This document shows, piece by piece, positions 1-64,000 of a stretch of DNA of 64,000 nucleotides (position 1 is its first letter; each line of letters starts with the position of its first letter). This DNA comes from Oceanimonas sp. GK1 (GTDB lineage Bacteria; Pseudomonadota; Gammaproteobacteria; Enterobacterales; Aeromonadaceae), in contig NC_016745.1 in the NCBI RefSeq assembly GCF_000243075.1, positions 3,241,001 to 3,305,000 on the forward strand. The letters are read 5' to 3'. The position numbers and the translations under genes are program-made. The notes under the pieces are model-generated. The model saw nothing but the letters and a program-made list of their open reading frames with translations. It was not told the DNA's origin and searched no databases.

Positions 1-203
1 TAGCAGTTTCATAGCTTCCCCTTCGGGTAGCTGTAAGCTGTCGGCTTTAAGCTGTAAGACAAACACCGAAGGCTGAAGGCACAGCATGGTGCCTGCAGCA
101 TCACTAGCCGCCTGTTACATGGACTCCGGCCTGCGCCGGAGTGACACGGGTTTACAGGCGGCTTCGGGCTGCTTACAGCTGATAGCTTAAAGCTTAAAGC
201 TGT
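1..203. repeat. Nested intergenic palindromes downstream of frmA
   Basis: No gene is seen here. The segment is built from short inverted repeats. The outer arms are related AGCTGTAAG/AGCTTAAAGC runs at about 30-58 and 170-201. Inside them lies a perfect pair GCCGCCTGT (107-115) and ACAGGCGGC (154-162), which encloses a perfect hairpin ACTCCGGC-CTGC-GCCGGAGT (123-142). It lies just 3' of the frmA stop codon, so it may act as a transcript end, but no clear T-tract is present. It resembles the REP-like intergenic palindromes common in gammaproteobacteria. Confidence 0.5.
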
Positions 204-1493
<1,290 letters not shown>

Positions 1494-1553
1494 TTACAGC
1501 CCTCATCGACGATAATGCTCCACAAGGCAAATGATTTTTACCACTGAGTAACA

Positions 1554-2423
1554 ATGACCCACTGGGAAGGCATTAACGAGTTCATCAGTGTAGTGGAAAG
1601 CGAGAGCTTTACCGCCGCCGCCCGCCGCTTGAACGTGTCGGTGGCCCATGTCAGCCGGCGCATCAACCAGCTGGAAAAGCGGCTGGGGGCCAAACTGCTG
1701 TACCGCACCACCCGCAAGCTCAACCTCACCGAGACCGGGCGGCTTTACTATCGCCAGGTACGCCGGGTGCAGGATGAACTGCAGGCCGCCGAAGAGCAGG
1801 TGATGGCGATGGAAGGCAACCCGGCGGGCAAACTGCGCATTACCGCCCCGGTGTATTACGGCGAGCAGTTCCTGGCGCCATTGGTGAATGATTTTCTGCT
1901 GCGCTATCCGGAGCTGAAACTCGACATGGTGCTTACCAATCAGACGGTGGATCTGGTGCAGGACGGTTTTGATCTGGCCATTCGCCTGGGCACCCTGGGC
2001 TCCTCCAGCCTGATGTGCCGCAAGCTGGCCCGGCGCACCCAGTATTTATGTGCCGCCCCCGATTACCTGGCACGCTTCGGCACCCCTCTGCACATTGGGG
2101 AGCTGGCCCGGCACCGCTGTCTGGCCGGCACCGTGGATCACTGGCGCTTTGTGGAGGACGGTCGCCCCCGCGCCTTTCGGCTGCATTCGGGCTGGCACTG
2201 CAACTCGGGGCTGGCATTGAAAGATGCGGCCATCAAGGGGCTGGGCATAGTCCAGCTGCCCGATTACTACGTGACCGACGAGCTGGAGCGAGGCCTGCTG
2301 GTCAGCCTGCTGGACCAATACCGGCTGCCGGACGACGGCGTCTGGGTGGTGTACCCCAACAACCGGCACCTGTCCCCCCGGGTGCGGCTGCTGGTGGATT
2401 ATCTGGTGGAGCAACTGGGCTAG
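1554..2423 (+). CDS. LysR-family transcriptional regulator
   Basis: 289-residue LysR-type regulator. The N-terminal winged helix-turn-helix is clear (about residues 5-62: FISVVESESFTAAARRLNVS, then VSRRINQLEKRLGAKLL). The rest is a substrate-binding effector domain. It belongs to the large group with the DLAIRLG motif. It diverges from frmA with a 225-bp spacer, so regulation of frmA is the likely job; the inducer cannot be read from sequence. Translation starts at the ATG that begins MTHWEGINEF. The stop lies about 40 bp before the next gene on the same strand. Confidence 0.9.
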   Translation: MTHWEGINEFISVVESESFTAAARRLNVSVAHVSRRINQLEKRLGAKLLYRTTRKLNLTETGRLYYRQVRRVQDELQAAEEQVMAMEGNPAGKLRITAPVYYGEQFLAPLVNDFLLRYPELKLDMVLTNQTVDLVQDGFDLAIRLGTLGSSSLMCRKLARRTQYLCAAPDYLARFGTPLHIGELARHRCLAGTVDHWRFVEDGRPRAFRLHSGWHCNSGLALKDAAIKGLGIVQLPDYYVTDELERGLLVSLLDQYRLPDDGVWVVYPNNRHLSPRVRLLVDYLVEQLG

Positions 2424-2465
2424 TGACTAAGCTTGGAGCAGTTTCCCAAGCCAGCGAGCCTTGCC

Positions 2466-3911
2466 ATGACCTCTTCTTCTCTCTATCTCGGCGCCACCCG
2501 CGACCGGCAGCCGGTCACCCTGCACCTGCCCATGGCCAACCGCCATGGGCTGATCACCGGGGCCACCGGCACCGGCAAAACCGTCACCCTGCAACGGCTG
2601 GCGGAGGGCTTTTCCCGCGCCGGCACGCCGGTGTTTGTGGCCGACGTCAAGGGGGATCTGTCGGGCCTGGCGGCCGCCGCCGGCCCCAATGACAAGGTGG
2701 CCGAGCGGCTGGCGCTATTATCCTATTCAGATTACCAGCCGCGCCCGGTGCCCACCCTGCTCTGGGATCTGTTCGGTGAGGCCGGCCACCCGGTACGGGC
2801 CAGCCTGTCGGAGCTGGGGCCGCTGTTGCTGGCCAACATCATGGCGCTGAACGACACCCAAAGCAGCCTGCTGTACGCCTGTTACCGCATCGCCGATGAC
2901 GAGGGCCTGCTGTTGCTGGATCTCAAGGACTTGCGCGCCCTGCTGGGCTGGGTAATGGAAAACGGCAAGGCGCTGGGCCCGCGCTACGGCCATCTGCCCA
3001 CCAACAGCCTGGCGGCGATTCAGCGCCGCCTGCTGGTACTGGAGCAGGAAGGGGCCGGGCACTTTTTTGGCGAGCCGTCGCTGCAGCTGCCGGATCTAAT
3101 GCAACGGGATTTTTCCGGCCAGGGGGTGGTCAGCATTCTCGATGCCCGCCGGCTGATGCAAAGCCCGCGCCTCTACGCCAGCCTGCTGCTGTGGTTGCTG
3201 AGCGAGCTGTTTGAAAACCTGCCGGAGCGGGGCGATGGCGAGCGGCCCGAGCTGGTGTTCTTCTTTGATGAAGCCCACCTGCTGTTCGACACCGCCCCCC
3301 AGTCCCTGCTCGACAAGGTGGAGCAGCTGGTGCGGCTGATCCGCTCCAAGGGCGTGGGCGTGTATTTCATTACCCAGAGCCCGCAGGACATTCCCGAGGC
3401 GGTGCTGGGCCAGCTCGGCAACCGCATTCAGCACGCCCTGCGCGCCTTTACCCCCAAGGACGAACAGGCGGTGCGTACGGCGGCCCGCACCTTCAGGGCC
3501 AACCCGGCCTTTGATACCCTGGCCGCCATTACGCAGTTGGGAGTGGGCGAGACCCTGGTCTCGGTGCTGGATGAAAAGGGTACGCCCACCATGGTGGAGC
3601 AGACCCTGATCTGCCCGCCGGAATCCCGCATCGGTCCCTTGAGTGAGGACGAGCGCCGGCTCAGGCGGCAGCAGTCGCCCCTGGCCGGACGCTATGAGCA
3701 AACACTGGATCGGGACTCGGCCTTTGAAATGCTGGCGCGGCGGCTGGAAACCGCCCGGAGCGAGCCGCCGTCACAGCGTCCGGCACCGGCCAGGCGGCAA
3801 ACCGACTCCCTGCTGGAAAGCATGGCCAAGAGCGCCCTGCGCAGCATGAGCAGCCAGATCGGCCGGCGGCTGGCGCGCGGCTTGCTGGGATCCCTGCTGG
3901 GCGGTAAATAG
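2466..3911 (+). CDS. HerA-like ATPase, DUF853 (YjgR family)
   Basis: P-loop ATPase of the YjgR/DUF853 family, related to HerA/FtsK-type helicases. The cellular role is not established. The Walker A motif GATGTGKT follows a conserved MANRHGLIT leader near the N-terminus, and the Walker B region is ELVFFFDEAHLLF near the middle. An arginine-rich C-terminal tail (SQIGRRLARGLLGSLLGG) is typical of the family. I chose the ATG at 2466 (481 residues), which fits the family N-terminus; an upstream TTG at 2433 would add 11 residues. It follows the LysR gene closely on the same strand and may be cotranscribed. Confidence 0.88.
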   Translation: MTSSSLYLGATRDRQPVTLHLPMANRHGLITGATGTGKTVTLQRLAEGFSRAGTPVFVADVKGDLSGLAAAAGPNDKVAERLALLSYSDYQPRPVPTLLWDLFGEAGHPVRASLSELGPLLLANIMALNDTQSSLLYACYRIADDEGLLLLDLKDLRALLGWVMENGKALGPRYGHLPTNSLAAIQRRLLVLEQEGAGHFFGEPSLQLPDLMQRDFSGQGVVSILDARRLMQSPRLYASLLLWLLSELFENLPERGDGERPELVFFFDEAHLLFDTAPQSLLDKVEQLVRLIRSKGVGVYFITQSPQDIPEAVLGQLGNRIQHALRAFTPKDEQAVRTAARTFRANPAFDTLAAITQLGVGETLVSVLDEKGTPTMVEQTLICPPESRIGPLSEDERRLRRQQSPLAGRYEQTLDRDSAFEMLARRLETARSEPPSQRPAPARRQTDSLLESMAKSALRSMSSQIGRRLARGLLGSLLGGK

Positions 3912-3925
3912 AGGAAAATCACGGC

Positions 3926-3950
3926 ACGCGCGGGCAGGACGCCCGCGCGT
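3926..3950. terminator. GC-rich hairpin between convergent genes
   Basis: A perfect 10-bp stem, ACGCGCGGGC-AGGAC-GCCCGCGCGT, sits in the 57-bp gap between the convergent yjgR-like and bacterioferritin genes. It has no strong T-tract in either direction, so a terminator role is inferred from position. Confidence 0.5.
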
Positions 3951-3968
3951 GAGAACGGAATTGCTGAC

Positions 3969-4436
3969 TTACATCTGCGACTGCAGGTAGTTGGGCAGGC
4001 CGATGCGCTGAATAAGGCCCAGCTGCTGCTCCAGCCAGTGGGTGTGGTCGTTTTCGGTGTCTGCCAGCAGCACCTGCAGCATGTCGCGGGTCTGGTAGTC
4101 CTGCTCCTGTTCACACAGGGCCATGACCTTGCGCAGATCTTCAATGACCTTGTACTCCAGGTTCAGATCGCTCTGCAGCATGGCGGGAACGTCCTTGCCG
4201 ATGTTGAGCGGAACCCGGGTCACCATGTCGGGGGTGCCTTCCAGAAACAGAATGCGCTCAATCAGCTTGGAGGCATGACCCTTTTCGTCTTCAAACTCGT
4301 GGTCGATGCGTTCAAACAGCTTGGTCAGACCCCAGTCTTCATACATGCGGGAATGGATAAAATACTGATCCATCGCGCTCAGCTCGCCGGCCAACAGCTC
4401 GTTCAGTGCGGCAATGATTTGCTGATTACCTTTCAT
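3969..4436 (-). CDS. bfr: Bacterioferritin, ferroxidase-type subunit lacking the haem methionine
   Basis: 155-residue four-helix iron-storage subunit. In E. coli Bfr numbering the ferroxidase ligands E18, Y25, E51, H54 and E94 are all present, and the last E-x-x-H pair is kept in DTENDH. Position 52, the haem-ligating methionine of Bfr, is lysine (DEKGH). The subunit should therefore oxidise iron but not bind haem through Met52. It lies 12 bp downstream of a second bacterioferritin gene with the opposite pattern, so the two probably assemble into a mixed 24-mer, as known for two-subunit bacterioferritins of Pseudomonas putida and Neisseria. Confidence 0.93.
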
Positions 4437-4448
4437 TGTTCTGCTCCC

Positions 4449-4913
4449 TTACAGTTGTGACTGCTGGTAATTCTCAAGGCCAATTTTACCGATAAGGTCA
4501 AGCTGGGTATCGATCCAGTCCAGGTGCCCTTCCTCGTATTCTTCCAGTTCGCACAGCAGCTCGCGGGACACGTAATCCTGTACCGACTCACAGTAGGCGA
4601 TGGCTTCTTTCAGCACCTGCAACTGCTCTTCCACCTGCTGGCGGTCACAGCCCAGCATTTCCTCGGTGTTTTCACCAATACGCAACCGGTTGAGGTGCTG
4701 CAGGTTGGGCAGACCTTCGAGGAACAGAATGCGCTCGATCAGCTCATCGGCCTGTTTCATGTCCTTGATGGACTTCTTGTATTCCCGCTCGTTGAGCTGT
4801 CCGAGCCCCCAGTTCTTGAACATGCGGGCATGCAGGAAATACTGGTTGATGGAGGTCAGCTCAATGCTGAGCACCTGGTTCAGGTACTCGATGACTTTCT
4901 TGTCGCCTTTCAT
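4449..4913 (-). CDS. bfr: Bacterioferritin, haem-type subunit with degraded ferroxidase site
   Basis: 154-residue bacterioferritin, first gene of the bfr pair. The start [12 protein letters not shown] aligns with E. coli Bfr. Haem ligand Met52 is present (IKDMKQ). Ferroxidase ligands are degraded: E51 is Asp, H54 is Gln, and position 94 is Val with Glu next to it. E18, Y25 and the EEGH pair remain. This complements the downstream subunit, which keeps ferroxidase residues and lacks Met52. The 5' flank is AT-rich (about 4970-5000) and probably carries the promoter; I could not identify a convincing Fur box. Confidence 0.93.
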
Positions 4914-5095
4914 AACCCTCTTCTCCCCTTGAGACGTCAGCCATAAGGATAGACGTCACGGTCTATTTAATCAAACCAAAATAAAATATAAGCGTATGAT
5001 TTTATTGGGTTTTACTAGAAACAAGAACGAGTGGCATTTACCCTCACAGTCAGTGGCCGGCACCTCCACGGACCACGGCCACTCACTGCTCGGGC

Positions 5096-6880
5096 TCAGC
5101 TGGCCTCCGCTATCTCGCCCGTCTGCACCCGCCATTGGGCGGCATACTGTCCGTTCCGGGCAAGCAGCTCGGCATGATTCCCCTGCTCTACAATCCGGCC
5201 CCGTTCCATCACCACGATGTTGTGGGCCTGGACCACGGTCGACAACCGGTGAGCGATCACGATCAGGGTACGATCCCTGGCGATATGGCGCAGCGAGCGC
5301 TGAATGGCAGCTTCGGTTTCATTGTCGACGGCGCTGGTGGCCTCGTCCAGGATCAGCACCGGCGGATCCTTGAGCAGCGCCCGGGCCAGTGACAGCCGCT
5401 GGCGCTGGCCGCCCGACAGCCGTACTCCCCGCTCTCCGACCTGGGTATCGAGCCCTTGGGGCAGGCGCTCGATGAACTCCCAGGCTTCCGCCTGCCGGGC
5501 CGCCGCCACGATGTCGGCTTCGCAGGCGTCGGGCCTGCCGTAGGCGATGTTGTCGCGGATGCTGCCCTCAAACAGATACACATCCTGGCTCACCAGGCCG
5601 ATGTTGCCCCGCAGCGACGACAGTGCCAGTTGCTGAATGGGCGTTTCATCCAGATAAATCGTTCCCTGCTGAGGCTGGTAGAAACGCAACAACAGCTTGA
5701 TCAGGGTCGACTTGCCCGAGCCGGTGGCGCCCACCAGTCCCAGGGTGGTGCCCGCCGGCACCTGCAGACTGACATCATCCACCCCCGCCGCGCCGGCACC
5801 GTAATGAAAGCCCAGGTTTTCAAAGCGCAGTTCGCCACGCACCGGCGCCGCCAGCGCCTTGCCGGTGTCCTGGCCGGAGACCGGTTCATTGAGCACATCC
5901 AGAATGCGCCGAGTGCTGGCCATGGCCCGCTCAAACAGATCGATCACCTGGGCCAGGCCGGTGAGCGGCCACAACAGCCGCTGGGTAAGAAAAACCAGCA
6001 CGCCGTAAGCGCCCACATTGAGGGAGCCGTCCAGGGTTTTCAGGCCTCCCAGAATGAAGGTGGCCAGAAACCCCACCAGAATGGCCATGCGGATCACCGG
6101 GATAAAGGCAGAGCTGATACGAATGGCGCGACGGTTGGCCTCCACATAGGCTTCGCTGCCGGCACGCAGGCGCTCGCTTTCCCGCGCTTCGGCGGTAAAA
6201 CTCTTGATGGTGGCAATGCCGTTCAGGTTGTTGGACAGCCGCCCGGCCAGCTCACCGACCCGTTCGCGCACCTCGGTATAAACCGGGCCCGCCTTGCGCT
6301 GAAAGTAAAAGGCTCCCCAGATGATCAGGGGGATGGGCGTAAAGGCCAGCAGGGCTATCTGGGGCGAGAGCACCATAAATACCGCCCCTACCGCCACCAC
6401 GGTGACGAACACCTGGATCAGGCTGTTGGCGCCGCCGTCCAGAAAGCGCTCCAGCTGGTTGACATCGTCATTGAGGATGGAGACCAGCCGCCCCGAACTC
6501 TGTCGTTCAAAGAACCCCATATCGAGCCGTTGCAGGTGGTCGTAGGCGTCCTGCCGCAAGTCCGACTGCAACCGCTGGGCCAGGTTGCGCCACAGGATCT
6601 GGTAAAGATATTCAAACAGTGACTCGCCGGCCCAGATCAGAAAGGTCAGGGCGCCCAGCACCAGGATCTGCTCCTTGGGCGTGACAAACCCCAGCCGGGC
6701 CACAAAGCTCTGCTCCTGGTTCACCACCACATCAATGGCGATACCGATCAGTATTTCGGGCGCGATGTCGAACAGTTTATTGATAATCGAGCAGCTGACC
6801 GCCGCCACGATGCGCCGGCGATAACCACCGGCGTAACGCAGCAGTCTGGCCAGTGCCTGAAAGCTGGATGAGGAAGACAT
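5096..6880 (-). CDS. ABC transporter, fused permease and ATP-binding protein
   Basis: 594-residue half-transporter of the exporter type: an N-terminal transmembrane domain (about 1-320) followed by a nucleotide-binding domain. Seen in the latter are Walker A GATGSGKST, the signature LSGGQRQR, Walker B LILDEA and the switch histidine IAHRL. It should work as a homodimer in the inner membrane. The substrate is not readable; it resembles MsbA/multidrug-like exporters. The ATG at 6880 is preferred because AGGGG lies 5 bases upstream; a longer frame to 6925 adds a hydrophobic 15-residue extension without support. A single-gene unit. Confidence 0.92.
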   Translation of the reverse strand: MSSSSSFQALARLLRYAGGYRRRIVAAVSCSIINKLFDIAPEILIGIAIDVVVNQEQSFVARLGFVTPKEQILVLGALTFLIWAGESLFEYLYQILWRNLAQRLQSDLRQDAYDHLQRLDMGFFERQSSGRLVSILNDDVNQLERFLDGGANSLIQVFVTVVAVGAVFMVLSPQIALLAFTPIPLIIWGAFYFQRKAGPVYTEVRERVGELAGRLSNNLNGIATIKSFTAEARESERLRAGSEAYVEANRRAIRISSAFIPVIRMAILVGFLATFILGGLKTLDGSLNVGAYGVLVFLTQRLLWPLTGLAQVIDLFERAMASTRRILDVLNEPVSGQDTGKALAAPVRGELRFENLGFHYGAGAAGVDDVSLQVPAGTTLGLVGATGSGKSTLIKLLLRFYQPQQGTIYLDETPIQQLALSSLRGNIGLVSQDVYLFEGSIRDNIAYGRPDACEADIVAAARQAEAWEFIERLPQGLDTQVGERGVRLSGGQRQRLSLARALLKDPPVLILDEATSAVDNETEAAIQRSLRHIARDRTLIVIAHRLSTVVQAHNIVVMERGRIVEQGNHAELLARNGQYAAQWRVQTGEIAEAS

Positions 6881-6963
6881 AAAAACCCCTGGCTGCAGAA
6901 AAAAGCCAAGGGTACTCAATGACACCCGTTTAAGAAAGCGAATCGTTATCGTTTTGCCGTTTG

Positions 6964-8127
6964 TTATTCAATCCAGATGGGGTTGGAGTAGGCCCGCTTG
7001 CCGTCGCGATCTTCCACCACCCACTGCATCCAGGTATGGTTGGGCGGCACCGGCACTCCGGTTCTAAACCACTTGGCGCCGTTGATTTTCCAGCCGGCGA
7101 CCTGCTTGCCATCCAGCCACACTTCGGCCCGGGCCAGGCCCACCTCGGAGCGGAATTCCACCTGGCTTTCGCTGAAGGGCTTGGCGACACCGCCAAAGTT
7201 GGTGGTCACCGGATAAACCTGGGGGCCAAAACTCAGAAAGCTGTGGCCCTTGCCGGCAGCGCTGGCGTAGTCGGCACTCAGCCGGCCGTTGGGAGTGTAG
7301 GCGTAGAGCTTGCCGCTTTCGCCTCCCAGATACACCTTTTCGCCCTTGCTCCAGCGCTGGCGCAGTTCCCTGAGCCGGGCCTCAAACCCATCGGTCACCG
7401 GTCTCAGCTCCAGCAGGGCCAGCTCGGCCTGCCCCTGGCCGGCATAGAGCGGCTTATCGGCGCTCAGGGCGCCAAGAGAGCCGGCGCTGAGCCAGGCGCT
7501 GACGTCACCGCCCTTGCGGGGCTGGCGCAGATCATCACTGCTATACAGCATGCCCAGCTCGTTTTGCAGCCGGGCGGCGGTCCAGTGGGCCTGCACCATG
7601 TTGGGCATGTCGTTGTAATTGCGGGTTACCGGCGCCGTCAGGGGATTGCGCTGCAGCCGGTAGCCGGCCAGGCGAGATTCCCCCTGGGGCAGGGTGCTGG
7701 AAAGACGAATGCCGGCATCATCCCGGTTCACCTCGTAGCGACTGACCAGCGGCTGGCCCTTCCAGCGCCGCTCCAGCTCAATGACCAGCCGGCTGTCGCT
7801 TTGCTCCACCACCTCGATACGGGCCGAAGAGAGCTCACCCTCGCCGGGCACCACGTCCAGATGCTGCACCAGATCCGGCCCGTAGCGGCCCTGGTCGACC
7901 AAAGACAAATCCACCAGAGCGCCGCTGTCGGCACTGATGGCAAAGGCAAAGTGCGGTGTGCGCACCGTGATGTCTTCCTCGCCGCCGGCGTTGCCGCCCT
8001 CGATAAAGGTGGGACCACGGGTCACCTCCAGGGTCGCGGCGGCCATGCCGGCATCACCGCCCTTGGAGGCACAGGCAGAAAGGACCAGGGCGGCCAGCAG
8101 GGTCAGCCCGGTTTGATAAAAGCGCAT
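6964..8127 (-). CDS. Putative lipoprotein of unknown function
   Basis: 387-residue exported protein. A signal sequence with lipobox LSAC (Cys19) predicts lipid anchoring. No aspartate follows the cysteine, so outer-membrane sorting is plausible. The body is beta-rich. The segment ITVRTPHFAFAISADSGAL loosely recalls the periplasmic beta-sandwich (P1) domain of YidC, but no YidC membrane domain follows. The C-terminus ends in YSNPIWIE, a motif seen at the end of some phosphoesterase-associated Ig-like domains. I do not recognise the family and assign no function. It stands alone between the ABC exporter and the SpoIIAA-like gene, all on the same strand. Confidence 0.72.
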   Translation of the reverse strand: MRFYQTGLTLLAALVLSACASKGGDAGMAAATLEVTRGPTFIEGGNAGGEEDITVRTPHFAFAISADSGALVDLSLVDQGRYGPDLVQHLDVVPGEGELSSARIEVVEQSDSRLVIELERRWKGQPLVSRYEVNRDDAGIRLSSTLPQGESRLAGYRLQRNPLTAPVTRNYNDMPNMVQAHWTAARLQNELGMLYSSDDLRQPRKGGDVSAWLSAGSLGALSADKPLYAGQGQAELALLELRPVTDGFEARLRELRQRWSKGEKVYLGGESGKLYAYTPNGRLSADYASAAGKGHSFLSFGPQVYPVTTNFGGVAKPFSESQVEFRSEVGLARAEVWLDGKQVAGWKINGAKWFRTGVPVPPNHTWMQWVVEDRDGKRAYSNPIWIE

Positions 8128-8286
8128 ATTGAAAACCCCGAAAAATAAAAAACGCCATGAATTCTGACAGCTTGCGGCCCAATCTCAAGAGGAGGCGCAG
8201 GCTCTTTCCCGCACAACAGCGACGGCGTGCTGCGCCACCTGAACCCCAGCGCCCGGCGCCGGCGCCGAATGCGACCAAAACGGTCG

Positions 8287-8679
8287 TCAGGGTGCTTCAG
8301 CGTCAAGCCAGGCTTCGGCCTCACTCCGGCTTTCAAAGTACTGCACCTGGCTGCCCAGCATAAACCAGTCCACCAGGGTGGCCATGATCTTTTCCTTGAG
8401 GTTGCAGCCCACAATGGCCAGCCGGCTGAAGTCGTCACCGTGCTGTTGGGTAAAGCGGATCTCTTCCCAGAAGGCCCGGGCTTCCCAGCCACTGAAGCCG
8501 GTAAGATCCACCAGGGCGAGAATGCGCGGCTGATCCATGGCGGCCAGCTCCTGCTCCAGCCGCTGCTCCATGTCCCGGAAATCGTCATAGGCAATGTCGC
8601 CAAAAATACGCAGGTGCAGGCGCAGGGTGTGATCGTCCTGCCGCGTCATCTCCACTTCCATTCCATGTGCATTGAGCAT
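8287..8679 (-). CDS. SpoIIAA-like (STAS fold) protein, DUF3478 type
   Basis: 130-residue cytoplasmic protein with the SpoIIAA-like pattern: an N-terminal strand region, then RILALVDLTGFSGW, then LAIVGCNLKEKIMATLVDW and a C-terminal FESRSEAEAWL. Such proteins are stand-alone STAS-fold domains, often tied to membranes or stress, with no established biochemical role. The family typically has 115-130 residues, so it appears complete. The gene is monocistronic or follows the MarR gene by 75 bp on the same strand. Confidence 0.8.
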   Translation of the reverse strand: MLNAHGMEVEMTRQDDHTLRLHLRIFGDIAYDDFRDMEQRLEQELAAMDQPRILALVDLTGFSGWEARAFWEEIRFTQQHGDDFSRLAIVGCNLKEKIMATLVDWFMLGSQVQYFESRSEAEAWLDAEAP

Positions 8680-8754
8680 GGCCGTCTCCTTGAACGAGTG
8701 AGTGTGGCTGTAAGTATAGAGCCGCCTCGCCCACTCTCACCGACACGACCGTCG

Positions 8755-9201
8755 TCACATGTGATCCAGCTGGTCCAGCAACTGATTGAGGTGATTGAGC
8801 AGGGAGCTGGCATCCCCATTGGCCAGCCCCTGGGCCAGCCGGGATTCCCACTCCAGCACTCTGGGGACCATGCGCCGGTACAAGGCCTTGCCGTTCTGGG
8901 TCAGGGCAATGCGGGCGGCGCGCTGATCCCGCAGGCTGGGAGTACGCCGGATCATTCCCTTGGCTTCCAGCCCCTGCAATGCCCGGGACACTTTGACCTT
9001 GTCCATGCAGGTGAGCTCCGCCAGCTCCCGGGCGATGCGGGTTTCCCCCTGCCCCAGCACCGCCAGCAACCGCCACTCCGGCCGGGTGATACCGAACTCC
9101 TTGCGGTAAAACACCGCCAGCTCGCTGCTCACCCGCTCGGCCACCTGCATCAGTTTGTAGGGCAAGAAACGCTCCAGCTCAAAGTCGTCCCTGTCATTCA
9201 T
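8755..9201 (-). CDS. MarR-family regulator, probable repressor of the homogentisate operon
   Basis: 148-residue winged-helix regulator. The central DNA-binding region runs from TRPEWRLLAVLGQG through LAELTCMDKVKVSRALQGLE to the wing RRTPSLRDQRAARIALT. It diverges from hmgA with a 130-bp spacer, so control of homogentisate catabolism is the obvious inference. The start at 9201 has AGGAG 7 bases upstream; a longer frame to 9246 is less likely. The effector cannot be stated from sequence, although homogentisate or a related aromatic acid would fit. Confidence 0.88.
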   Translation of the reverse strand: MNDRDDFELERFLPYKLMQVAERVSSELAVFYRKEFGITRPEWRLLAVLGQGETRIARELAELTCMDKVKVSRALQGLEAKGMIRRTPSLRDQRAARIALTQNGKALYRRMVPRVLEWESRLAQGLANGDASSLLNHLNQLLDQLDHM

Positions 9202-9234
9202 CTGTGACTCCTGTCGGTCTTCCGTGAAGAGGCC

Positions 9235-9248
9235 AAGTGTAACCACTT
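9235..9248. promoter_or_regulatory. Candidate operator in the marR/hmgA spacer
   Basis: A perfect short palindrome, AAGTG-TAAC-CACTT, lies 33 bases upstream of the MarR start and about 84 bases before hmgA. MarR proteins bind short inverted repeats in divergent spacers, which makes this a reasonable operator candidate. It is only 5 bp per arm, so chance occurrence is possible. Confidence 0.3.
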
Positions 9249-9331
9249 TCCCCGGCCGCTTTAAGGGGACACCATAATACGGTGAGGGGAACTATAGTGA
9301 TTAAGGCATTCATCGACGCCGGAGGCTCAGC

Positions 9332-10471
9332 ATGAAAACCGGGGTTTCCTTTCCCCTGCGCGAAGGCGAGTATGCACGGCAGGCCCACTGTGATCTGCCC
9401 GCCGGCAGCGTTGAGCGGGAAATCGGCAAGGACGGCTTTTTCGGCCCGGCCAGTCACATGTATCACCGCCATCCGCCCACCGGCTGGAGCCACTGGGAAG
9501 GGCCGTTGCGTCCCCGCGCGCTCGATACCGGCAAACTGCCCGTACCGGGCCCGTCTCCCTGGGACGCGGCGTCCCTGCTGTATAACGAGCGGCTGCACAT
9601 TCGCCTGTGGCGTTGCCAGGCCGCCATGGATCACTTGGTGCGTAACGGCGACGGCGACGAATGCCTGTTTGTGCACCAGGGTCGCGGCGAGCTGTATTGC
9701 GACTATGGCAGGCTGCCTTTCACCCAAGGGGATTACCTGGTGCTGCCCCGCTCCACCAGCTGGCGTATTGAGCCCGCCGAGCCGGTTACCCTGCTGATGA
9801 TTGAAGCCACTCACGGCAGCTACCGGCTGGCAGACCGGGGGCCGGCAGGGCGGCACGCCATTTTTGACCCGGGCGTGCTGGATCACCCGCACATCGACGA
9901 GGCCTTTACCCGCCAGGCCGAGGCTCCCGGCGAGTGGCAAGTCAAGCTCAAGGCCCGCGGCCAGCTGAACACCATCACCTACCCGTTCAACCCGCTGGAC
10001 GCCATAGGCTGGAAGGGCGATCTGACCGTGCTCCGGCTCAACTGGCGGGACATTCGCCCCCTGATGAGCCATCGCTATCACCTGCCGCCTTCGGCCCACA
10101 GCACCTGGGTGACCGACGATTTTGTGATCTGCACCTTTGTGCCCCGGCCCATGGAGTCGGATCCCGGGGCGCTCAAGGTGCCTTTCTTTCACAATAACGA
10201 CGATTACGACGAAGTGATTTTTTATCACCAGGGCAACTTTTTCAGCCGCGACAATATCGACGCCGGCATGATCACCTGGCACCCCTGCGGCTTTACCCAT
10301 GGCCCTCATCCCAAGGCGTTGGTCGCCGGCAGCCAAGCCAGGCGCACCGAAACCGACGAGGTGGCGGTGATGATCGACAGCCGCCAGCCCCTGAACCTGG
10401 CCGAGCTGCCGCCGGGGGTGGAAAACGCCGATTACGTCAACTCCTGGCAAGGCAACGGCGCCGCCACATAA
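9332..10471 (+). CDS. hmgA: Homogentisate 1,2-dioxygenase
   Basis: 379-residue non-haem Fe(II) enzyme that opens the ring of homogentisate to maleylacetoacetate in tyrosine/phenylalanine breakdown. The conserved C-terminal cupin region is clear: FFHNNDDYDEVIFYHQGNF followed by TWHPCGFTHGPHP, which contains the His/Glu iron ligands of the family. The enzyme is shorter than the ~430-residue fungal and animal type and matches the compact bacterial group. First gene of an operon with fumarylacetoacetase and acetoacetyl-CoA synthetase. Its start ATG follows GGAGG at 9320-9324. Probably controlled by the divergent MarR protein. Confidence 0.95.
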   Translation: MKTGVSFPLREGEYARQAHCDLPAGSVEREIGKDGFFGPASHMYHRHPPTGWSHWEGPLRPRALDTGKLPVPGPSPWDAASLLYNERLHIRLWRCQAAMDHLVRNGDGDECLFVHQGRGELYCDYGRLPFTQGDYLVLPRSTSWRIEPAEPVTLLMIEATHGSYRLADRGPAGRHAIFDPGVLDHPHIDEAFTRQAEAPGEWQVKLKARGQLNTITYPFNPLDAIGWKGDLTVLRLNWRDIRPLMSHRYHLPPSAHSTWVTDDFVICTFVPRPMESDPGALKVPFFHNNDDYDEVIFYHQGNFFSRDNIDAGMITWHPCGFTHGPHPKALVAGSQARRTETDEVAVMIDSRQPLNLAELPPGVENADYVNSWQGNGAAT

Positions 10472-10487
10472 CGTAAACAAGGAGGTA

Positions 10488-11479
10488 ATGGTGAAACTGG
10501 CTTCTCTCAAGGAAGGACGTGACGGCAGCCTGGTGGTGGTGTCCCGGGATCTGCGCCGGGCCTGCAGCGCCGAAGGGGTAGCACCCACCCTGCAGGCCGC
10601 GCTCGACAACTGGGAGGAATGCGAGCGCGCCCTGCGCGCCCTCTACCAGCAACTGAACCGGGAAACCCACCGCGACGCCTTTGACTTCCACCCGCAGGAA
10701 TGTGCCGCTCCCCTGCCCCGGGCCTACCAGTGGGCCGACGGCAGCGCCTACGTCAGTCATATCGAGCTGGTGCGCCGGGCCCGGGGCGCCGAAATGCCGC
10801 CCAGCTTCTGGACCGATCCGCTGATGTATCAGGGCATGTCGGACGGGTTTCTCGGCCCCTGCGACGACATTGCCCTGGCCGATGAAGCCTGGGGCATCGA
10901 TTTTGAAGGGGAAGTGGCGGTGATCACCGGGGATGTGCCCATGGGCACCGAAGAGCGCCACACCCTGCCCCATGTGCGACTGCTGATGCTGGTGAACGAT
11001 GTGTCGCTGCGCAACCTGATCCCGGCGGAGCTGGCCAAGGGCTTTGGCTTTTTCCAGTCCAAACCGGCCACTTCCTGCTCACCGGTGGCGGTCACCCCCG
11101 ACGAGTTGGGTCAGCACTGGCAACAGGGCCGGGTGCAGCACCGGCTGCGGGTGGAACTGAACGGCACCCTGTTTGGGGAGCCCCACGCCGGCACCGACAT
11201 GACCTTTGGCTTTGACCGTCTGATTGCCCACGCCTGCCTGAGCCGGCGACTGGGGGCCGGTACCATTATCGGCTCGGGCACCGTCTCCAACCGGGATGAA
11301 CACACCGGCGCCTGCTGCATTGCCGAACGCCGCACCCGAGAACTGCTCAACGCCGGCAGCGCCAGCACGTCCTTTATGCACTTTGGCGATCGGGTGCGCA
11401 TGGAAATGATCGATGACGGGGGGCAGAGCATTTTCGGCGCCATCGATCAGCAACTGGTGCGCTACCGGGGGCCGGACAC

Positions 11480-11483
<4 letters not shown>
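10488..11483 (+). CDS. Fumarylacetoacetate hydrolase
   Basis: 331-residue FAH-family enzyme that splits fumarylacetoacetate to fumarate and acetoacetate, the last step of the homogentisate path. Metal-site motifs are visible in GIDFEGEVAVITGDVPMG (the conserved E-x-E pattern) and in the C-terminal GSGTVSN. It starts 17 bp after hmgA and overlaps the next gene by 4 bp (ATGA). GGAGG ends only 2 bases before the ATG at 10488; a GTG at 10491 is 5 bases away, so the true start may be one codon later. A maleylacetoacetate isomerase gene is absent from this operon. Confidence 0.93.
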
Positions 11484-13422
<1,939 letters not shown>

Positions 13423-13426
<4 letters not shown>

Positions 13427-13641
13427 CTGTCGAGGTAGCGCCCCTGGCTCAGCTCGCGTTCGCGCTGGCATTCGGCCAGGTAGATGGCGGCCACCACGGA
13501 AGATTCCTTGTGATGATCGTCAATGGCCCGGGAGACCATGCGCTCCAGAGTCTTGTCATTCTTGGCCATGCGGAACTTGCGCAGCCAGTAATATTTGTCC
13601 TGCAGATCCTGTTCCTGAACTGACTCGATATGTTCGTTCAT
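13423..13641 (-). CDS. Small conserved-looking protein of unknown function
   Basis: A 72-residue charged protein if read from the ATG at 13641 (MNEHIESVQEQ); the open frame continues to a TTG at 13704. It is alpha-helical in appearance with a run KYYWLRKFRMAKNDKTLERM and a tail QGRYLDS. No membrane segment or signal is seen. The last 4 bp overlap the end of aacS on the other strand, i.e. the two genes converge. I do not recognise a family; codon use is like the neighbours, so it is probably real. Confidence 0.6.
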
Positions 13642-13718
13642 TAATGACGTGAATTCCGGTGAGGAAATAAAGTAAAAGGCCAAAGCCGAAAAATTAGACG
13701 GCAAACCGTCCGAAATGG

Positions 13719-13741
13719 TTCCCGCGCCATTGGCGCGGGAA
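13719..13741. terminator. Hairpin downstream of trpS
   Basis: A perfect 10-bp stem, TTCCCGCGCC-ATT-GGCGCGGGAA, lies 17 bp past the trpS stop. It lacks a T-tract, so it may be a stabilising or Rho-linked 3' structure rather than an intrinsic terminator. Confidence 0.45.
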
Positions 13742-13757
13742 TCCGGGCAGAGTGGGC

Positions 13758-14765
13758 TCAGCGAACCCGCGGCACGAAGCCGATCACATCATACACTTTG
13801 TCGAGGGTCTGCACCGCCTTGGCCCGGGCCTTGTCGGCGCCCAGCGTCAGCACCCGGCGCAGCTCGGTCTCATCTTCCCGCAGCTCGTGAAAACGCTGCT
13901 GAATGGGGGCGAGCATGGCCAGCACCGCCTCGGCGGTTTCGGTCTTGAGGTGACCGTACATCTTGCCCTCAAAGTGCTGCTCCAGCTCCGGGAGGGTGCG
14001 ACCGCTGGCACCGGCCATCAGGGTCAGCAGGTTGGACACGCCGGGCTTTTCGGCGGTGTCGAAACGCACCACGGGCGGCTCGTCCGAATCGGTCACGGCC
14101 CGCTTCAGCTTCTTGGTGATCACCTTGGGATCTTCCAGCAGTCCGATGAAGTTGTTGGCGTTGTCGTCCGACTTCGACATCTTCTTGGTCGGCTCCTGCA
14201 GGCTCATGATGCGGGCGCCGTCTTCGGGAATAAAGGGCTCGGGCACGGTAAACACGTCGCCATACAGCTGGTTGAAGCGGTAGGCGATGTCCCGGGTCAG
14301 CTCCAGATGCTGCTTCTGATCGTTGCCCACCGGCACCTGGTTGGCCTGATACAGCAGAATATCGGCGGCCATCAGCGCCGGATAGGTAAAGAGGCCGGCG
14401 TTGATGTTTTCGGCGTAGCGGCTGGACTTGTCCTTGAACTGGGTCATGCGCGACAGCTCGCCGAACTGGGTATAGCAGTTGAGCACCCAGGCCAGCTCCG
14501 CGTGCTCGGGCACGTGAGACTGAATAAAGATGGTGCTCTGCTCGGGCTCAAGGCCGATGGCCAGGTACAGGGCGGCGGCGTCCAGGCAGGCCGAGCGCAG
14601 GGCTTGCGGGTCTTGCCGCACGGTGATGGCGTGCATGTCCACGATGCAGTACAGGCAGTCGTAGTCCTGCTGCATTTTCACCCACTGGCGCAGGGCGCCC
14701 ATGTAGTTGCCAATGGTCAGCTGGCCCGAGGGCTGGGCACCGCTGAGTACGATGGGTTTAGCCAT
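13758..14765 (-). CDS. trpS: Tryptophanyl-tRNA synthetase
   Basis: 335-residue class I aminoacyl-tRNA synthetase charging tRNA-Trp. The HIGH-type motif is TIGN within [17 protein letters not shown] near the N-terminus; the KMSKS loop is KKMSKSDDN near residue 195. Length matches the bacterial enzyme (about 334). Last gene of the conserved aroK-aroB-damX-dam-rpe-gph-trpS cluster found in E. coli and relatives; it follows gph by 23 bp. Confidence 0.97.
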
Positions 14766-14788
14766 GATGTTCCTTGTGGTGTATTGGG

Positions 14789-15457
14789 TTAAATCTTAAG
14801 GATGGCAGCGAGCCCGGCGAAATCGTCCAGCACCCAGTCGGGGGAGCTGTCGGCGATGGGCCGGCCGTAATTGTAGCCATAGCTCAGCGCCGCCACCGCC
14901 ATGCCCGCGGCCCTGGCCGCCAGCACGTCGTTCTCCGAGTCACCCACCATCAGGCTGCGGGCCGGGCTCACGTCCAGCCGCTCGCAGATGTGCAGCAGCG
15001 GGGCCGCACTCGGCTTTTTCTCGGCCAGGCTGTCGCCGCCCAGGGCCAGTTCAAAGTGATCGGTCAGTCCTCCCGCCGCCAGAATGCCGGGCACAAAACG
15101 ATAGGGCTTGTTGGTAACCAGGGCCAGGCGTTTGCCCGCCGTGCGCAACCGCTCAAGGGTGTCGAGCACGCCGGGATAAAACACCAGGGCAGCGTCGGCA
15201 TGGCCGGCATAGGCCTCGTCGAACAGGGCGCGGGCGCGGCGGTGCAGGTCGGCGTCCGGGGCCTCTCCCTGCGCGGCGGTGAGCGCCCGCTGTACCAGCA
15301 TGTCGGCACCATTGCCCACCCAGCAACGCACCGCTTCCACCGGCTGACCGGCATGGCCGAGGGTGGCCAGCATGTCGTTGATGGCCTCGGCCAGCTGGGG
15401 CACGCTGTCGATCAGGGTGCCGTCGAGATCGAACTGAATAAGCTCAAAGTCAGCCAT
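14789..15457 (-). CDS. gph: Phosphoglycolate phosphatase
   Basis: 222-residue HAD-superfamily phosphatase that removes phosphoglycolate formed during DNA repair or oxygenation. HAD motif I is [10 protein letters not shown] near the N-terminus; motif III/IV is [17 protein letters not shown] near the C-terminus. The start codon lies inside the 3' end of rpe (8-bp overlap), so the two are translationally coupled. Position in the dam-rpe-gph-trpS order supports the name. Confidence 0.95.
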
Positions 15458-16124
15458 GGGCGGCCGCCAGCTCCCGGCGCATCTGGTCGATCACCGCCTT
15501 GTAGTCGGGCTTGCCGAAAATGGCCGAGCCGGCCACAAACATGTCGGCGCCGGCCTCGGCGATATCGCGAATGTTCTCGGGCTTGACGCCGCCGTCGATC
15601 TCCAGACGAATATTGCGGCCGCTCTCGTTGATACGGCGACGGGCTTCACGCAGCTTGTCGAGGGTACCGGCAATAAAGGACTGACCGCCAAAGCCCGGGT
15701 TGACCGACATCAGCAGGATCACGTCGACCTTGTCCATCACGTAGTCCAGGTGGCTGAGCGGCGTGGCCGGGTTGAACACCAGGCCGGCCTGGCAGCCCTG
15801 CTCGCGAATCAGCCCCAGGGTGCGGTCGATGTGCTCGGACGCTTCCGGGTGAAAGGTGATGATGGAGGCTCCCGCTTTCGCGAACTCGGGCACCAGGCTG
15901 TCGACCGGCTTAACCATCAGGTGCACGTCGATGGGCGCGGTAATGCCGTAGTCGCGCAGGGCCTGGCACACCATGGGACCAATGGTCAGGTTGGGCACAT
16001 AGTGGTTGTCCATCACATCGAAATGCACGACATCGGCACCGGCTTCCAGCACGTTCGCCACGTCTTCACCCAGACGGGCAAAATCGGCGGAAAGAATGGA
16101 AGGAGCAATCAGAAAGTCTTTCAT
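15450..16124 (-). CDS. rpe: Ribulose-phosphate 3-epimerase
   Basis: 224-residue TIM-barrel enzyme of the pentose phosphate pathway interconverting ribulose 5-phosphate and xylulose 5-phosphate. Family motifs seen are [15 protein letters not shown] at the N-terminus, [36 protein letters not shown] and [12 protein letters not shown]. Full length. It overlaps gph by 8 bp and lies downstream of dam in the conserved cluster, separated here by a divergent small gene (16346-16531). Confidence 0.97.
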
Positions 16125-16239
16125 CGGGGTTACCTTGAGCGCAAAAAACGCACCGATTCTACCCCAGCGCCCGGGGATTCTCTAGCGCGCGTCTATGCTT
16201 GGCGTAAGCGAATTCGGGAGTATGGCCTGGCTTCGTCGA

Positions 16240-16322
16240 GTCATTCCGGCCTTGAGCCGGAATCTGTAGCAGGATGCAAAGCACTCCCTGAAGGAAGATG
16301 CCGGCTCGAAGGCCGGCATGAC
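16240..16322. repeat. Large imperfect inverted repeat (REP/MITE-like)
   Basis: An 83-bp segment begins GTCATTCCGGCCTTGAGCCG and ends CCGGCTCGAAGGCCGGCATG followed by AC; the two ends are near reverse complements, so the whole element folds back on itself. It sits in the 220-bp spacer between the divergent rpe and DUF2970 genes. It is of the common intergenic 'GTCAT-CCGGC' class. Related short pieces occur at 123-142. No coding capacity is seen. Confidence 0.55.
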
Positions 16323-16345
16323 AAATCTTGTGGAGAGGAAAGCCC

Positions 16346-16531
16346 ATGAGCTGGAAACACAGACTGCAGGCGGTGCTGGCCGCCCTGTTCGGGGTGCAGT
16401 CGGAGCAAAACCGCCACGCCCAGTTCACCGGCAGTCCCTGGCCCTATGTGGCCCTGGGGGCGGTACTGATTTTGCTGTTTGTGCTGGCGCTGGTGGGCAT
16501 AGTGAAGCTGGTGCTGGGCGGTGAGGGGTAA
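16346..16531 (+). CDS. Small membrane protein, DUF2970 family
   Basis: 61-residue protein from the ATG at 16346, chosen because GGAGAGGAA lies 7-8 bases upstream. It has the DUF2970 pattern: a short cytoplasmic head (LAALFGVQSEQNRHAQF) followed by one C-terminal transmembrane helix (PYVALGAVLILLFVLALVGI). The function of the family is unknown. It is the only plus-strand gene in this part of the cluster. Confidence 0.75.
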   Translation: MSWKHRLQAVLAALFGVQSEQNRHAQFTGSPWPYVALGAVLILLFVLALVGIVKLVLGGEG

Positions 16532-16572
16532 AACGTGAGGAGTGAGGCGATGGTTTCCTCACACTTTACCCC

Positions 16573-17409
16573 TCACTCCTCACCGGCCTTCGGCGCGAAC
16601 AGCGCCAGCAGTTCATCCACCTTCTGGCGATTGTGGCCGTGACGGCTGATGGTCCGCTTGACCGCCACCACATCCAGGCTCGCATCCCGGTACAGTTCCC
16701 GGGTCAGCGGAATATCGTGGTTGCTGATCAGCACCGGCACGCCCTTGGCCGCGGTTTCCCGGGCCAGCCGCGCCAGAATGGCCTGATCGTCCAGGGTAAA
16801 GCCGTTGGCGGCATAGGTGGTAAAACTGGCGGTACTCGACAGCGGCGCATAGGGCGGATCGCAGTAGAACACCTGATCCGGCTCGGCGCCGGCAAAGACT
16901 TCATCATAGCCCTGGCAGACAAAGCGGGCCTTCTGTGCCTTTTCGGCAAAAAACCACAGCTCCCTTTCGGGAAAATAGGGCTTCTTGTAGGCGCCAAAGG
17001 GCACATTGAAACCGCCCTTGCGGTTATAGCGGCACAGGCCGTTGTAACCGTGGCGATTGAGGTACAGGAACAGCAAGGCCCGCCGGAACGGCTCCGCTTC
17101 CTGATTGAACTCGGTACGCAGGCCGTAATACACCGCCTTGTCGTTATTGCCGGGCACAAACAGGCTGGCCGCCTCGCGAACAAAGGCATCGGGGCGGGTT
17201 TGCAGCAACTGGTAGAGACTGATCAGATCGGCGTTGATGTCGGCCAGCACATAGGCATCGAAGTTCGAATTGAGAAACACCGACCCCGCCCCCACGAAGG
17301 GCTCGACCAGGGTGCGGCCTTCGGGCAGGCGGCGGTTGATGTTGTCCACCAGACCATATTTTCCGCCGGCCCACTTAAGAAAGGCGCGGGTTTTCGTCAT
17401 TGTTGCCAT
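16573..17409 (-). CDS. dam: DNA adenine methylase (GATC-specific)
   Basis: 278-residue N6-adenine methyltransferase, the same length as E. coli Dam and closely similar. It modifies GATC sites and guides mismatch repair (with MutS, also encoded here) and replication timing. The SAM-binding FVGAGSVF and catalytic DPPY (YCDPPYAPLS) motifs are present, as is the N-terminal FLKWAGGKY. The start at 17409 (MATMTKTRAF) or the ATG three codons later is most likely; a longer frame to 17460 is not conserved. It lies 53 bp downstream of damX. Confidence 0.96.
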   Translation of the reverse strand: MATMTKTRAFLKWAGGKYGLVDNINRRLPEGRTLVEPFVGAGSVFLNSNFDAYVLADINADLISLYQLLQTRPDAFVREAASLFVPGNNDKAVYYGLRTEFNQEAEPFRRALLFLYLNRHGYNGLCRYNRKGGFNVPFGAYKKPYFPERELWFFAEKAQKARFVCQGYDEVFAGAEPDQVFYCDPPYAPLSSTASFTTYAANGFTLDDQAILARLARETAAKGVPVLISNHDIPLTRELYRDASLDVVAVKRTISRHGHNRQKVDELLALFAPKAGEE

Positions 17410-17462
17410 TATTGCCGAACCGTGTGAGGGGCGCGCATTGTAACCCCATGCCGTGCCCATGG

Positions 17463-18815
17463 CTACGGGCCGGCTTCTTTTTGCACCTGGCCAAAGGGCT
17501 TGGGCCAGGGCTTGGCGGCACGCAGCTCGCCGGGCAGCCCGCCAATGGCCCGCCGCGCCTGCTCGGCCGTGGCAAAATCGCCGTGCACCAGCACATACCA
17601 GGGCTGGCCGTTAAGAGTGCGGGAATAGACCCAGGCGGGCGACAACCGGTGGCGGGACACCAGCTGGTTGAGGGCGTTCTGATCCCGGCTCGCCATCAGC
17701 TGCAGGGTGTAATGGGCCGCCGGTTTTTGCTTCAGTGCCGCCGGCGAAGTGGGCGTCGGCGAAGTGGGCATCGGAGCGGCTCGAGTGTCGTTGGCCGCCG
17801 GACGCTCGGCCTGAGGCTCGCCGTCTCGGCGCAGTAACCGGCTGACCACCTCGTCTTCAATGATCACCCGTTCCTTGCCACTGTCGTCGGGAGATGCTGC
17901 CACCTGGGTGTCCACACGGGGTTCATCGGGCAGCGGCTCCAGCGGCCAGTCACTGACCAGCGGCTCGGCCCCGGACTCGGTCGGTGTTGCCGGCACTTCG
18001 GGGGCCAGGGTCAGGGGCTGCCCCGGGGCCTCGGGCAGGGATTCGGCCTGAAACGGCTGGGCCACCTCGGGAGCAGGCTCCTGCCTGCCCAGCAGCAGGC
18101 TGACCACCGCCGTCAGCCCAAGCAGGATCAACCCGGTCAGCAGGATTTTGACGGATTTGTTTTCAAGCCATTGCCGGTATTGGGAAGGTCTCATGCTCGA
18201 CTCCATGCTGGTCGCCAGATCGCCCGGGTAATGCAGCCGTGCAAGCAGGCTTGCCGCTGGCTCCACCCCGGAATGAAGGCACAGTTGCCGTTTATCCTGC
18301 TCGCTCAGTTCGGGAACTTCAAGCTCCACCACCGGCAGTTCCGGATAACTGCGCAACAGCCCGCGCACCCCGCCGGCCCAGGAGGGCAGGCCCAGCAACG
18401 CCATAAAGGGGCGCAGCTCTGCCGGCAAGCCCTGGCCCAGTTCGGCCAGCTCCTGCAGTTGGGGATCGGTCAGCCACTGGGCGTTGTCCACCACCAGCAG
18501 CCGCCGGCCCGGCGCCGCCGGCAGCAAGCGGGTCATGGAGTCAAGCAGAGTGTCATCGGCATCAAAGACCGCCCCGGCAAACCACTGCTCCAGCAGCGCT
18601 TCGCGAAAGGCGGTCTGACTGGTGATCAGACGAGCATCGAGCACCACAGGGGTGAGCCCGGTGCTCTGTTGCGCCAGCAGGCCGGCCAGGGTGCTTTTGC
18701 CGGCACCCTTGGGGCCACTCAGCAACACCAGTTCGTGATCGAGCCTAAACAGGTGCAGCAGCCGCTCCAGCAACTGCTGTTGGGAGGACAGTATCGGCAG
18801 GGCCTCGGCGGTCAC
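17463..18815 (-). CDS. damX: DamX-like protein with AAA ATPase and SPOR domains
   Basis: 450-residue membrane protein. An N-terminal P-loop domain (GPKGAGKST about residues 34-42; Walker B LLVVDNAQ) is followed by one transmembrane helix (about 222-242, ILLTGLILLGLTAVVSLLLG), a long acidic, proline-rich linker and a C-terminal SPOR domain (about 365-445; YTLQLMASRDQNALNQLV). SPOR domains bind denuded septal peptidoglycan, so it should sit at the division site. The ATPase-containing form is longer at the N-terminus than the E. coli protein and is known from Vibrio and Aeromonas-type genomes. Lies between aroB and dam, 12 bp after aroB. Confidence 0.9.
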   Translation of the reverse strand: MTAEALPILSSQQQLLERLLHLFRLDHELVLLSGPKGAGKSTLAGLLAQQSTGLTPVVLDARLITSQTAFREALLEQWFAGAVFDADDTLLDSMTRLLPAAPGRRLLVVDNAQWLTDPQLQELAELGQGLPAELRPFMALLGLPSWAGGVRGLLRSYPELPVVELEVPELSEQDKRQLCLHSGVEPAASLLARLHYPGDLATSMESSMRPSQYRQWLENKSVKILLTGLILLGLTAVVSLLLGRQEPAPEVAQPFQAESLPEAPGQPLTLAPEVPATPTESGAEPLVSDWPLEPLPDEPRVDTQVAASPDDSGKERVIIEDEVVSRLLRRDGEPQAERPAANDTRAAPMPTSPTPTSPAALKQKPAAHYTLQLMASRDQNALNQLVSRHRLSPAWVYSRTLNGQPWYVLVHGDFATAEQARRAIGGLPGELRAAKPWPKPFGQVQKEAGP

Positions 18816-18827
18816 GCGCTACCGCCC

Positions 18828-19895
18828 TTAATCCAGCACTTGTGCCAGCTGGCCCTGAGTGACGTCACTCACCACCCGCGCCCGGCCAATGCCCTCGGGC
18901 AGCACCAGCCGCAGCTGGCCGGCCAGCACCTTCTTGTCCCGCAGCATGTGCGGCAGGTACTGGGCCAGGGTCATGCCGGCGGGGCCGGCAACCGGCAGCC
19001 GGGCCCGGGTCAGCAGGGCTTCGACCCGGGCCACCTCGGCCTCGCTCATGTCGCCGCGCAGCCGGGCGGTATGGCAGGCCTGCATGGTGCCGGCGGCCAC
19101 CGCCTCGCCGTGCAGCCAGTTGCCATAGCCCATTTCCGCCTCGATGGCATGACCAAAGGTGTGGCCCAGATTGAGCAGGGCGCGCACACCGTGCTCACGC
19201 TCGTCGCAGGCCACCATCTCGGCCTTGATCTCGCAGCAGCGACGAATGGCGTAAGACAGAGCTTCAGTATCGAGTTGCTGCAGGCGGGACAGGTTCTGCT
19301 CGAGCCAGGCAAAGAAGTCGGCATCCCAGATAATGCCGTACTTGATCACCTCGGCCATGCCGGCGGCAAATTCCCGCTCGGGCAGGCTGCCCAGGCAGGC
19401 GGTATCGATCAACACCAGCTCCGGCTGGTAAAAGGCCCCGATCATATTCTTGCCCAGGGGATGGTTGACCGCGGTCTTGCCGCCCACCGAGGAGTCGACC
19501 TGGGCCAGCAGGGTGGTGGGCACCTGAATAAAGGGCACGCCCCGCTGATAGCAGGCGGCGGCAAAGCCGGTCAGATCGCCGATCACCCCGCCGCCGAGGG
19601 CGATCAGGGTAGTATCCCGGCCGTGACCGCTTTCCAGCAGCTTGCCCATCACCTGATTAAAGGTCTCCAGGGTCTTGAACTGCTCGCCATCGGGCAGCCC
19701 CAGGGTGTCGGCCTCAAGCGGTGCCAGGGCCGCCAGCAGCCGGTCAAGGTACAGCGGCGCCACCACCTCGTTGGTGACCACCAGTACCTTGTTGCCCTTG
19801 ATGGCGCCCTTCAGCAGAGCGCCGTCGGACATCAGCCCGGCGGCGATCAGGATGGGGTAGCTGCGTTCGCCCAGATTGACGGTTAACCTTTCCAT
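18828..19895 (-). CDS. aroB: 3-dehydroquinate synthase
   Basis: 355-residue NAD+- and metal-dependent enzyme of the shikimate pathway converting DAHP to 3-dehydroquinate. Motifs seen are the nucleotide-binding [19 protein letters not shown], the active-site region [20 protein letters not shown], and the metal-ligand histidines in [12 protein letters not shown]. Full length. Follows aroK by 15 bp; the pair forms the usual aroKB unit. Confidence 0.97.
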
Positions 19896-19910
19896 GGAGC
19901 TTCTCCCGGC

Positions 19911-20429
19911 TTACAGGCCGATCAGTTCAACGATCTGGTTGGCCACCAGCTTGGCGCTCTGCTCATCGGTGCGCACGACGTAGTCGGCCACTTCCCGGTA
20001 GAGCTCATTGCGCTCGTGGGCCAGGCGTTCCAGCACCTCCCGCGGCGGCTCTTCGGTTTGCAGCAGCGGGCGGCGCTTGTCTTTCTGCACTCGGGCCAGC
20101 TGCTTTTCCACCGTGGTTTCCAGGTACACCACTATGCCCCGGGCCGACAGCCGGTTACGGCTTTCCCGGCTCTTGATGGAGCCGCCGCCGGTGGCGAGTA
20201 CAATGCCCTGCAGCTCGCTCAGTTCGTTGATTACCTTTTCTTCGCGTTGGCGGAAGCCTTCTTCGCCTTCGACATCAAACACCCAGCTGATATCGGCACC
20301 GGTACGGCGCTCGATTTCATGATCGGAGTCGTAAAACTCCATATGAAGTTGCTGGGCCAGATATTTGCCAATGGTGCTCTTGCCCGCACCCATAGGTCCC
20401 ACTAGGAAGATATTGCGTTTCTCAGCCAT
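19911..20429 (-). CDS. aroK: Shikimate kinase I
   Basis: 172-residue P-loop kinase phosphorylating shikimate. The start [19 protein letters not shown] at 20429 is nearly identical to E. coli AroK; a longer frame to 20453 adds 8 residues and is disfavoured. The [11 protein letters not shown] substrate region and the GGG motif (LATGGGSI) are present. It leads the aroK-aroB-damX-dam part of the cluster and lies about 156 bp downstream of pilQ. Confidence 0.97.
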
Positions 20430-20585
20430 GTTGCACGAAATTCTCACAAACAAATGCGCCCCACGAACACCGCGGGGTCGACGATGAACCTAACCTTGAT
20501 TTTCTGAAACTGGACGCCGGATTATCGCAACTGAGCCGGCGGCTGGCAAGGTGCACGCCGCCGGCTCGGTGATCGGCCCCGGTTC

Positions 20586-22553
20586 CTAGATGCTGTCGTG
20601 CACGATACGGGGGGTGACGAAGATAATCAATTCCCGCTTGCGGTTGGTGTCCGAGGTGCTCTTGAACAGCCGCCCCACCACCGGAATGTCCCCCAGCAGC
20701 GGCACCTTGGTGACATTGCGCAAAATATCCTGCTGATAGATGCCCCCCAGCACCAGGGTTTCGCCGTCGCTGACCAGCACCTGGGTGGTCACCGACTGGG
20801 CGTTAATCGAGGGAACAATGGAGCCGTCCGCCTGGGGAACAAATTCTCCCACGCTGTCCTGGGTCACGATCAAATCCAGCACTACCCGGTGATCGGGGGT
20901 GATCTGGGGAGTCACCTGAAGGCTGAGAAACGCATCTGCAAACTCCACATTGGTGCCCTGTTCGCTGACGGTACTGTAGGGGATCTGCACCCCCTGCTGA
21001 ATCAACGCCGGTTTCTGGCTGGAGGTGGTGACCCGGGGGCTGGCGATAATCTCGGCCCGGTTTTCCCGCTCCAGCGCCGATAACTCCAGATCGAGAATGG
21101 TGCCGTCCGACAGTTTGGCGATCTGCAAGCCAATGGATCCTCCCTCGCTGGTCGTGGGCAGGTTGATATTCAGGTTGCCTTCGGTGCGGTTATGAGAACC
21201 CGTGGTGTCGTTACGGTATTCCCAGTTGATCCCCAGGTCCTCCTCCAGCCCTTCATTAATGGTGACCATGCGCGCTTCGATCACCACCTGTTTGATGGGA
21301 ATGTCCAGCAGCGCCAGCATGCGGCGAATGTTTTCGATGTTTTCCCGAGTGTCCTTGAGCACCAGCATGTTGGTTCTGTCATCCACCGCAATGGCGCCCC
21401 GCTCCGACAGCAGGCTGGTGCTTTCGTTGGTCAGCAGGGCCACCACGTCCATGGCCTTGGCATAGTTGACCTGCAGAAACTCGGTTTCAAGCGGTGCCAG
21501 CCCTTCCTGGGCCTGGCGGTTTTCCAGCAGTTGCTGCTCCTGTTGCGCCAGCTCCGCCGCCGGCGCCACCAGCAGAATGTTGCCGTCCAGGCGCTTGTCG
21601 AGGCCACGCACCTGCAAAATGGTATCGAGGGCCTGCTCCCAGGGCACGCCGTCCAGCCGCAGGGTCAGGTTGCCCTGCACCGAGTCGGTGGTGACCAGGT
21701 TGAAATTGTTGAAGTCGGCGATCAGCTGCAGCGCAGTACGCACCGGAATATCCTGAAAGTTCATCGAGATGGGCTTGCCGCCCCTGGCAGCGCGGCTGGC
21801 ACCGGCCGCCACCGCCGGCCGGGCCAGCTCGATCACAAACTCGCGACCGCGCTGCTCATACTGGTAAACGAAGTCTCCGTCCGTCTCGATCGTCATTCTC
21901 ACGTTTTCCCGCTCCCGGCGCGTCTGAATGCGCCTGGCCGGGGTAGCGAAGTCGCTCACATCGTAGGTTTGCCGCAGCGCGTCGGGAATGTGGGTATTGT
22001 GAAAACTGGCGGTCAGCCGCCGGCCGTGCTGTTGCAGATCCACCGCCGCCGTCGGCCGCTCAAGCGTGATCACCAGCTGCCCCTGCCCCTGGGCGCCACG
22101 ACGAAAGTCGATGCCGGCAATGCCGTTGATGGCCCCGGGCGGCAGCGGGTGACCGGCGCCGGCAGGGGCAGACACTCCCTCCCCCAGCAACACCTGCAGG
22201 GTATTGCCCTGCTGCTGCACCCGGTAGGGCTGCACCCGCGCCATGGGGATCACCACCTCCAGTACCGTCCCGGCACGACGAACGTCAATGGCGGAAATGC
22301 CCTGGCGCTCAATGGGAATGTGGTTTTCCAGCAGTGCCGAGCTGGCCCCGGGCAGCTGCAGCACCAGGCTCGGCGGGCTCTGGCTCAGCCGCTCGATCAC
22401 CCTGGGTGGCCCGTCGAATTCCAGTTCCAGCACCAGCTGATCGCCCGTCAGCGGATTAACCCGAAACTGCTCCAGGCTCACCGCCAGCGCCGGCCAGGCA
22501 ATCAGCCAGGCGGCCAGACAGACACTCAGCCGCGCGGCCGTCGTTATTCCCAT
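20586..22553 (-). CDS. pilQ: Type IV pilus secretin
   Basis: 655-residue outer-membrane secretin through which the type IV pilus passes. Order: signal peptide (ending about ALA), AMIN domain(s) that bind peptidoglycan (about 25-250), an STN/N0 domain (ISMNFQDIPVRTALQLIADF), an N1 domain, and the C-terminal secretin domain ending in GRLFKSTSDTNRKRELIIFV. The ATG at 22553 is preferred (AGGGAG 8 bases upstream); the frame extends to a TTG at 22571. Last gene of pilMNOPQ, 44 bp after pilP. Confidence 0.95.
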   Translation of the reverse strand: MGITTAARLSVCLAAWLIAWPALAVSLEQFRVNPLTGDQLVLELEFDGPPRVIERLSQSPPSLVLQLPGASSALLENHIPIERQGISAIDVRRAGTVLEVVIPMARVQPYRVQQQGNTLQVLLGEGVSAPAGAGHPLPPGAINGIAGIDFRRGAQGQGQLVITLERPTAAVDLQQHGRRLTASFHNTHIPDALRQTYDVSDFATPARRIQTRRERENVRMTIETDGDFVYQYEQRGREFVIELARPAVAAGASRAARGGKPISMNFQDIPVRTALQLIADFNNFNLVTTDSVQGNLTLRLDGVPWEQALDTILQVRGLDKRLDGNILLVAPAAELAQQEQQLLENRQAQEGLAPLETEFLQVNYAKAMDVVALLTNESTSLLSERGAIAVDDRTNMLVLKDTRENIENIRRMLALLDIPIKQVVIEARMVTINEGLEEDLGINWEYRNDTTGSHNRTEGNLNINLPTTSEGGSIGLQIAKLSDGTILDLELSALERENRAEIIASPRVTTSSQKPALIQQGVQIPYSTVSEQGTNVEFADAFLSLQVTPQITPDHRVVLDLIVTQDSVGEFVPQADGSIVPSINAQSVTTQVLVSDGETLVLGGIYQQDILRNVTKVPLLGDIPVVGRLFKSTSDTNRKRELIIFVTPRIVHDSI

Positions 22554-22597
22554 GATGTGTGCTCCCTGCAAACATGATTATTCGAACTCATTTATTG

Positions 22598-23110
22598 TTA
22601 TTCGCCGGTCAGCGCCAGGGTGGTTTCCCGCAAGCTCCAGCAACCCCGGCCATCGGCCACGTATTCCTTCAGGGTGATCCGCTCCCCGCTGATGGCGGTC
22701 ACCTCCCCATGGTTCAGCCCCAGCCGGTCTCCGGGCGCCACCAGGTGGGCCTCCCCATTCCGGGACACCACCAGCGCCCGAATGCCGGCGTCATTCTGCA
22801 ATGTGCCCCCCATGGCGAGATTGGCGAGGGAATAGCGCTCCAGCGGCTGTTTTTCCCGGTTGCTATCGGGTTGTTCGCAATCCCGCGGCAGCGGCCCCCG
22901 GCTGGCACTTTCCGGCCGGGGCGTGACAAAGGGACTGCGCTCACGGACCGGTACATAAGCCGCGGGCACATATTCATTGATCTCGGGCATGGCTTCAGGC
23001 GGCGCCGCCGGACGGGAGCGGACCTCGGCCACGTAACGGCGCAGATCCTCTTCCTCGGCGCAGGCACTCAGGCCCAGCACCACCAGCAGCAAGATCAGTG
23101 GGCCCCTCAT
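22598..23110 (-). CDS. pilP: Type IV pilus assembly lipoprotein
   Basis: 170-residue lipoprotein with signal and lipobox LSAC (Cys17). It joins the PilN/PilO inner-membrane complex to the PilQ secretin. After a proline-rich linker the C-terminal beta domain (GTLQNDAGIRALVVSRNGEA ... GDRLGLNHGEVTAI) is recognisable. It overlaps pilO by 4 bp. Length is typical of PilP. Confidence 0.92.
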   Translation of the reverse strand: MRGPLILLLVVLGLSACAEEEDLRRYVAEVRSRPAAPPEAMPEINEYVPAAYVPVRERSPFVTPRPESASRGPLPRDCEQPDSNREKQPLERYSLANLAMGGTLQNDAGIRALVVSRNGEAHLVAPGDRLGLNHGEVTAISGERITLKEYVADGRGCWSLRETTLALTGE

Positions 23111-23691
23111 CGCTCCCCCTGCTCGTTGTATTTGTAGGTTTTGGCCAGCATGCTCATGGCCAGCTGTTCGCCGCTCTGGTGGCTGAGGCTGAAACTGTCG
23201 AGGATCACGATGCGCGGCAGTGCCGCCACGCCGGCCACGAACCGGCCCAGCTGATGATAGTCACCACGGACGATGATGCGCATGGGCAACTCGGTGGAAA
23301 ACTCCCCCGGCTGCTCCGCCTCCCAGTTAATGCGCTCCAGACGCAGGCCGTTATTGGTGGCAATAAAGCTGATGTCATCGAGCAGGCCGGCGATCTCCAG
23401 CTGGTTGGGCAACTTGCGCAACTCCTGTTCCAGGCGCACCTGCAGTGTTTTCATCTGCTGCTCGTAGGCGGGCAGGGCCGACGCCTGGCGGGCCTTGGTT
23501 TCAAAGGTGGCCTTGAGGGACGCTTCCTGGGCCCGGGCCTGCTCCAGCTGCGCCAGACTGTCGCGGATCAGGAACTGTCCCAGCAGCCCGGCCAGCAGGG
23601 CGCACAGTATCACCAGGGTGGCCACCTTGGCAGATCTTGGCCACTGGCCGATGTTGTCAAAGTCCAGATCATTCAGCTCTTGCCAGTTCAT
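23107..23691 (-). CDS. pilO: Type IV pilus inner-membrane protein
   Basis: 194-residue bitopic protein. A cytoplasmic start (MNWQELNDLDFDNIGQW) precedes one transmembrane helix (about 24-44), then a coiled coil rich in E/Q/K and a ferredoxin-like periplasmic domain. It forms the alignment complex with PilM, PilN and PilP. It overlaps both pilN and pilP by 4 bp, so translation is coupled. Confidence 0.92.
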   Translation of the reverse strand: MNWQELNDLDFDNIGQWPRSAKVATLVILCALLAGLLGQFLIRDSLAQLEQARAQEASLKATFETKARQASALPAYEQQMKTLQVRLEQELRKLPNQLEIAGLLDDISFIATNNGLRLERINWEAEQPGEFSTELPMRIIVRGDYHQLGRFVAGVAALPRIVILDSFSLSHQSGEQLAMSMLAKTYKYNEQGER

Positions 23692-24242
23692 GGTTGCCTC
23701 CCTTCTGCGGCCACCTTAACGCTCATGGAAAACTGGCTGAGGGCCATGGGCTGGCTGTCGGATGCGTAAATGGAGCCCAGCCGGGGTTCGGTGAGCCAGC
23801 GACTGTCCTCCATGCTGCGCAGCATGCTGGCCACCCGCGGATAGGCTTCGGCCTTGCCCACCAGCTCAATGCGCTCCCGATCCACGTTGAGCGAGCTCAG
23901 GTATACCCCGGCGGGCACCAGCCCCGGCATCTGGTTAAACAACCGCACCGAAAAGGCCCGCCGGTGCTGCAACTGCTCTATCAGCCGCATGCGCTCCAGC
24001 AGTTGTTCCCGTTGCTGGCGAATGGCGCTGATCTCCCCCAGCACCTGATCCAGCCTGACGGTTTCCAGCTGTAAAAAGCGGTTGCGCTCCTGCTGATGCG
24101 CCTCAAGCTGGCCAATGCGCAGGTTAATCAGCACCATCACCAGGGTGGTCACTGCCACCGCCGCCGCCAGCAGCAGCATAAAGCGTTTTTTCTGCCGGAC
24201 TTTCCGCCCTTCCCGCCAGGGCAGCAGGTTTATATTGGACAT
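23688..24242 (-). CDS. pilN: Type IV pilus inner-membrane protein
   Basis: 184-residue bitopic protein. It starts with the conserved cytoplasmic MSNINLLPWREGRK motif that docks in PilM, followed by a transmembrane helix (about 21-42) and a coiled-coil/ferredoxin-like periplasmic part. Its start lies inside pilM (13-bp overlap) and it overlaps pilO by 4 bp. Confidence 0.94.
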   Translation of the reverse strand: MSNINLLPWREGRKVRQKKRFMLLLAAAVAVTTLVMVLINLRIGQLEAHQQERNRFLQLETVRLDQVLGEISAIRQQREQLLERMRLIEQLQHRRAFSVRLFNQMPGLVPAGVYLSSLNVDRERIELVGKAEAYPRVASMLRSMEDSRWLTEPRLGSIYASDSQPMALSQFSMSVKVAAEGRQP

Positions 24243-25294
24243 GGTGTAAAGCTCCTCAGCGCCAGCCCCAGTGCCGTGGTGTAGGCCGCCGCTCCGGCAT
24301 AGTGCCGATCGTCACCGCCCAGCAGTCGCTCAAAGCGGGGCACCAGCACCGGCATGGCCAGCTCTTGCTCCAGCACCTGAGCCAGCTGGGGCAGCTGGCT
24401 GCCGCCGCCGCTCAGCAACAGCGCCTGGGGCGGTTGACTGCCGGCGCCGCTCTGAAAGATCTGCAGGTTGCGACGAAGATGCTGAAGAATGGCGGTAATG
24501 TGATGCTGCCTTGCCTCCTCCAGCAGCGGCTCAGGCAGGCCGTACTGGACCTTGGCGGTGTCGGCCTGGCTTTCCGGCATGCCCGAGAGCTGGCTGATCT
24601 CCCGGGTAAAATGGGCTCCGCCAAAGTTCTGCAACCGGCTGTGAATAACGTCTCCCCGCGCCATCACGCCAAAGGTCAGGCATTCTGCACCGATATCGGC
24701 CAGCGCCAACAGGCCGACGCTGGCCTGTTCCGCCTGCAGCAACGCCTGCGCGGCCCGGGCCAGGGCGTGCACGCCGATGTCCACCACGCTGGTCTCCCAG
24801 CCGGCCAGCTGCAGGGCCGCCAGGCGCGAGCTGATGCTGTCGGTACGGGCGGCGCTGAGCAGAATGTCTTCCCGGTCGGGGTGCGCCTGGCCGGGGCCCA
24901 GGCGCTCGTAGTCGAGGCTGATTTCTTCCAGCGGAAAGGGAATGTGCTGGCCGGCTTCCAGCATCACCTGGTGCTCCAGGTCATCGTCACTCAGACCCCG
25001 GGGAAAGGAAATGATTTTGCTGGTCACGCTGCTGCCGGTTACCGCCGTGGCGACCCTGCCAACCGGGCTGCCGAGCTGACGCCTGAGCTGTTTGAGCGCT
25101 TCGCCCACGGCATTGATGTCCTGCAACTGGTGGTCAATGATGCTGTGAGCCGGCGTGGGAACACTGGCCATGGCGGCGAGCTGTATGCGTTCCCTTTGCC
25201 CCTTGAGCAGCACCGCCTTGAGACTGCCGGTGCCGAAGTCCACCCCCACCATCCACTGTACGTCCCGTCTTCCCGTCAGACTAAACATAAGCAT
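24230..25294 (-). CDS. pilM: Type IV pilus assembly ATPase-like protein
   Basis: 354-residue FtsA/actin-like cytoplasmic protein, first gene of pilMNOPQ. The phosphate-1 motif VGVDFGTGSLKAVLLKG is near the N-terminus and a second nucleotide-binding segment is ALADIGAECLTFGV. It binds the PilN N-terminal peptide and anchors the pilus machine. Starts at 25294 (MLMFSLTG) or at the second ATG, 25288; no strong Shine-Dalgarno separates them. It diverges from the PBP1A gene, 169 bp away, the same arrangement as mrcA and the hof genes in E. coli. Confidence 0.93.
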   Translation of the reverse strand: MLMFSLTGRRDVQWMVGVDFGTGSLKAVLLKGQRERIQLAAMASVPTPAHSIIDHQLQDINAVGEALKQLRRQLGSPVGRVATAVTGSSVTSKIISFPRGLSDDDLEHQVMLEAGQHIPFPLEEISLDYERLGPGQAHPDREDILLSAARTDSISSRLAALQLAGWETSVVDIGVHALARAAQALLQAEQASVGLLALADIGAECLTFGVMARGDVIHSRLQNFGGAHFTREISQLSGMPESQADTAKVQYGLPEPLLEEARQHHITAILQHLRRNLQIFQSGAGSQPPQALLLSGGGSQLPQLAQVLEQELAMPVLVPRFERLLGGDDRHYAGAAAYTTALGLALRSFTPCPI

Positions 25295-25463
25295 CCATGT
25301 CGTTGTTTTTGTTGGCGCCCCTAAGCTTAGGTGGACTCATTTGTACTTATAGTCATTTCATAAAATAAAACCAAATAAAACCAAAAGCGCTCGAATAACA
25401 CGGCGCTCACAGGATATACTTGCCCGTCAATTGGTTAAAAAATGATTTACCGGGTTTTATTAC

Positions 25464-27845
25464 ATGCTCAAATGGCTCGTTCGCCTGCTTGCCCTGGCTT
25501 TCTTCCTTGGCCTTTCCGGCATGGTTGCACTTTTTGTTCTGTACCAGCAAATCAGTGCCGATCTGCCGGATGTTTCCACCCTTAAGGACGTGCGTCTGGA
25601 AACTCCCATGCGCATCTACAGCCAGGACGGCGAACTGATCTCCCAGTATGGGGAGCAACGCCGCACGCCGGTCACCATAGACCAAATGCCGCCCCTGCTC
25701 ATCGACGCCTTTCTCGCCACCGAGGACGCCCGCTTTTACGAGCACCCGGGTATCGATCCGGTGGGCATTGCCCGCGCGGCCATGGTGTGGCTGACCACGG
25801 GGGAAAAGCGCCAGGGCGCCAGCACCATTACCCAACAGGTGGCCCGCAACTTTTTCCTCAGCCGGGAAAAAACCATAGTGCGCAAGGTAAAAGAGATTGT
25901 TCTGGCTTTGCACATTGAAAGTCAACTGACCAAGGACGAGATCCTTGAGCTCTACCTCAATAAAATTCCCTTGGGCCACCGCTCCCACGGCGTGGGCGCC
26001 GCCGCTCAGGTGTATTACGGCAAGGAGCTGAGCGATCTGAGCCTGCCGGAAATGGCGATGATCGCCGGCCTGCCCAAGGCCCCGTCTACCCTCAACCCCA
26101 TCAGCAACCCGCGCCGAGCCGAGGAACGCCGGGCGGTGGTGCTGGGACGCATGCTGGAAACCGGCAAAATCACTCAAGACCAGTATGAAGACGCCATGGC
26201 GGCGCCGGTGCGCACCCGTTATCACGGCGCCGAAATCACCCTGAACGCCCCCTACCTGGCGGAAATGGCCCACCAGTTTGCCCTGGCCATGTTTGGGGAC
26301 GAGGCCTACACCCGTGGCCTGAACATTTACACCACGGTGCATGCCGACGAGCAACAGGCCGCCAACCAGGCCCTGGTTAACGGTCTGCTGGCCTACGATT
26401 TGCGCCACGGCTACCGAGGCCCGGTGGCCGCGCTGTGGCAGGGCGACAACGCCTGGAGCGAAGCGCAGATTGAACAGCACCTGGAAGAGCAGCCCGCTTA
26501 CTGGCCCCTGAAGCCGGCGGTGGTCACCAAGGTGGGAGAGCGCAGCGCCACGGTCTTCATCAAGGACAGCGGCCCCGCCGAACTGGAGTGGGATGGCCTG
26601 AAATGGGCGCGTGCCTATATCGCCGACAACCGCCAGGGCAAGGCACCTTCAAGGGCCGGGGACATTCTCAAGGCGGGCGAACAAGTCTGGGTGCGCCCGC
26701 TCGGCGAAGGCTGGATGCTGGGCCAGCAGCCCGAGATCAATGGCGCCCTGGTGGCATTGGAGCCGGTCACCGGCGCCGTCACCGCCCTGGTCGGCGGCTT
26801 CAACTTTACCCTCAACAAGTTCAACCGGGTGGAGCAGGCCGAGCGCCAGATGGGATCCAACATCAAACCCTTCATCTACTCCACCGCCCTGGATCACGGC
26901 TTTACCCTGGCCAGCCTGGTGAACGACGCCCCCATCAACCACTGGGACGCGGGCAGCGGCAACGCCTGGAAACCGCGCAACTCCCCCAATGTCTATGATG
27001 GCCCCATTCGGGTTAGAGAGGCCCTGGCCCGCTCCAAAAACGTGGTGTCCATCCGTCTGTTGAGGGACAGCGGCATCGCCAACGCCATGCAGCGGCTGAA
27101 CGATTTTGGCTTTGATACCAGCCGCATTCCCGCCACCGAGAGCCTGGCGCTGGGCTCGCCCTCGGCCACGCCGCTGCAAATGGCCGCTGGCTACGCCGCC
27201 TTTGCCAACGGCGGCAACAAGATCTCGCCCTTTGTGGTGGAACGCATTGAAGACGCCCAAGGGGTGGTGCTGTACCGGGCCGCGCCCGAGCAACAGCGTA
27301 TCATCAGCGAGGAAAACGCCTGGCTTATCAGCTCGGCGCTGGGCTCGGCCATTCAGGGCGGAGTGACCGGTGATCGCCGCTGGAACGGTACCGGTTGGCG
27401 CGCCGGCCGCGCCCTGGGGCGCAGCGACATCGCCGGTAAAACCGGCACCACCAACGACTCCCGGGATGCCTGGTTTTCGGGCTTTACGCCAGACCGGGTC
27501 GCCACCGCCTGGGTGGGCTTTGACGACTTTGGCCGGCCGCTCGGCCGCACCGCCTATCATCCCAACCTGGGCCGGGATCAGGTGGCCGGCGGCGAGTTCG
27601 GCGGCAGCACGGCCCTGCCGATCTGGGCCGATTACATGAAGGTGGCCTTGTCGCACTTTCCGGAGCGCGAACGGCCCCGTCCCGCCGAGCTGGTCAGCGT
27701 CAGCATCGATACCAGCACCGGCCTGCTGAGCAACGGCAAAGGGCACACCGAGTATTTCGTGAAAGGCAGCGAGCCCCGCCGCTACAGCCGCCCCGACAGC
27801 CATCAGCAGTTTGGCGGCACCAGCGTGACCGACGAGCTGTTTTAG
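25464..27845 (+). CDS. mrcA: Penicillin-binding protein 1A (bifunctional)
   Basis: 793-residue class A PBP that polymerises and cross-links peptidoglycan. An N-terminal membrane anchor (about 5-30) is followed by the GT51 transglycosylase domain (TEDARFYEHPGIDPVG; GASTITQQVARN) and, after an OB-like insert, the transpeptidase domain with catalytic SNIK (GSNIKPFIYS), SKN (RSKNVVSI) and KTGTT (AGKTGTTNDS) motifs. Somewhat shorter than E. coli PBP1A (850) but complete. Ends in an intrinsic terminator shared with the convergent oxyR. Confidence 0.96.
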   Translation: MLKWLVRLLALAFFLGLSGMVALFVLYQQISADLPDVSTLKDVRLETPMRIYSQDGELISQYGEQRRTPVTIDQMPPLLIDAFLATEDARFYEHPGIDPVGIARAAMVWLTTGEKRQGASTITQQVARNFFLSREKTIVRKVKEIVLALHIESQLTKDEILELYLNKIPLGHRSHGVGAAAQVYYGKELSDLSLPEMAMIAGLPKAPSTLNPISNPRRAEERRAVVLGRMLETGKITQDQYEDAMAAPVRTRYHGAEITLNAPYLAEMAHQFALAMFGDEAYTRGLNIYTTVHADEQQAANQALVNGLLAYDLRHGYRGPVAALWQGDNAWSEAQIEQHLEEQPAYWPLKPAVVTKVGERSATVFIKDSGPAELEWDGLKWARAYIADNRQGKAPSRAGDILKAGEQVWVRPLGEGWMLGQQPEINGALVALEPVTGAVTALVGGFNFTLNKFNRVEQAERQMGSNIKPFIYSTALDHGFTLASLVNDAPINHWDAGSGNAWKPRNSPNVYDGPIRVREALARSKNVVSIRLLRDSGIANAMQRLNDFGFDTSRIPATESLALGSPSATPLQMAAGYAAFANGGNKISPFVVERIEDAQGVVLYRAAPEQQRIISEENAWLISSALGSAIQGGVTGDRRWNGTGWRAGRALGRSDIAGKTGTTNDSRDAWFSGFTPDRVATAWVGFDDFGRPLGRTAYHPNLGRDQVAGGEFGGSTALPIWADYMKVALSHFPERERPRPAELVSVSIDTSTGLLSNGKGHTEYFVKGSEPRRYSRPDSHQQFGGTSVTDELF

Positions 27846-27863
27846 GCCGGCTAACGGAAAGAC

Positions 27864-27892
27864 AAAGGCGCTGCATGAGCAGCGCCTTTTTT
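27864..27892. terminator. Bidirectional intrinsic terminator (mrcA/oxyR)
   Basis: Stem GGCGCTGC-ATGA-GCAGCGCC (27867-27886) is flanked by AAA on the left and TTTTTT on the right. The right T-run touches the oxyR stop codon. It ends mrcA with a good U-tract and should also serve oxyR. Confidence 0.9.
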
Positions 27893-28787
27893 ATGGCAAG
27901 CGCTCTTGCAGCAGCGTGCTGATCACCTTGGCCATTTCGTTAAAGCAGGGCCGGCGCACCGAGTGAGCCCGGTGCAGCAGGGCAATGGTGCGGCTGGGCT
28001 GGGGATCGGTCACCCTGAGGTAGCTGACCCCGGCGTCGCTGCTTTGCTCTCCCACCGCCAGTTGCGGGATCAGGGTCAGCCCCGAGCCCGCCGCCACCAT
28101 GTTGCGCAGGGTTTCCAGGCTGGTGGCCTTGAAATGGCTGTCTTCACCGATGCCGGCGGCAAAGCAGAAGCCCATGGCCTGATCCCGCAGGCAGTGGCCA
28201 TCTTCCAGCATCAGCAGTTTCTCGCCCTTGAGCTCGTTAAGCCGTATCTGTTCCCGCCCGGCCCAGGCATGGGTGGCAGGCACCGCCAGCAACATGGGCT
28301 CGTCATACAGCGCCAGCGCACCAAAGTTGTCCATGTTGTCGAGCTGGGCCAGGATCAGGCAGTCGAGTTCGCCGTCCGCCAGCTGTTTGAGCAATACCTG
28401 GGTCTGGGCTTCGTAAAGAAAGATGTGCAGCTCGGGAAAATGCTGCCTGAGCGCGGGAATGATATGGGGCAGCAGGTAGGGGCCGACGGTGGGAATCAAC
28501 CCGATATGCAACTCGCCCGACATGGGCTCGGTAAAGGTGCGGGCGATATCGCGCAGCTCCTTGGTGGCCGCCAGCACCCGGCGGGCCTGAGCGGTAATGG
28601 CATCCCCCGCCGGGGTGAACAGCACCTTGCGGGACGTACGCTCCATCAGCAGCACGCCCAGCTCGTCTTCCAGCTTGCGCAGCTGGCCGCTGAGGGTGGG
28701 CTGACTGACGAAACACTTTTCCGCCGCCTTGCGAAAGTGGCGCTCTTCCGCGAGCGCCACCAGGTATTCCAGATCCCGTAAATTCAC
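27891..28787 (-). CDS. oxyR: Hydrogen peroxide-sensing regulator OxyR
   Basis: 298-residue LysR-type activator of the peroxide response. It is strongly similar to E. coli OxyR from residue 1 (NLRDLEYLVALAEERHF), with HTH VSQPTLSGQLRKLEDELG. The redox pair is present in LEDGHCLRDQAMGFCF (Cys199 and Cys208 in E. coli numbering). I place the start at the GTG at 28787, which matches the family N-terminus. An in-frame ATG at 28808 would add seven residues (MNNHGEK), but its AAGGA abuts the ATG. A frame to 28934 is spurious. Located downstream of the peroxiredoxin gene on the same strand. Confidence 0.93.
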   Translation of the reverse strand: MNLRDLEYLVALAEERHFRKAAEKCFVSQPTLSGQLRKLEDELGVLLMERTSRKVLFTPAGDAITAQARRVLAATKELRDIARTFTEPMSGELHIGLIPTVGPYLLPHIIPALRQHFPELHIFLYEAQTQVLLKQLADGELDCLILAQLDNMDNFGALALYDEPMLLAVPATHAWAGREQIRLNELKGEKLLMLEDGHCLRDQAMGFCFAAGIGEDSHFKATSLETLRNMVAAGSGLTLIPQLAVGEQSSDAGVSYLRVTDPQPSRTIALLHRAHSVRRPCFNEMAKVISTLLQERLP

Positions 28788-28885
28788 CTTTTCACCATGG
28801 TTATTCATTCCTTTGCGGCATGATCCCCGATTTTGGTGAGAATGGAAAGGTACGTGCAACCAAAGCAACCACAGGGTTACCTTCA

Positions 28886-28950
28886 CCGACACGCTGCAAG
28901 TACTTCCCTGTAGCGCTAGGCACATGCCATCCATGGCATGTGACGGTCGG
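28886..28950. repeat. 65-bp dispersed repeat, copy 1
   Basis: Matches 60001-60065 base for base in spacing. It contains a hairpin ACATGCCAT-CC-ATGGCATGT (28922-28941) followed by GACGGTCGG. The second copy has AAATGCCAT-CC-ATGGCATTT; the change is compensated on the other arm. It lies between the peroxiredoxin-glutaredoxin gene and oxyR. No coding potential is seen. Confidence 0.75.
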
Positions 28951-28983
28951 TTCCGGCAATCCCTGTGGTTGCTAATCCGTTTA

Positions 28984-29712
28984 TTAGCCCAGGTGGGCGG
29001 CCAGTTCGTCGCTGCCGCCGATATGGCGGCCGTCGATAAACACCTGGGGCACGGTAGTGCGACCGGACACCGCCTTCAGGCTGATGCTGGTGGCATCCTG
29101 GCCGATGATCACCTCTTCATAGCGCATGTTGCGCTCCAGCAGCATCTGCTTGGCCCGGGCGCAGTAAGGACAGCCCGGCTTGCTGAACAGGGTAATGGCC
29201 GAGGGCTTGGCGGCTTCCGGGTTGATATAGGCCAGCATGGTGTCGGCATCGGACACTTCAAAGGGATCGCCGGGCTTTTCGGGCTCGATAAACATTTTTT
29301 CGATCACCCCGTCTTTCACCAGCATGGAGTAGCGCCAGGAACGCTGGCCAAAGCCCAGTTCCCGCTTGTCTACCAGCATGCCCATGCCCTCGGTGAATTC
29401 GCCGTTGCCGTCGGGGATCACTCGAATGTGCTCGGCCTCCTGATCCGCCAGCCAGGCGTTCATCACAAAGGTATCGTTCACGCTCATGCAGATGATCTCA
29501 TCCACACCGTTTTCAAACAGCACCGGCGCCAGCTCGTTGTAGCGCGGCAGGTGCGTGGACGAACAGGTGGGGGTAAAGGCGCCGGGCAGCGAGAACACCA
29601 CCACGGTTTTGCCACTGAACAGTTCATTCGAGGTTATGTCGGTCCACTGATCCTGCTGGCGGGTACGAAAGGTCACCTGGGGTACGCGCTGGCCGGTTTT
29701 GTCTGTCATCAT
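28984..29712 (-). CDS. Peroxiredoxin-glutaredoxin fusion protein
   Basis: 242-residue hybrid enzyme that reduces peroxides with glutathione. The N-terminal Prx5-type domain has the peroxidatic cysteine in [14 protein letters not shown] (about Cys50); the C-terminal glutaredoxin has CPYC (about 181-184) and the GSH-binding [18 protein letters not shown]. Such fusions are known from Haemophilus, Vibrio and Chromatium. The start at 29712 has AAGGA 7 bases upstream; a frame to 29763 is unlikely. oxyR lies directly downstream, so OxyR control is plausible. Confidence 0.95.
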
Positions 29713-29815
29713 ATTGAGTCCTTGTGCTGCCTGTTTGGAATTGGACTCATTATTACCCGACACAGAACAAAGGTGAAATCGTTTAGGCTGCTTAATTTGA
29801 TAGGTTTACACAATT

Positions 29816-29843
29816 AAAAAGAGCAATGGTGTTGCCATTGCTC
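29816..29843 (-). terminator. Intrinsic terminator of the YdcH-like gene
   Basis: On the minus strand the stem GAGCAATGG-CAACA-CCATTGCTC is followed by TTTTTAA. It lies 16 bp past the stop of the gene at 29859-30095. Confidence 0.88.
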
Positions 29844-29858
29844 TTGTCGTCTGGTGCT

Positions 29859-30095
29859 TCAGCCCCGGCCGTTAAACCACCCTTTATAGATCTGCTCCTT
29901 TAACTCCAGCCGCCTGAGCTTGAGGCTTTCAAACTCCGCATCGGAAATCGGCAGGTTACAGGCCTCAAGGCCTTCTATTTCGTGGTTCACCTTGTGATAT
30001 TCCCGGGCAAGACGGGCAAACTCCTCATCGTTGAGCTTGAGCGCGGTAATGTGCTCGGCGTGCTCGGGAAATTCTTCGGCAAGCGTGTGTGTCAT
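29859..30095 (-). CDS. YdcH-like small protein, DUF465
   Basis: 78-residue helical protein with the DUF465 pattern (FARLAREYHKVNHEIEGLE ... LKLRRLELKEQIYKG). Function unknown in the family. Full length. Downstream of dusA on the same strand, with its own intrinsic terminator. GAGG lies 8 bases upstream of the ATG. Confidence 0.85.
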   Translation of the reverse strand: MTHTLAEEFPEHAEHITALKLNDEEFARLAREYHKVNHEIEGLEACNLPISDAEFESLKLRRLELKEQIYKGWFNGRG

Positions 30096-30125
30096 GGTTC
30101 AACCTCCTCGGCATCAGGGGATGGT

Positions 30126-31172
30126 TTAACTATAGACGACGCTTTCTTCCGGCACCCTGGCCATGGCCGCTTCCACCACCTCGGGGCCGGCGCCGCGTTT
30201 GTGGGCATTTTCACTGAGATGACGACGCCAGGCCCGGGCCCCCGGCATGCCCTGGAAAATCCCCAGGGTGTGGCGGGTAATATTGCCCAGATAGGTGCCC
30301 TGCGTCAGCTCCCGCTCGATATAAGGCAACAGCTGGCGGATCACCTGGTGGCGGCTCGGCGCCTCATGCTCGTCATTAAACAGCTCGGCATCCACCCGGG
30401 CCAGCAGATACGGGTTCTGATACACCTCGCGCCCCAGCATAACGCCATCCAGATTCGCCAGATGAACCCTAGCCTCTTCCAGGGTCTTGATGCCGCCGTT
30501 CACAGCGATGGTCAGCCCGGGATAATCCCGCTTGAGCTGATAAACCCGGTCGTAATCGAGCGGCGGAATGTCCCGGTTTTCCTTCGGGCTCAGCCCCTGC
30601 AGCCAGGCCTTGCGGGCATGTACGATCAGCGCATCGACGCCGGCCTCGGCCACCTTGTCTACCAGGGTGCACAGAAATTCGTAGCTGTCCTGTTCGTCGA
30701 TACCGATGCGGGTTTTCACCGTTACCGGAATGGACACCGCCGCCTTCATGGCCGCCACGCCCTCGGCCACGGTGTGGGGATGGGCCATCAAGCAGGCGCC
30801 GAACAGACCGTTTTGCACCCGATCCGACGGGCAGCCCACGTTCAGGTTGATCTCGTCGTAGCCGCGCTGCTCCGCCAGCCGGGCACAGTGCGCCAGAGCC
30901 TGCGGGTCATTGCCTCCCAATTGCAACACCAGCGGGTGCTCTTCGTCGTTGTAGGCCAGATAATCGCCCTTGCCGTGAATAATGGCGCCGGTGGTGACCA
31001 TTTCGGTATACAACTGGGCGTGACGGCTCATCAGCCGGTGAAAATAACGGCAATGACGGTCGGTCCAGTCCAACATGGGGGCAACAGAAAACCTGCCAGA
31101 GCTGAAACCGCCAGCCGTAGCGGCTTCGCTCTGGTTTTTCCTTGTATTTGAATCTCTTACAATCTTAGTCAT
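30126..31172 (-). CDS. dusA: tRNA-dihydrouridine(20/20a) synthase with island-derived N-terminus
   Basis: 348-residue FMN enzyme that reduces U20/U20a of tRNA. The core is a clear Dus[32 protein letters not shown] and the catalytic-cysteine segment [20 protein letters not shown]. The first ~28 residues ([20 protein letters not shown]...) are not normal for DusA and are encoded by an integrated element whose junction lies within codons for SVAPM (31074-31085). The original start codon, MSHYPSARFSVAP, survives at 35523-35588 beyond the island. The enzyme is probably functional, expressed from an element-derived start and promoter. Confidence 0.94.
31074..31085. other. Attachment junction, dusA side
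   Basis: CATGGGGGCAAC on the plus strand encodes VAPM of the current dusA on the minus strand. The same core with one fewer G is at 35548-35558. Similarity between the two junctions extends loosely to both sides ([11 protein letters not shown]), consistent with an attP that mimics the dusA 5' end. Confidence 0.75.
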
Positions 31173-31204
31173 TTGGCATTGGTCTCAGGCATTTTTCGGG
31201 CTGC

Positions 31205-31228
31205 GGTATCCCTTACAAATGGGATACC
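31205..31228. promoter_or_regulatory. Perfect inverted repeat upstream of the integrase remnant
   Basis: GGTATCCC-TTACAAAT-GGGATACC, two 8-bp arms with an 8-base spacer, 14 bp before the integrase start and 33 bp upstream of dusA. It could be an integrase arm-binding site or an autoregulatory operator. The core GGGATAC recurs twice close to the opposite island end (35422-35428 and, inverted, 35484-35490). Confidence 0.55.
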
Positions 31229-31241
31229 TGATGGAGGAAAC

Positions 31242-31418
31242 ATGGCCAGCTTTACAGTAGAGAAGCGCAAAATAGCGGCGGGCGTCATACGGTACCGCTG
31301 CATAGTGCGCGTCAAAAAAGATAAGGCGATAGTGTATCAGGAGTCCCGCACCTTCGGGAAATTGGCCAAGACCGGAACGCAGCCGGCGGCCAACCAGCGA
31401 CGAGCAAGCGGAAGCTGA
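31242..31418 (+). pseudogene. Truncated integrase (dusA-associated type), N-terminal remnant
   Basis: From the ATG at 31242, with GGAGG 4 bases upstream, the first ~45 codons (MASFTVEKRKIAAGVIRYRC, then IVRVKKDKAIVYQESRTFGK) look like the N-terminal arm-binding domain of tyrosine recombinases that insert at dusA. The reading frame then runs into an unrelated RQPAANQRRASGS-like tail and stops at 31418, 1 bp before the hicB stop. The core-binding and catalytic domains (R...HxxR...Y) are missing. The position, directly beside the dusA junction and pointing away from dusA, is where such an integrase is expected. Confidence 0.7.
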
Positions 31419-31865
31419 TCAGCTCGAAGTGCTGCGCTCTTCCAGCTCATGGCGACTGGCCACGGCCAGGAAGTGACTGCGGTCCCGGTATTGCCCCTTT
31501 GAGGCCTTCACCCGGGAGTCAATCAGCTGGATCAGGCCGTCCGGCAAGCTGACATTAATACGCTTGGGCTTGCCCATAAACTCGGTCAGATCCACATCCA
31601 GCAACAGCCAGCCGTCGCAGTGGCTGTAGTCCTCAAGCTGTCGATACTGGCGTGGGCCCATGTCCTTAATGTTGTCGACACTGACCCCATTGCTGACCAT
31701 TTCCTCTACCACCATGGCAATGGCCTCGGTGGCCATGGACTTCACCTGCTCTTCACTGTCGGCGGCACTGAAGCAGGCATAGTCATCATTACAGAGCGCA
31801 GGCACCACCAGGCCGAGCGCTTCCCCGTCGTGGGACGGATATTCAACACCGACTGAAAACAACAT
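31419..31865 (-). CDS. hicB: HicB-family antitoxin
   Basis: 148-residue antitoxin with an N-terminal HicB partial RNase-H-like fold (MLFSVGVEYPSHDGEALGLV ... DDYACFSAADSEEQV) and a C-terminal ribbon-helix-helix DNA-binding part (RINVSLPDGLIQLIDSRVKA). The start at 31865 has GGAGG 5 bases upstream; a longer frame to 31898 is not needed. It lies 45 bp after hicA on the same strand. It should neutralise HicA and repress the operon. Confidence 0.9.
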   Translation of the reverse strand: MLFSVGVEYPSHDGEALGLVVPALCNDDYACFSAADSEEQVKSMATEAIAMVVEEMVSNGVSVDNIKDMGPRQYRQLEDYSHCDGWLLLDVDLTEFMGKPKRINVSLPDGLIQLIDSRVKASKGQYRDRSHFLAVASRHELEERSTSS

Positions 31866-31910
31866 AAGCACCTCCGCTAAATTCTGTGTCAGACCCAAGG
31901 AGCGGGGGGA

Positions 31911-32093
31911 TCAAATCCCCGCCGCTTTCTTAATGGACTTGATGGTTCCGACCGGCAGCGATTTCTTCGGGTGCGGCACCGGGAAGGTTCTGCCCGTGAT
32001 GGGTGAGTACCAGATCTCGTGGCTCCCCTTGCCTTGCCGTTTAAGCTCGCAGCCGGCGGCCTTCAATTCCTTGATCAGGTCGCCTGACGTCAT
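31911..32093 (-). CDS. hicA: HicA-family mRNA interferase toxin
   Basis: 60-residue toxin of the double-stranded-RNA-binding fold type. The catalytic histidine lies in GKGSHEIW and the C-terminal PHPKKSLPVGTIKSIKKAAG is typical. AGGAGG is 4 bases upstream of the ATG. Complete and in the usual hicA-hicB order. Probably stabilises the island and may contribute to phage defence. Confidence 0.93.
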   Translation of the reverse strand: MTSGDLIKELKAAGCELKRQGKGSHEIWYSPITGRTFPVPHPKKSLPVGTIKSIKKAAGI

Positions 32094-32104
32094 AGAACCT
32101 CCTA

Positions 32105-32160
32105 ATCAAGTGCCATCAATATACACACCAATACACACAAAATCAAAATCAGGAGGCAGC
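32105..32160 (-). promoter_or_regulatory. hicAB promoter region with direct repeats
   Basis: On the minus strand the 5' flank of hicA holds GTGTGTATTGGTGTGTATAT, two GTGTGTAT repeats 10 bases apart, running into a TATATT-like -10. Such repeats just before the toxin start are good candidates for HicB binding. No footprint is known; this is read from sequence alone. Confidence 0.4.
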
Positions 32161-32472
32161 AAAGAAGGGGCCCACCATCTCTCTTCCAGCTCCTTGATGG
32201 GCATCTGTTGTATCAGGCAATCTGTAGGCATAGCAGTTGACTGGAAGTAGCAACTTCATCCCCACCATCTGGAAGACGCGGTGAAGATGAACCCACTGGC
32301 GGCGGCCGGGAAAGCAGAATTTCAACGGATGATCTTTTTTGAAGAAAAATGAAATTACGGCGGGGCAGCGCAGGATCCGGCAAGGATCGCAAAGCCCCGC
32401 CGGCTCTGCCTCTCCGGCCGTTTACGTGGGTGTATTTCACATTCCAATGTTTTATCTGGCCAACAATAAACA
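32161..32472. other. Island spacer without a convincing gene
   Basis: No ORF with protein-like composition is seen. The segment contains an interrupted inverted repeat GGCGGGGC (32359-32366) and GCCCCGCC (32394-32401). Short minus-strand open frames across it are proline/arginine-rich and lack supporting features. Confidence 0.4.
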
Positions 32473-32625
32473 TTGTATAAAGTGAGGCTGAGTGAGGTGT
32501 TCAGACTGATCAGCAGGCTGCCCCCGACAGAGCCGGAAGAGCTGGTGGAAAGGCTGAAGAAAGAGTTGCCGCCTGTTATGGAAGCCGAACCAAGCGGCCC
32601 CAGGATCGTCAGGCGGTCAACGTGA
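32473..32625 (+). CDS. Possible small ORF in the island
   Basis: An open frame of about 50 codons starting at TTG 32473 or GTG 32482 reads ...VRLSEVFRLISRLPPTEPEE, then LVERLKKELPPVMEAEPSGP and ends at TGA 32625. The amphipathic, glutamate/lysine-rich character is protein-like, but there is no clear Shine-Dalgarno or ATG start. It could be a complete small protein or the tail of a lost gene. No family recognised. Confidence 0.3.
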   Translation: MYKVRLSEVFRLISRLPPTEPEELVERLKKELPPVMEAEPSGPRIVRRST

Positions 32626-32637
32626 CTATTCTTCACT

Positions 32638-32659
32638 GTGGCGGCTGGCCAGCCGCCAC
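32638..32659. terminator. Perfect 22-bp palindrome between small ORF and KAP gene
   Basis: GTGGCGGCTGG-CCAGCCGCCAC has 11-bp arms with no loop bases. It lies between the 3' ends of the small plus-strand ORF and the minus-strand KAP NTPase gene. No long T-tract, so termination is inferred from position only. Confidence 0.45.
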
Positions 32660-32691
32660 TTTCAAACAAATATCATTACGACATCCGCGGT

Positions 32692-34839
32692 TTAGTCGCC
32701 CCCGAAATCACCAGGTCGCCAACCACCTAGATACTTCTCTGCAAGCTCGAGATACATAAGTTCACCTTTGGGGCAAACCGGCCTGAGCTGCGCTATGCGT
32801 TCGCCCAACTCTCTTTCTCCACCGCATATTTCGACTAACACATCCCACGCTAGCCGGGGAGACCGCCGTACCGCACGGGTTCCCATCTGTTGGCTCAGAG
32901 CGTAGCTATGAGCTGAACGCAATAGTCGAAGTACTATTGCTGGAGAGTCAGGAACCACAAGAAGAGCTTCATTAGAGCTCGCATCCCGTTTCGCATTCAT
33001 CAGAACCCGAAGTAGATCTTGCTCTTTAGTCAAGGTTGATGGTGCAGCAGCTCGAACTTCGGCCCGCCATTCCGCTTCTAGCTGGCGAGCGGCCTCCTCA
33101 CTTACAAGCTCATGCCCAGCATTCTCGCGGTATCCCACTATCGTAATGAGTTTATTCTTCGCCGATAAAGTGTTGAGTTCCGGCAAAATCCTCCGAACGG
33201 CCTCTTCAACTTTATCAGGAGTTTTTATAGTCCGCACTAACCGATAGACCACCCGCCCGACAACCATTGCTGAGCCAAACTCAAACATACCTCGCTCCCT
33301 TTCTGGCAGGTCAGGGAGAAGGTTAAGCAAAGCTACGCTTCCAGGAATAACGTGTTCTGGTTCAAATTCGTCCTCGTAAACCTCCAGAGACGAAATAACA
33401 TCCTCCCACATCTCCGGCTCGATAAGACGAAAATAATCCTCTAGGGCCTTTCTGTTTAGCATCCGGGCCCAAACTTCTTCGGCATGCGTGAAGGCCTGAA
33501 GCCCTTCCCCAAGCACTCTCTCCAGGTAAAACCTAAGCACATCCTCATGCGCCACTCGCCGTTCTCGAAGCCATCTATGCGCCGACTGCGGTACGTAACA
33601 TGAGCCGCCTATATGACTTAGAGCAGCGGGAAAGAGACGTTCTATTACGTCTCGTACAACAGGAGCGTGCGCACCAGCCGAATCAATGAGTTGTTCAATC
33701 TGCTGTTTTAGGTACGGCGAGTCATCGCTACCACTGCTAGAAAAATTACTAGTCTGGGTTAAACCATCAATGGATATATGCAGCCTTCGAAACACATCAG
33801 GCAGGAAAACCCGTACGGCTTCCAAAGCAAGTACATCTACCAAAGCAACTTGGCCACCCAATCCTGTAACAGTACCATGAACAGAAGCTGCGTAACGCCG
33901 AACGTCGCGCATGTTCCGTACCAAGGGGCGAATCACTTCCATGAACACATCGGGCCAAGAGTCCTCATCGAACGTTCCCTTCTGATCCACCTGCGAGAGA
34001 GCGTCATCAATCGCCTTGAGAGTTTGATGAATTAGGGCCTTGGGTGGCACCTCCGGGAGATCGATCCCCACCTGAAGAATCTTCTCAAGATAATCACGGC
34101 CGGGAATGCCCTGCTCGGCGAGGGCTTCTTCAACGCGCGCACGGTCAAAAGCCACCACATATATAATGTTTGGAAAGTTCGCTGTCAGTCTCACCAGCTT
34201 GAATATATCCCGTATTTCTCCAGTGGTGAGTCGGTCGATATCATCAAGCACAACGATAAGAGGCTTACTCAAGCCTCGAAGAGCTTTTTCAACTTTAGCC
34301 CTCCGGCTACCAACACCTTCCCTGCGATGCTGAAGCATTTTGGAAATTAGGCTTGTTGCTGCTCGCCCTCTCTCTATCCAGGGGCCTACCAATGGCAACC
34401 ATCCCATGCCGGCGAATGCTTCTCCGTATTCCTCCAAGCCTTTGCCAACCTCAGACAGCTCTGGGGTAAGTCGAAGCTGCGCTGATATCTCAACGAAAAA
34501 GGAGTCAACCAACTGCTCAGTCCCGCTAAACATCCAAGGGTTGAAATTAAGTACAGCAATTCCCGAATCATCCAGATACGTACGAGCAATGTTTACAAAT
34601 GAAGTCTTGCCAGAACCCCAGGGCCCTAAAACCCCCACAACCACGCCCTCACTCACATCCAAGGAAAGAAGCTGGCTCGCGAAATTCTTGGCAACTTTCG
34701 CCCTCCCTAATGCGTCATCTACTGGGTCTTGAATAGGATTGTCCGCAGTCGCGCCTACCTTTTTTACCTCACGGCGTGCAACCTGGTTGACATCAACTTT
34801 TCTTTTGGAACGTCGAAAAATGCTAAGTATTCGCTTCAA
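32692..34839 (-). CDS. KAP-family P-loop NTPase
   Basis: 715-residue protein. The KAP NTPase domain occupies the first ~350 residues: Walker A GPWGSGKTS (72-80), the KAP signature FNPWMFSG (99-106) and Walker B LIVVLDDIDRL (194-204), then an arginine-finger-like IIYVVAFDRARVEEAL. The remaining ~350 residues are helical and not recognised. KAP NTPases were named after Kidins220/ARMS and the F-plasmid phage-exclusion protein PifA. No strong membrane segments are seen, unlike many KAP proteins. It starts with TTG at 34839; GGAGG lies about 10 bases upstream and no suitable ATG follows nearby. GC content is lower than in the flanks. A role in phage defence is inferred from family and context. Confidence 0.85.
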   Translation of the reverse strand: MKRILSIFRRSKRKVDVNQVARREVKKVGATADNPIQDPVDDALGRAKVAKNFASQLLSLDVSEGVVVGVLGPWGSGKTSFVNIARTYLDDSGIAVLNFNPWMFSGTEQLVDSFFVEISAQLRLTPELSEVGKGLEEYGEAFAGMGWLPLVGPWIERGRAATSLISKMLQHRREGVGSRRAKVEKALRGLSKPLIVVLDDIDRLTTGEIRDIFKLVRLTANFPNIIYVVAFDRARVEEALAEQGIPGRDYLEKILQVGIDLPEVPPKALIHQTLKAIDDALSQVDQKGTFDEDSWPDVFMEVIRPLVRNMRDVRRYAASVHGTVTGLGGQVALVDVLALEAVRVFLPDVFRRLHISIDGLTQTSNFSSSGSDDSPYLKQQIEQLIDSAGAHAPVVRDVIERLFPAALSHIGGSCYVPQSAHRWLRERRVAHEDVLRFYLERVLGEGLQAFTHAEEVWARMLNRKALEDYFRLIEPEMWEDVISSLEVYEDEFEPEHVIPGSVALLNLLPDLPERERGMFEFGSAMVVGRVVYRLVRTIKTPDKVEEAVRRILPELNTLSAKNKLITIVGYRENAGHELVSEEAARQLEAEWRAEVRAAAPSTLTKEQDLLRVLMNAKRDASSNEALLVVPDSPAIVLRLLRSAHSYALSQQMGTRAVRRSPRLAWDVLVEICGGERELGERIAQLRPVCPKGELMYLELAEKYLGGWRPGDFGGD

Positions 34840-35201
34840 TTGTTATTAGCCTCCACCCAATAATTTTAATACCTGCGTGCACATATATTCTTGCACGAAC
34901 TCTTAAAAATTAAGAATGCGATTGAATTTAACTTTTTCATTAAAGGTAAATACTTAACTGGAAATTCTTGGCGACCTTGCCTCTCCTCGTCCCTGTGAAG
35001 ATGATCTCCGCCAGTCGAATGGAATCGTATGAAACCGCTTCATTATGACGTTACAAGCCGCCGAATGGAAGAATAGCCCAAGAGCCTGGCCGCAACTGAG
35101 CCCGCCTGGCGTTAATGCGTTTGGAACACCGAATTATGAGGGGGCTCCTCCAGCACGACGTGATATCGCCAGCTACCAAGCCCTAGGTTAAATATGACGG
35201 T

Positions 35202-35239
35202 CCAGGGCTTTGCCCTGGCGGGTATGGGCGGAGCCCATA
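35202..35239. repeat. Twin tight hairpins in the island
   Basis: CCAGGGC-TTT-GCCCTGG (35202-35218) and TATGGGC-GGA-GCCCATA (35223-35239): two perfect 7-bp stems with 3-base loops separated by 4 bases. Function unknown; tandem hairpins of this kind occur in origins, attachment sites and single-strand recombination substrates. Confidence 0.5.
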
Positions 35240-35421
35240 AAGACCCAGCGAAACGGCAGGCCAGGATAAATCCGCTACGCGATCACTGATTCATCAAGCG
35301 ATAGAAAGCTTTCCTACGCCCTGTCAAACCGAGTTTTTGCCAACAGGCGTCAAGTCGCTTGAGCTTGATGCAGGCAGATCAAAAGTCCGCTTAGCTTGCT
35401 GCAGGGAATCTGGGAACGGGT

Positions 35422-35490
35422 GGGATACTGGGTAGTAGCAGGGGACAGAAAGTACGTTTAATCAGATCCTCGGTGATCCATAAGTATCCC
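35422..35490. promoter_or_regulatory. Candidate integrase arm-type sites near the zur-side junction
   Basis: GGGATAC at 35422-35428 and its inverse GTATCCC at 35484-35490 match the core of the perfect inverted repeat at 31205-31228 next to the integrase start. They lie 58-126 bp from the junction core. Pairs of short sites flanking both ends are what an integrase N-terminal domain would bind. Confidence 0.4.
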
Positions 35491-35522
35491 AAGGAATTAA
35501 CCAGTCCAATAAAAACAAAGGC

Positions 35523-35588
35523 TTATTTAAAAGTCAGCCCCATCGAGCATGGGGCAACGGAGAAACGGGCGCTGGGATAATGGCTCAT
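35523..35588 (-). pseudogene. dusA: Displaced original 5' end of dusA
   Basis: The ATG at 35588 reads MSHYPSARFSVAP, a normal DusA N-terminus, then goes out of frame after one missing C in the CCC proline codon and stops at TAA (35523-35525). The core FSVAP matches the current dusA (FSVAPMLDW) 4.5 kb away. This is the original start of dusA, cut off by the island. It now makes at most a 21-residue peptide. Confidence 0.82.
35548..35558. other. Attachment junction, zur side
   Basis: CATGGGGCAAC, the partner of 31074-31085 with one G fewer. To its left the island sequence still imitates dusA (ATG CTC GAT GGG GCT GAC, compared with ATG TTG GAC TGG ACC GAC in the gene). Confidence 0.7.
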
Positions 35589-35621
35589 GGGCGTGATGAC
35601 TTTTTGAACAACGGGGCGCGC

Positions 35622-35650
35622 ATTATACCCAAGCATGCTCACAGACCCAA
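35622..35650 (-). promoter_or_regulatory. Original dusA promoter, now reading into the island
   Basis: On the minus strand TTGGGT, 17 bases, then a perfect TATAAT. The -10 lies 34 bp upstream of the displaced dusA ATG at 35588. After integration it fires toward the KAP NTPase gene about 780 bp downstream on the same strand. Confidence 0.65.
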
Positions 35651-35720
35651 CCCTGAAGGCAGGAAGGGGCCGCCGGCTGTGTTAATATGCGCCCAGAAGC
35701 CCTAGCGATGAGCCTGATTT

Positions 35721-36170
35721 ATGTCCATAACACAACAACTTAAACGTGCCGAGCAGCTGTGCGAACAGCGCGGAGTGCGTTTTACGCCCACCCGCCGTCA
35801 TGTGTTCGCCCTGATGGCCGAACACAAGGGGGCGGTCAGTGCCTACGAGTTGCTGGATCAGCTCAAGGAGCTGGAGCCCAGCGCCAAGCCACCCACGGTA
35901 TACCGGGCGCTGGACTTTTTGCTGGCCCAGGGCTTTGTGCACAAGGTGGAGTCGCTCAATGCCTTTCTGTTCTGCGATCACTTTGCCGAGCACCACCCCA
36001 TGCAACTGTTGATCTGCACCCAGTGCGGCGAGGTCATCGAGCTGCACGACGAGGCCATCAACCGCGCCTTTGAGCACCAGGCCGAGCTGCACGGCTTTGC
36101 CATTACCAGTCAGTCCATTGAAGCCCACGGCCGGTGCCGCCGCTGCCGGGGCGAAAGTGCCGGCAGCTGA
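35721..36170 (+). CDS. zur: Zinc uptake regulator Zur (Fur family)
   Basis: 149-residue metal-dependent repressor. The segment PPTVYRALDFLLAQGFVHKV is nearly identical to E. coli Zur and sets it apart from Fur. Zinc-site cysteines are visible in CTQCGE and CRRCRG, and histidines in HFAEHHPM. It should repress zinc importers when zinc is ample. In E. coli zur and dusA are near neighbours; here the island separates them. The 5' spacer also contains the old divergent dusA promoter. Confidence 0.93.
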   Translation: MSITQQLKRAEQLCEQRGVRFTPTRRHVFALMAEHKGAVSAYELLDQLKELEPSAKPPTVYRALDFLLAQGFVHKVESLNAFLFCDHFAEHHPMQLLICTQCGEVIELHDEAINRAFEHQAELHGFAITSQSIEAHGRCRRCRGESAGS

Positions 36171-36207
36171 TATGCTTGTATCACCGCCACACCACAGGGA
36201 CGAGACC

Positions 36208-36414
36208 ATGGGCGCACTGATCAAACTGCTGCTGCTACTGCTGGTTGCCTTTTTCCTGGCCAGCGAGGTCACTCTCAGTACCTCCCTTTATCGTTATGAA
36301 GACAACGAAATCGAGCTGACCTTTCCGGTCTGGCAAACCGACAAGCCCTGGTATTACCTCAAGTGGAACCCAGCCGAGGGGGAGTTCGAGCAGCGTGTTA
36401 GCCTGAAACAGTGA
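36208..36414 (+). CDS. Small membrane-anchored protein of unknown function
   Basis: 68-residue protein with an N-terminal hydrophobic helix (ALIKLLLLLLVAFFLAS) and a short tail rich in aromatics (WQTDKPWYYLKWNPAEG). It could be a signal-anchored periplasmic peptide. AGGGA lies 8 bases upstream of the ATG. It follows zur by 37 bp on the same strand. No family recognised. Confidence 0.6.
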   Translation: MGALIKLLLLLLVAFFLASEVTLSTSLYRYEDNEIELTFPVWQTDKPWYYLKWNPAEGEFEQRVSLKQ

Positions 36415-36478
36415 CGCAGCTCAGTGCCGTGTAACATCACCATGCTAGTATGCCGGCTTTTACTTCCGGAATACGATC

Positions 36479-37357
36479 ATGGCCGAACCCCTGCTTAACC
36501 TGTTGCTGCCACTGATGCTGGCGCTGATGACCCTGATCATGGGCATGACCCTGGAAGCCGGCCATTTTACGCACTTGCTGCGCCGCCCCCGCCCGCTGCT
36601 GCTGGGGCTGGCCCTGCAATGGCTGCTGTTGCCGTTGCTGGCCTGGGGGCTGATCTTCCTGCTGGCACTGCCGCCACTGGTGGCCGCCGCCCTGGTGCTG
36701 ATTGCCGCCGCGCCCGGGGGCGCCACCTCCAACCTGTTCAGTTTTCTGGCCAACGGCGACACCGCCCTGTCGGTCAGTCTCACCGCCCTGGTGGGCCTGC
36801 TGGCGCCCTTGTGGATGCCGGTGGCAGTGATGCTGCAACTGGGCTGGCTGGGCCAGCAGGATGCCAGCCTGGCCCTGCCGCTGGGGCCGGCCATGGCACA
36901 ACTGGCATTGATCTGCATTGTGCCGGTGATACTCGGTATGCTGATACGCCAGTGCAGGCCGGGCTGGGTGGAGCGACACCAGCCACGGCTGAAAAAAACC
37001 GTGAGCCTGACGTTTTTGCTGTTGCTCATCGTGCTGGTGGCGCGCCATCGTGAACAGCTGCCGTCCCTGCTCAGTCTGGCGGCGCTGGCCATGCTGCTGC
37101 TGTGCACCTCGGCCCTGGCGGCCGGCTATGGGCTGGCACGCCTGGCACGCTGTGCCCAGCCAAGTTGTCGCAGCCTGGCCTTTGAAACCGGCATTCAGAA
37201 CGCCGCCATCGCCATTGTGGTGGCCTATACCCAGCTCAACTCCGGCGAGCTGGCCCTGATGGCCCTGCTGTATGGAATTGTGATGAACATTCCGGCCCTG
37301 CTGCTGCTGGGCTGGTTTCGCCGCCGGCAAACGGCAGCGCGCAGCGCAATGGCGTGA
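36479..37357 (+). CDS. Bile acid:sodium symporter (BASS) family transporter
   Basis: 292-residue integral membrane protein with 8-10 hydrophobic helices. Features of the BASS/SBF family are PLMLALMTLIMGMTL at the start, the discontinuous-helix segment IAAAPGGATSNLFSFLANGD, and the second repeat ALAFETGIQNAAIAIVVA-like region (SLAFETGIQNAAIAI). Substrate unknown; an organic anion driven by sodium is the family norm. Ends at a strong terminator. Confidence 0.88.
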   Translation: MAEPLLNLLLPLMLALMTLIMGMTLEAGHFTHLLRRPRPLLLGLALQWLLLPLLAWGLIFLLALPPLVAAALVLIAAAPGGATSNLFSFLANGDTALSVSLTALVGLLAPLWMPVAVMLQLGWLGQQDASLALPLGPAMAQLALICIVPVILGMLIRQCRPGWVERHQPRLKKTVSLTFLLLLIVLVARHREQLPSLLSLAALAMLLLCTSALAAGYGLARLARCAQPSCRSLAFETGIQNAAIAIVVAYTQLNSGELALMALLYGIVMNIPALLLLGWFRRRQTAARSAMA

Positions 37358-37362
37358 GACGT

Positions 37363-37397
37363 AAAAAAGCCCTGTTGCGAACAACAGGGCTTTTTTT
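37363..37397. terminator. Bidirectional intrinsic terminator (BASS transporter/alr)
   Basis: AAAAAAGCCCTGTTG-CGAA-CAACAGGGCTTTTTTT: 9-bp GC stem extended by A/T pairs, with a T-run for both directions. It lies between two convergent genes. Confidence 0.93.
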
Positions 37398-37410
37398 GAA
37401 GGCAAATCCG

Positions 37411-38499
37411 TCAGTCCACGTATTCCAGCATGGGCCGTGCGGTCATGCGGGTCACCAGCTCGTAGGCAATGGTGCCCACATGGCGGGCCACTTCTTCCGC
37501 CGCCAGGCCGTCACCCCACAGCAGAACTTCATCACCCACCCGGTCGGTGGCATTCGGGCCCAGATCCACCGTGGCCATGTCCATGGACACCCGGCCTGCC
37601 AGCGGTACCCGTCGGCCATTCACCAGCACCGGCGTACCCGCCGGCGCCATGCGCGGATAACCGTCGCCGTAGCCCACGGCAATCACGCCGAGGCGGGTGT
37701 CTCGTGGGCTGACCCAGCTGCCGGCATAGCCCACCGGCTCGCCGGCCTTGTGATCACGCACCGCAATCAGGGTGGTGGTGAAGTTCATCGCCGGGCGAAG
37801 GCCAAAGTCGGTGCCCTGCTGATCGCCAAAGGGGGTAATGCCGTAGAGCATGACACCGGGACGAATGAAGTCGGCATGGGCCTCGGGAAAGGCCAGCACC
37901 CCGGCGGAGTTGCACAGGGCGGTGGCACCGACCTTGCCGTCGGTCGCAGCCTTGAAGCGGGCAATCTGGGCCTCGGTCACGGCGCGCTGCTCGGGCTCGT
38001 CGGCCCGGGCGAAGTGGGTCATGGCATTCACCGGCTGCACCACTCGGGTCAGCCTGGCCAGACGGGCAAACACCCCTTCGGCCTCTTCCGGGGCAAAGCC
38101 CACCCGGTGCATACCCGAGTCGATTTTCACCCACACCGTCACCGGGGCGGCCAGCTCGGTGCGCTCAAGGGCATCGAGCTGGGCATGGCTGTGAATGCAC
38201 AGGTGAAAGTCGTGCCGGGCGGCGTATTCCAGCTGGGGAATATTAAAAAAGCCTTCCAGCAGCAAAATGGGCAACTGAATGCCGCCGGCACGCAGCCGTT
38301 GCGCCTCTTCAAACCGCGCCACCGCGAACAGATCCGCGTCCTGCTCCAGGGCCGCCGCCACCCTGAGATCTCCGTGGCCGTAGGCATTGGCCTTGACCAC
38401 GGCCATGGCCCTGGCATTGGGCGCCTGTTGTCTGGCTACCTTCAAATTGTGCCGAATGGCCTCCAGACTGATGCGGGCCACTGCTCCCCGTGCATCCAT
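37411..38499 (-). CDS. alr: Alanine racemase
   Basis: 362-residue PLP enzyme making D-alanine for peptidoglycan. The PLP lysine is in VVKANAYGHG (Lys36) and the catalytic tyrosine region GYAGSWVSPRD is present, along with the C-terminal VSMDMATVDLG. Full length. It is 9 bp downstream of dnaB, the same neighbour as in E. coli. Confidence 0.96.
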   Translation of the reverse strand: MDARGAVARISLEAIRHNLKVARQQAPNARAMAVVKANAYGHGDLRVAAALEQDADLFAVARFEEAQRLRAGGIQLPILLLEGFFNIPQLEYAARHDFHLCIHSHAQLDALERTELAAPVTVWVKIDSGMHRVGFAPEEAEGVFARLARLTRVVQPVNAMTHFARADEPEQRAVTEAQIARFKAATDGKVGATALCNSAGVLAFPEAHADFIRPGVMLYGITPFGDQQGTDFGLRPAMNFTTTLIAVRDHKAGEPVGYAGSWVSPRDTRLGVIAVGYGDGYPRMAPAGTPVLVNGRRVPLAGRVSMDMATVDLGPNATDRVGDEVLLWGDGLAAEEVARHVGTIAYELVTRMTARPMLEYVD

Positions 38500-38508
38500 C
38501 TTGACTCC

Positions 38509-39903
38509 TTAATAATCATCATCGAAATCCGGTCCGGCGTAGTTGTCGAAGCGGGAAAACTGCCCCTGAAACGTCAGCCGCACCTTGCCTATGGGTCCGT
38601 TACGCTGCTTGCCGATGATGATTTCAGCGATGCCTTTATCGGGGCTGTCTTCGTGATAGACCTCGTCCCGATAGATAAACATGATGAGGTCGGCGTCCTG
38701 CTCGATGGAGCCGGACTCCCGCAGATCCGAGTTAACCGGCCGTTTGTCGGCGCGCTGTTCCAGGCTTCGGTTAAGCTGGGACAGCGCCACCACCGGCACC
38801 TGCAGCTCCTTGGCCAGGGCCTTGAGCGAGCGGGAAATCTCGGCGATTTCCAGGGTCCGGTTATCGGCCAGGCTGGGTACCGTCATCAGTTGCAGGTAGT
38901 CGATCATGATCATGCTGACACCACCGTGCTCGCGGGCCACTCGCCGGGCCCGGGAACGCACTTCGGTGGGAGTCAGGCCGGAAGAGTCGTCGATATAGAG
39001 CTGACCTTTCTCCAGCAACATGCCCATGGTGGAAGACAACCTGCCCCAGTCTTCATCATCCAGTTGCCCGGTGCGAATACGGGTTTGATCGATTCGTCCC
39101 AGGGAAGCAAGCATCCGCATAATAATTTGCTCAGATGGCATTTCCAAGGAGAATATGAGCACAGGTTTGTCATTTGTTAGTGCAGCGTGCTCGCAAAGAT
39201 TCATTGCAAAAGTAGTTTTACCCATAGAGGGTCTGGCCGCCACTATAATCAGATCGGAAGGTTGCAGTCCGGCAGTTTTTTTATCTAGATCATTGTATCC
39301 GGTAGAGACACCGGTAATGCCCTGATGCGGATTTTTAAATAAATCTTCTATGCGATCTATGGTCTTTTCGAGCAGGTTTCGCAGCGGTTGCGGTCCCTCG
39401 TTGGCACCGGTGCGACTCTCGGCAATCTTGAACACCCGGCTTTCAGCCAGATCCAGCAGATCGGAGGAGCTGCGCCCCTGGGGATCGAACCCGGCCTCGG
39501 CAATCTCGTTGGCCACGGCGATCATCTCGCGCACCACCGCCCGCTCCCGCACGATATCCGCATAGGCGCCGATGTTGGCTGCGCTGGGGGTGTTCTTCGC
39601 CACCTCCACCAGATAGGAAAAGCCGCCCACGGTTTCCAGCGCCTCGTGCCGCTCCAGCTCTTCCTGCACCGTGATCAGGTCAATGGGGCTGCCGGCCTGG
39701 CTGAGCCGCTGCATGGCCTGAAACACCAGCCGGTGGGGCCGGCTGTAGAAGTCGGTGTCCGAGACCTTCTCCGCCACCCGGTCCCAGGCATTGTTGTCCA
39801 GCAACAAGCCGCCCAACACGGACTGCTCCGCTTCAAAGGAATGGGGCGGCATTTTAAGCTGGGCCACGGCCTGATCGGACCGGTTGGCGGTCTTGTCTGT
39901 CAT
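38509..39903 (-). CDS. dnaB: Replicative DNA helicase
   Basis: 464-residue hexameric helicase that unwinds DNA at the replication fork. An N-terminal DnaG-binding domain (PPHSFEAEQSVLGGLLLDNN) is linked to a RecA-like motor with Walker A ARPSMGKTTFAMN and Walker B MIMIDYLQLM. No intein is present. Full length. In operon with alr. Confidence 0.97.
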   Translation of the reverse strand: MTDKTANRSDQAVAQLKMPPHSFEAEQSVLGGLLLDNNAWDRVAEKVSDTDFYSRPHRLVFQAMQRLSQAGSPIDLITVQEELERHEALETVGGFSYLVEVAKNTPSAANIGAYADIVRERAVVREMIAVANEIAEAGFDPQGRSSSDLLDLAESRVFKIAESRTGANEGPQPLRNLLEKTIDRIEDLFKNPHQGITGVSTGYNDLDKKTAGLQPSDLIIVAARPSMGKTTFAMNLCEHAALTNDKPVLIFSLEMPSEQIIMRMLASLGRIDQTRIRTGQLDDEDWGRLSSTMGMLLEKGQLYIDDSSGLTPTEVRSRARRVAREHGGVSMIMIDYLQLMTVPSLADNRTLEIAEISRSLKALAKELQVPVVALSQLNRSLEQRADKRPVNSDLRESGSIEQDADLIMFIYRDEVYHEDSPDKGIAEIIIGKQRNGPIGKVRLTFQGQFSRFDNYAGPDFDDDY

Positions 39904-40072
39904 CGGAACTCTCGCTGATTGACCAAAACGTCATTATCGGAATTTTTGGGGGCGACTGAAAGGTTCAAAGTTGCCTGTTACTCCTTTCTGCTTTCCCTCA
40001 TAATAAAACGGCAGTTGACATAACATGTCGCTGCTTTAGGATGTTGCCAGTCCGTTAATCAAGGAAATCACC

Positions 40073-40921
40073 ATGCGCAAACTGCTTGCCCTGTTTACCC
40101 TGATCTTTGCCGTGGGCCTGACCGCCACCGCCTTTGATGCCGAAGCCCGCAAAATGGGCGGCGGCAGCCGCTCTGTCGGCAAGTCTTACAAGACGGCGCC
40201 GGCGCAGCCGACCCAGCAAAACATCAACCGCAACAACACCACCCAGACTCAGCCCCAGTCCAAGAAATCCGGTCTGATGGGCGGCCTTCTGGGCGGCCTG
40301 CTGGCCGGCGGCCTGTTCGCCGCCCTGCTCGGCTCCGGCGCCTTTGAAGGCTTCCAGTTTATGGACTTTCTGCTGATTGCCGGCCTGGCCTTTGGCGCCG
40401 TCATGCTGTTCCGCGCCCTGCGCCGAAGCAAGGCACCGGCGGCCCAGCCCGCCTACAGCGGCCCTCAGCGGTTTGAAGCGCCGCCCCAGGCGCCGGCCGC
40501 AACCGGTGCCACCGGCGGCTTTGGCCAAACCGAGGTGCCCTTTAACCTGCCCCCGGGGTTTGACCTGCAGGCGTTTTTGCAGGGCTCCCGCGAGCACTAC
40601 CGCACCCTGCAGAAAGCCTGGAACCAGAACAACCTGGAAAAAATGCGCGAATATCTCTCCCCCGAGCTGTTTGCGGAATTGAGCCGCGAGCGCGCCGCCC
40701 TGAGCGGTGACCAGCACACCGAAGTGATGTTCGTCGATGCCGAACTGGTGCGTGCCGACCATACCTCCTACCAGGCCCAGGTAAGTCTGAAGTTCAGCGG
40801 CCGCTACCGCGACAGCGCGGAAAACGTGGAGCAGGACATCAGCGAAATCTGGCACCTGGAGCGGGATCTGACCCAACCCAACGCCCCCTGGCTGATTGTG
40901 GGTCTGGAAGATCTGGCCTGA
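40073..40921 (+). CDS. Tim44-like domain membrane protein
   Basis: 282-residue protein. N-terminal signal or anchor (LLALFTLIFAVGLTATAFDA), a low-complexity QNINRNNTTQTQPQ stretch, glycine-rich hydrophobic helices (GLMGGLLGGLLAGGLFAALL and FMDFLLIAGLAFGAVMLF), then a C-terminal Tim44/NTF2-like domain (about 150-282). The family is widespread in proteobacteria; the role is unknown. Monocistronic, with its own terminator. Confidence 0.85.
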   Translation: MRKLLALFTLIFAVGLTATAFDAEARKMGGGSRSVGKSYKTAPAQPTQQNINRNNTTQTQPQSKKSGLMGGLLGGLLAGGLFAALLGSGAFEGFQFMDFLLIAGLAFGAVMLFRALRRSKAPAAQPAYSGPQRFEAPPQAPAATGATGGFGQTEVPFNLPPGFDLQAFLQGSREHYRTLQKAWNQNNLEKMREYLSPELFAELSRERAALSGDQHTEVMFVDAELVRADHTSYQAQVSLKFSGRYRDSAENVEQDISEIWHLERDLTQPNAPWLIVGLEDLA

Positions 40922-40941
40922 TCGTTTTTATTCTCTGTATC

Positions 40942-40967
40942 AAAGGGCTGCCATGGGCAGCCCTTTT
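40942..40967 (+). terminator. Intrinsic terminator of the Tim44-domain gene
   Basis: AAAGGGCTGCC-ATG-GGCAGCCCTTTTT: stem of 10 bp with a five-base T-tract, 21 bp past the stop codon. Confidence 0.92.
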
Positions 40968-41255
40968 TGTTGCTGCGAAGCGGCAACCCGAGCCATCAAG
41001 CGCCTCGCGGCGCCAAGGCATGCTGGCAGCCTGCGCTCCATCTGTTCCGTACACCATGCTCTGGATTCCTGCGAGAGAAGGCTCCCTGAATACGTCACCC
41101 CCGCGCAGGCGCAGATCCATGCGCATCTGCAGACACTGCGTGACCGTCAAGATTCTGCACCCTGTTCTGGATTCCTGCCTTCGCGGGAAGGGCGGTACTA
41201 GAAGCTGATTCGTGGAAGTTTCTGGTCCCAAGGCCCCATTCCCAATCCCAAAACA
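40968..41255. repeat. Intergenic repeat patch, including the 42-bp repeat copy B
   Basis: No gene is seen. At 40999-41040 lies the reverse-orientation copy of the 42-bp repeat at 1433-1474. After it, TCTGGATTCCTGC appears at about 41060 and again at about 41167 with a small TTCGCGGGAAG hairpin half, a common intergenic repeat class. The short open frames here are not protein-like. Confidence 0.5.
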
Positions 41256-41257
41256 AA

Positions 41258-41279
41258 AAAGGCGCCCGCAGGCGCCTTT
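41258..41279 (-). terminator. Intrinsic terminator of the oadGAB operon
   Basis: On the minus strand AAAGGCGCC-TGCG-GGCGCCTTTTTTG: a strong stem and T-tract, about 22 bp past the oadB stop. Confidence 0.9.
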
Positions 41280-41300
41280 GAGTAAGGGTTAATAAGGGTG

Positions 41301-42431
41301 TCAGCCCACCAGGGCCAGCAGCACACCGGCGGCCACCGCCGAGCCGAGCACACCGGCCACATTGGGCCCCATGGCGTGCATCAGCAGGAAGTTCTGATGG
41401 TTGGCCTCCAGCCCCACCTTGTTCACCACCCGGGCGGCCATGGGCACCGCCGACACGCCGGCGGCGCCGATCAGCGGGTTGATCTTGCCGCCCGACAGCC
41501 GACTCATCAGCTTGGCCATCAGCACACCGGCGGCGGTACCGATGGAGAAGGCCACCGCGCCCAGGCCGAGAATGCCCAGGGTGTCCAGGGTCAGGAACTT
41601 GTCGGCCGACAGCTTGGAGCCCACCGCCAGCCCCAGAAAGATGGTGACCACGTTGATCAGCTCGTTCTGGGCAGTTTTCGACAACCGGTCCACCACCCCC
41701 GACTCCTTCATCAGGTTACCCAGGCAGAACATGCCTACCAGCGGCACCGCCGACGGCAGGAACAGCAGGGTCAGGGTGAGGATCATCAGCGGAAAGATCA
41801 CCTTTTCCCGGCGGCTGACATGCCGCAGCTGATCCATCTTGATGGCCCGCTCTTCCGGGGTGGTCAGCAGCTTCATGATGGGCGGCTGAATGATCGGCAC
41901 CAGCGCCATGTAGGAATAGGCCGCCACCGCAATGGCCCCCAGCAGATCCGGCGCCAGGCGCGAGGCCAGGAAAATGGCGGTGGGACCGTCGGCACCGCCG
42001 ATAATGGCGATGGCCGAGGCGTCCGCCAGGGTGAAGTCAAACCCGGGCAGCGCATTGAGGGCAATGGCGCCAAACAGGGTGGCGAAAATACCAAACTGGG
42101 CCGCCGCCCCCAAGAGCAGGGTCTTGGGGTTGGCGATCAGCGCCCCGAAGTCGGTCATGGCCCCTACCCCCATGAAGATCAGCAAGGGGAAGACGCCGCT
42201 GCCGATACCCACTTCATAGACGTAGTAGAGCAGGCCGCCGGGCTCGGCCATGCCCGCATTGGGAATATTGGCCAGCACGCCGCCAAAGCCGATGGGCAGC
42301 AGCAGCAGGGGCTCAAAGCCCCGGGCAATGGCCAGATACAGCAGCAACAGGCCCACCGCTATCATCACCAGCTGCTTCCAGTGGAAGTTGGCGATGCCGG
42401 TTTCCTGCCACAGGGTCAACAAGGATTCCAT
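41301..42431 (-). CDS. oadB: Oxaloacetate decarboxylase beta subunit (sodium pump)
   Basis: 376-residue inner-membrane protein that couples decarboxylation of carboxybiotin to sodium export. Conserved segments are [19 protein letters not shown] (with the membrane aspartate) and [18 protein letters not shown]. About nine hydrophobic helices. 10 bp after oadA; last gene of oadGAB. Length matches the short beta form without an N-terminal extension. Confidence 0.96.
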
Positions 42432-42441
42432 CTCGCTCTCC

Positions 42442-44241
42442 TCAGCCCAGGCTGACCAGGGTATCGCCCACGGACACGGCGTCGCCTTCCTTCACCAGCA
42501 CGTCCACAATCTGGCCGTCCCGGGCGGCGCGCACCTCGGTTTCCATCTTCATGGCTTCCATGATCAGCAGTACCTCGCCGGCGGCCACCGACGCGCCCTT
42601 TTTGGCCAGGATCTTGAAGATGTTGCCCGCCAGTGGCGCCGCGACCGGCTCACCGCTGCCGGCGGGGGCCACGGCCGGGGCCGGGGCGGGTGTCGCGGCA
42701 GCGGCGCCGGTTTCACGCACGGCACTGATGCTGCCCGCCGGGCCCACTTCCACTTCAAACACCTGGCCATCCACCTTGACCGCATAGGTCTCGGGGGCGC
42801 CTGCAGGGGCGCCGGCAGGAGCAGAAGCGGCCGGAGCGGCAGGCACCGGCTCGCTGCCCGGGGCCGGCTCAAAGGCGTCCGGATTGTCCCGGTTACGCAG
42901 GAATTTGAGGCCGATCTGCGGGAACAGGGCGTAGGTGAGCACATCGTCCACTTCAGCGCTGGCCACCCGCAGTTGTTCTTCCTTCGCCAGGGCCTGGAAC
43001 TCACTGGTGAGGCGCTCCAGCTCGTCGGAGAGCAGATCCGCCGGGCGGCAGCTGATGGGCTCGGCACCGTTCAGCACCCGCGCCTGCAGCTCGGCATTGA
43101 GCGGCGCCGGCGCGGCACCATACTCGCCCTTGAGAATACCGGCGGTCTCCTTGGTGATGGTCTTGTACCGCTCGCCGGTGAGCACGTTGATCACCGCCTG
43201 GGTACCCACAATCTGGGAGGTCGGGGTCACCAGCGGAATAAAGCCCAGATCTTCCCGCACCCGGGGGATCTCTTCCAGCACCTCGTCCATGCGATCGGCG
43301 GCGCCCTGCTCTTTCAGCTGGCTTTCCATGTTGGTGAGCATGCCACCGGGCACCTGAGCCAGCAGAATGCGGGAGTCGACGCCCTTGAGGCTACCTTCAA
43401 ATTTGGCGTACTTCTTGCGCACCTCACGGAAATAGGCGGCGATCTCTTCCAGCTTGGTCAGATCCAGGCCGGTATCGCGTTCGCTGCCCTGCACCATGGC
43501 CACCAGGGTTTCGGTGGGAGAATGGCCGTAGGTCATGCTCATGGAGGAAATGGCGGTGTCGAGGATATCGATGCCGGCATCGATGGCCTTCATGTGGGTC
43601 GGCAGGCTGAGGCCGGTGGTGGCATGACAATGCAGCGCCAATGGCAGCGACACTTCGGCCTTGATGCGCTTGATCAGGGTCTCCGCCTCATAGGGCTTGA
43701 GCAGGCCCGACATGTCCTTGATACAGATAGAGTGACAGCCCAGATCCTGCAGCCGCTTGGCCATGTCGACCCAGGTCTCCAGGGTATGCACCTTGGAGGT
43801 GGTGTAGGAGATGGTGCCCTGGGCATGCCCCTCCATTTCCACCGTGGCCTTGATGGCACTTTGCAGGTTGCGCACGTCGTTCATGGCATCGAAGATGCGG
43901 AACACGTCCATACCGTTGGCCCGGGCCCGCTCCACGAACTTGAATACCAGATCATCGGCGTAATGGCGGTAGCCCAGCAGGTTCTGGCCGCGCAGCAGCA
44001 TTTGCTGGCGAGTGTTGGGCATGGCTTTTTTCAGGGCGCGCAGCCGCTCCCAGGGATCTTCGCCCAGGTAGCGAATGCAGGCGTCAAAGGTGGCGCCGCC
44101 CCAGGTTTCCAGTGACCAGTAGCCGATGGCATCGAGCTTTTCGGCAATGGGCAGCATGTCTTCCAGACGCAGGCGGGTGGCCAGCAGGGATTGGTGCGCG
44201 TCACGCAGCACCACGTCGGTAATGGCGAGGGGTTGAGTCAT
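42442..44241 (-). CDS. oadA: Oxaloacetate decarboxylase alpha subunit, biotinylated
   Basis: 599-residue subunit. An N-terminal carboxyltransferase TIM barrel ([19 protein letters not shown]; metal-site HCHATTGLS) is joined by an Ala/Pro-rich linker to a C-terminal biotinyl domain with the attachment lysine in EAMKMETEV. It transfers CO2 from oxaloacetate to biotin for OadB. I use the ATG at 44241 (MTQPLAITD); the ATG at 44256 would add five residues. Between oadG and oadB. Confidence 0.96.
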
Positions 44242-44291
44242 GGTTAAAGGCTCCATTCAAGTTCCGTTTTGGTGTTTCCGTAAGATGCCGC

Positions 44292-44540
44292 TCAGTGCTT
44301 GTGATTTTTTTTGTATTGATTGATGGCGGCGGCAATGGCGGCCAGCTTTTGCGGGCCAAGTTGGTGGTCACTGGGCAGCGGGGCCGCCGGAGCGGCTGCG
44401 GGCACCGGAGCGGCTTCGCCCGCAAAGCGGGCCAGCAGGGTGACGGCCACGATGGCCAGCGACAGAAAGGCAAACACGAAGGCCATGCCCAGCCCCATCA
44501 GGCTGGCCGCCTCCAACAGTTGCGCAGAAAGGTTGTTCAT
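44292..44540 (-). CDS. oadG: Oxaloacetate decarboxylase gamma subunit
   Basis: 82-residue small subunit with one N-terminal transmembrane helix (MGLGMAFVFAFLSLAIVAVT), an alanine/proline linker and a C-terminal zinc-binding-type tail ending NQYKKNHKH. It holds the alpha and beta subunits together. The ATG at 44540 has AAGGA 8 bases upstream; an ATG two codons earlier is too close. First gene of the operon, 50 bp before oadA. Confidence 0.92.
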   Translation of the reverse strand: MNNLSAQLLEAASLMGLGMAFVFAFLSLAIVAVTLLARFAGEAAPVPAAAPAAPLPSDHQLGPQKLAAIAAAINQYKKNHKH

Positions 44541-44546
44541 TAGCAT

Positions 44547-44821
44547 TGTCCTTGCCGTGATTGTCCAGGCTCGGGAGCATATCCAGCCCGACTCGGTAGT
44601 GACAACGCCGCATTATCAAAAATGTTGTAATGATCCTAAAAAAAATTGCATTTCGATGACTGGATCACGCTATGAGCGTATGAAAAAACTGCAATGTTTT
44701 GATTGATAACATAAAAGCATGAAAGACGTATACAAAGGATGAAAGCTGGTAACACAAGGAAAGGAAGGAACGGAGTCGCGGGCCGGATTGCGAACATGGC
44801 AGGATGAGAAGAACGGAAAAG
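44547..44821. other. oadG upstream region, no gene seen
   Basis: The spacer between oadG and the tRNA cluster holds an AT-rich part (about 44630-44720) likely to contain the oad promoter. No ORF with protein-like composition is seen and I could not place a convincing -35/-10 pair. Confidence 0.4.
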
Positions 44822-44823
44822 CA

Positions 44824-44848
44824 AAAAGCCGGCACAAGGCCGGCTTTT
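44824..44848 (-). terminator. Terminator of the tRNA cluster
   Basis: AAAAGCCGGC-ACAAG-GCCGGCTTTT, symmetrical, with a T-run on the minus strand; it lies 7 bp past the last tRNA-Arg. Confidence 0.9.
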
Positions 44849-44855
44849 CACTGTA

Positions 44856-44932
44856 TGGCGCATCCGGGAGGATTCGAACCTCCGACCGCTCGGTTCGTAG
44901 CCGAGTACTCTATCCAGCTGAGCTACGGATGC
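44856..44932 (-). tRNA. tRNA-Arg (ACG)
   Basis: 77-nt cloverleaf with acceptor GCATCCG/CGGATGC, anticodon loop CTACGAA (ACG, read as ICG after A34 deamination), T-loop GGTTCGAATCC and encoded CCA. Identical in sequence to the next two copies. Confidence 0.98.
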
Positions 44933-44955
44933 ATGTCTTTGCGTTGATATTCAGA

Positions 44956-45032
44956 TGGCGCATCCGGGAGGATTCGAACCTCCGACCGCTCGGTTCGTAG
45001 CCGAGTACTCTATCCAGCTGAGCTACGGATGC
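44956..45032 (-). tRNA. tRNA-Arg (ACG)
   Basis: Second of three identical 77-nt tandem copies, 23 bp from the first and with encoded CCA. The spacer differs from the others. Confidence 0.98.
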
Positions 45033-45056
45033 TTTTCTGAAAAACGCTTTTAAAAA

Positions 45057-45133
45057 TGGCGCATCCGGGAGGATTCGAACCTCCGACCGCTCGGTTCGTA
45101 GCCGAGTACTCTATCCAGCTGAGCTACGGATGC
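45057..45133 (-). tRNA. tRNA-Arg (ACG)
   Basis: Third identical copy, nearest to tRNA-Ser. Encoded CCA. The four tRNAs are in one direction and end at the hairpin at 44824-44848, so a single transcript is likely. Confidence 0.98.
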
Positions 45134-45143
45134 GCTGCAAAAA

Positions 45144-45236
45144 TGGCGGTGAAGGAGGGATTCGAACCCTCGATGCGGGTATAAGCCGCATACTCCCTTA
45201 GCAGGGGAGCGCCTTCAGCCTCTCGGCCACCTCACC
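45144..45236 (-). tRNA. tRNA-Ser (GCT)
   Basis: 93-nt serine tRNA with a long variable arm. Acceptor GGTGAGG/CTTCACC, anticodon loop CTGCTAA (GCT, reading AGC/AGU) and encoded CCA. It follows csrA and leads the tRNA-Arg copies, the same order as serV-argV after csrA in E. coli. Confidence 0.98.
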
Positions 45237-45376
45237 GTGTTTGCGGGGCGTATATTACCGTCGGGCCAAAATAAGTCAAACACTTTTCCCACCGGTTTTT
45301 TTCGTTCGAACAGACTTTAAGCAGTTGGCAGCAAAAGCCGGCAATGTGAATAAAAAACGCCCCAAAAACCCGCCAA

Positions 45377-45568
45377 TTAAAACTGGCTGTCGTCGCCGGT
45401 TCCCTTTTCCGCCTGTATCCGCATGTAAATTTCTTCACGATGCACGGACACTTCTTTCGGTGCATTTACACCGATGCGCACCTGGTTACCCTTGACGCCC
45501 AGCACGGTCACGGTTACTTCGTCACCGATCATCAGGGTCTCCCCTACTCGACGAGTCAAAATCAGCAT
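45377..45568 (-). CDS. csrA: Carbon storage regulator CsrA
   Basis: 63-residue RNA-binding global regulator that binds GGA motifs in mRNA leaders. The N-terminus [20 protein letters not shown] and the RNA-contact region [16 protein letters not shown] are highly conserved. Between alaS and the tRNA-Ser gene, as in E. coli. Confidence 0.98.
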
Positions 45569-45685
45569 ATGGCTGCTCCTGTATTGGCAATGTATTAGTG
45601 AAAAATGTTGTTCATTATCCGATAAAGACGACGAAAAACCCAGCCTTCCTGTGGCATGAAATGGGGGGAACCCGTGTCAAAATCA

Positions 45686-45714
45686 AGAGGCCTGTCGATG
45701 ACAGGCCTCTTTTT
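45686..45714. terminator. Hairpin between alaS and csrA
   Basis: AGAGGCCTGTC-GAT-GACAGGCCTCT, an 11-bp perfect stem followed by TTTTT on the plus strand. On the alaS (minus) strand the tail is TTGATTTTG, weaker. It lies about 60 bp past the alaS stop. Confidence 0.75.
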
Positions 45715-45773
45715 ACTGTTTCGGCGTATGGCTGCCGATCCAAATTATAGACGGCCTGGTCCGGCCCGCCGGG

Positions 45774-48401
45774 TTACAGACGTTCGCTAAGCCAGGATGT
45801 GACCGAGTCCAACGCCGCCGGCAGCGCCGCCGGCTCGCTGCCGCCGGCCTGGGCCATGTCGGGGCGACCGCCCCCCTTGCCACCCACCTGCTGGGCGACC
45901 ATGTTGACCAGTTCACCGGCCTTGACCTTGCCGGTGAGATCCTTGGTGACACCGGCAATCAGGCTGACCTTATCGCCGCTGACGGTGCCCAGCACCACCA
46001 CGCCGGACTGCAGCTTGGACTTGAGATCGTCCAGGGTGCCGCGCAGGGATTTGGCATCCACCCCTTCCAGGTTGGCCACCAGCACCTTGTTGCCGTTGAT
46101 GTCACGCACCTGCTCCAGCAGAGAAGCGCTGGCCTGGGCCGCCAGCTTGCCCTTGAGCTGCTCGACTTCCTTCTCCAGCTGGCGACTGCGCTCCAGCATC
46201 TGACGCACCTTGGCCGACACCGAGAAGGTATCGCCCTTGACCAGGCTGGCGGCCTGGTCAATTTCGTGGTCGAGCTGGTGCAGGTAGGCCAGGGCCGCCT
46301 CGCCGGTCACCGCCTCGATACGGCGCACGCCGGCGGCGATGCCGCTTTCGGACAGGATCTTAAACAGGCCGATATCCCCGGTGCGGCTGACGTGGGTACC
46401 GCCACACAGCTCGGTGGACACCTCGCCCATGGCCACCACCCGGACTTCGTTTTCATCGTACTTTTCACCAAACAGGGCGGTGGCACCGGCCCGTTTGGCG
46501 CCTTCCAGATCCATCAGCTCGGTGGACACCGGCAGGTTGGCACGAATGTCCCGGTTGACCATGTCTTCCACTTCCCGCAGTTCCTGTGCGCTCATGGCTT
46601 CCAGGTGGGAGAAGTCAAAACGCAGCCGCTCCGGTTCGACCAGCGAGCCTTTCTGAGTGACGTGATCCCCCAGCAGCTTGCGCAGGCTGGCATGCAGCAG
46701 GTGGGTCACCGAGTGGTTGAGGGCGGTGGCCTGGCGACGGGCACCGTCGACCGCGGCAGCCACTTCCTCGCCCACTTCCAGGGTGCCCAGCTCCAGGTAG
46801 CCCAGGTGCAGAATGCCGCTGCCGGCCTTTTGGGTGTCTTTCACCACGAACAGGCCGTCATCCATGCGGATCACGCCGGCATCCCCCACCTGGCCGCCGG
46901 ACTCGGCATAGAAGGGCGTGGTGTCGAGCACCACGGCGCCCTCTTCACCGGCGATCAGCGCCGGTACCGGTTCGCCATTTTTGAACAGGCCGGTCACCTT
47001 GCCGGGCTGCGCCAGATGCTCGTAGCCGGTAAAGGCGGTTTCGCCGTCCACCTTGATGACCTTGGAGTAATCCACGCCGAAGTTGGAGGCTTCCTTGGCC
47101 CGTTCCCGCTGCTGCTGCATCAGGGTTTCAAAGCCGGCCTCGTCGATGCTGATATCCCGATCCCGCAGCACGTCGGCGGTCAGATCCGCCGGGAAGCCGT
47201 AGGTATCGTAAAGCTTGAACACCACCTCGCCGGGCAGTACCTTGCCCTCGCCCAACTCATTGATGGCGTCTTCCAGCAGTTGCAGCCCCCGGTCCAGGGT
47301 GCGGGCAAACTGCTCTTCTTCCAGCCGCAGCACCTTCTCGATGATCGGCCGCTGGGTGTTCAGCTCAGGGTAGGCCTCGCCCATCTGCTCGCACAGGGCT
47401 CCCACCAGGGTATGGAAGAAACTCTTGTCGGCGCCCAGCTTGCGGCCATGGCGCACGGCCCGGCGAATAATACGACGCAGTACATAGCCCCGGCCCTCAT
47501 TGGACGGCATGACGCCATCGGCAATCAGGAAGGAACAGGAACGAATGTGATCGGCGATCACCCGCAGGGATTTGTTGTCGAGATCCGTGGTGCCCACTGC
47601 CTCGGCGGCGGCCTTGATCAGCGCCTGAAACAGGTCGATTTCGTAGTTGGAGTGCACCCCCTGCAAAATGGTGGCGATGCGCTCCAGGCCCATGCCGGTG
47701 TCCACCGAGGGCTTGGGCAGTGGCTCCATGGTGCCGTCGGCGTGACGGTTGAACTGCATGAACACCAGGTTCCAGATTTCAATGTAGCGGTCACCGTCTT
47801 CTTCCGGGCTGCCGGGAGGACCGCCCCAGATGTGTTCGCCGTGATCGTAGAAGATCTCGGTACAGGGGCCGCAGGGGCCGGTGTCACCCATGGTCCAGAA
47901 GTTGTCGGACGCATACTGGGCGCCCTTGTTGTCGCCGATGCGCACGATGCGATCCACCGGTACGCCGATTTCCTGGGACCAGATGCCAAAGGCCTCGTCA
48001 TCGGTCTCATACACGGTGACCCACAGCTTGTCTTTGGGCAGCTTGACCACTTCGGTCAGGAATTCCCAGGCGAAGCGAATGGCATCCTGCTTGAAATAGT
48101 CACCAAAGCTGAAGTTGCCCAGCATCTCAAAGAAGGTGTGGTGACGGGCGGTGTAACCCACGTTTTCCAGGTCGTTGTGCTTGCCGCCGGCACGCACGCA
48201 ACGCTGGGAGCTGACGGCCCGGTTGTAGGCCCGCTGCTCCAGGCCCAGGAACAGATCCTTGAACTGGTTCATGCCGGCATTGGTGAACAGCAGGGTCGGG
48301 TCGTTGTGAGGCACCAGCGAGCTGGACGCCACCACCTGGTGTCCCTGCTGGCGGAAATACTCGAGAAACGCGTTGCGTAACTCAGACGTGGTCATTCGCA
48401 T
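45774..48401 (-). CDS. alaS: Alanyl-tRNA synthetase
   Basis: 875-residue class II synthetase. N-terminal catalytic core ([34 protein letters not shown]), the editing domain with zinc-type HSVTHLLH and the CGGTHV motif, and the C-terminal C-Ala domain ending [11 protein letters not shown]. Start at 48401 ([10 protein letters not shown]) has AGGA 6 bases upstream; the ATG two codons later is possible. Upstream of csrA as in E. coli. Confidence 0.97.
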
Positions 48402-48503
48402 GGAAAATCCTGTTGATTGCTTGGTAGGCGGTTACTCCCATAATTTAAAAGGAATGGGGAGCAATGTAAAACGCGCCATCAGGGCGATGGCCGTGGAAAG
48501 GCG

Positions 48504-48968
48504 CTATTCGTCACCGCTTTCCAGGGCGTAACGGATATGAGCCGGGCCAAAGCCCCTCGCCTGCAGGTAACGCATGCGCCGGGCCCGCTCCTTGAAATCG
48601 GTGATGGGCGCGTCGCCAAAGCGACCGCGGTGGCACTCCCGAGCCAGCTCGAACCAGTCGGGGTCTTGCTCTTCCAGGGCTGTGGCTATCTCGTCCGGGC
48701 GCACCCCCTTGCGCTGCAGCTCGGCGCGAATGCGCAGGGGGCCATGCTTTTTATACAGATGCTGTCGCACCTGAGTATGGGCAAAGCGCGCGTCCTGCAG
48801 CCATTGCTGCTGCTCCAGCCGATCCAGGGTGCGTGTGATTTCCTCTTCCCCAAACTGGCGCTGGCGCAGCTTTTGCTCCAGCTCCCGCCGGCTGTGATCC
48901 CGGCGCGACAGCAGCCGCAGGGCGCAGTCCCACACCGGCTGATCCGGATTTGCTGACTCAAACAACAT
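48504..48968 (-). CDS. recX: RecA regulator RecX
   Basis: 154-residue helical-repeat protein that binds and limits RecA filaments. The repeats begin DCALRLLSRRDHSRRELEQK and include RIRAELQRKGVRPDEIATAL. Length is typical. It lies 63 bp downstream of recA, beyond a hairpin that would allow limited read-through, as known for recA-recX in E. coli. Confidence 0.92.
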   Translation of the reverse strand: MLFESANPDQPVWDCALRLLSRRDHSRRELEQKLRQRQFGEEEITRTLDRLEQQQWLQDARFAHTQVRQHLYKKHGPLRIRAELQRKGVRPDEIATALEEQDPDWFELARECHRGRFGDAPITDFKERARRMRYLQARGFGPAHIRYALESGDE

Positions 48969-49005
48969 GGGGATGCCTCAAAAAACGGTCTACCTCAAAA
49001 CACAA

Positions 49006-49026
49006 AGGCCGGGCATTGCCCGGCCT
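49006..49026 (-). terminator. Attenuating terminator between recA and recX
   Basis: Minus strand AGGCCGGGC-AAT-GCCCGGCCT followed by TTGTGTTTTG. Stem of 9 bp just past the recA stop; the interrupted T-tract suggests partial termination before recX. Confidence 0.8.
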
Positions 49027-49031
49027 GTTCA

Positions 49032-50102
49032 TCAGAATTCGTTGTTGCCATCCGGGCCGTCCAGCTCGGTGACCGCCTCGCCCTTGACGTCGCCTTCATC
49101 CTTGGTCGCCCCCGGCGCCAGCAGCAGCATCTGACGCAGTTGCTGTTCAATTTCGTCGGAGATGTTCTTGTGCTCCAGCAGGTATTTGATGGAGTTGGCC
49201 TTGCCCTGGCCAATCTTGTCGCCCTTGTAGCTGTACCAGGCACCGGCCTTTTCGATAAGCTTGTGCTTCACGCCCAGCTCAATCAGCTCGCCTTCCTTGG
49301 AAATGCCCGCGCCATACATGATCTGGAACTCAGCCTGCTTGAACGGCGGCGCTACCTTGTTCTTCACCACCTTGACCCGGGTTTCGTTACCCACCACCTC
49401 ATCGCCTTCCTTGATGGAGCCGATACGGCGAATGTCGAGGCGCACGGAGGCGTAGAACTTGAGGGCATTACCGCCGGTGGTGGTTTCCGGGCTGCCGAAC
49501 ATGACGCCGATCTTCATGCGGATCTGGTTGATGAAGATACACAGGCAGTTGGCACTCTTGATGTTGGCGGTCAGCTTGCGCAGCGCCTGGGACATCAGGC
49601 GGGCCTGCAGGCCAACATGGGAATCCCCCATTTCACCTTCAATTTCGGCACGGGGCGTCAGCGCCGCCACCGAGTCGACGATAATCACGTCTACCGCGCC
49701 GGAACGCACCAGCATGTCGCAGATTTCCAGCGCCTGCTCACCGGTATCGGGCTGGGATACCAGCAGATCGTCCACGTTCACGCCCAGCTTGCCGGCGTAG
49801 ACCGGATCCAGCGCGTGTTCGGCATCGACAAAGGCACACACCTTGCCGGCGCGTTGCGCCTCGGCGATCACCTGCAGGGTCAGGGTGGTTTTACCGGAGG
49901 ACTCGGGGCCGTAGATTTCTACGATACGGCCGGTAGGTAGGCCACCAATGCCCAGCGCAATGTCCAGAGACAGGGAGCCGGTGGAAATGGCTTCAACATT
50001 CAAAGCCTTGTTGTCGCCCAAACGCATGATGGAGCCCTTGCCAAACTGTTTTTCAATCTGGCCCAGGGCGGCGGCCAAGGCTTTTTCTTTGTTCTGATCC
50101 AT
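49032..50102 (-). CDS. recA: Recombinase RecA
   Basis: 356-residue recombinase. Walker [11 protein letters not shown], Walker [11 protein letters not shown] and the DNA-binding loop region ([19 protein letters not shown]) are present, with an acidic C-terminal tail. It promotes strand exchange and LexA cleavage. A LexA box lies 58 bp upstream of the start. Confidence 0.98.
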
Positions 50103-50159
50103 AAAGTGCTCCGCTGAAAATTGGCTGGTGCGTAATACGAGAAACTGAAGTTGAGTATA

Positions 50160-50175
50160 CTGTTTATTCGTACAG
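50160..50175. promoter_or_regulatory. LexA (SOS) box of recA
   Basis: CTG-TTTATTCGTA-CAG, within TACTGTTTATTCGTACAGTA: the perfect CTG-N10-CAG operator with extended symmetry TACTGT/ACAGTA. It lies 58 bp upstream of recA and its right end is only 2 bp from the pncC stop codon. Confidence 0.9.
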
Positions 50176-50177
50176 TA

Positions 50178-50684
50178 TCAAGTTGGGTTTTCATCGAGCA
50201 GGTCAAGGCAGGCCTGCAGCGCCTGCACAACGGTCTGCCGGCGCACTCCGGCCCGGTCGCCGTCAAGGCGCAGCAGCCGGCAGACCAGCCGGTCGGTCTT
50301 CGCCAGATAGCAGGCCAGCCAGACGGTGCCCACGGGTTTGTCCGGGCTGCCGCCACCGGGGCCGGCCACGCCGGTGACCGCCACGCCGAGGGCGCAGCCG
50401 GATGCGGTGCAGGCGCCACGCACCATGGCCTCGGCCACTTCCCGGCTGACCGCACCGTATTGCTCGATAAGGGCCTCGTCCACCCCCAGCATCTGGTGCT
50501 TGGCGGCATTGGAGTAGGTCACAAAGCCCCGGTCAAACCAGGCCGAGCTGCCGGCGATGTCGGTGATGGCGGCGGCAATGCCGCCCCCGGTGCAGGACTC
50601 GGCAGTGGTCATCATGATGCCCTCGGCCTGCAGCGCTTCGCCCAGTTGCCGCGCCAGTGTAATGGTGTCCATCGCCTGCCCCAT
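50178..50684 (-). CDS. pncC: Nicotinamide-nucleotide amidase (CinA C-terminal family)
   Basis: 168-residue stand-alone CinA-C protein that deamidates NMN in pyridine nucleotide recycling. Conserved [20 protein letters not shown] and [19 protein letters not shown]-type segment ([20 protein letters not shown]). Start at 50684 (MGQAMDTIT) or the ATG at 50672. Directly upstream of recA, as in E. coli (pncC-recA-recX-alaS). Diverges from mutS. Confidence 0.93.
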
Positions 50685-50788
50685 GTGCTCGTTTCAATAT
50701 GCTGGTATTATGCCGGGCTCGGCCCCAGGGTGCCAACACCATTGCTTACCACCTCGTAAAGACAACGACAAAAGGCATTGATTTCATT

Positions 50789-53365
50789 ATGAATCAGGAA
50801 AATTCCCCGCACACGCCCATGATGCAGCAATACCTGGCCCTGAAGGCCCAGCATCCGGACATTCTGCTGTTCTACCGCATGGGGGATTTTTACGAGCTGT
50901 TTTACGACGATGCCAAGAAGGCGTCACGGTTGCTGGACATTTCCCTGACCAAGCGCGGCAAGTCGGCGGGCACCGCCATTCCCATGGCCGGGGTGCCTTA
51001 CCACGCGGCGGAAAACTACCTGGCGCGGCTGGTGCAAATGGGGGAGTCGGTGGCCATTTGCGAGCAAATTGGCGATCCGGCCACCAGCAAGGGGCCGGTG
51101 GAGCGTCAGGTGGTGCGCATCGTGACCCCCGGTACCCTGTCCGATGAAGCCCTGCTCAATGAACGCCAGGACAATTGCCTGGCGGCGGTGTACCACGATG
51201 GCGAACGCTTCGGTTACGGCATTCTCGATGTCAGTACCGGCCGCTTTGTGATCAACCAGTTCGACAAGGAAGAAACCCTCACCGCCGAGCTGCAGCGCAC
51301 CCAGCCCGCCGAGCTGTTGTACCCGGAAGGCTTTGAGTGGTTTGGTCTTATCGAGCAGCGCAAGGGTCTGCGCCGCCGGCCCGAGTGGGAGTTTGATCTC
51401 GGCACCGCCCGTCACCTGCTGTGCCAGCAGTTCGGCACTCGGGATCTAGTGGGCTTTGGCGTTGAGCAGTCCACCACCGCCCTGTGCGCCGCCGGCTGCC
51501 TGCTGCAGTATGTGAAAGACACTCAGCGCACCGCCCTGCCCCATATCAACAGCGTGCGGCTGGAGCGGCGTCAGGACATGGTGATCATGGACGCCGCCAC
51601 CCGCCGCAATCTGGAGCTGACCCTGAACCTCTCGGGCACGGTGGAAAACACCCTGGCCGAGGTACTCGACCGCACTGCAACCCCCATGGGCAGCCGCTTG
51701 CTCAAGCGCTGGATCCATCAGCCCATCTGCAACCGCAATGAACTGGCCCAGCGCCAGGACATGATCGCCGCGCTGATGGCAGACGGCAGCCATGACGCGC
51801 TGCATCCGCTGCTGCGCCAGGTGGGCGATCTGGAGCGGGTGCTGGCACGGCTGGCGCTGCGTTCGGCCCGGCCCCGGGATCTGAGCCGGCTGCGCGCCGC
51901 CCTGCAGGCCCAGCCGGACATTCAGACGGTGCTGGCCGAGGCCGAGGCTGACTGCCTGGCACCACTGGCCCAACAGATCAGCACCTTTCCCGAGCTGGCG
52001 GAGCTGCTGGAAGTGGCGGTAGTGGATACACCGCCGGTGGTGATCCGCGACGGCGGCGTGATACGGGATGGCTACAATGCCGAGCTGGATGAATTGCGCG
52101 AGCTGGCCGCCGGTGCCCACCGCTACCTGGAAGAACTCGAAGCCCGGGAGCGGGTCGCCACCGGCATCAGCACCCTGAAAGTGGCCTACAACAAGGTGCA
52201 CGGCTTTTATATCGATGTCAGCCGGGCCAACGCCCACCTGGTGCCGCCGCACTATGTGCGCCGCCAGACCCTGAAAAACAATGAGCGCTACATCATTCCC
52301 GAACTGAAGGAATACGAAGACAAGGTACTCAATGCCCAGAGCAAGGGGCTGGCACTGGAAAAACGCCTGTATGAAGCGCTGCTCGACCGGCTGCTAGAGC
52401 ATCTTGCCCCCTTGCAGCAAAGCGCCGCGGCGCTGGCCAGCCTGGATGTGCTGGCCAACCTGGCAGAGCGGGCCGACAGCCTGAATTACTGCCGGCCCGA
52501 GCTGACCGACGACGAGGTGATCGACATCGAGGAAGGCCGTCACCCGGTGGTGGAGCAGGTGATGACGGATCCCTTTATCGCCAACCCGCTGGCGCTCTCC
52601 AATGAGCGTAAGATGCTGGTGATTACCGGCCCCAACATGGGCGGTAAATCCACCTATATGCGGCAAACGGCGCTGATCGTGCTGATGGCCTACATGGGCT
52701 CCTTTGTGCCCGCACAGCAGGCCCGCATCGGTCGAGTAGACCGCATCTTCACCCGCATCGGCGCCTCGGACGATCTGGCCTCGGGCCGCTCCACCTTTAT
52801 GGTGGAAATGACCGAAACTGCCAATATTCTCAACAACGCCAGCCGTCACAGCCTGGTCTTGATGGACGAAATCGGCCGCGGCACCAGCACTTACGACGGC
52901 CTGGCCCTGGCCTGGGCCTGTGCCGATGCCCTGGCCAACCGGCTGCACGCCTATACCCTGTTCGCCACTCACTACTTTGAGCTGACCGGGCTGGCGGCAC
53001 TGTGGCCGGCGGTGGCCAACGTACACCTGGACGCGGTAGAGCACGGCGACACCATCGCCTTCATGCACGCGGTGCAGGAAGGGGCCGCCAGCCGTTCCTA
53101 CGGCCTGCAGGTGGCGGCCCTGGCGGGAGTACCAAAGCCGGTGCTGAGCCTGGCCCGGCAGAAGCTTACCGAATTGGAAAGCGGCCGGGGGGCCCCGGCC
53201 GCGGAGCCGGCTCTCACCGAGCCTCAAGGGTCACTGCCGCTGTTTGAGGAGCCACTGGATGATCCGGCGTTGGCGTTACTGGATGAACTGGATCCGGACG
53301 AGATGACGCCACGGCAGGCGCTGGAGCAGCTGTACCGGCTGAAGCAAGCCAGAAAAGACAGCTGA
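50789..53365 (+). CDS. mutS: DNA mismatch repair protein MutS
   Basis: 858-residue mismatch sensor. The mismatch-binding [13 protein letters not shown] motif is near the N-terminus; the ATPase has Walker [14 protein letters not shown] and the ABC-type [11 protein letters not shown]. The start at 50789 ([15 protein letters not shown]) fits the family; a longer frame to 50699 is not conserved. It diverges from pncC and converges on rpoS. Dam, needed for strand choice in GATC-directed repair, is also in the window. Confidence 0.96.
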
Positions 53366-53383
53366 AAGCTGGAAACTGGAAGT

Positions 53384-53461
53384 AACCCCCTCCCTCCCTC
53401 CCCTTATCAAGGGGGGGGAGTTAAAGCAATGTACTCCTGCTTGTTTAAGAGGGAGGGGTTA
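53384..53461. terminator. Convergent mutS/rpoS terminator region
   Basis: The gap between the convergent genes has polypyrimidine AACCCCCTCCCTCCCTC (from 53384) and a complementary GAGGGAGGGGTT (53449-53460), with a second internal G8 run. These can pair into a long hairpin. No other content seen. Confidence 0.55.
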
Positions 53462-53467
53462 TTAGCG

Positions 53468-54448
53468 TTACTCGCTGTGGAACAGGGTATCGATATTAAG
53501 GCCCTGCTGGGTGAGGATTTCCTTCAGCCGGCGCAGGGCTTCCACCTGGATCTGGCGCACCCGCTCCCGGGTCAGGCCGATTTCCCGGCCCACGTCTTCC
53601 AGGGTGGAAGCCTCATAACCCAGCAGCCCAAAACGCCGCGCCAGCACTTCCCGCTGCTTGGGGTTCAGCTCTTCCAACCAGCGCACCAGGCTCAGGTGCA
53701 TGTCGTCGTCCTGGGTCTCGGCTTCCGGATCCTTGTCGTTTTCATCGGCCAGCACATCGAGCAGCGCCTTGTCGCCGTCACCGCCGATGGGGGTATCGAC
53801 AGAGCTGATTTTTTCGTTCAGCTTGAGCATCCGCGACACGTCTTCCACCGGCTTGTCGAGCGCGTCGGCAATCTCGTCGGCCGTGGGCTCGTGGTCCAGC
53901 CGATGGGCCAGCTCCCGGGCGGTGCGCAGGTAGACATTGAGCTCCTTGACCACATGAATAGGCAGACGAATGGTACGGGTCTGGTTCATGATGGCCCGCT
54001 CTATGGTCTGGCGAATCCACCAGGTTGCATAGGTGGAGAAGCGGAAGCCCCGCTCGGGATCGAATTTCTCCACGGCGCGGATCAGGCCCAGGTTGCCTTC
54101 TTCGATAAGATCCAGCAGAGCCAGGCCCCGGTTGTTGTAACGGCGGGATATTTTAACCACCAGCCGCAGGTTGGACTCGATCATCCGTTTGCGGGCGGCA
54201 AGGTCGCCCCGCAGGGCGCGACGGGCGTAATGGACTTCTTCTTCGGCAGTCAGCAGTGGAGAAAAACCGATTTCCCCCAGATACAACTGGGTCACATCCA
54301 GGCTGCGCTGGCTGGGCGCACTGAGCACTTCCTCTTCCTGAGCGTCCAGCTCGGCGTCCTGAATCTCCTGTTCGGCGGGCTCAACCTCCGTGTTATTGAT
54401 GGTGTTCGTTTCTGCGTCGTCGTGGATGTTATGTTTTTTCTGGCTCAT
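53468..54448 (-). CDS. rpoS: RNA polymerase sigma factor RpoS (sigma-38)
   Basis: 326-residue stationary-phase/general stress sigma factor. Region 2 ([37 protein letters not shown]) and region 4 ([20 protein letters not shown] with the [22 protein letters not shown]) are clear. An acidic N-terminus of about 50 residues is typical. Downstream of nlpD, within which the main rpoS promoter lies in E. coli. Confidence 0.96.
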
Positions 54449-54490
54449 GGCAGTTCTCCCTCAATCCGGGTACTACCTGTTTCCCGGTCA

Positions 54491-55456
54491 CTATCGCTTG
54501 GGCAGATATTTTCTCGGATCAACCGACTTGCCCTGATGCCGGATTTCGAAATGCAACCGGACATCATCAGCATCGCTGCTTCCCATATCCGCTATGTGCT
54601 GCCCGCCCTGCACCGTGTCCTGCTCCTTGACCCGCAGTACCTCGTTATGGGCATAGGCCGACAAGTAATCATCGTTGTGCTTGATGATGATCAGATTGCC
54701 GTAACCACGTAGCGCATTCCCTGCATAAACTACCTTGCCTGCTGCGGCGGACTGAACGGCCTGCCCCCTGCTGCCACCAATGTCGATGCCCTTGTTGCCG
54801 GTTTCCGACAGTGAAAAGCCCGAAATCACCGGCCCCTTGACGGGCCATTGCCACACAATGGCAGCATTGACGGCAGTGCTTTTTTGTACTCCGGATCCAG
54901 CGTATGCCTTTCCCTTGGCCGGTGCAAGAGGCTTGGATGATTTTGCAGCAACCGCAGTGGAAGGCCGGGAGGGAACCGATAATGGCGGGGCCTTTTGCGT
55001 GTGTTCGGGGCCGCTAACCCCATGCAGCGCCAGCGGCTGCCCCACGTAAATGCGGTAGGGCGGGCGCAGGCCGTTGAGGCTGGCGAGATCCGCCACCGAA
55101 TGGTTGGTTCGCCGGGCAATGCCGCTCAGGGTATCGCCCCGGCGCACCCGATACAGCAGCTGTTTGCGGCCGGGCACATCCAGCCGCAGCGTCTGACCGG
55201 GATAGATGCGGTAAGGCGGACGCAGGCCGTTGTGGCGGGCCAGAGTGGCCACGTCGGTGCCGGCTTGCCAGGCAATGGAATAGAGGGTATCTCCCCGGAC
55301 CACCACATACTGGCGGCCATGGGCCTGAATCTGCCCCTGGGCATGCACGCCGGCCCCTCTTACCGGGGCCGGCCGGGGCGCGGAGCAGGCCGACAGCAGC
55401 AACACCAGCGCAAGGCCGATGCTCACCGCGTTGCCAATCCCGCGCCCGCGCGTCAT
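54491..55456 (-). CDS. nlpD: NlpD-like murein hydrolase activator with two LysM domains
   Basis: 321-residue lipoprotein (signal with lipobox LSAC, Cys24). Two LysM domains (about 45-90 and 92-136; both end GLRPPYRIYxGQxL) instead of the usual one are followed by a proline/serine/alanine linker and a C-terminal LytM (M23) domain. The first zinc histidine of LytM is replaced (NKGIDIGG), so it should be non-catalytic and act as an activator of the amidase AmiC. Start overlaps the yqaA stop by 1 bp; a longer frame to 55720 is spurious. Upstream of rpoS. Confidence 0.92.
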   Translation of the reverse strand: MTRGRGIGNAVSIGLALVLLLSACSAPRPAPVRGAGVHAQGQIQAHGRQYVVVRGDTLYSIAWQAGTDVATLARHNGLRPPYRIYPGQTLRLDVPGRKQLLYRVRRGDTLSGIARRTNHSVADLASLNGLRPPYRIYVGQPLALHGVSGPEHTQKAPPLSVPSRPSTAVAAKSSKPLAPAKGKAYAGSGVQKSTAVNAAIVWQWPVKGPVISGFSLSETGNKGIDIGGSRGQAVQSAAAGKVVYAGNALRGYGNLIIIKHNDDYLSAYAHNEVLRVKEQDTVQGGQHIADMGSSDADDVRLHFEIRHQGKSVDPRKYLPKR

Positions 55457-56037
55457 CAGTTTCTCAGCAACAGGTAGGCCAGTACCGCCGCCGCCACGCA
55501 CAGCCAGCCCAGCAGATCGATGTAGCGAATGAGCTTGCGCTCCATTTTCACGCCACCCCATACCATCAGCCCGGACACCAGGAAGAAGCGCAGGCCGCGG
55601 CCAACCAGGGAAATCAGCAAAAACGGCATAAACGCCATCTGCAGCAGGCCGGCAGTCACGGTAAACACCTTGTAGGGAACGGGCGTAAAACTGGCAATAA
55701 AGATCACCCACACGCCCCATTCATCAAACCACTGGCGGGCCACTTCTATCTTGCCCTGATAGCCCATGGCGGTAATAAAGGGCTCCACCAGCGGCTCCCA
55801 CATGGCATAGCCCAGCAGGTAGCCAAAGGCCGCCCCCAGTACCGAAAACACCGTCGCCAGGGTGGCATAATTCCAGGCCCGCTCGGGCTTGGCCAGGGCC
55901 ATGGGTGCCAGCATCACATCCACCGGCACCGGCCAGAAAATGGACTCAACAAAACTGTTCATGGACAGATAAACCGGTGCGTGACGGTGGACCGCCCACA
56001 TCATGACCAGCCGGTACATACGGGAAAACAACTTCAC
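55456..56037 (-). CDS. YqaA-like DedA/SNARE-associated membrane protein
   Basis: 193-residue polytopic inner-membrane protein (VTT/DedA-like fold). Conserved segments are [20 protein letters not shown] at the N-terminus and [18 protein letters not shown] in the middle. E. coli homologue YqaA; function in the family is likely lipid or envelope related. 1-bp overlap with nlpD and 4-bp overlap with pcm. Confidence 0.9.
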
Positions 56038-56678
56038 TCAAGATCACCCTGAATCAAAGGAACAAACCGCACCGCCTCAAGCTCGGTGCGCATAAACTCA
56101 TCTCCCTGGCGCCGGTACAGCCACAGGGTCTGGTGCATTCCCCCCACCGGAATCACCATACGGCCGCCATCCATCAGCTGCTCCAGCAGCGCCGTGGGCG
56201 TGGAGCTGGCCGCTGCCGTAACCAGAATGGCATCAAAGGGGGCCTTGCTGGCCCAGCCCTGCCAGCCGTCGCCGTGCTTGGTCGACACATTGTGCAGATC
56301 CAGCCGTTGCAGCCGGCGCCGGGCCTGGTACTGCAGGCGCTTGATACGCTCTATGGTGTACACCTGCTCCACCAGCTGGGCCAGCACCGCGGTCTGAAAC
56401 CCGGAGCCGGTGCCCACCTCCAGCACCCGGCGCGGGGCCGGCCCCTGCAACAGGACTTCGGTCATGCGCGCCACTATATAGGGCTGGGAAATGGTCTGGC
56501 CAAAACCAATAGGCAGGGCCCGGTTGTCCCAGGCCTGGTGAGCCATGGCCTCATCCACAAATTCGTGCCGCGGCAAACCGGTAATGGCCCGCAGTACCCG
56601 CTCGTTACCAATGCCCTGCTGCTTCAGCAGGCGATAAAGCTGCTCTCCCGCTAACGTGCGCACATCCTTACTCCACAT
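56034..56678 (-). CDS. pcm: Protein-L-isoaspartate O-methyltransferase
   Basis: 214-residue SAM-dependent enzyme that starts repair of isoaspartyl residues in aged proteins. The SAM motif [18 protein letters not shown] is clear, with the family-specific [14 protein letters not shown]. It overlaps surE by 11 bp upstream and yqaA by 4 bp downstream. Confidence 0.95.
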
Positions 56679-57414
56679 CCTTAATCCAGCGGGACAGGGC
56701 CGCCATCTGATCGTATGCCGTCAGATCGATGGTCAGCGGGGTAATGGACACAAAGCCCCGCTCCACCGCGTCAAAGTCGGTGCCTTCCCCCGCATCCTGA
56801 ATGGCGCCGGGAGGACCTATCCAGTAAATGGGACGACCACGGGGATCATATTCCTTGAGCACCGCCTCGGAACGATGGCGATTGCCCAGGCGGGTCACTT
56901 TGATACCCTGAATTTCCGCCAGGGGCAAGTCGGGCACGTTCACGTTCAGGATCTGGTTGGAGTACAGCGGCGCCCGCAGTAACCCCTGCACCAGCATGCA
57001 GGCAAAGTGGGCGGCGGTCTCGAAATGACGCTCGCCGCACAGGGATACGGCCAGGGCCGGCAACCCCAGGTGCCGGCCTTCGGTGGCCGCCGCCACCGTG
57101 CCGGAGTAGAGCACGTCATCGCCCAGATTGGCGCCGTGGTTAATGCCCGCCACCACCAGATCCGGATCCGGATCCAGCAGGTGGTTTACCGCCCAGTGCA
57201 CGCAGTCGGTGGGGGTGCCCTTGACCGAATAAAAGCCGCTGGCATCCATTTTGTCGGCGCGCAGCGGCACCTCCAGCGTCAAGGAATGACTGGCACCGCT
57301 GCGATTGCGATCCGGCGCCACCGTCACCACCTCGGCAAATTCCGACAGGGCGCGGCTCAGGGTGCGAATACCGAGGGCGTTCACGCCGTCGTCGTTACTC
57401 ACCAGTATTTTCAT
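56668..57414 (-). CDS. surE: 5'/3'-nucleotidase SurE
   Basis: 248-residue metal-dependent survival protein, a 5'/3'-nucleotidase and exopolyphosphatase. The N-terminal [16 protein letters not shown] carries the metal-binding Asp pair, and [20 protein letters not shown] is the second family motif. Start at 57414 by homology; the frame extends to 57459. It begins inside truD (20-bp overlap). Confidence 0.96.
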
Positions 57415-58438
57415 GGCTCTCCGTTTCCTTGATGACTTCCCGCACCAGGCTGGTGGCATAGCTGCCCGCCGGCAGCCAGAACGACAGCCTGAGACGGTCT
57501 GCTTCCCGCTGCCAGTTCAGCTGTTCCGGTTTCAGCAGCAGGGCGCGGCGCTCCTGCTTCAGGCCGTTGGCCTCCAGCCCCTGCTGCAGTTCCTGCATAT
57601 TGGCCAGCGCCGCCTGCTCAAGCTCGCCGGCCTCGTCCTCGGCCGGCAACCGGCCCCGGCCCCACAGCGGCGCGCTCAGGCGAATGTCGCCGGAAGCGAA
57701 CCGTGCCCGCAGGGCGTCGTCGAGCGGGTTGTCGTCGTTCAGGGTGAAAAACGACTGGCTGCCCGCCAGCATCACGCAGTCGCCCGCCAGCAATTGCTCG
57801 CCAAGGCCTGCCGCCAGCCGGTGGCTCACCGCCAGGTTGAACAGATAACTGCGGGCCGCAGACAAGTACATCGACCGCTTGTTGCGATCCTTGATGCGCT
57901 TGCCGCCAAACATGGCCCTGGCCTGGTCGATATTGCCGCCGTTATGGCCAAAACGCTGCTCGCCGAAATAGTTGGGCACGCCCCGATCACGAATGGCCGC
58001 CAGCCGGGCATCGAGACAGCCCTCACCTTGCAAGCCGGTCAGGGTCAACTCAAAGTGGTTGCCCTTGAGGGCGCCGGTTTTCAGCTTTTTGTGGTGACGG
58101 GCAATGGCCAGGATCTGCACATCGTCGTTTTCCAGGGACGAGAAGTCGGGCATCTCCTTGCCCGGCAGGTGCACCCCGAACCACTGTTCGGTAACCGCGT
58201 GCCGGTCCTTGAGCCCGGCCCAGGTCACATCGCGCTGGGCCACCCCGGCCAGCCGGGCCAGGTCCCGGGCCACCCACTGGGTGTTCTGGCCGCGCTTGCG
58301 AATGTGCAGAAAAATATGCTCGCCGTCGCCGCTGGGGACAAAGCCCAGATCCTCGCGCACCACAAAATGTTCGGGCTCGGCCTTGAGCCGGCCGCTGAGG
58401 CTGGGCTCGCCGTGCAGATAATGCCAGTTGTTGTTCAT
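57395..58438 (-). CDS. truD: tRNA pseudouridine(13) synthase TruD
   Basis: 347-residue enzyme making pseudouridine 13 in tRNA-Glu. The catalytic aspartate lies in [17 protein letters not shown]. The TRUD domain motif [12 protein letters not shown] and [13 protein letters not shown] are present. In the ispD-ispF-truD-surE-pcm order; 4-bp overlap with ispF. Confidence 0.95.
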
Positions 58439-58911
58439 GCTTTTACCAGTAACACCACGGCTTCTGCCGCTATGCCCTCTTTGCGGCCGACAAAGCCGAG
58501 TTTTTCGGTGGTGGTCGCCTTGACGTTGACCTGAGACAGGTTGGCCTGCAGATCCTCGGCGATATTGGCCGCCATGGCATCGACAAAGGGCGCCAGCCTG
58601 GGGGCCTGGGCCATGACGGTGACATCGGCGTTGCCCAGTACGTACCCCGCCGCTTTCACTTTCGCAAAGACATCGCGCAGCAAAATACGGCTGTCGATGC
58701 CGGCAAAGGCAGCATCGGTATCCGGAAAGTGACGGCCGATGTCGCCGGCGCCGATGGCGCCCAGCAGGGCATCGCAGAGGGCATGCAGCACCACGTCGCC
58801 GTCGGAATGCGCCAGCAAGCCCTGCTCGTACGGCACCGCCACCCCGGCCAGAATGCAGGGACCCTGGCCACCAAATTTATGCACGTCAAACCCGTGCCCG
58901 ATTCGCATCAT
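58435..58911 (-). CDS. ispF: 2-C-methyl-D-erythritol 2,4-cyclodiphosphate synthase
   Basis: 158-residue trimeric enzyme of the MEP isoprenoid path. Zinc ligands are in [31 protein letters not shown] and [13 protein letters not shown]-type ([19 protein letters not shown]) segments are conserved. Overlaps ispD and truD by 4 bp each. Confidence 0.97.
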
Positions 58912-59600
58912 TCGTTGTTCTCTTTCAGCTGCTGCAGAAAAAAGCCGGCCAGTGCCAAGTCTTCCGGCCGAGTGATCTTGATATTGTCGGCCCGGCCTTC
59001 CACCAGCAGGGGGTGAACGCCGGCCAGCTCCATGGCCGAAGCCTCGTCGGTCACCGCCAGGCCGTTAGCCAGCGCATCCGCCAGCGCCCGGCGCAACTCC
59101 TCGGTAACAAAACACTGGGGGGTAAGCGCGTGCCAGAGCTCGTCCCGGGGCACACTTTCGGCAATGGCCCCCCGGCCGTTGCCCCGCTTCATGGTGTCTC
59201 GCACCCGACAGGCCAGAATGGCGCCCTGCGGCTGTTGGGCGGCGGCCAGCAGGGCATCGAGATCGCCGTAAGCCAGACAGGGCCGGGCGGCATCGTGCAC
59301 CAGCACCCGCTCGCTGGTCACCACGGCCAGCGCATTGAGCACCGAGTCGGCCCGCTCCCGGCCGCCGTCAACCCGCAGCACCCGGGGGTCCTCGGCCAGC
59401 GGCAGCGAGGCAAACCACTGATCTTCGGGGCTGACCGCCACCACCACCCGCTCGATGGCATCGTGGGCCAGCAACCGCGCCAGGCTGTGCTCCAGCACGG
59501 TTTTGCCGGCGAGCTTCAGGTATTGCTTGGGGACAGTGCTGCCCATGCGTTTGCCCACCCCGGCGGCGGGCACCACGGCGGTCATACCGGTACGGCTCAT
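58908..59600 (-). CDS. ispD: 2-C-methyl-D-erythritol 4-phosphate cytidylyltransferase
   Basis: 230-residue nucleotidyltransferase of the MEP path. The CTP-binding segment [20 protein letters not shown] is at the N-terminus and the [10 protein letters not shown] motif near residue 100. Start at 59600 (MSRTGMTAV) overlaps ftsB by 4 bp; an internal ATG five codons later is possible. Confidence 0.96.
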
Positions 59601-59887
59601 TGTCTGAGTCCGTCATCGGCGGGGATCACCCGATAGAAGGTTTCCCCGGGCTTGATCATGCCCAGATCGTTGCGCGCCAACTCTTCCACCGCCGCCAGTC
59701 CCTGATTGAGATCCCTGATTTCCCGGTACAGCAGGGCGTTGCGCTCCACCAGCCGCTGGTTATCGGTCAGCTGGCGGGCGACATTGGCGGCCGTTTCATG
59801 GTATTCGGCCAGGCCGTTTTTACCCCACCACAGGTGGTATTGCAGGGTGGCCAGCAAGGCGAGCAGTATCAACGTCAGGGTGCGCAT
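59597..59887 (-). CDS. ftsB: Cell division protein FtsB
   Basis: 96-residue bitopic division protein. One N-terminal transmembrane helix ([19 protein letters not shown]) is followed by a leucine-zipper-like coiled coil and the C-terminal [20 protein letters not shown]. It forms the FtsQLB complex at the septum. Upstream of ispD as in E. coli. Confidence 0.94.
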
Positions 59888-59935
59888 TTATCCTCCGGAA
59901 CAAGGCGGCTAGTTTCCCATATTCGCCGGCCGAAC

Positions 59936-59964
59936 AAAAGAAACCCCGCACGAGGCGGGGTTTC
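59936..59964 (-). terminator. Intrinsic terminator downstream of eno
   Basis: Minus strand GAAACCCCGC-CTCGT-GCGGGGTTTC followed by TTTTG. 10-bp stem. It lies about 150 bp past eno, beyond the 65-bp repeat. Confidence 0.88.
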
Positions 59965-60000
59965 AGGAAGGCATGCGGGGAGGACAAAGGGACTGCGCCG

Positions 60001-60065
60001 CCGAGACGCTTCAAGCCCATCCCTGGGACGCTCGGCAAATGCCATCCATGGCATTTGACGGTCGG
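60001..60065. repeat. 65-bp dispersed repeat, copy 2
   Basis: Same length and spacing as 28886-28950. Hairpin AAATGCCAT-CC-ATGGCATTT at 60037-60056, then GACGGTCGG. It is in the eno-ftsB spacer. Confidence 0.75.
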
Positions 60066-60116
60066 CTCTGCAGCACCCTTTGCTCTCCGTTTTCGACTTC
60101 TCAGCCAAAAGCTGGC

Positions 60117-61436
<1,320 letters not shown>

Positions 61437-61505
61437 TTAAACGCAAAACCTAACTAAAGCGCTAAAAAGTACGGCCAACCCCAAGGGGTCAGCCGCTGGT
61501 AAGGA

Positions 61506-63200
<1,695 letters not shown>

Positions 63201-63432
63201 TTATACGCAAGAAGCCCGATTACGACAATGAAACAATGGTCCATGCCCCTGCCTTGTGGCGACTTCCCTTTTCATATCCATGCTCCTGCCATGGCCGGAA
63301 CTATAACTTCTATCGTAGTTTTATTACAACAAAATAACATTCCGGCTTGCCATTGGCGGGCAAGCGGTCAGAATGGTCCCCGGCCGCCGGCTTGCTGCCG
63401 GCCTTTGCTGACCTTTTCGATAAGGATATGGA

Positions 63433-64000
63433 ATGAGCTTTACTTTCAATGATTTGAAAAACAGTTGTGCGCACAACTGGCGCGCCTATCGGGAGCACGA
63501 TTTTGTCCGCCGGCTGGGTGAAAGCACCCTGGCGCCCGAGGCCTTTCGTCATTATCTGAAGCAGGATTACCTTTTTCTTATTCAGTTTGGCCGCGCCTTT
63601 GCCCTGGCCGCCTACAAGAGCCCGACCCTGGCAGACCTGCGCCACGCCAAGGCCGGGCTGGACGCCATTATCGATCTGGAGCTGGGGCTGCATATCGACT
63701 ACTGCAGCCGGTGGGGCATCAGCGAGCAGGAGCTGAGTGAGCTGCCGGAAGCCCGCGCCACCCTGGCCTACACCCGCTATGTGCTGGACACCGGCAACCG
63801 CGGCGATCTGCTGGACTTGCATGTGGCGCTGGCGCCCTGTCTGGTAGGCTACGCCGAGATCGCCCGCTGGCTGGTGGAGCAGCCCGCTACGGTGCGCGGC
63901 GAGGCCAACCCCTATGAGGCCTGGATCGCCATGTATGAAAGCGCCGAATTCCAGGCCGCCGCCCAGGCGGAAATCGCCTGGCTCAACGAGCGTTTGGCCG
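63433..64000 (+). CDS. tenA: Thiaminase II / TenA-family protein (partial)
   Basis: Reads off the window end after about 189 codons. Starts MSFTFNDLKNSCAHNWRAY with AAGGA 6 bases upstream. The helical TenA/heme-oxygenase-like fold is supported by FRHYLKQDYLFLIQFGRAFA and YTRYVLDTGNRGDLLDLHVA and the catalytic-type cysteine in ALAPCLVGYAEI. It hydrolyses aminopyrimidines or thiamin in salvage. Transcribed away from pyrG. Confidence 0.9.
   Translation, partial: MSFTFNDLKNSCAHNWRAYREHDFVRRLGESTLAPEAFRHYLKQDYLFLIQFGRAFALAAYKSPTLADLRHAKAGLDAIIDLELGLHIDYCSRWGISEQELSELPEARATLAYTRYVLDTGNRGDLLDLHVALAPCLVGYAEIARWLVEQPATVRGEANPYEAWIAMYESAEFQAAAQAEIAWLNERLA

Follow-up and report, generated by a model that had tools for sequence, protein, structure and literature searches.

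A remnant dusA-specific genomic island and a chimeric dusA gene in Oceanimonas sp. GK1, probably derived from an island resembling satellites of P2-like phages

The dusA locus and the contents of the island

The DNA analysed here, called the window below, is a stretch of 64,000 nt from Oceanimonas sp. GK1 (NC_016745.1, positions 3,241,001-3,305,000; G000 among our genomes), and all coordinates refer to it. Our analysis confirms that positions 31074-35558 are occupied by a dusA-specific genomic island, which separates the body of dusA from its native start (Table 1). Because the core within the stranded start MSHYPSARFSVAP is one base short compared with other genomes, the frame reads into MSHYPSARFSVAPCSMGLTFK and then meets a stop. 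A sigma-70 consensus scan, a crude method that may well miss a promoter, found no sites in 34800-35750, where a good one had been proposed upstream of the stranded start, or in 31050-31350, and an Rfam scan of the island returned no known RNA, its one match (E 0.94) being below the gathering score.

Table 1. Features of the dusA island and its flanks in the window
Feature	Position	Strand	Remarks
dusA, chimeric	30126..31172	-	348 aa; PF01207, E 8e-94; about residues 1-26 from the element, remainder from the host; exact crossover in the core not pinpointed
attR core CATGGGGGCAAC	31074..31085	.	12 bp
Element-derived leader, translated	31095..31172	-	78 bp, 26 residues; adjoins attR core
Intergenic region between divergent int and dusA	31173..31241	.	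inverted GGTATCCC...GGGATACC
Stump of dusA-associated integrase	31242..31418	+	first ~46 of ~358 aa, then unrelated tail to stop
HicB-like antitoxin	31419..31898	-	PF15919, E 2e-22; uninterrupted frame, true start maybe a later ATG
HicA toxin	31911..32093	-	PF07927, E 6e-19; uninterrupted frame
Second (P2-type) integrase gene, 3' tail	32253..32310	.	core module found beyond it in relatives is missing
Remnant of region beside and within ogr	32304..32651	.	adjoining cos-like core missing
KAP P-loop NTPase, island cargo	32692..34839	-	715 aa; PF07693, E 3e-43; PADLOC PifA, E 8e-59
Conserved attL arm	34970..35547	.	no recognised gene; from alignment to relatives
Stranded native dusA start MSHYPSARFSVAP	35523..35588	-	beside zur
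attL inverted repeat GCCCCATGCTCGATGGGGC, then T run	35537..35555	-
attL core CATGGGGCAAC	35548..35558	.	11 bp, one base fewer than in attR
zur (Fur family), host flank	35721..36170	+

The window copy has lost the integrase, the replication genes and a cos-like block, while HicAB, still intact, and a KAP NTPase resembling PifA have been kept. The endpoints of the deletions are visible in comparison with the islands of G020 and G003, and the stretch 31430-32251 is 91% identical to the island of G020. The attL arm aligns with G003, G007 and G008 over 34970-35800 (75-83%), with G020 over 34970-35575 (78%) and with G013 over 35019-35800 (79%). The KAP protein had no match in viral contigs, one distant match in phage records and matches in 1057 plasmid records, all below 60% identity and one with at least 80% coverage; in 369 genomes of the class (E 1e-60) it was found in its own genome only, and among solved structures it matched 19 P-loop entries, all weakly, with a best E of 0.008.

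Occupied and empty dusA sites in the genus

A preliminary description of this DNA had proposed that the current dusA carries a foreign N-terminus and that its native start lies upstream next to zur. This is confirmed by 15 of the 23 same-genus genomes compared, in which the site is empty and an uninterrupted native start is found in the same place. The long MTKIVRDSN start, named there as the contrary outcome, is present in none of these 15 relatives, which argues against a long N-terminus native to DusA, a candidate that we rejected. The other eight genomes are occupied and possess the element leader with the start of the integrase adjoining it, so that an integrase start lies beside dusA in 8/8 occupied and 0/15 empty sites; together with the absence of the leader from all empty sites this supports the earlier suggestion that the host gene was repaired with an element-derived 5' end. 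The leader that had been reported is real, but GGFSSGR was omitted from the reading of it. It is nearly identical in six of the seven other occupied genomes, whereas in the seventh (G015) it has diverged, beside an integrase of the same kind. Since the native site is empty in 15/23 genomes and the leader is shared by 6/7 other occupied ones, the split of dusA is not due to chance. Occupied and empty sites are also found in close pairs: G000 and the empty G009 are 90.7% identical over 600 bp upstream and 89.0% over the dusA body, G020 and the empty G018 90.9% and 93.7%, and G008 and the empty G019 95.4%, here for the upstream part only.

The integrase had been described as broken, and what is left at 31242 bears this out. 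A search of the own genome with the full-length integrase of a relative found no match at E <= 1e-30; the full-length protein is present in 5/23 genomes of the genus and absent from this one.

In the leader, 23 of the 26 third positions are conserved, a value that none of 315 integrase windows equals. Synonymous and non-synonymous changes are both low, and for this reason selection at the protein level was rejected as the main cause. This conservation of silent sites suggests that the new N-terminus of DusA is the translation of a site for recombination or regulation, a coding leader whose silent sites are kept as DNA being a sign of such a site in double duty. The sequence CATGGGG(G)CAAC, previously taken to mark the crossover, is a conserved core at both junctions, but the exchange itself may occur immediately next to it, within the ATGCTCGA stretch that separates two inverted arms, although the alignments do not pin it to a base. 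A third copy of the GGTATCCC/GGGATACC type is found in six of the eight occupied genomes and has been lost from the window copy.

Complete relatives and the origin of the island

In four relatives the island exists in a 12-14 kb version, with an intact integrase, a P2-type replication gene A, an Ogr/Delta activator, a truncated P2 scaffold protease and variable cargo. Profiles recognised GPO (N half), GPA, PrtN, Ogr_Delta and two integrases in the island of G003, and the same set was found in the other three, with exceptions, by alignment or profile. The GPA protein of G003 (733 aa; PF05840, E 3.5e-87) is its sole listed ORF above 400 aa, and its Ogr/Delta protein matches PF04606 above the curated cut-off (E 8e-8) and is 41-46% identical to Ogr of four prophages. 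A cos-like 21-mer occurs in 4/4 complete islands and 6/6 P2-like prophages compared, and in 0/3 decayed islands; no description of cos was found in the selected literature on P2-like phages. Inside the complete islands there was no match to the Q portal, terminase or P2 capsid. O. baumannii, one of the species with a complete island, possesses a P2-like prophage. The large islands could themselves be P2-like prophages that have shrunk; in three of the four genomes with such an island no P2 capsid gene was found, although one of these, G008, is a MAG of 84% completeness.

The complete islands also encode a helical protein of 220 aa, which was absent from viral contigs. Genome contigs contained three loci, read as G007, G008 and G020, with none beyond the genus, and a search of 394 genomes of the order gave two matches, both in this genus. 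A relationship of this protein to GPO was rejected (hhalign probability 0.2). Its best sequence match among solved chains (E 1.2) is within noise, and its structural model, predicted with low confidence (mean pLDDT 63), gave 317 matches to viral models at E <= 10, none of them at E <= 0.001.

We consider it highly probable that an element integrated, that dusA was restarted and that the P2-satellite-like island then decayed to the present remnant. The tyrosine integrase of the element would have inserted it into the short core, around codons 11-16 of the gene. With its end, the element would have brought a promoter region and a start codon, followed by 26 codons in the frame of the core; dusA would thus have acquired a new start immediately, and the native one would have remained by zur as a dead stub. 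The ancestor would have belonged to the 12-14 kb family that is complete in four relatives and resembles a satellite of P2-like phages, and deletions in this lineage would have removed the replication core, the cos-like block and the greater part of the integrase, so that what remains is the leader, the uninterrupted HicAB, the KAP NTPase resembling PifA, and the attL arm. The integrase is missing from all three short islands (4.5, 2.8 and ~0.35 kb), which makes it probable that the chimeric gene is locked in; in the window, the element would be unable to excise itself because its integrase is gone, and the chimera is probably permanent. Addiction to HicAB and the phage-exclusion cargo may account for the retention of what remains. 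Should a dusA phage superinfect the cell, its integrase could still use the ends as substrates, though the attL core is one base short.

The complete relatives look like an undescribed P2-dependent satellite. We tentatively put forward a more specific reading, which in our judgement falls somewhat short of an even chance: the window would hold the stump of an undescribed family of dusA-dwelling, P2-dependent satellites with their own Ogr-type activator, GPA replication, a cos-like block shared with P2-like phages, a slot for defence-like cargo, and a shortened scaffold protease and a helical protein that could alter the assembly of the helper capsid, and loss of the integrase would have fixed a recombination arm as the permanent N-terminus of DusA.

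Alternatively, ordinary P2-like prophages that used dusA could have been reduced by deletion to the large relatives, and the window island would be a prophage scar with no satellite history. The replication gene, Ogr, the scaffold protease and the second integrase are all of P2 type, and in G015 the site is occupied by a P2-like prophage whose integrase is of the same kind and 86% identical. However, the four species have largely preserved both gene content and gene order, in open frames, and among them dN/dS is 0.09-0.33 for the truncated GPO (computable in 5/6 pairs) and 0.09-0.25 for the 220-aa protein, with some pairs saturated at silent sites. Moreover, the Ogr proteins of the complete islands are 83-86% identical to that of G003 but 40-46% to phage Ogr, and the 220-aa protein was found in 0/10 prophage stretches compared and in no phage record. 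We therefore regard a plain prophage origin as unlikely, though it deserves to be kept in mind.

Another possibility is that the element captures the old dusA promoter for its cargo, the split of dusA being an exchange of promoters. In the five islands with cargo, 12 ORFs of 110 aa or more were listed between the attL arm and ogr (or what is left of it), and all 12 share the direction of the old promoter. On the other hand, a hairpin with a T run, which could stop transcripts, follows right after the stranded start in 6/6 attL sites read and in none of the four empty sites (of 15) that were folded, and the arm of ~600 bp comes after it. The hairpin argument is weak, because a terminator scan of the window gives one site versus 1.2 in shuffles; nonetheless, we rejected promoter capture as the main role on this ground and consider it improbable. 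It is hardly credible that the island was never a unit, i.e. that an inversion or an unrelated insertion displaced the native start and the leader is a native N-terminal variant. This is conceivable as a general possibility, but it predicts the leader in island-free genomes (0/15), and it is at odds with the integrase start adjoining the leader in every occupied genome and with the core common to attL and attR.

Relation to described elements

The class of dusA islands and the replacement of the 5' end of the gene are already known (Farrugia 2015, PMC4482086; PMC8409611). New here are the recognition of the island as a remnant, the lack of an integrase in all three short islands and the conservation of the silent sites of the leader. 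Within a single genus one can follow a path that begins with an empty dusA, passes through complete islands and ends in a scar of ~0.35 kb; the three integrase-less islands each still leave the host with the promoter region and N-terminus of the element. These findings point to a satellite family of P2-like phages, an idea that is directly testable in O. baumannii with its P2-like prophage.

That integrases entering the 5' end of dusA form an established family, as had been stated for this locus, agrees with the passages of Farrugia 2015 (PMC4482086) that describe them and list phage mEp460 among the carriers; the integrase of G003 is 58.6% identical over 99% to that of an mEp460 phage record. 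The islands characterised there share with ours the conserved site in the 5' part of dusA, imperfect direct repeats (here with a 12/11-bp core; the published att logo has 21 bp), a 5' end supplied by the island, the old 5' end at the outer boundary and an integrase divergent from dusA. The integrase places the window island in this class by descent only, as a 46-aa stump of a protein that is full-length in 5/23 genomes of the genus: the intact catalytic enzyme is gone after ~46 aa. Unlike those islands, which were collected via the integrase (mean 42.6 kb, smallest 4758 bp, in the same source), our series extends down to the ~0.35-kb scar. In the account of PMC8409611, a new promoter and N-terminus were demonstrated experimentally for another dusA element, and IMEVchUSA3 and other SGI1-like Vibrio dusA elements are mobilised by IncC plasmids, whereas no transfer genes were recognised among the scanned proteins of the window and the G003 island.

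The P2-like phage Smhb1 of Salinivibrio, as described in PMC8537503, resembles our elements in its P2 type, its dusA-associated integrase and a foreign piece of the dusA 5' end at the junction. However, it is a complete phage, whereas the complete relatives have no match to the capsid, portal and terminase genes expected of a P2-like prophage. With P4-like satellites, in the features given in PMC8628076, they share an integrase, an AlpA-like HTH protein (in G003), an Ogr/Delta-type activator and variable cargo including defence-like genes. They differ in having P2-type GPA in place of the alpha primase-helicase, and a truncated GPO and the helical protein, with no sid or psu recognised. The PICMI satellites of Vibrionaceae, in the portion of PMC10803314 that defines them, are likewise small satellites of marine Gammaproteobacteria that carry a defence gene, but they have three core excision/replication proteins and reside next to fis, whereas the element described here resides in dusA beside zur.

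Structure of the dusA locus and its occurrence in the genus

The dusA gene of the window begins with a 26-residue leader followed by the host reading frame, and a second, native start lies 4.4 kb upstream on the same strand, adjoining zur. The preliminary description, which regarded the gene as separated from its own start by an island, is borne out by the sequence in all points, the split start and the cores shared by both ends among them, except that the good promoter it placed upstream was not confirmed by a consensus scan.

Positions of the features of the split dusA locus and of related loci
Feature	Locus and position	Strand	Remark
dusA	window 31172..30126	minus	26-residue leader, then host reading frame
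Native dusA start MSHYPSARFSVAP	window 35588	minus, as dusA	adjoins zur
Core at the dusA end CATGGGGGCAAC	window 31074-31085		common to both ends
Core at the far end CATGGGGCAAC	window 35548-35558		common to both ends
hicBA	window 31430-32251		
Arm beside attL	window 34970-35547		no recognised gene
ORF	window 28984-29763	minus	looks like a peroxiredoxin-glutaredoxin fusion, judged by eye
Complete islands	L031 (G003), L032 (G007), L038 (G020), L052 (G008)		GGCGGGCGCGGAGGAGCGCGG within each
GGCGGGCGCGGAGGAGCGCGG	L070:3354, L083:10609, L084:12648	plus	
GGCGGGCGCGGAGGAGCGCGG	L075:19398, L078:2756, L079:3156	minus	

The locus was compared in 23 genomes of the genus, one per species (the genome of the window, G000, and 22 others). 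The dusA start is uninterrupted in 15, in 14 of which a MSHYPSARFSVAP-like start is found near zur; in the remaining one (G018) dusA has its own start and an additional host gene separates it from zur. Island-free relatives with the long start, the outcome at odds with the preliminary description, were looked for among these 15 empty sites and were absent. Eight genomes (G000, G003, G007, G008, G013, G015, G016 and G020) carry an element leader on dusA with an adjoining integrase start; seven of them have nearly identical leaders, and that of G015 has diverged. The old dusA start is legible at the far end in six of the eight (in G013 without a start codon); none was found in G016, and the contig of G015 stops before the far end. 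The nearest occupied and empty sites are 90.7-95.4% identical over 600 bp upstream. The site, the kind of integrase, the repeats and the replacement of the 5' end are the same as in the published account of dusA islands (PMC4482086). For another dusA element, measurements showed the re-started dusA to be expressed, at a reduced level (PMC8409611).

A full integrase is present in five of the 23 genomes (G003, G007, G008, G015 and G020), and the occupied genomes that lack it are those with the three short islands. The core-to-core distance is 4.5 kb in G000 and 2.8 kb in G013; in G016 only 353 bp separate the zur and dusA starts, and nearly the whole island has gone together with the stranded native start, the leader still beginning dusA. 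We infer that loss of the integrase locks the chimeric dusA in. No series of decaying islands that leads to a chimeric dusA was found in the open-licence literature, which is weak evidence of absence. Compared with the islands of G020 (Zobellella iuensis) and G003, that of the window has kept the leader, 46 integrase residues, hicBA and the attL arm, as well as the end of the second integrase and a portion of the ogr region. Missing from it are the integrase body, the cos-like core and the replication core. Its hicBA pair matches that of G020 at 91% and those carried by two P2-like prophages in the genus at 83-86%; the pair is therefore found in phages as well as in dusA islands.

Conservation of the leader and the attL hairpin

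Across the four complete islands (G003, G007, G008 and G020), 23 of the leader's 26 codons have an invariant third position, a value reached by none of the 26-codon windows of the integrase (0/315) or of the 220-aa protein (0/194). In the replication gene 10 windows out of 707 reach it, and all 10 overlap the origin-like block. For the leader, pairwise dS is 0.06-0.20, compared with 0.47-1.01 for the integrase, individual values being rough for so short a stretch; the diverged G015 leader was excluded from the counts. This third-position invariance and the low dS relative to the integrase indicate that the leader is maintained as DNA, most likely as an integrase arm or a regulatory site; it is also translated, as the N-terminus of DusA. 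Between int and dusA, six of the eight occupied genomes, including the decayed G013, have three GGGATA-type repeats set at a fixed spacing; two remain in G000 and one in G016, a loss that would be expected if an element regulator is no longer active there.

At attL, the island end at the stranded native start, the host and element halves together form a hairpin with a T run after it at all six sites read, and at none of the four empty sites folded (of 15). The hairpin may be the pair of integrase core sites, and it may also stop transcripts from the old dusA start; in a terminator scan of the window it is one site, vs 1.2 in shuffled sequence. The arm of about 600 bp beside attL is conserved in six islands (the window and five relatives), and that of the window has no match in Rfam.

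Gene content of the complete islands

The complete islands measure, core to core, 12.8 kb (G003), 13.7 kb (G007, Oceanimonas baumannii ATCC 700832), 12.3 kb (G008, a gammaproteobacterial MAG) and 13.4 kb (G020). Read from dusA, they begin with an integrase (about 358 aa), a variable stretch and a small HTH protein, which matches PF12728 in G003 and has a similar ORF in G020. Next come a scaffold protease of GPO type, shortened to some 190-215 aa and covering model positions 3-139 of 268 (3-143 in G020), a protein of 220-229 aa without known family, and a PrtN-type excisionase, whose frame is open in three of the four islands and which is not listed for G008. The GPA replication protein is followed by a second integrase, this one of P2 type and reduced to a short piece in G007, then by the Ogr/Delta activator, the cargo and the arm of about 600 bp. 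Profile scans were run on the G003 proteins; the other islands were covered by alignment, tblastn or genus searches. None of the four islands has a portal or terminase match, and the P2 capsid gene, found in seven of the 23 genomes, lies within none of them. We infer a possible new family of P2-dependent satellites in these elements. No dusA-resident P2-type satellite family with such gene content was found in open-licence papers, again weak evidence of absence.

The model of the 220-aa protein consists mainly of two long helices (mean pLDDT 63, low confidence past residue ~135) and has no significant fold match among viral models. The islands in L031, L038 and L052 carry the second integrase alongside the dusA-associated one, and it may permit another integration site. 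The KAP NTPase of the window matches the PADLOC PifA model (E 8e-59). In the same cargo slot, G007 has a protein that matches the PDC-M36A candidate defence model (E 2e-51) and another with a weak HNH-type match, and in G020 one protein weakly matches a TIR-type model and another a HEPN model. No match was obtained for the three proteins of G003 or for the two G008 proteins, out of four, that were scanned.

Stretches shared with P2-like prophages

In gene A, a block of 65-80 bp reaches 86-96% identity with the prophages, against mostly 63-70% over the remainder of the gene. The block can be read as a putative replication origin because the P2 origin is within gene A (PMC8537503).

A further block, some 240 bp long and located between ogr and the second integrase, is common to islands and prophages. 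Its 21-base core, GGCGGGCGCGGAGGAGCGCGG, is present in all four complete islands (G008 with one mismatch) and once in the stretches compared from each of six prophage-bearing genomes: G000, which carries one P2-like prophage, G007, G012 (one mismatch), G013, G015 and G018. The decayed islands (G000, G013 and G016) lack it, as does the dusA contig of G015, a genome that has its copy on another contig. Its sharing and position make the core a candidate cos or packaging region. In G000 and G013 the core lies a few hundred bases from tRNA-Leu. Oceanimonas baumannii (L032; L072/L073/L083) combines a complete satellite-like island with a capsid-bearing P2-like prophage, the cos-like core being identical in the two, and this island and prophage make a ready test pair for the satellite reading.
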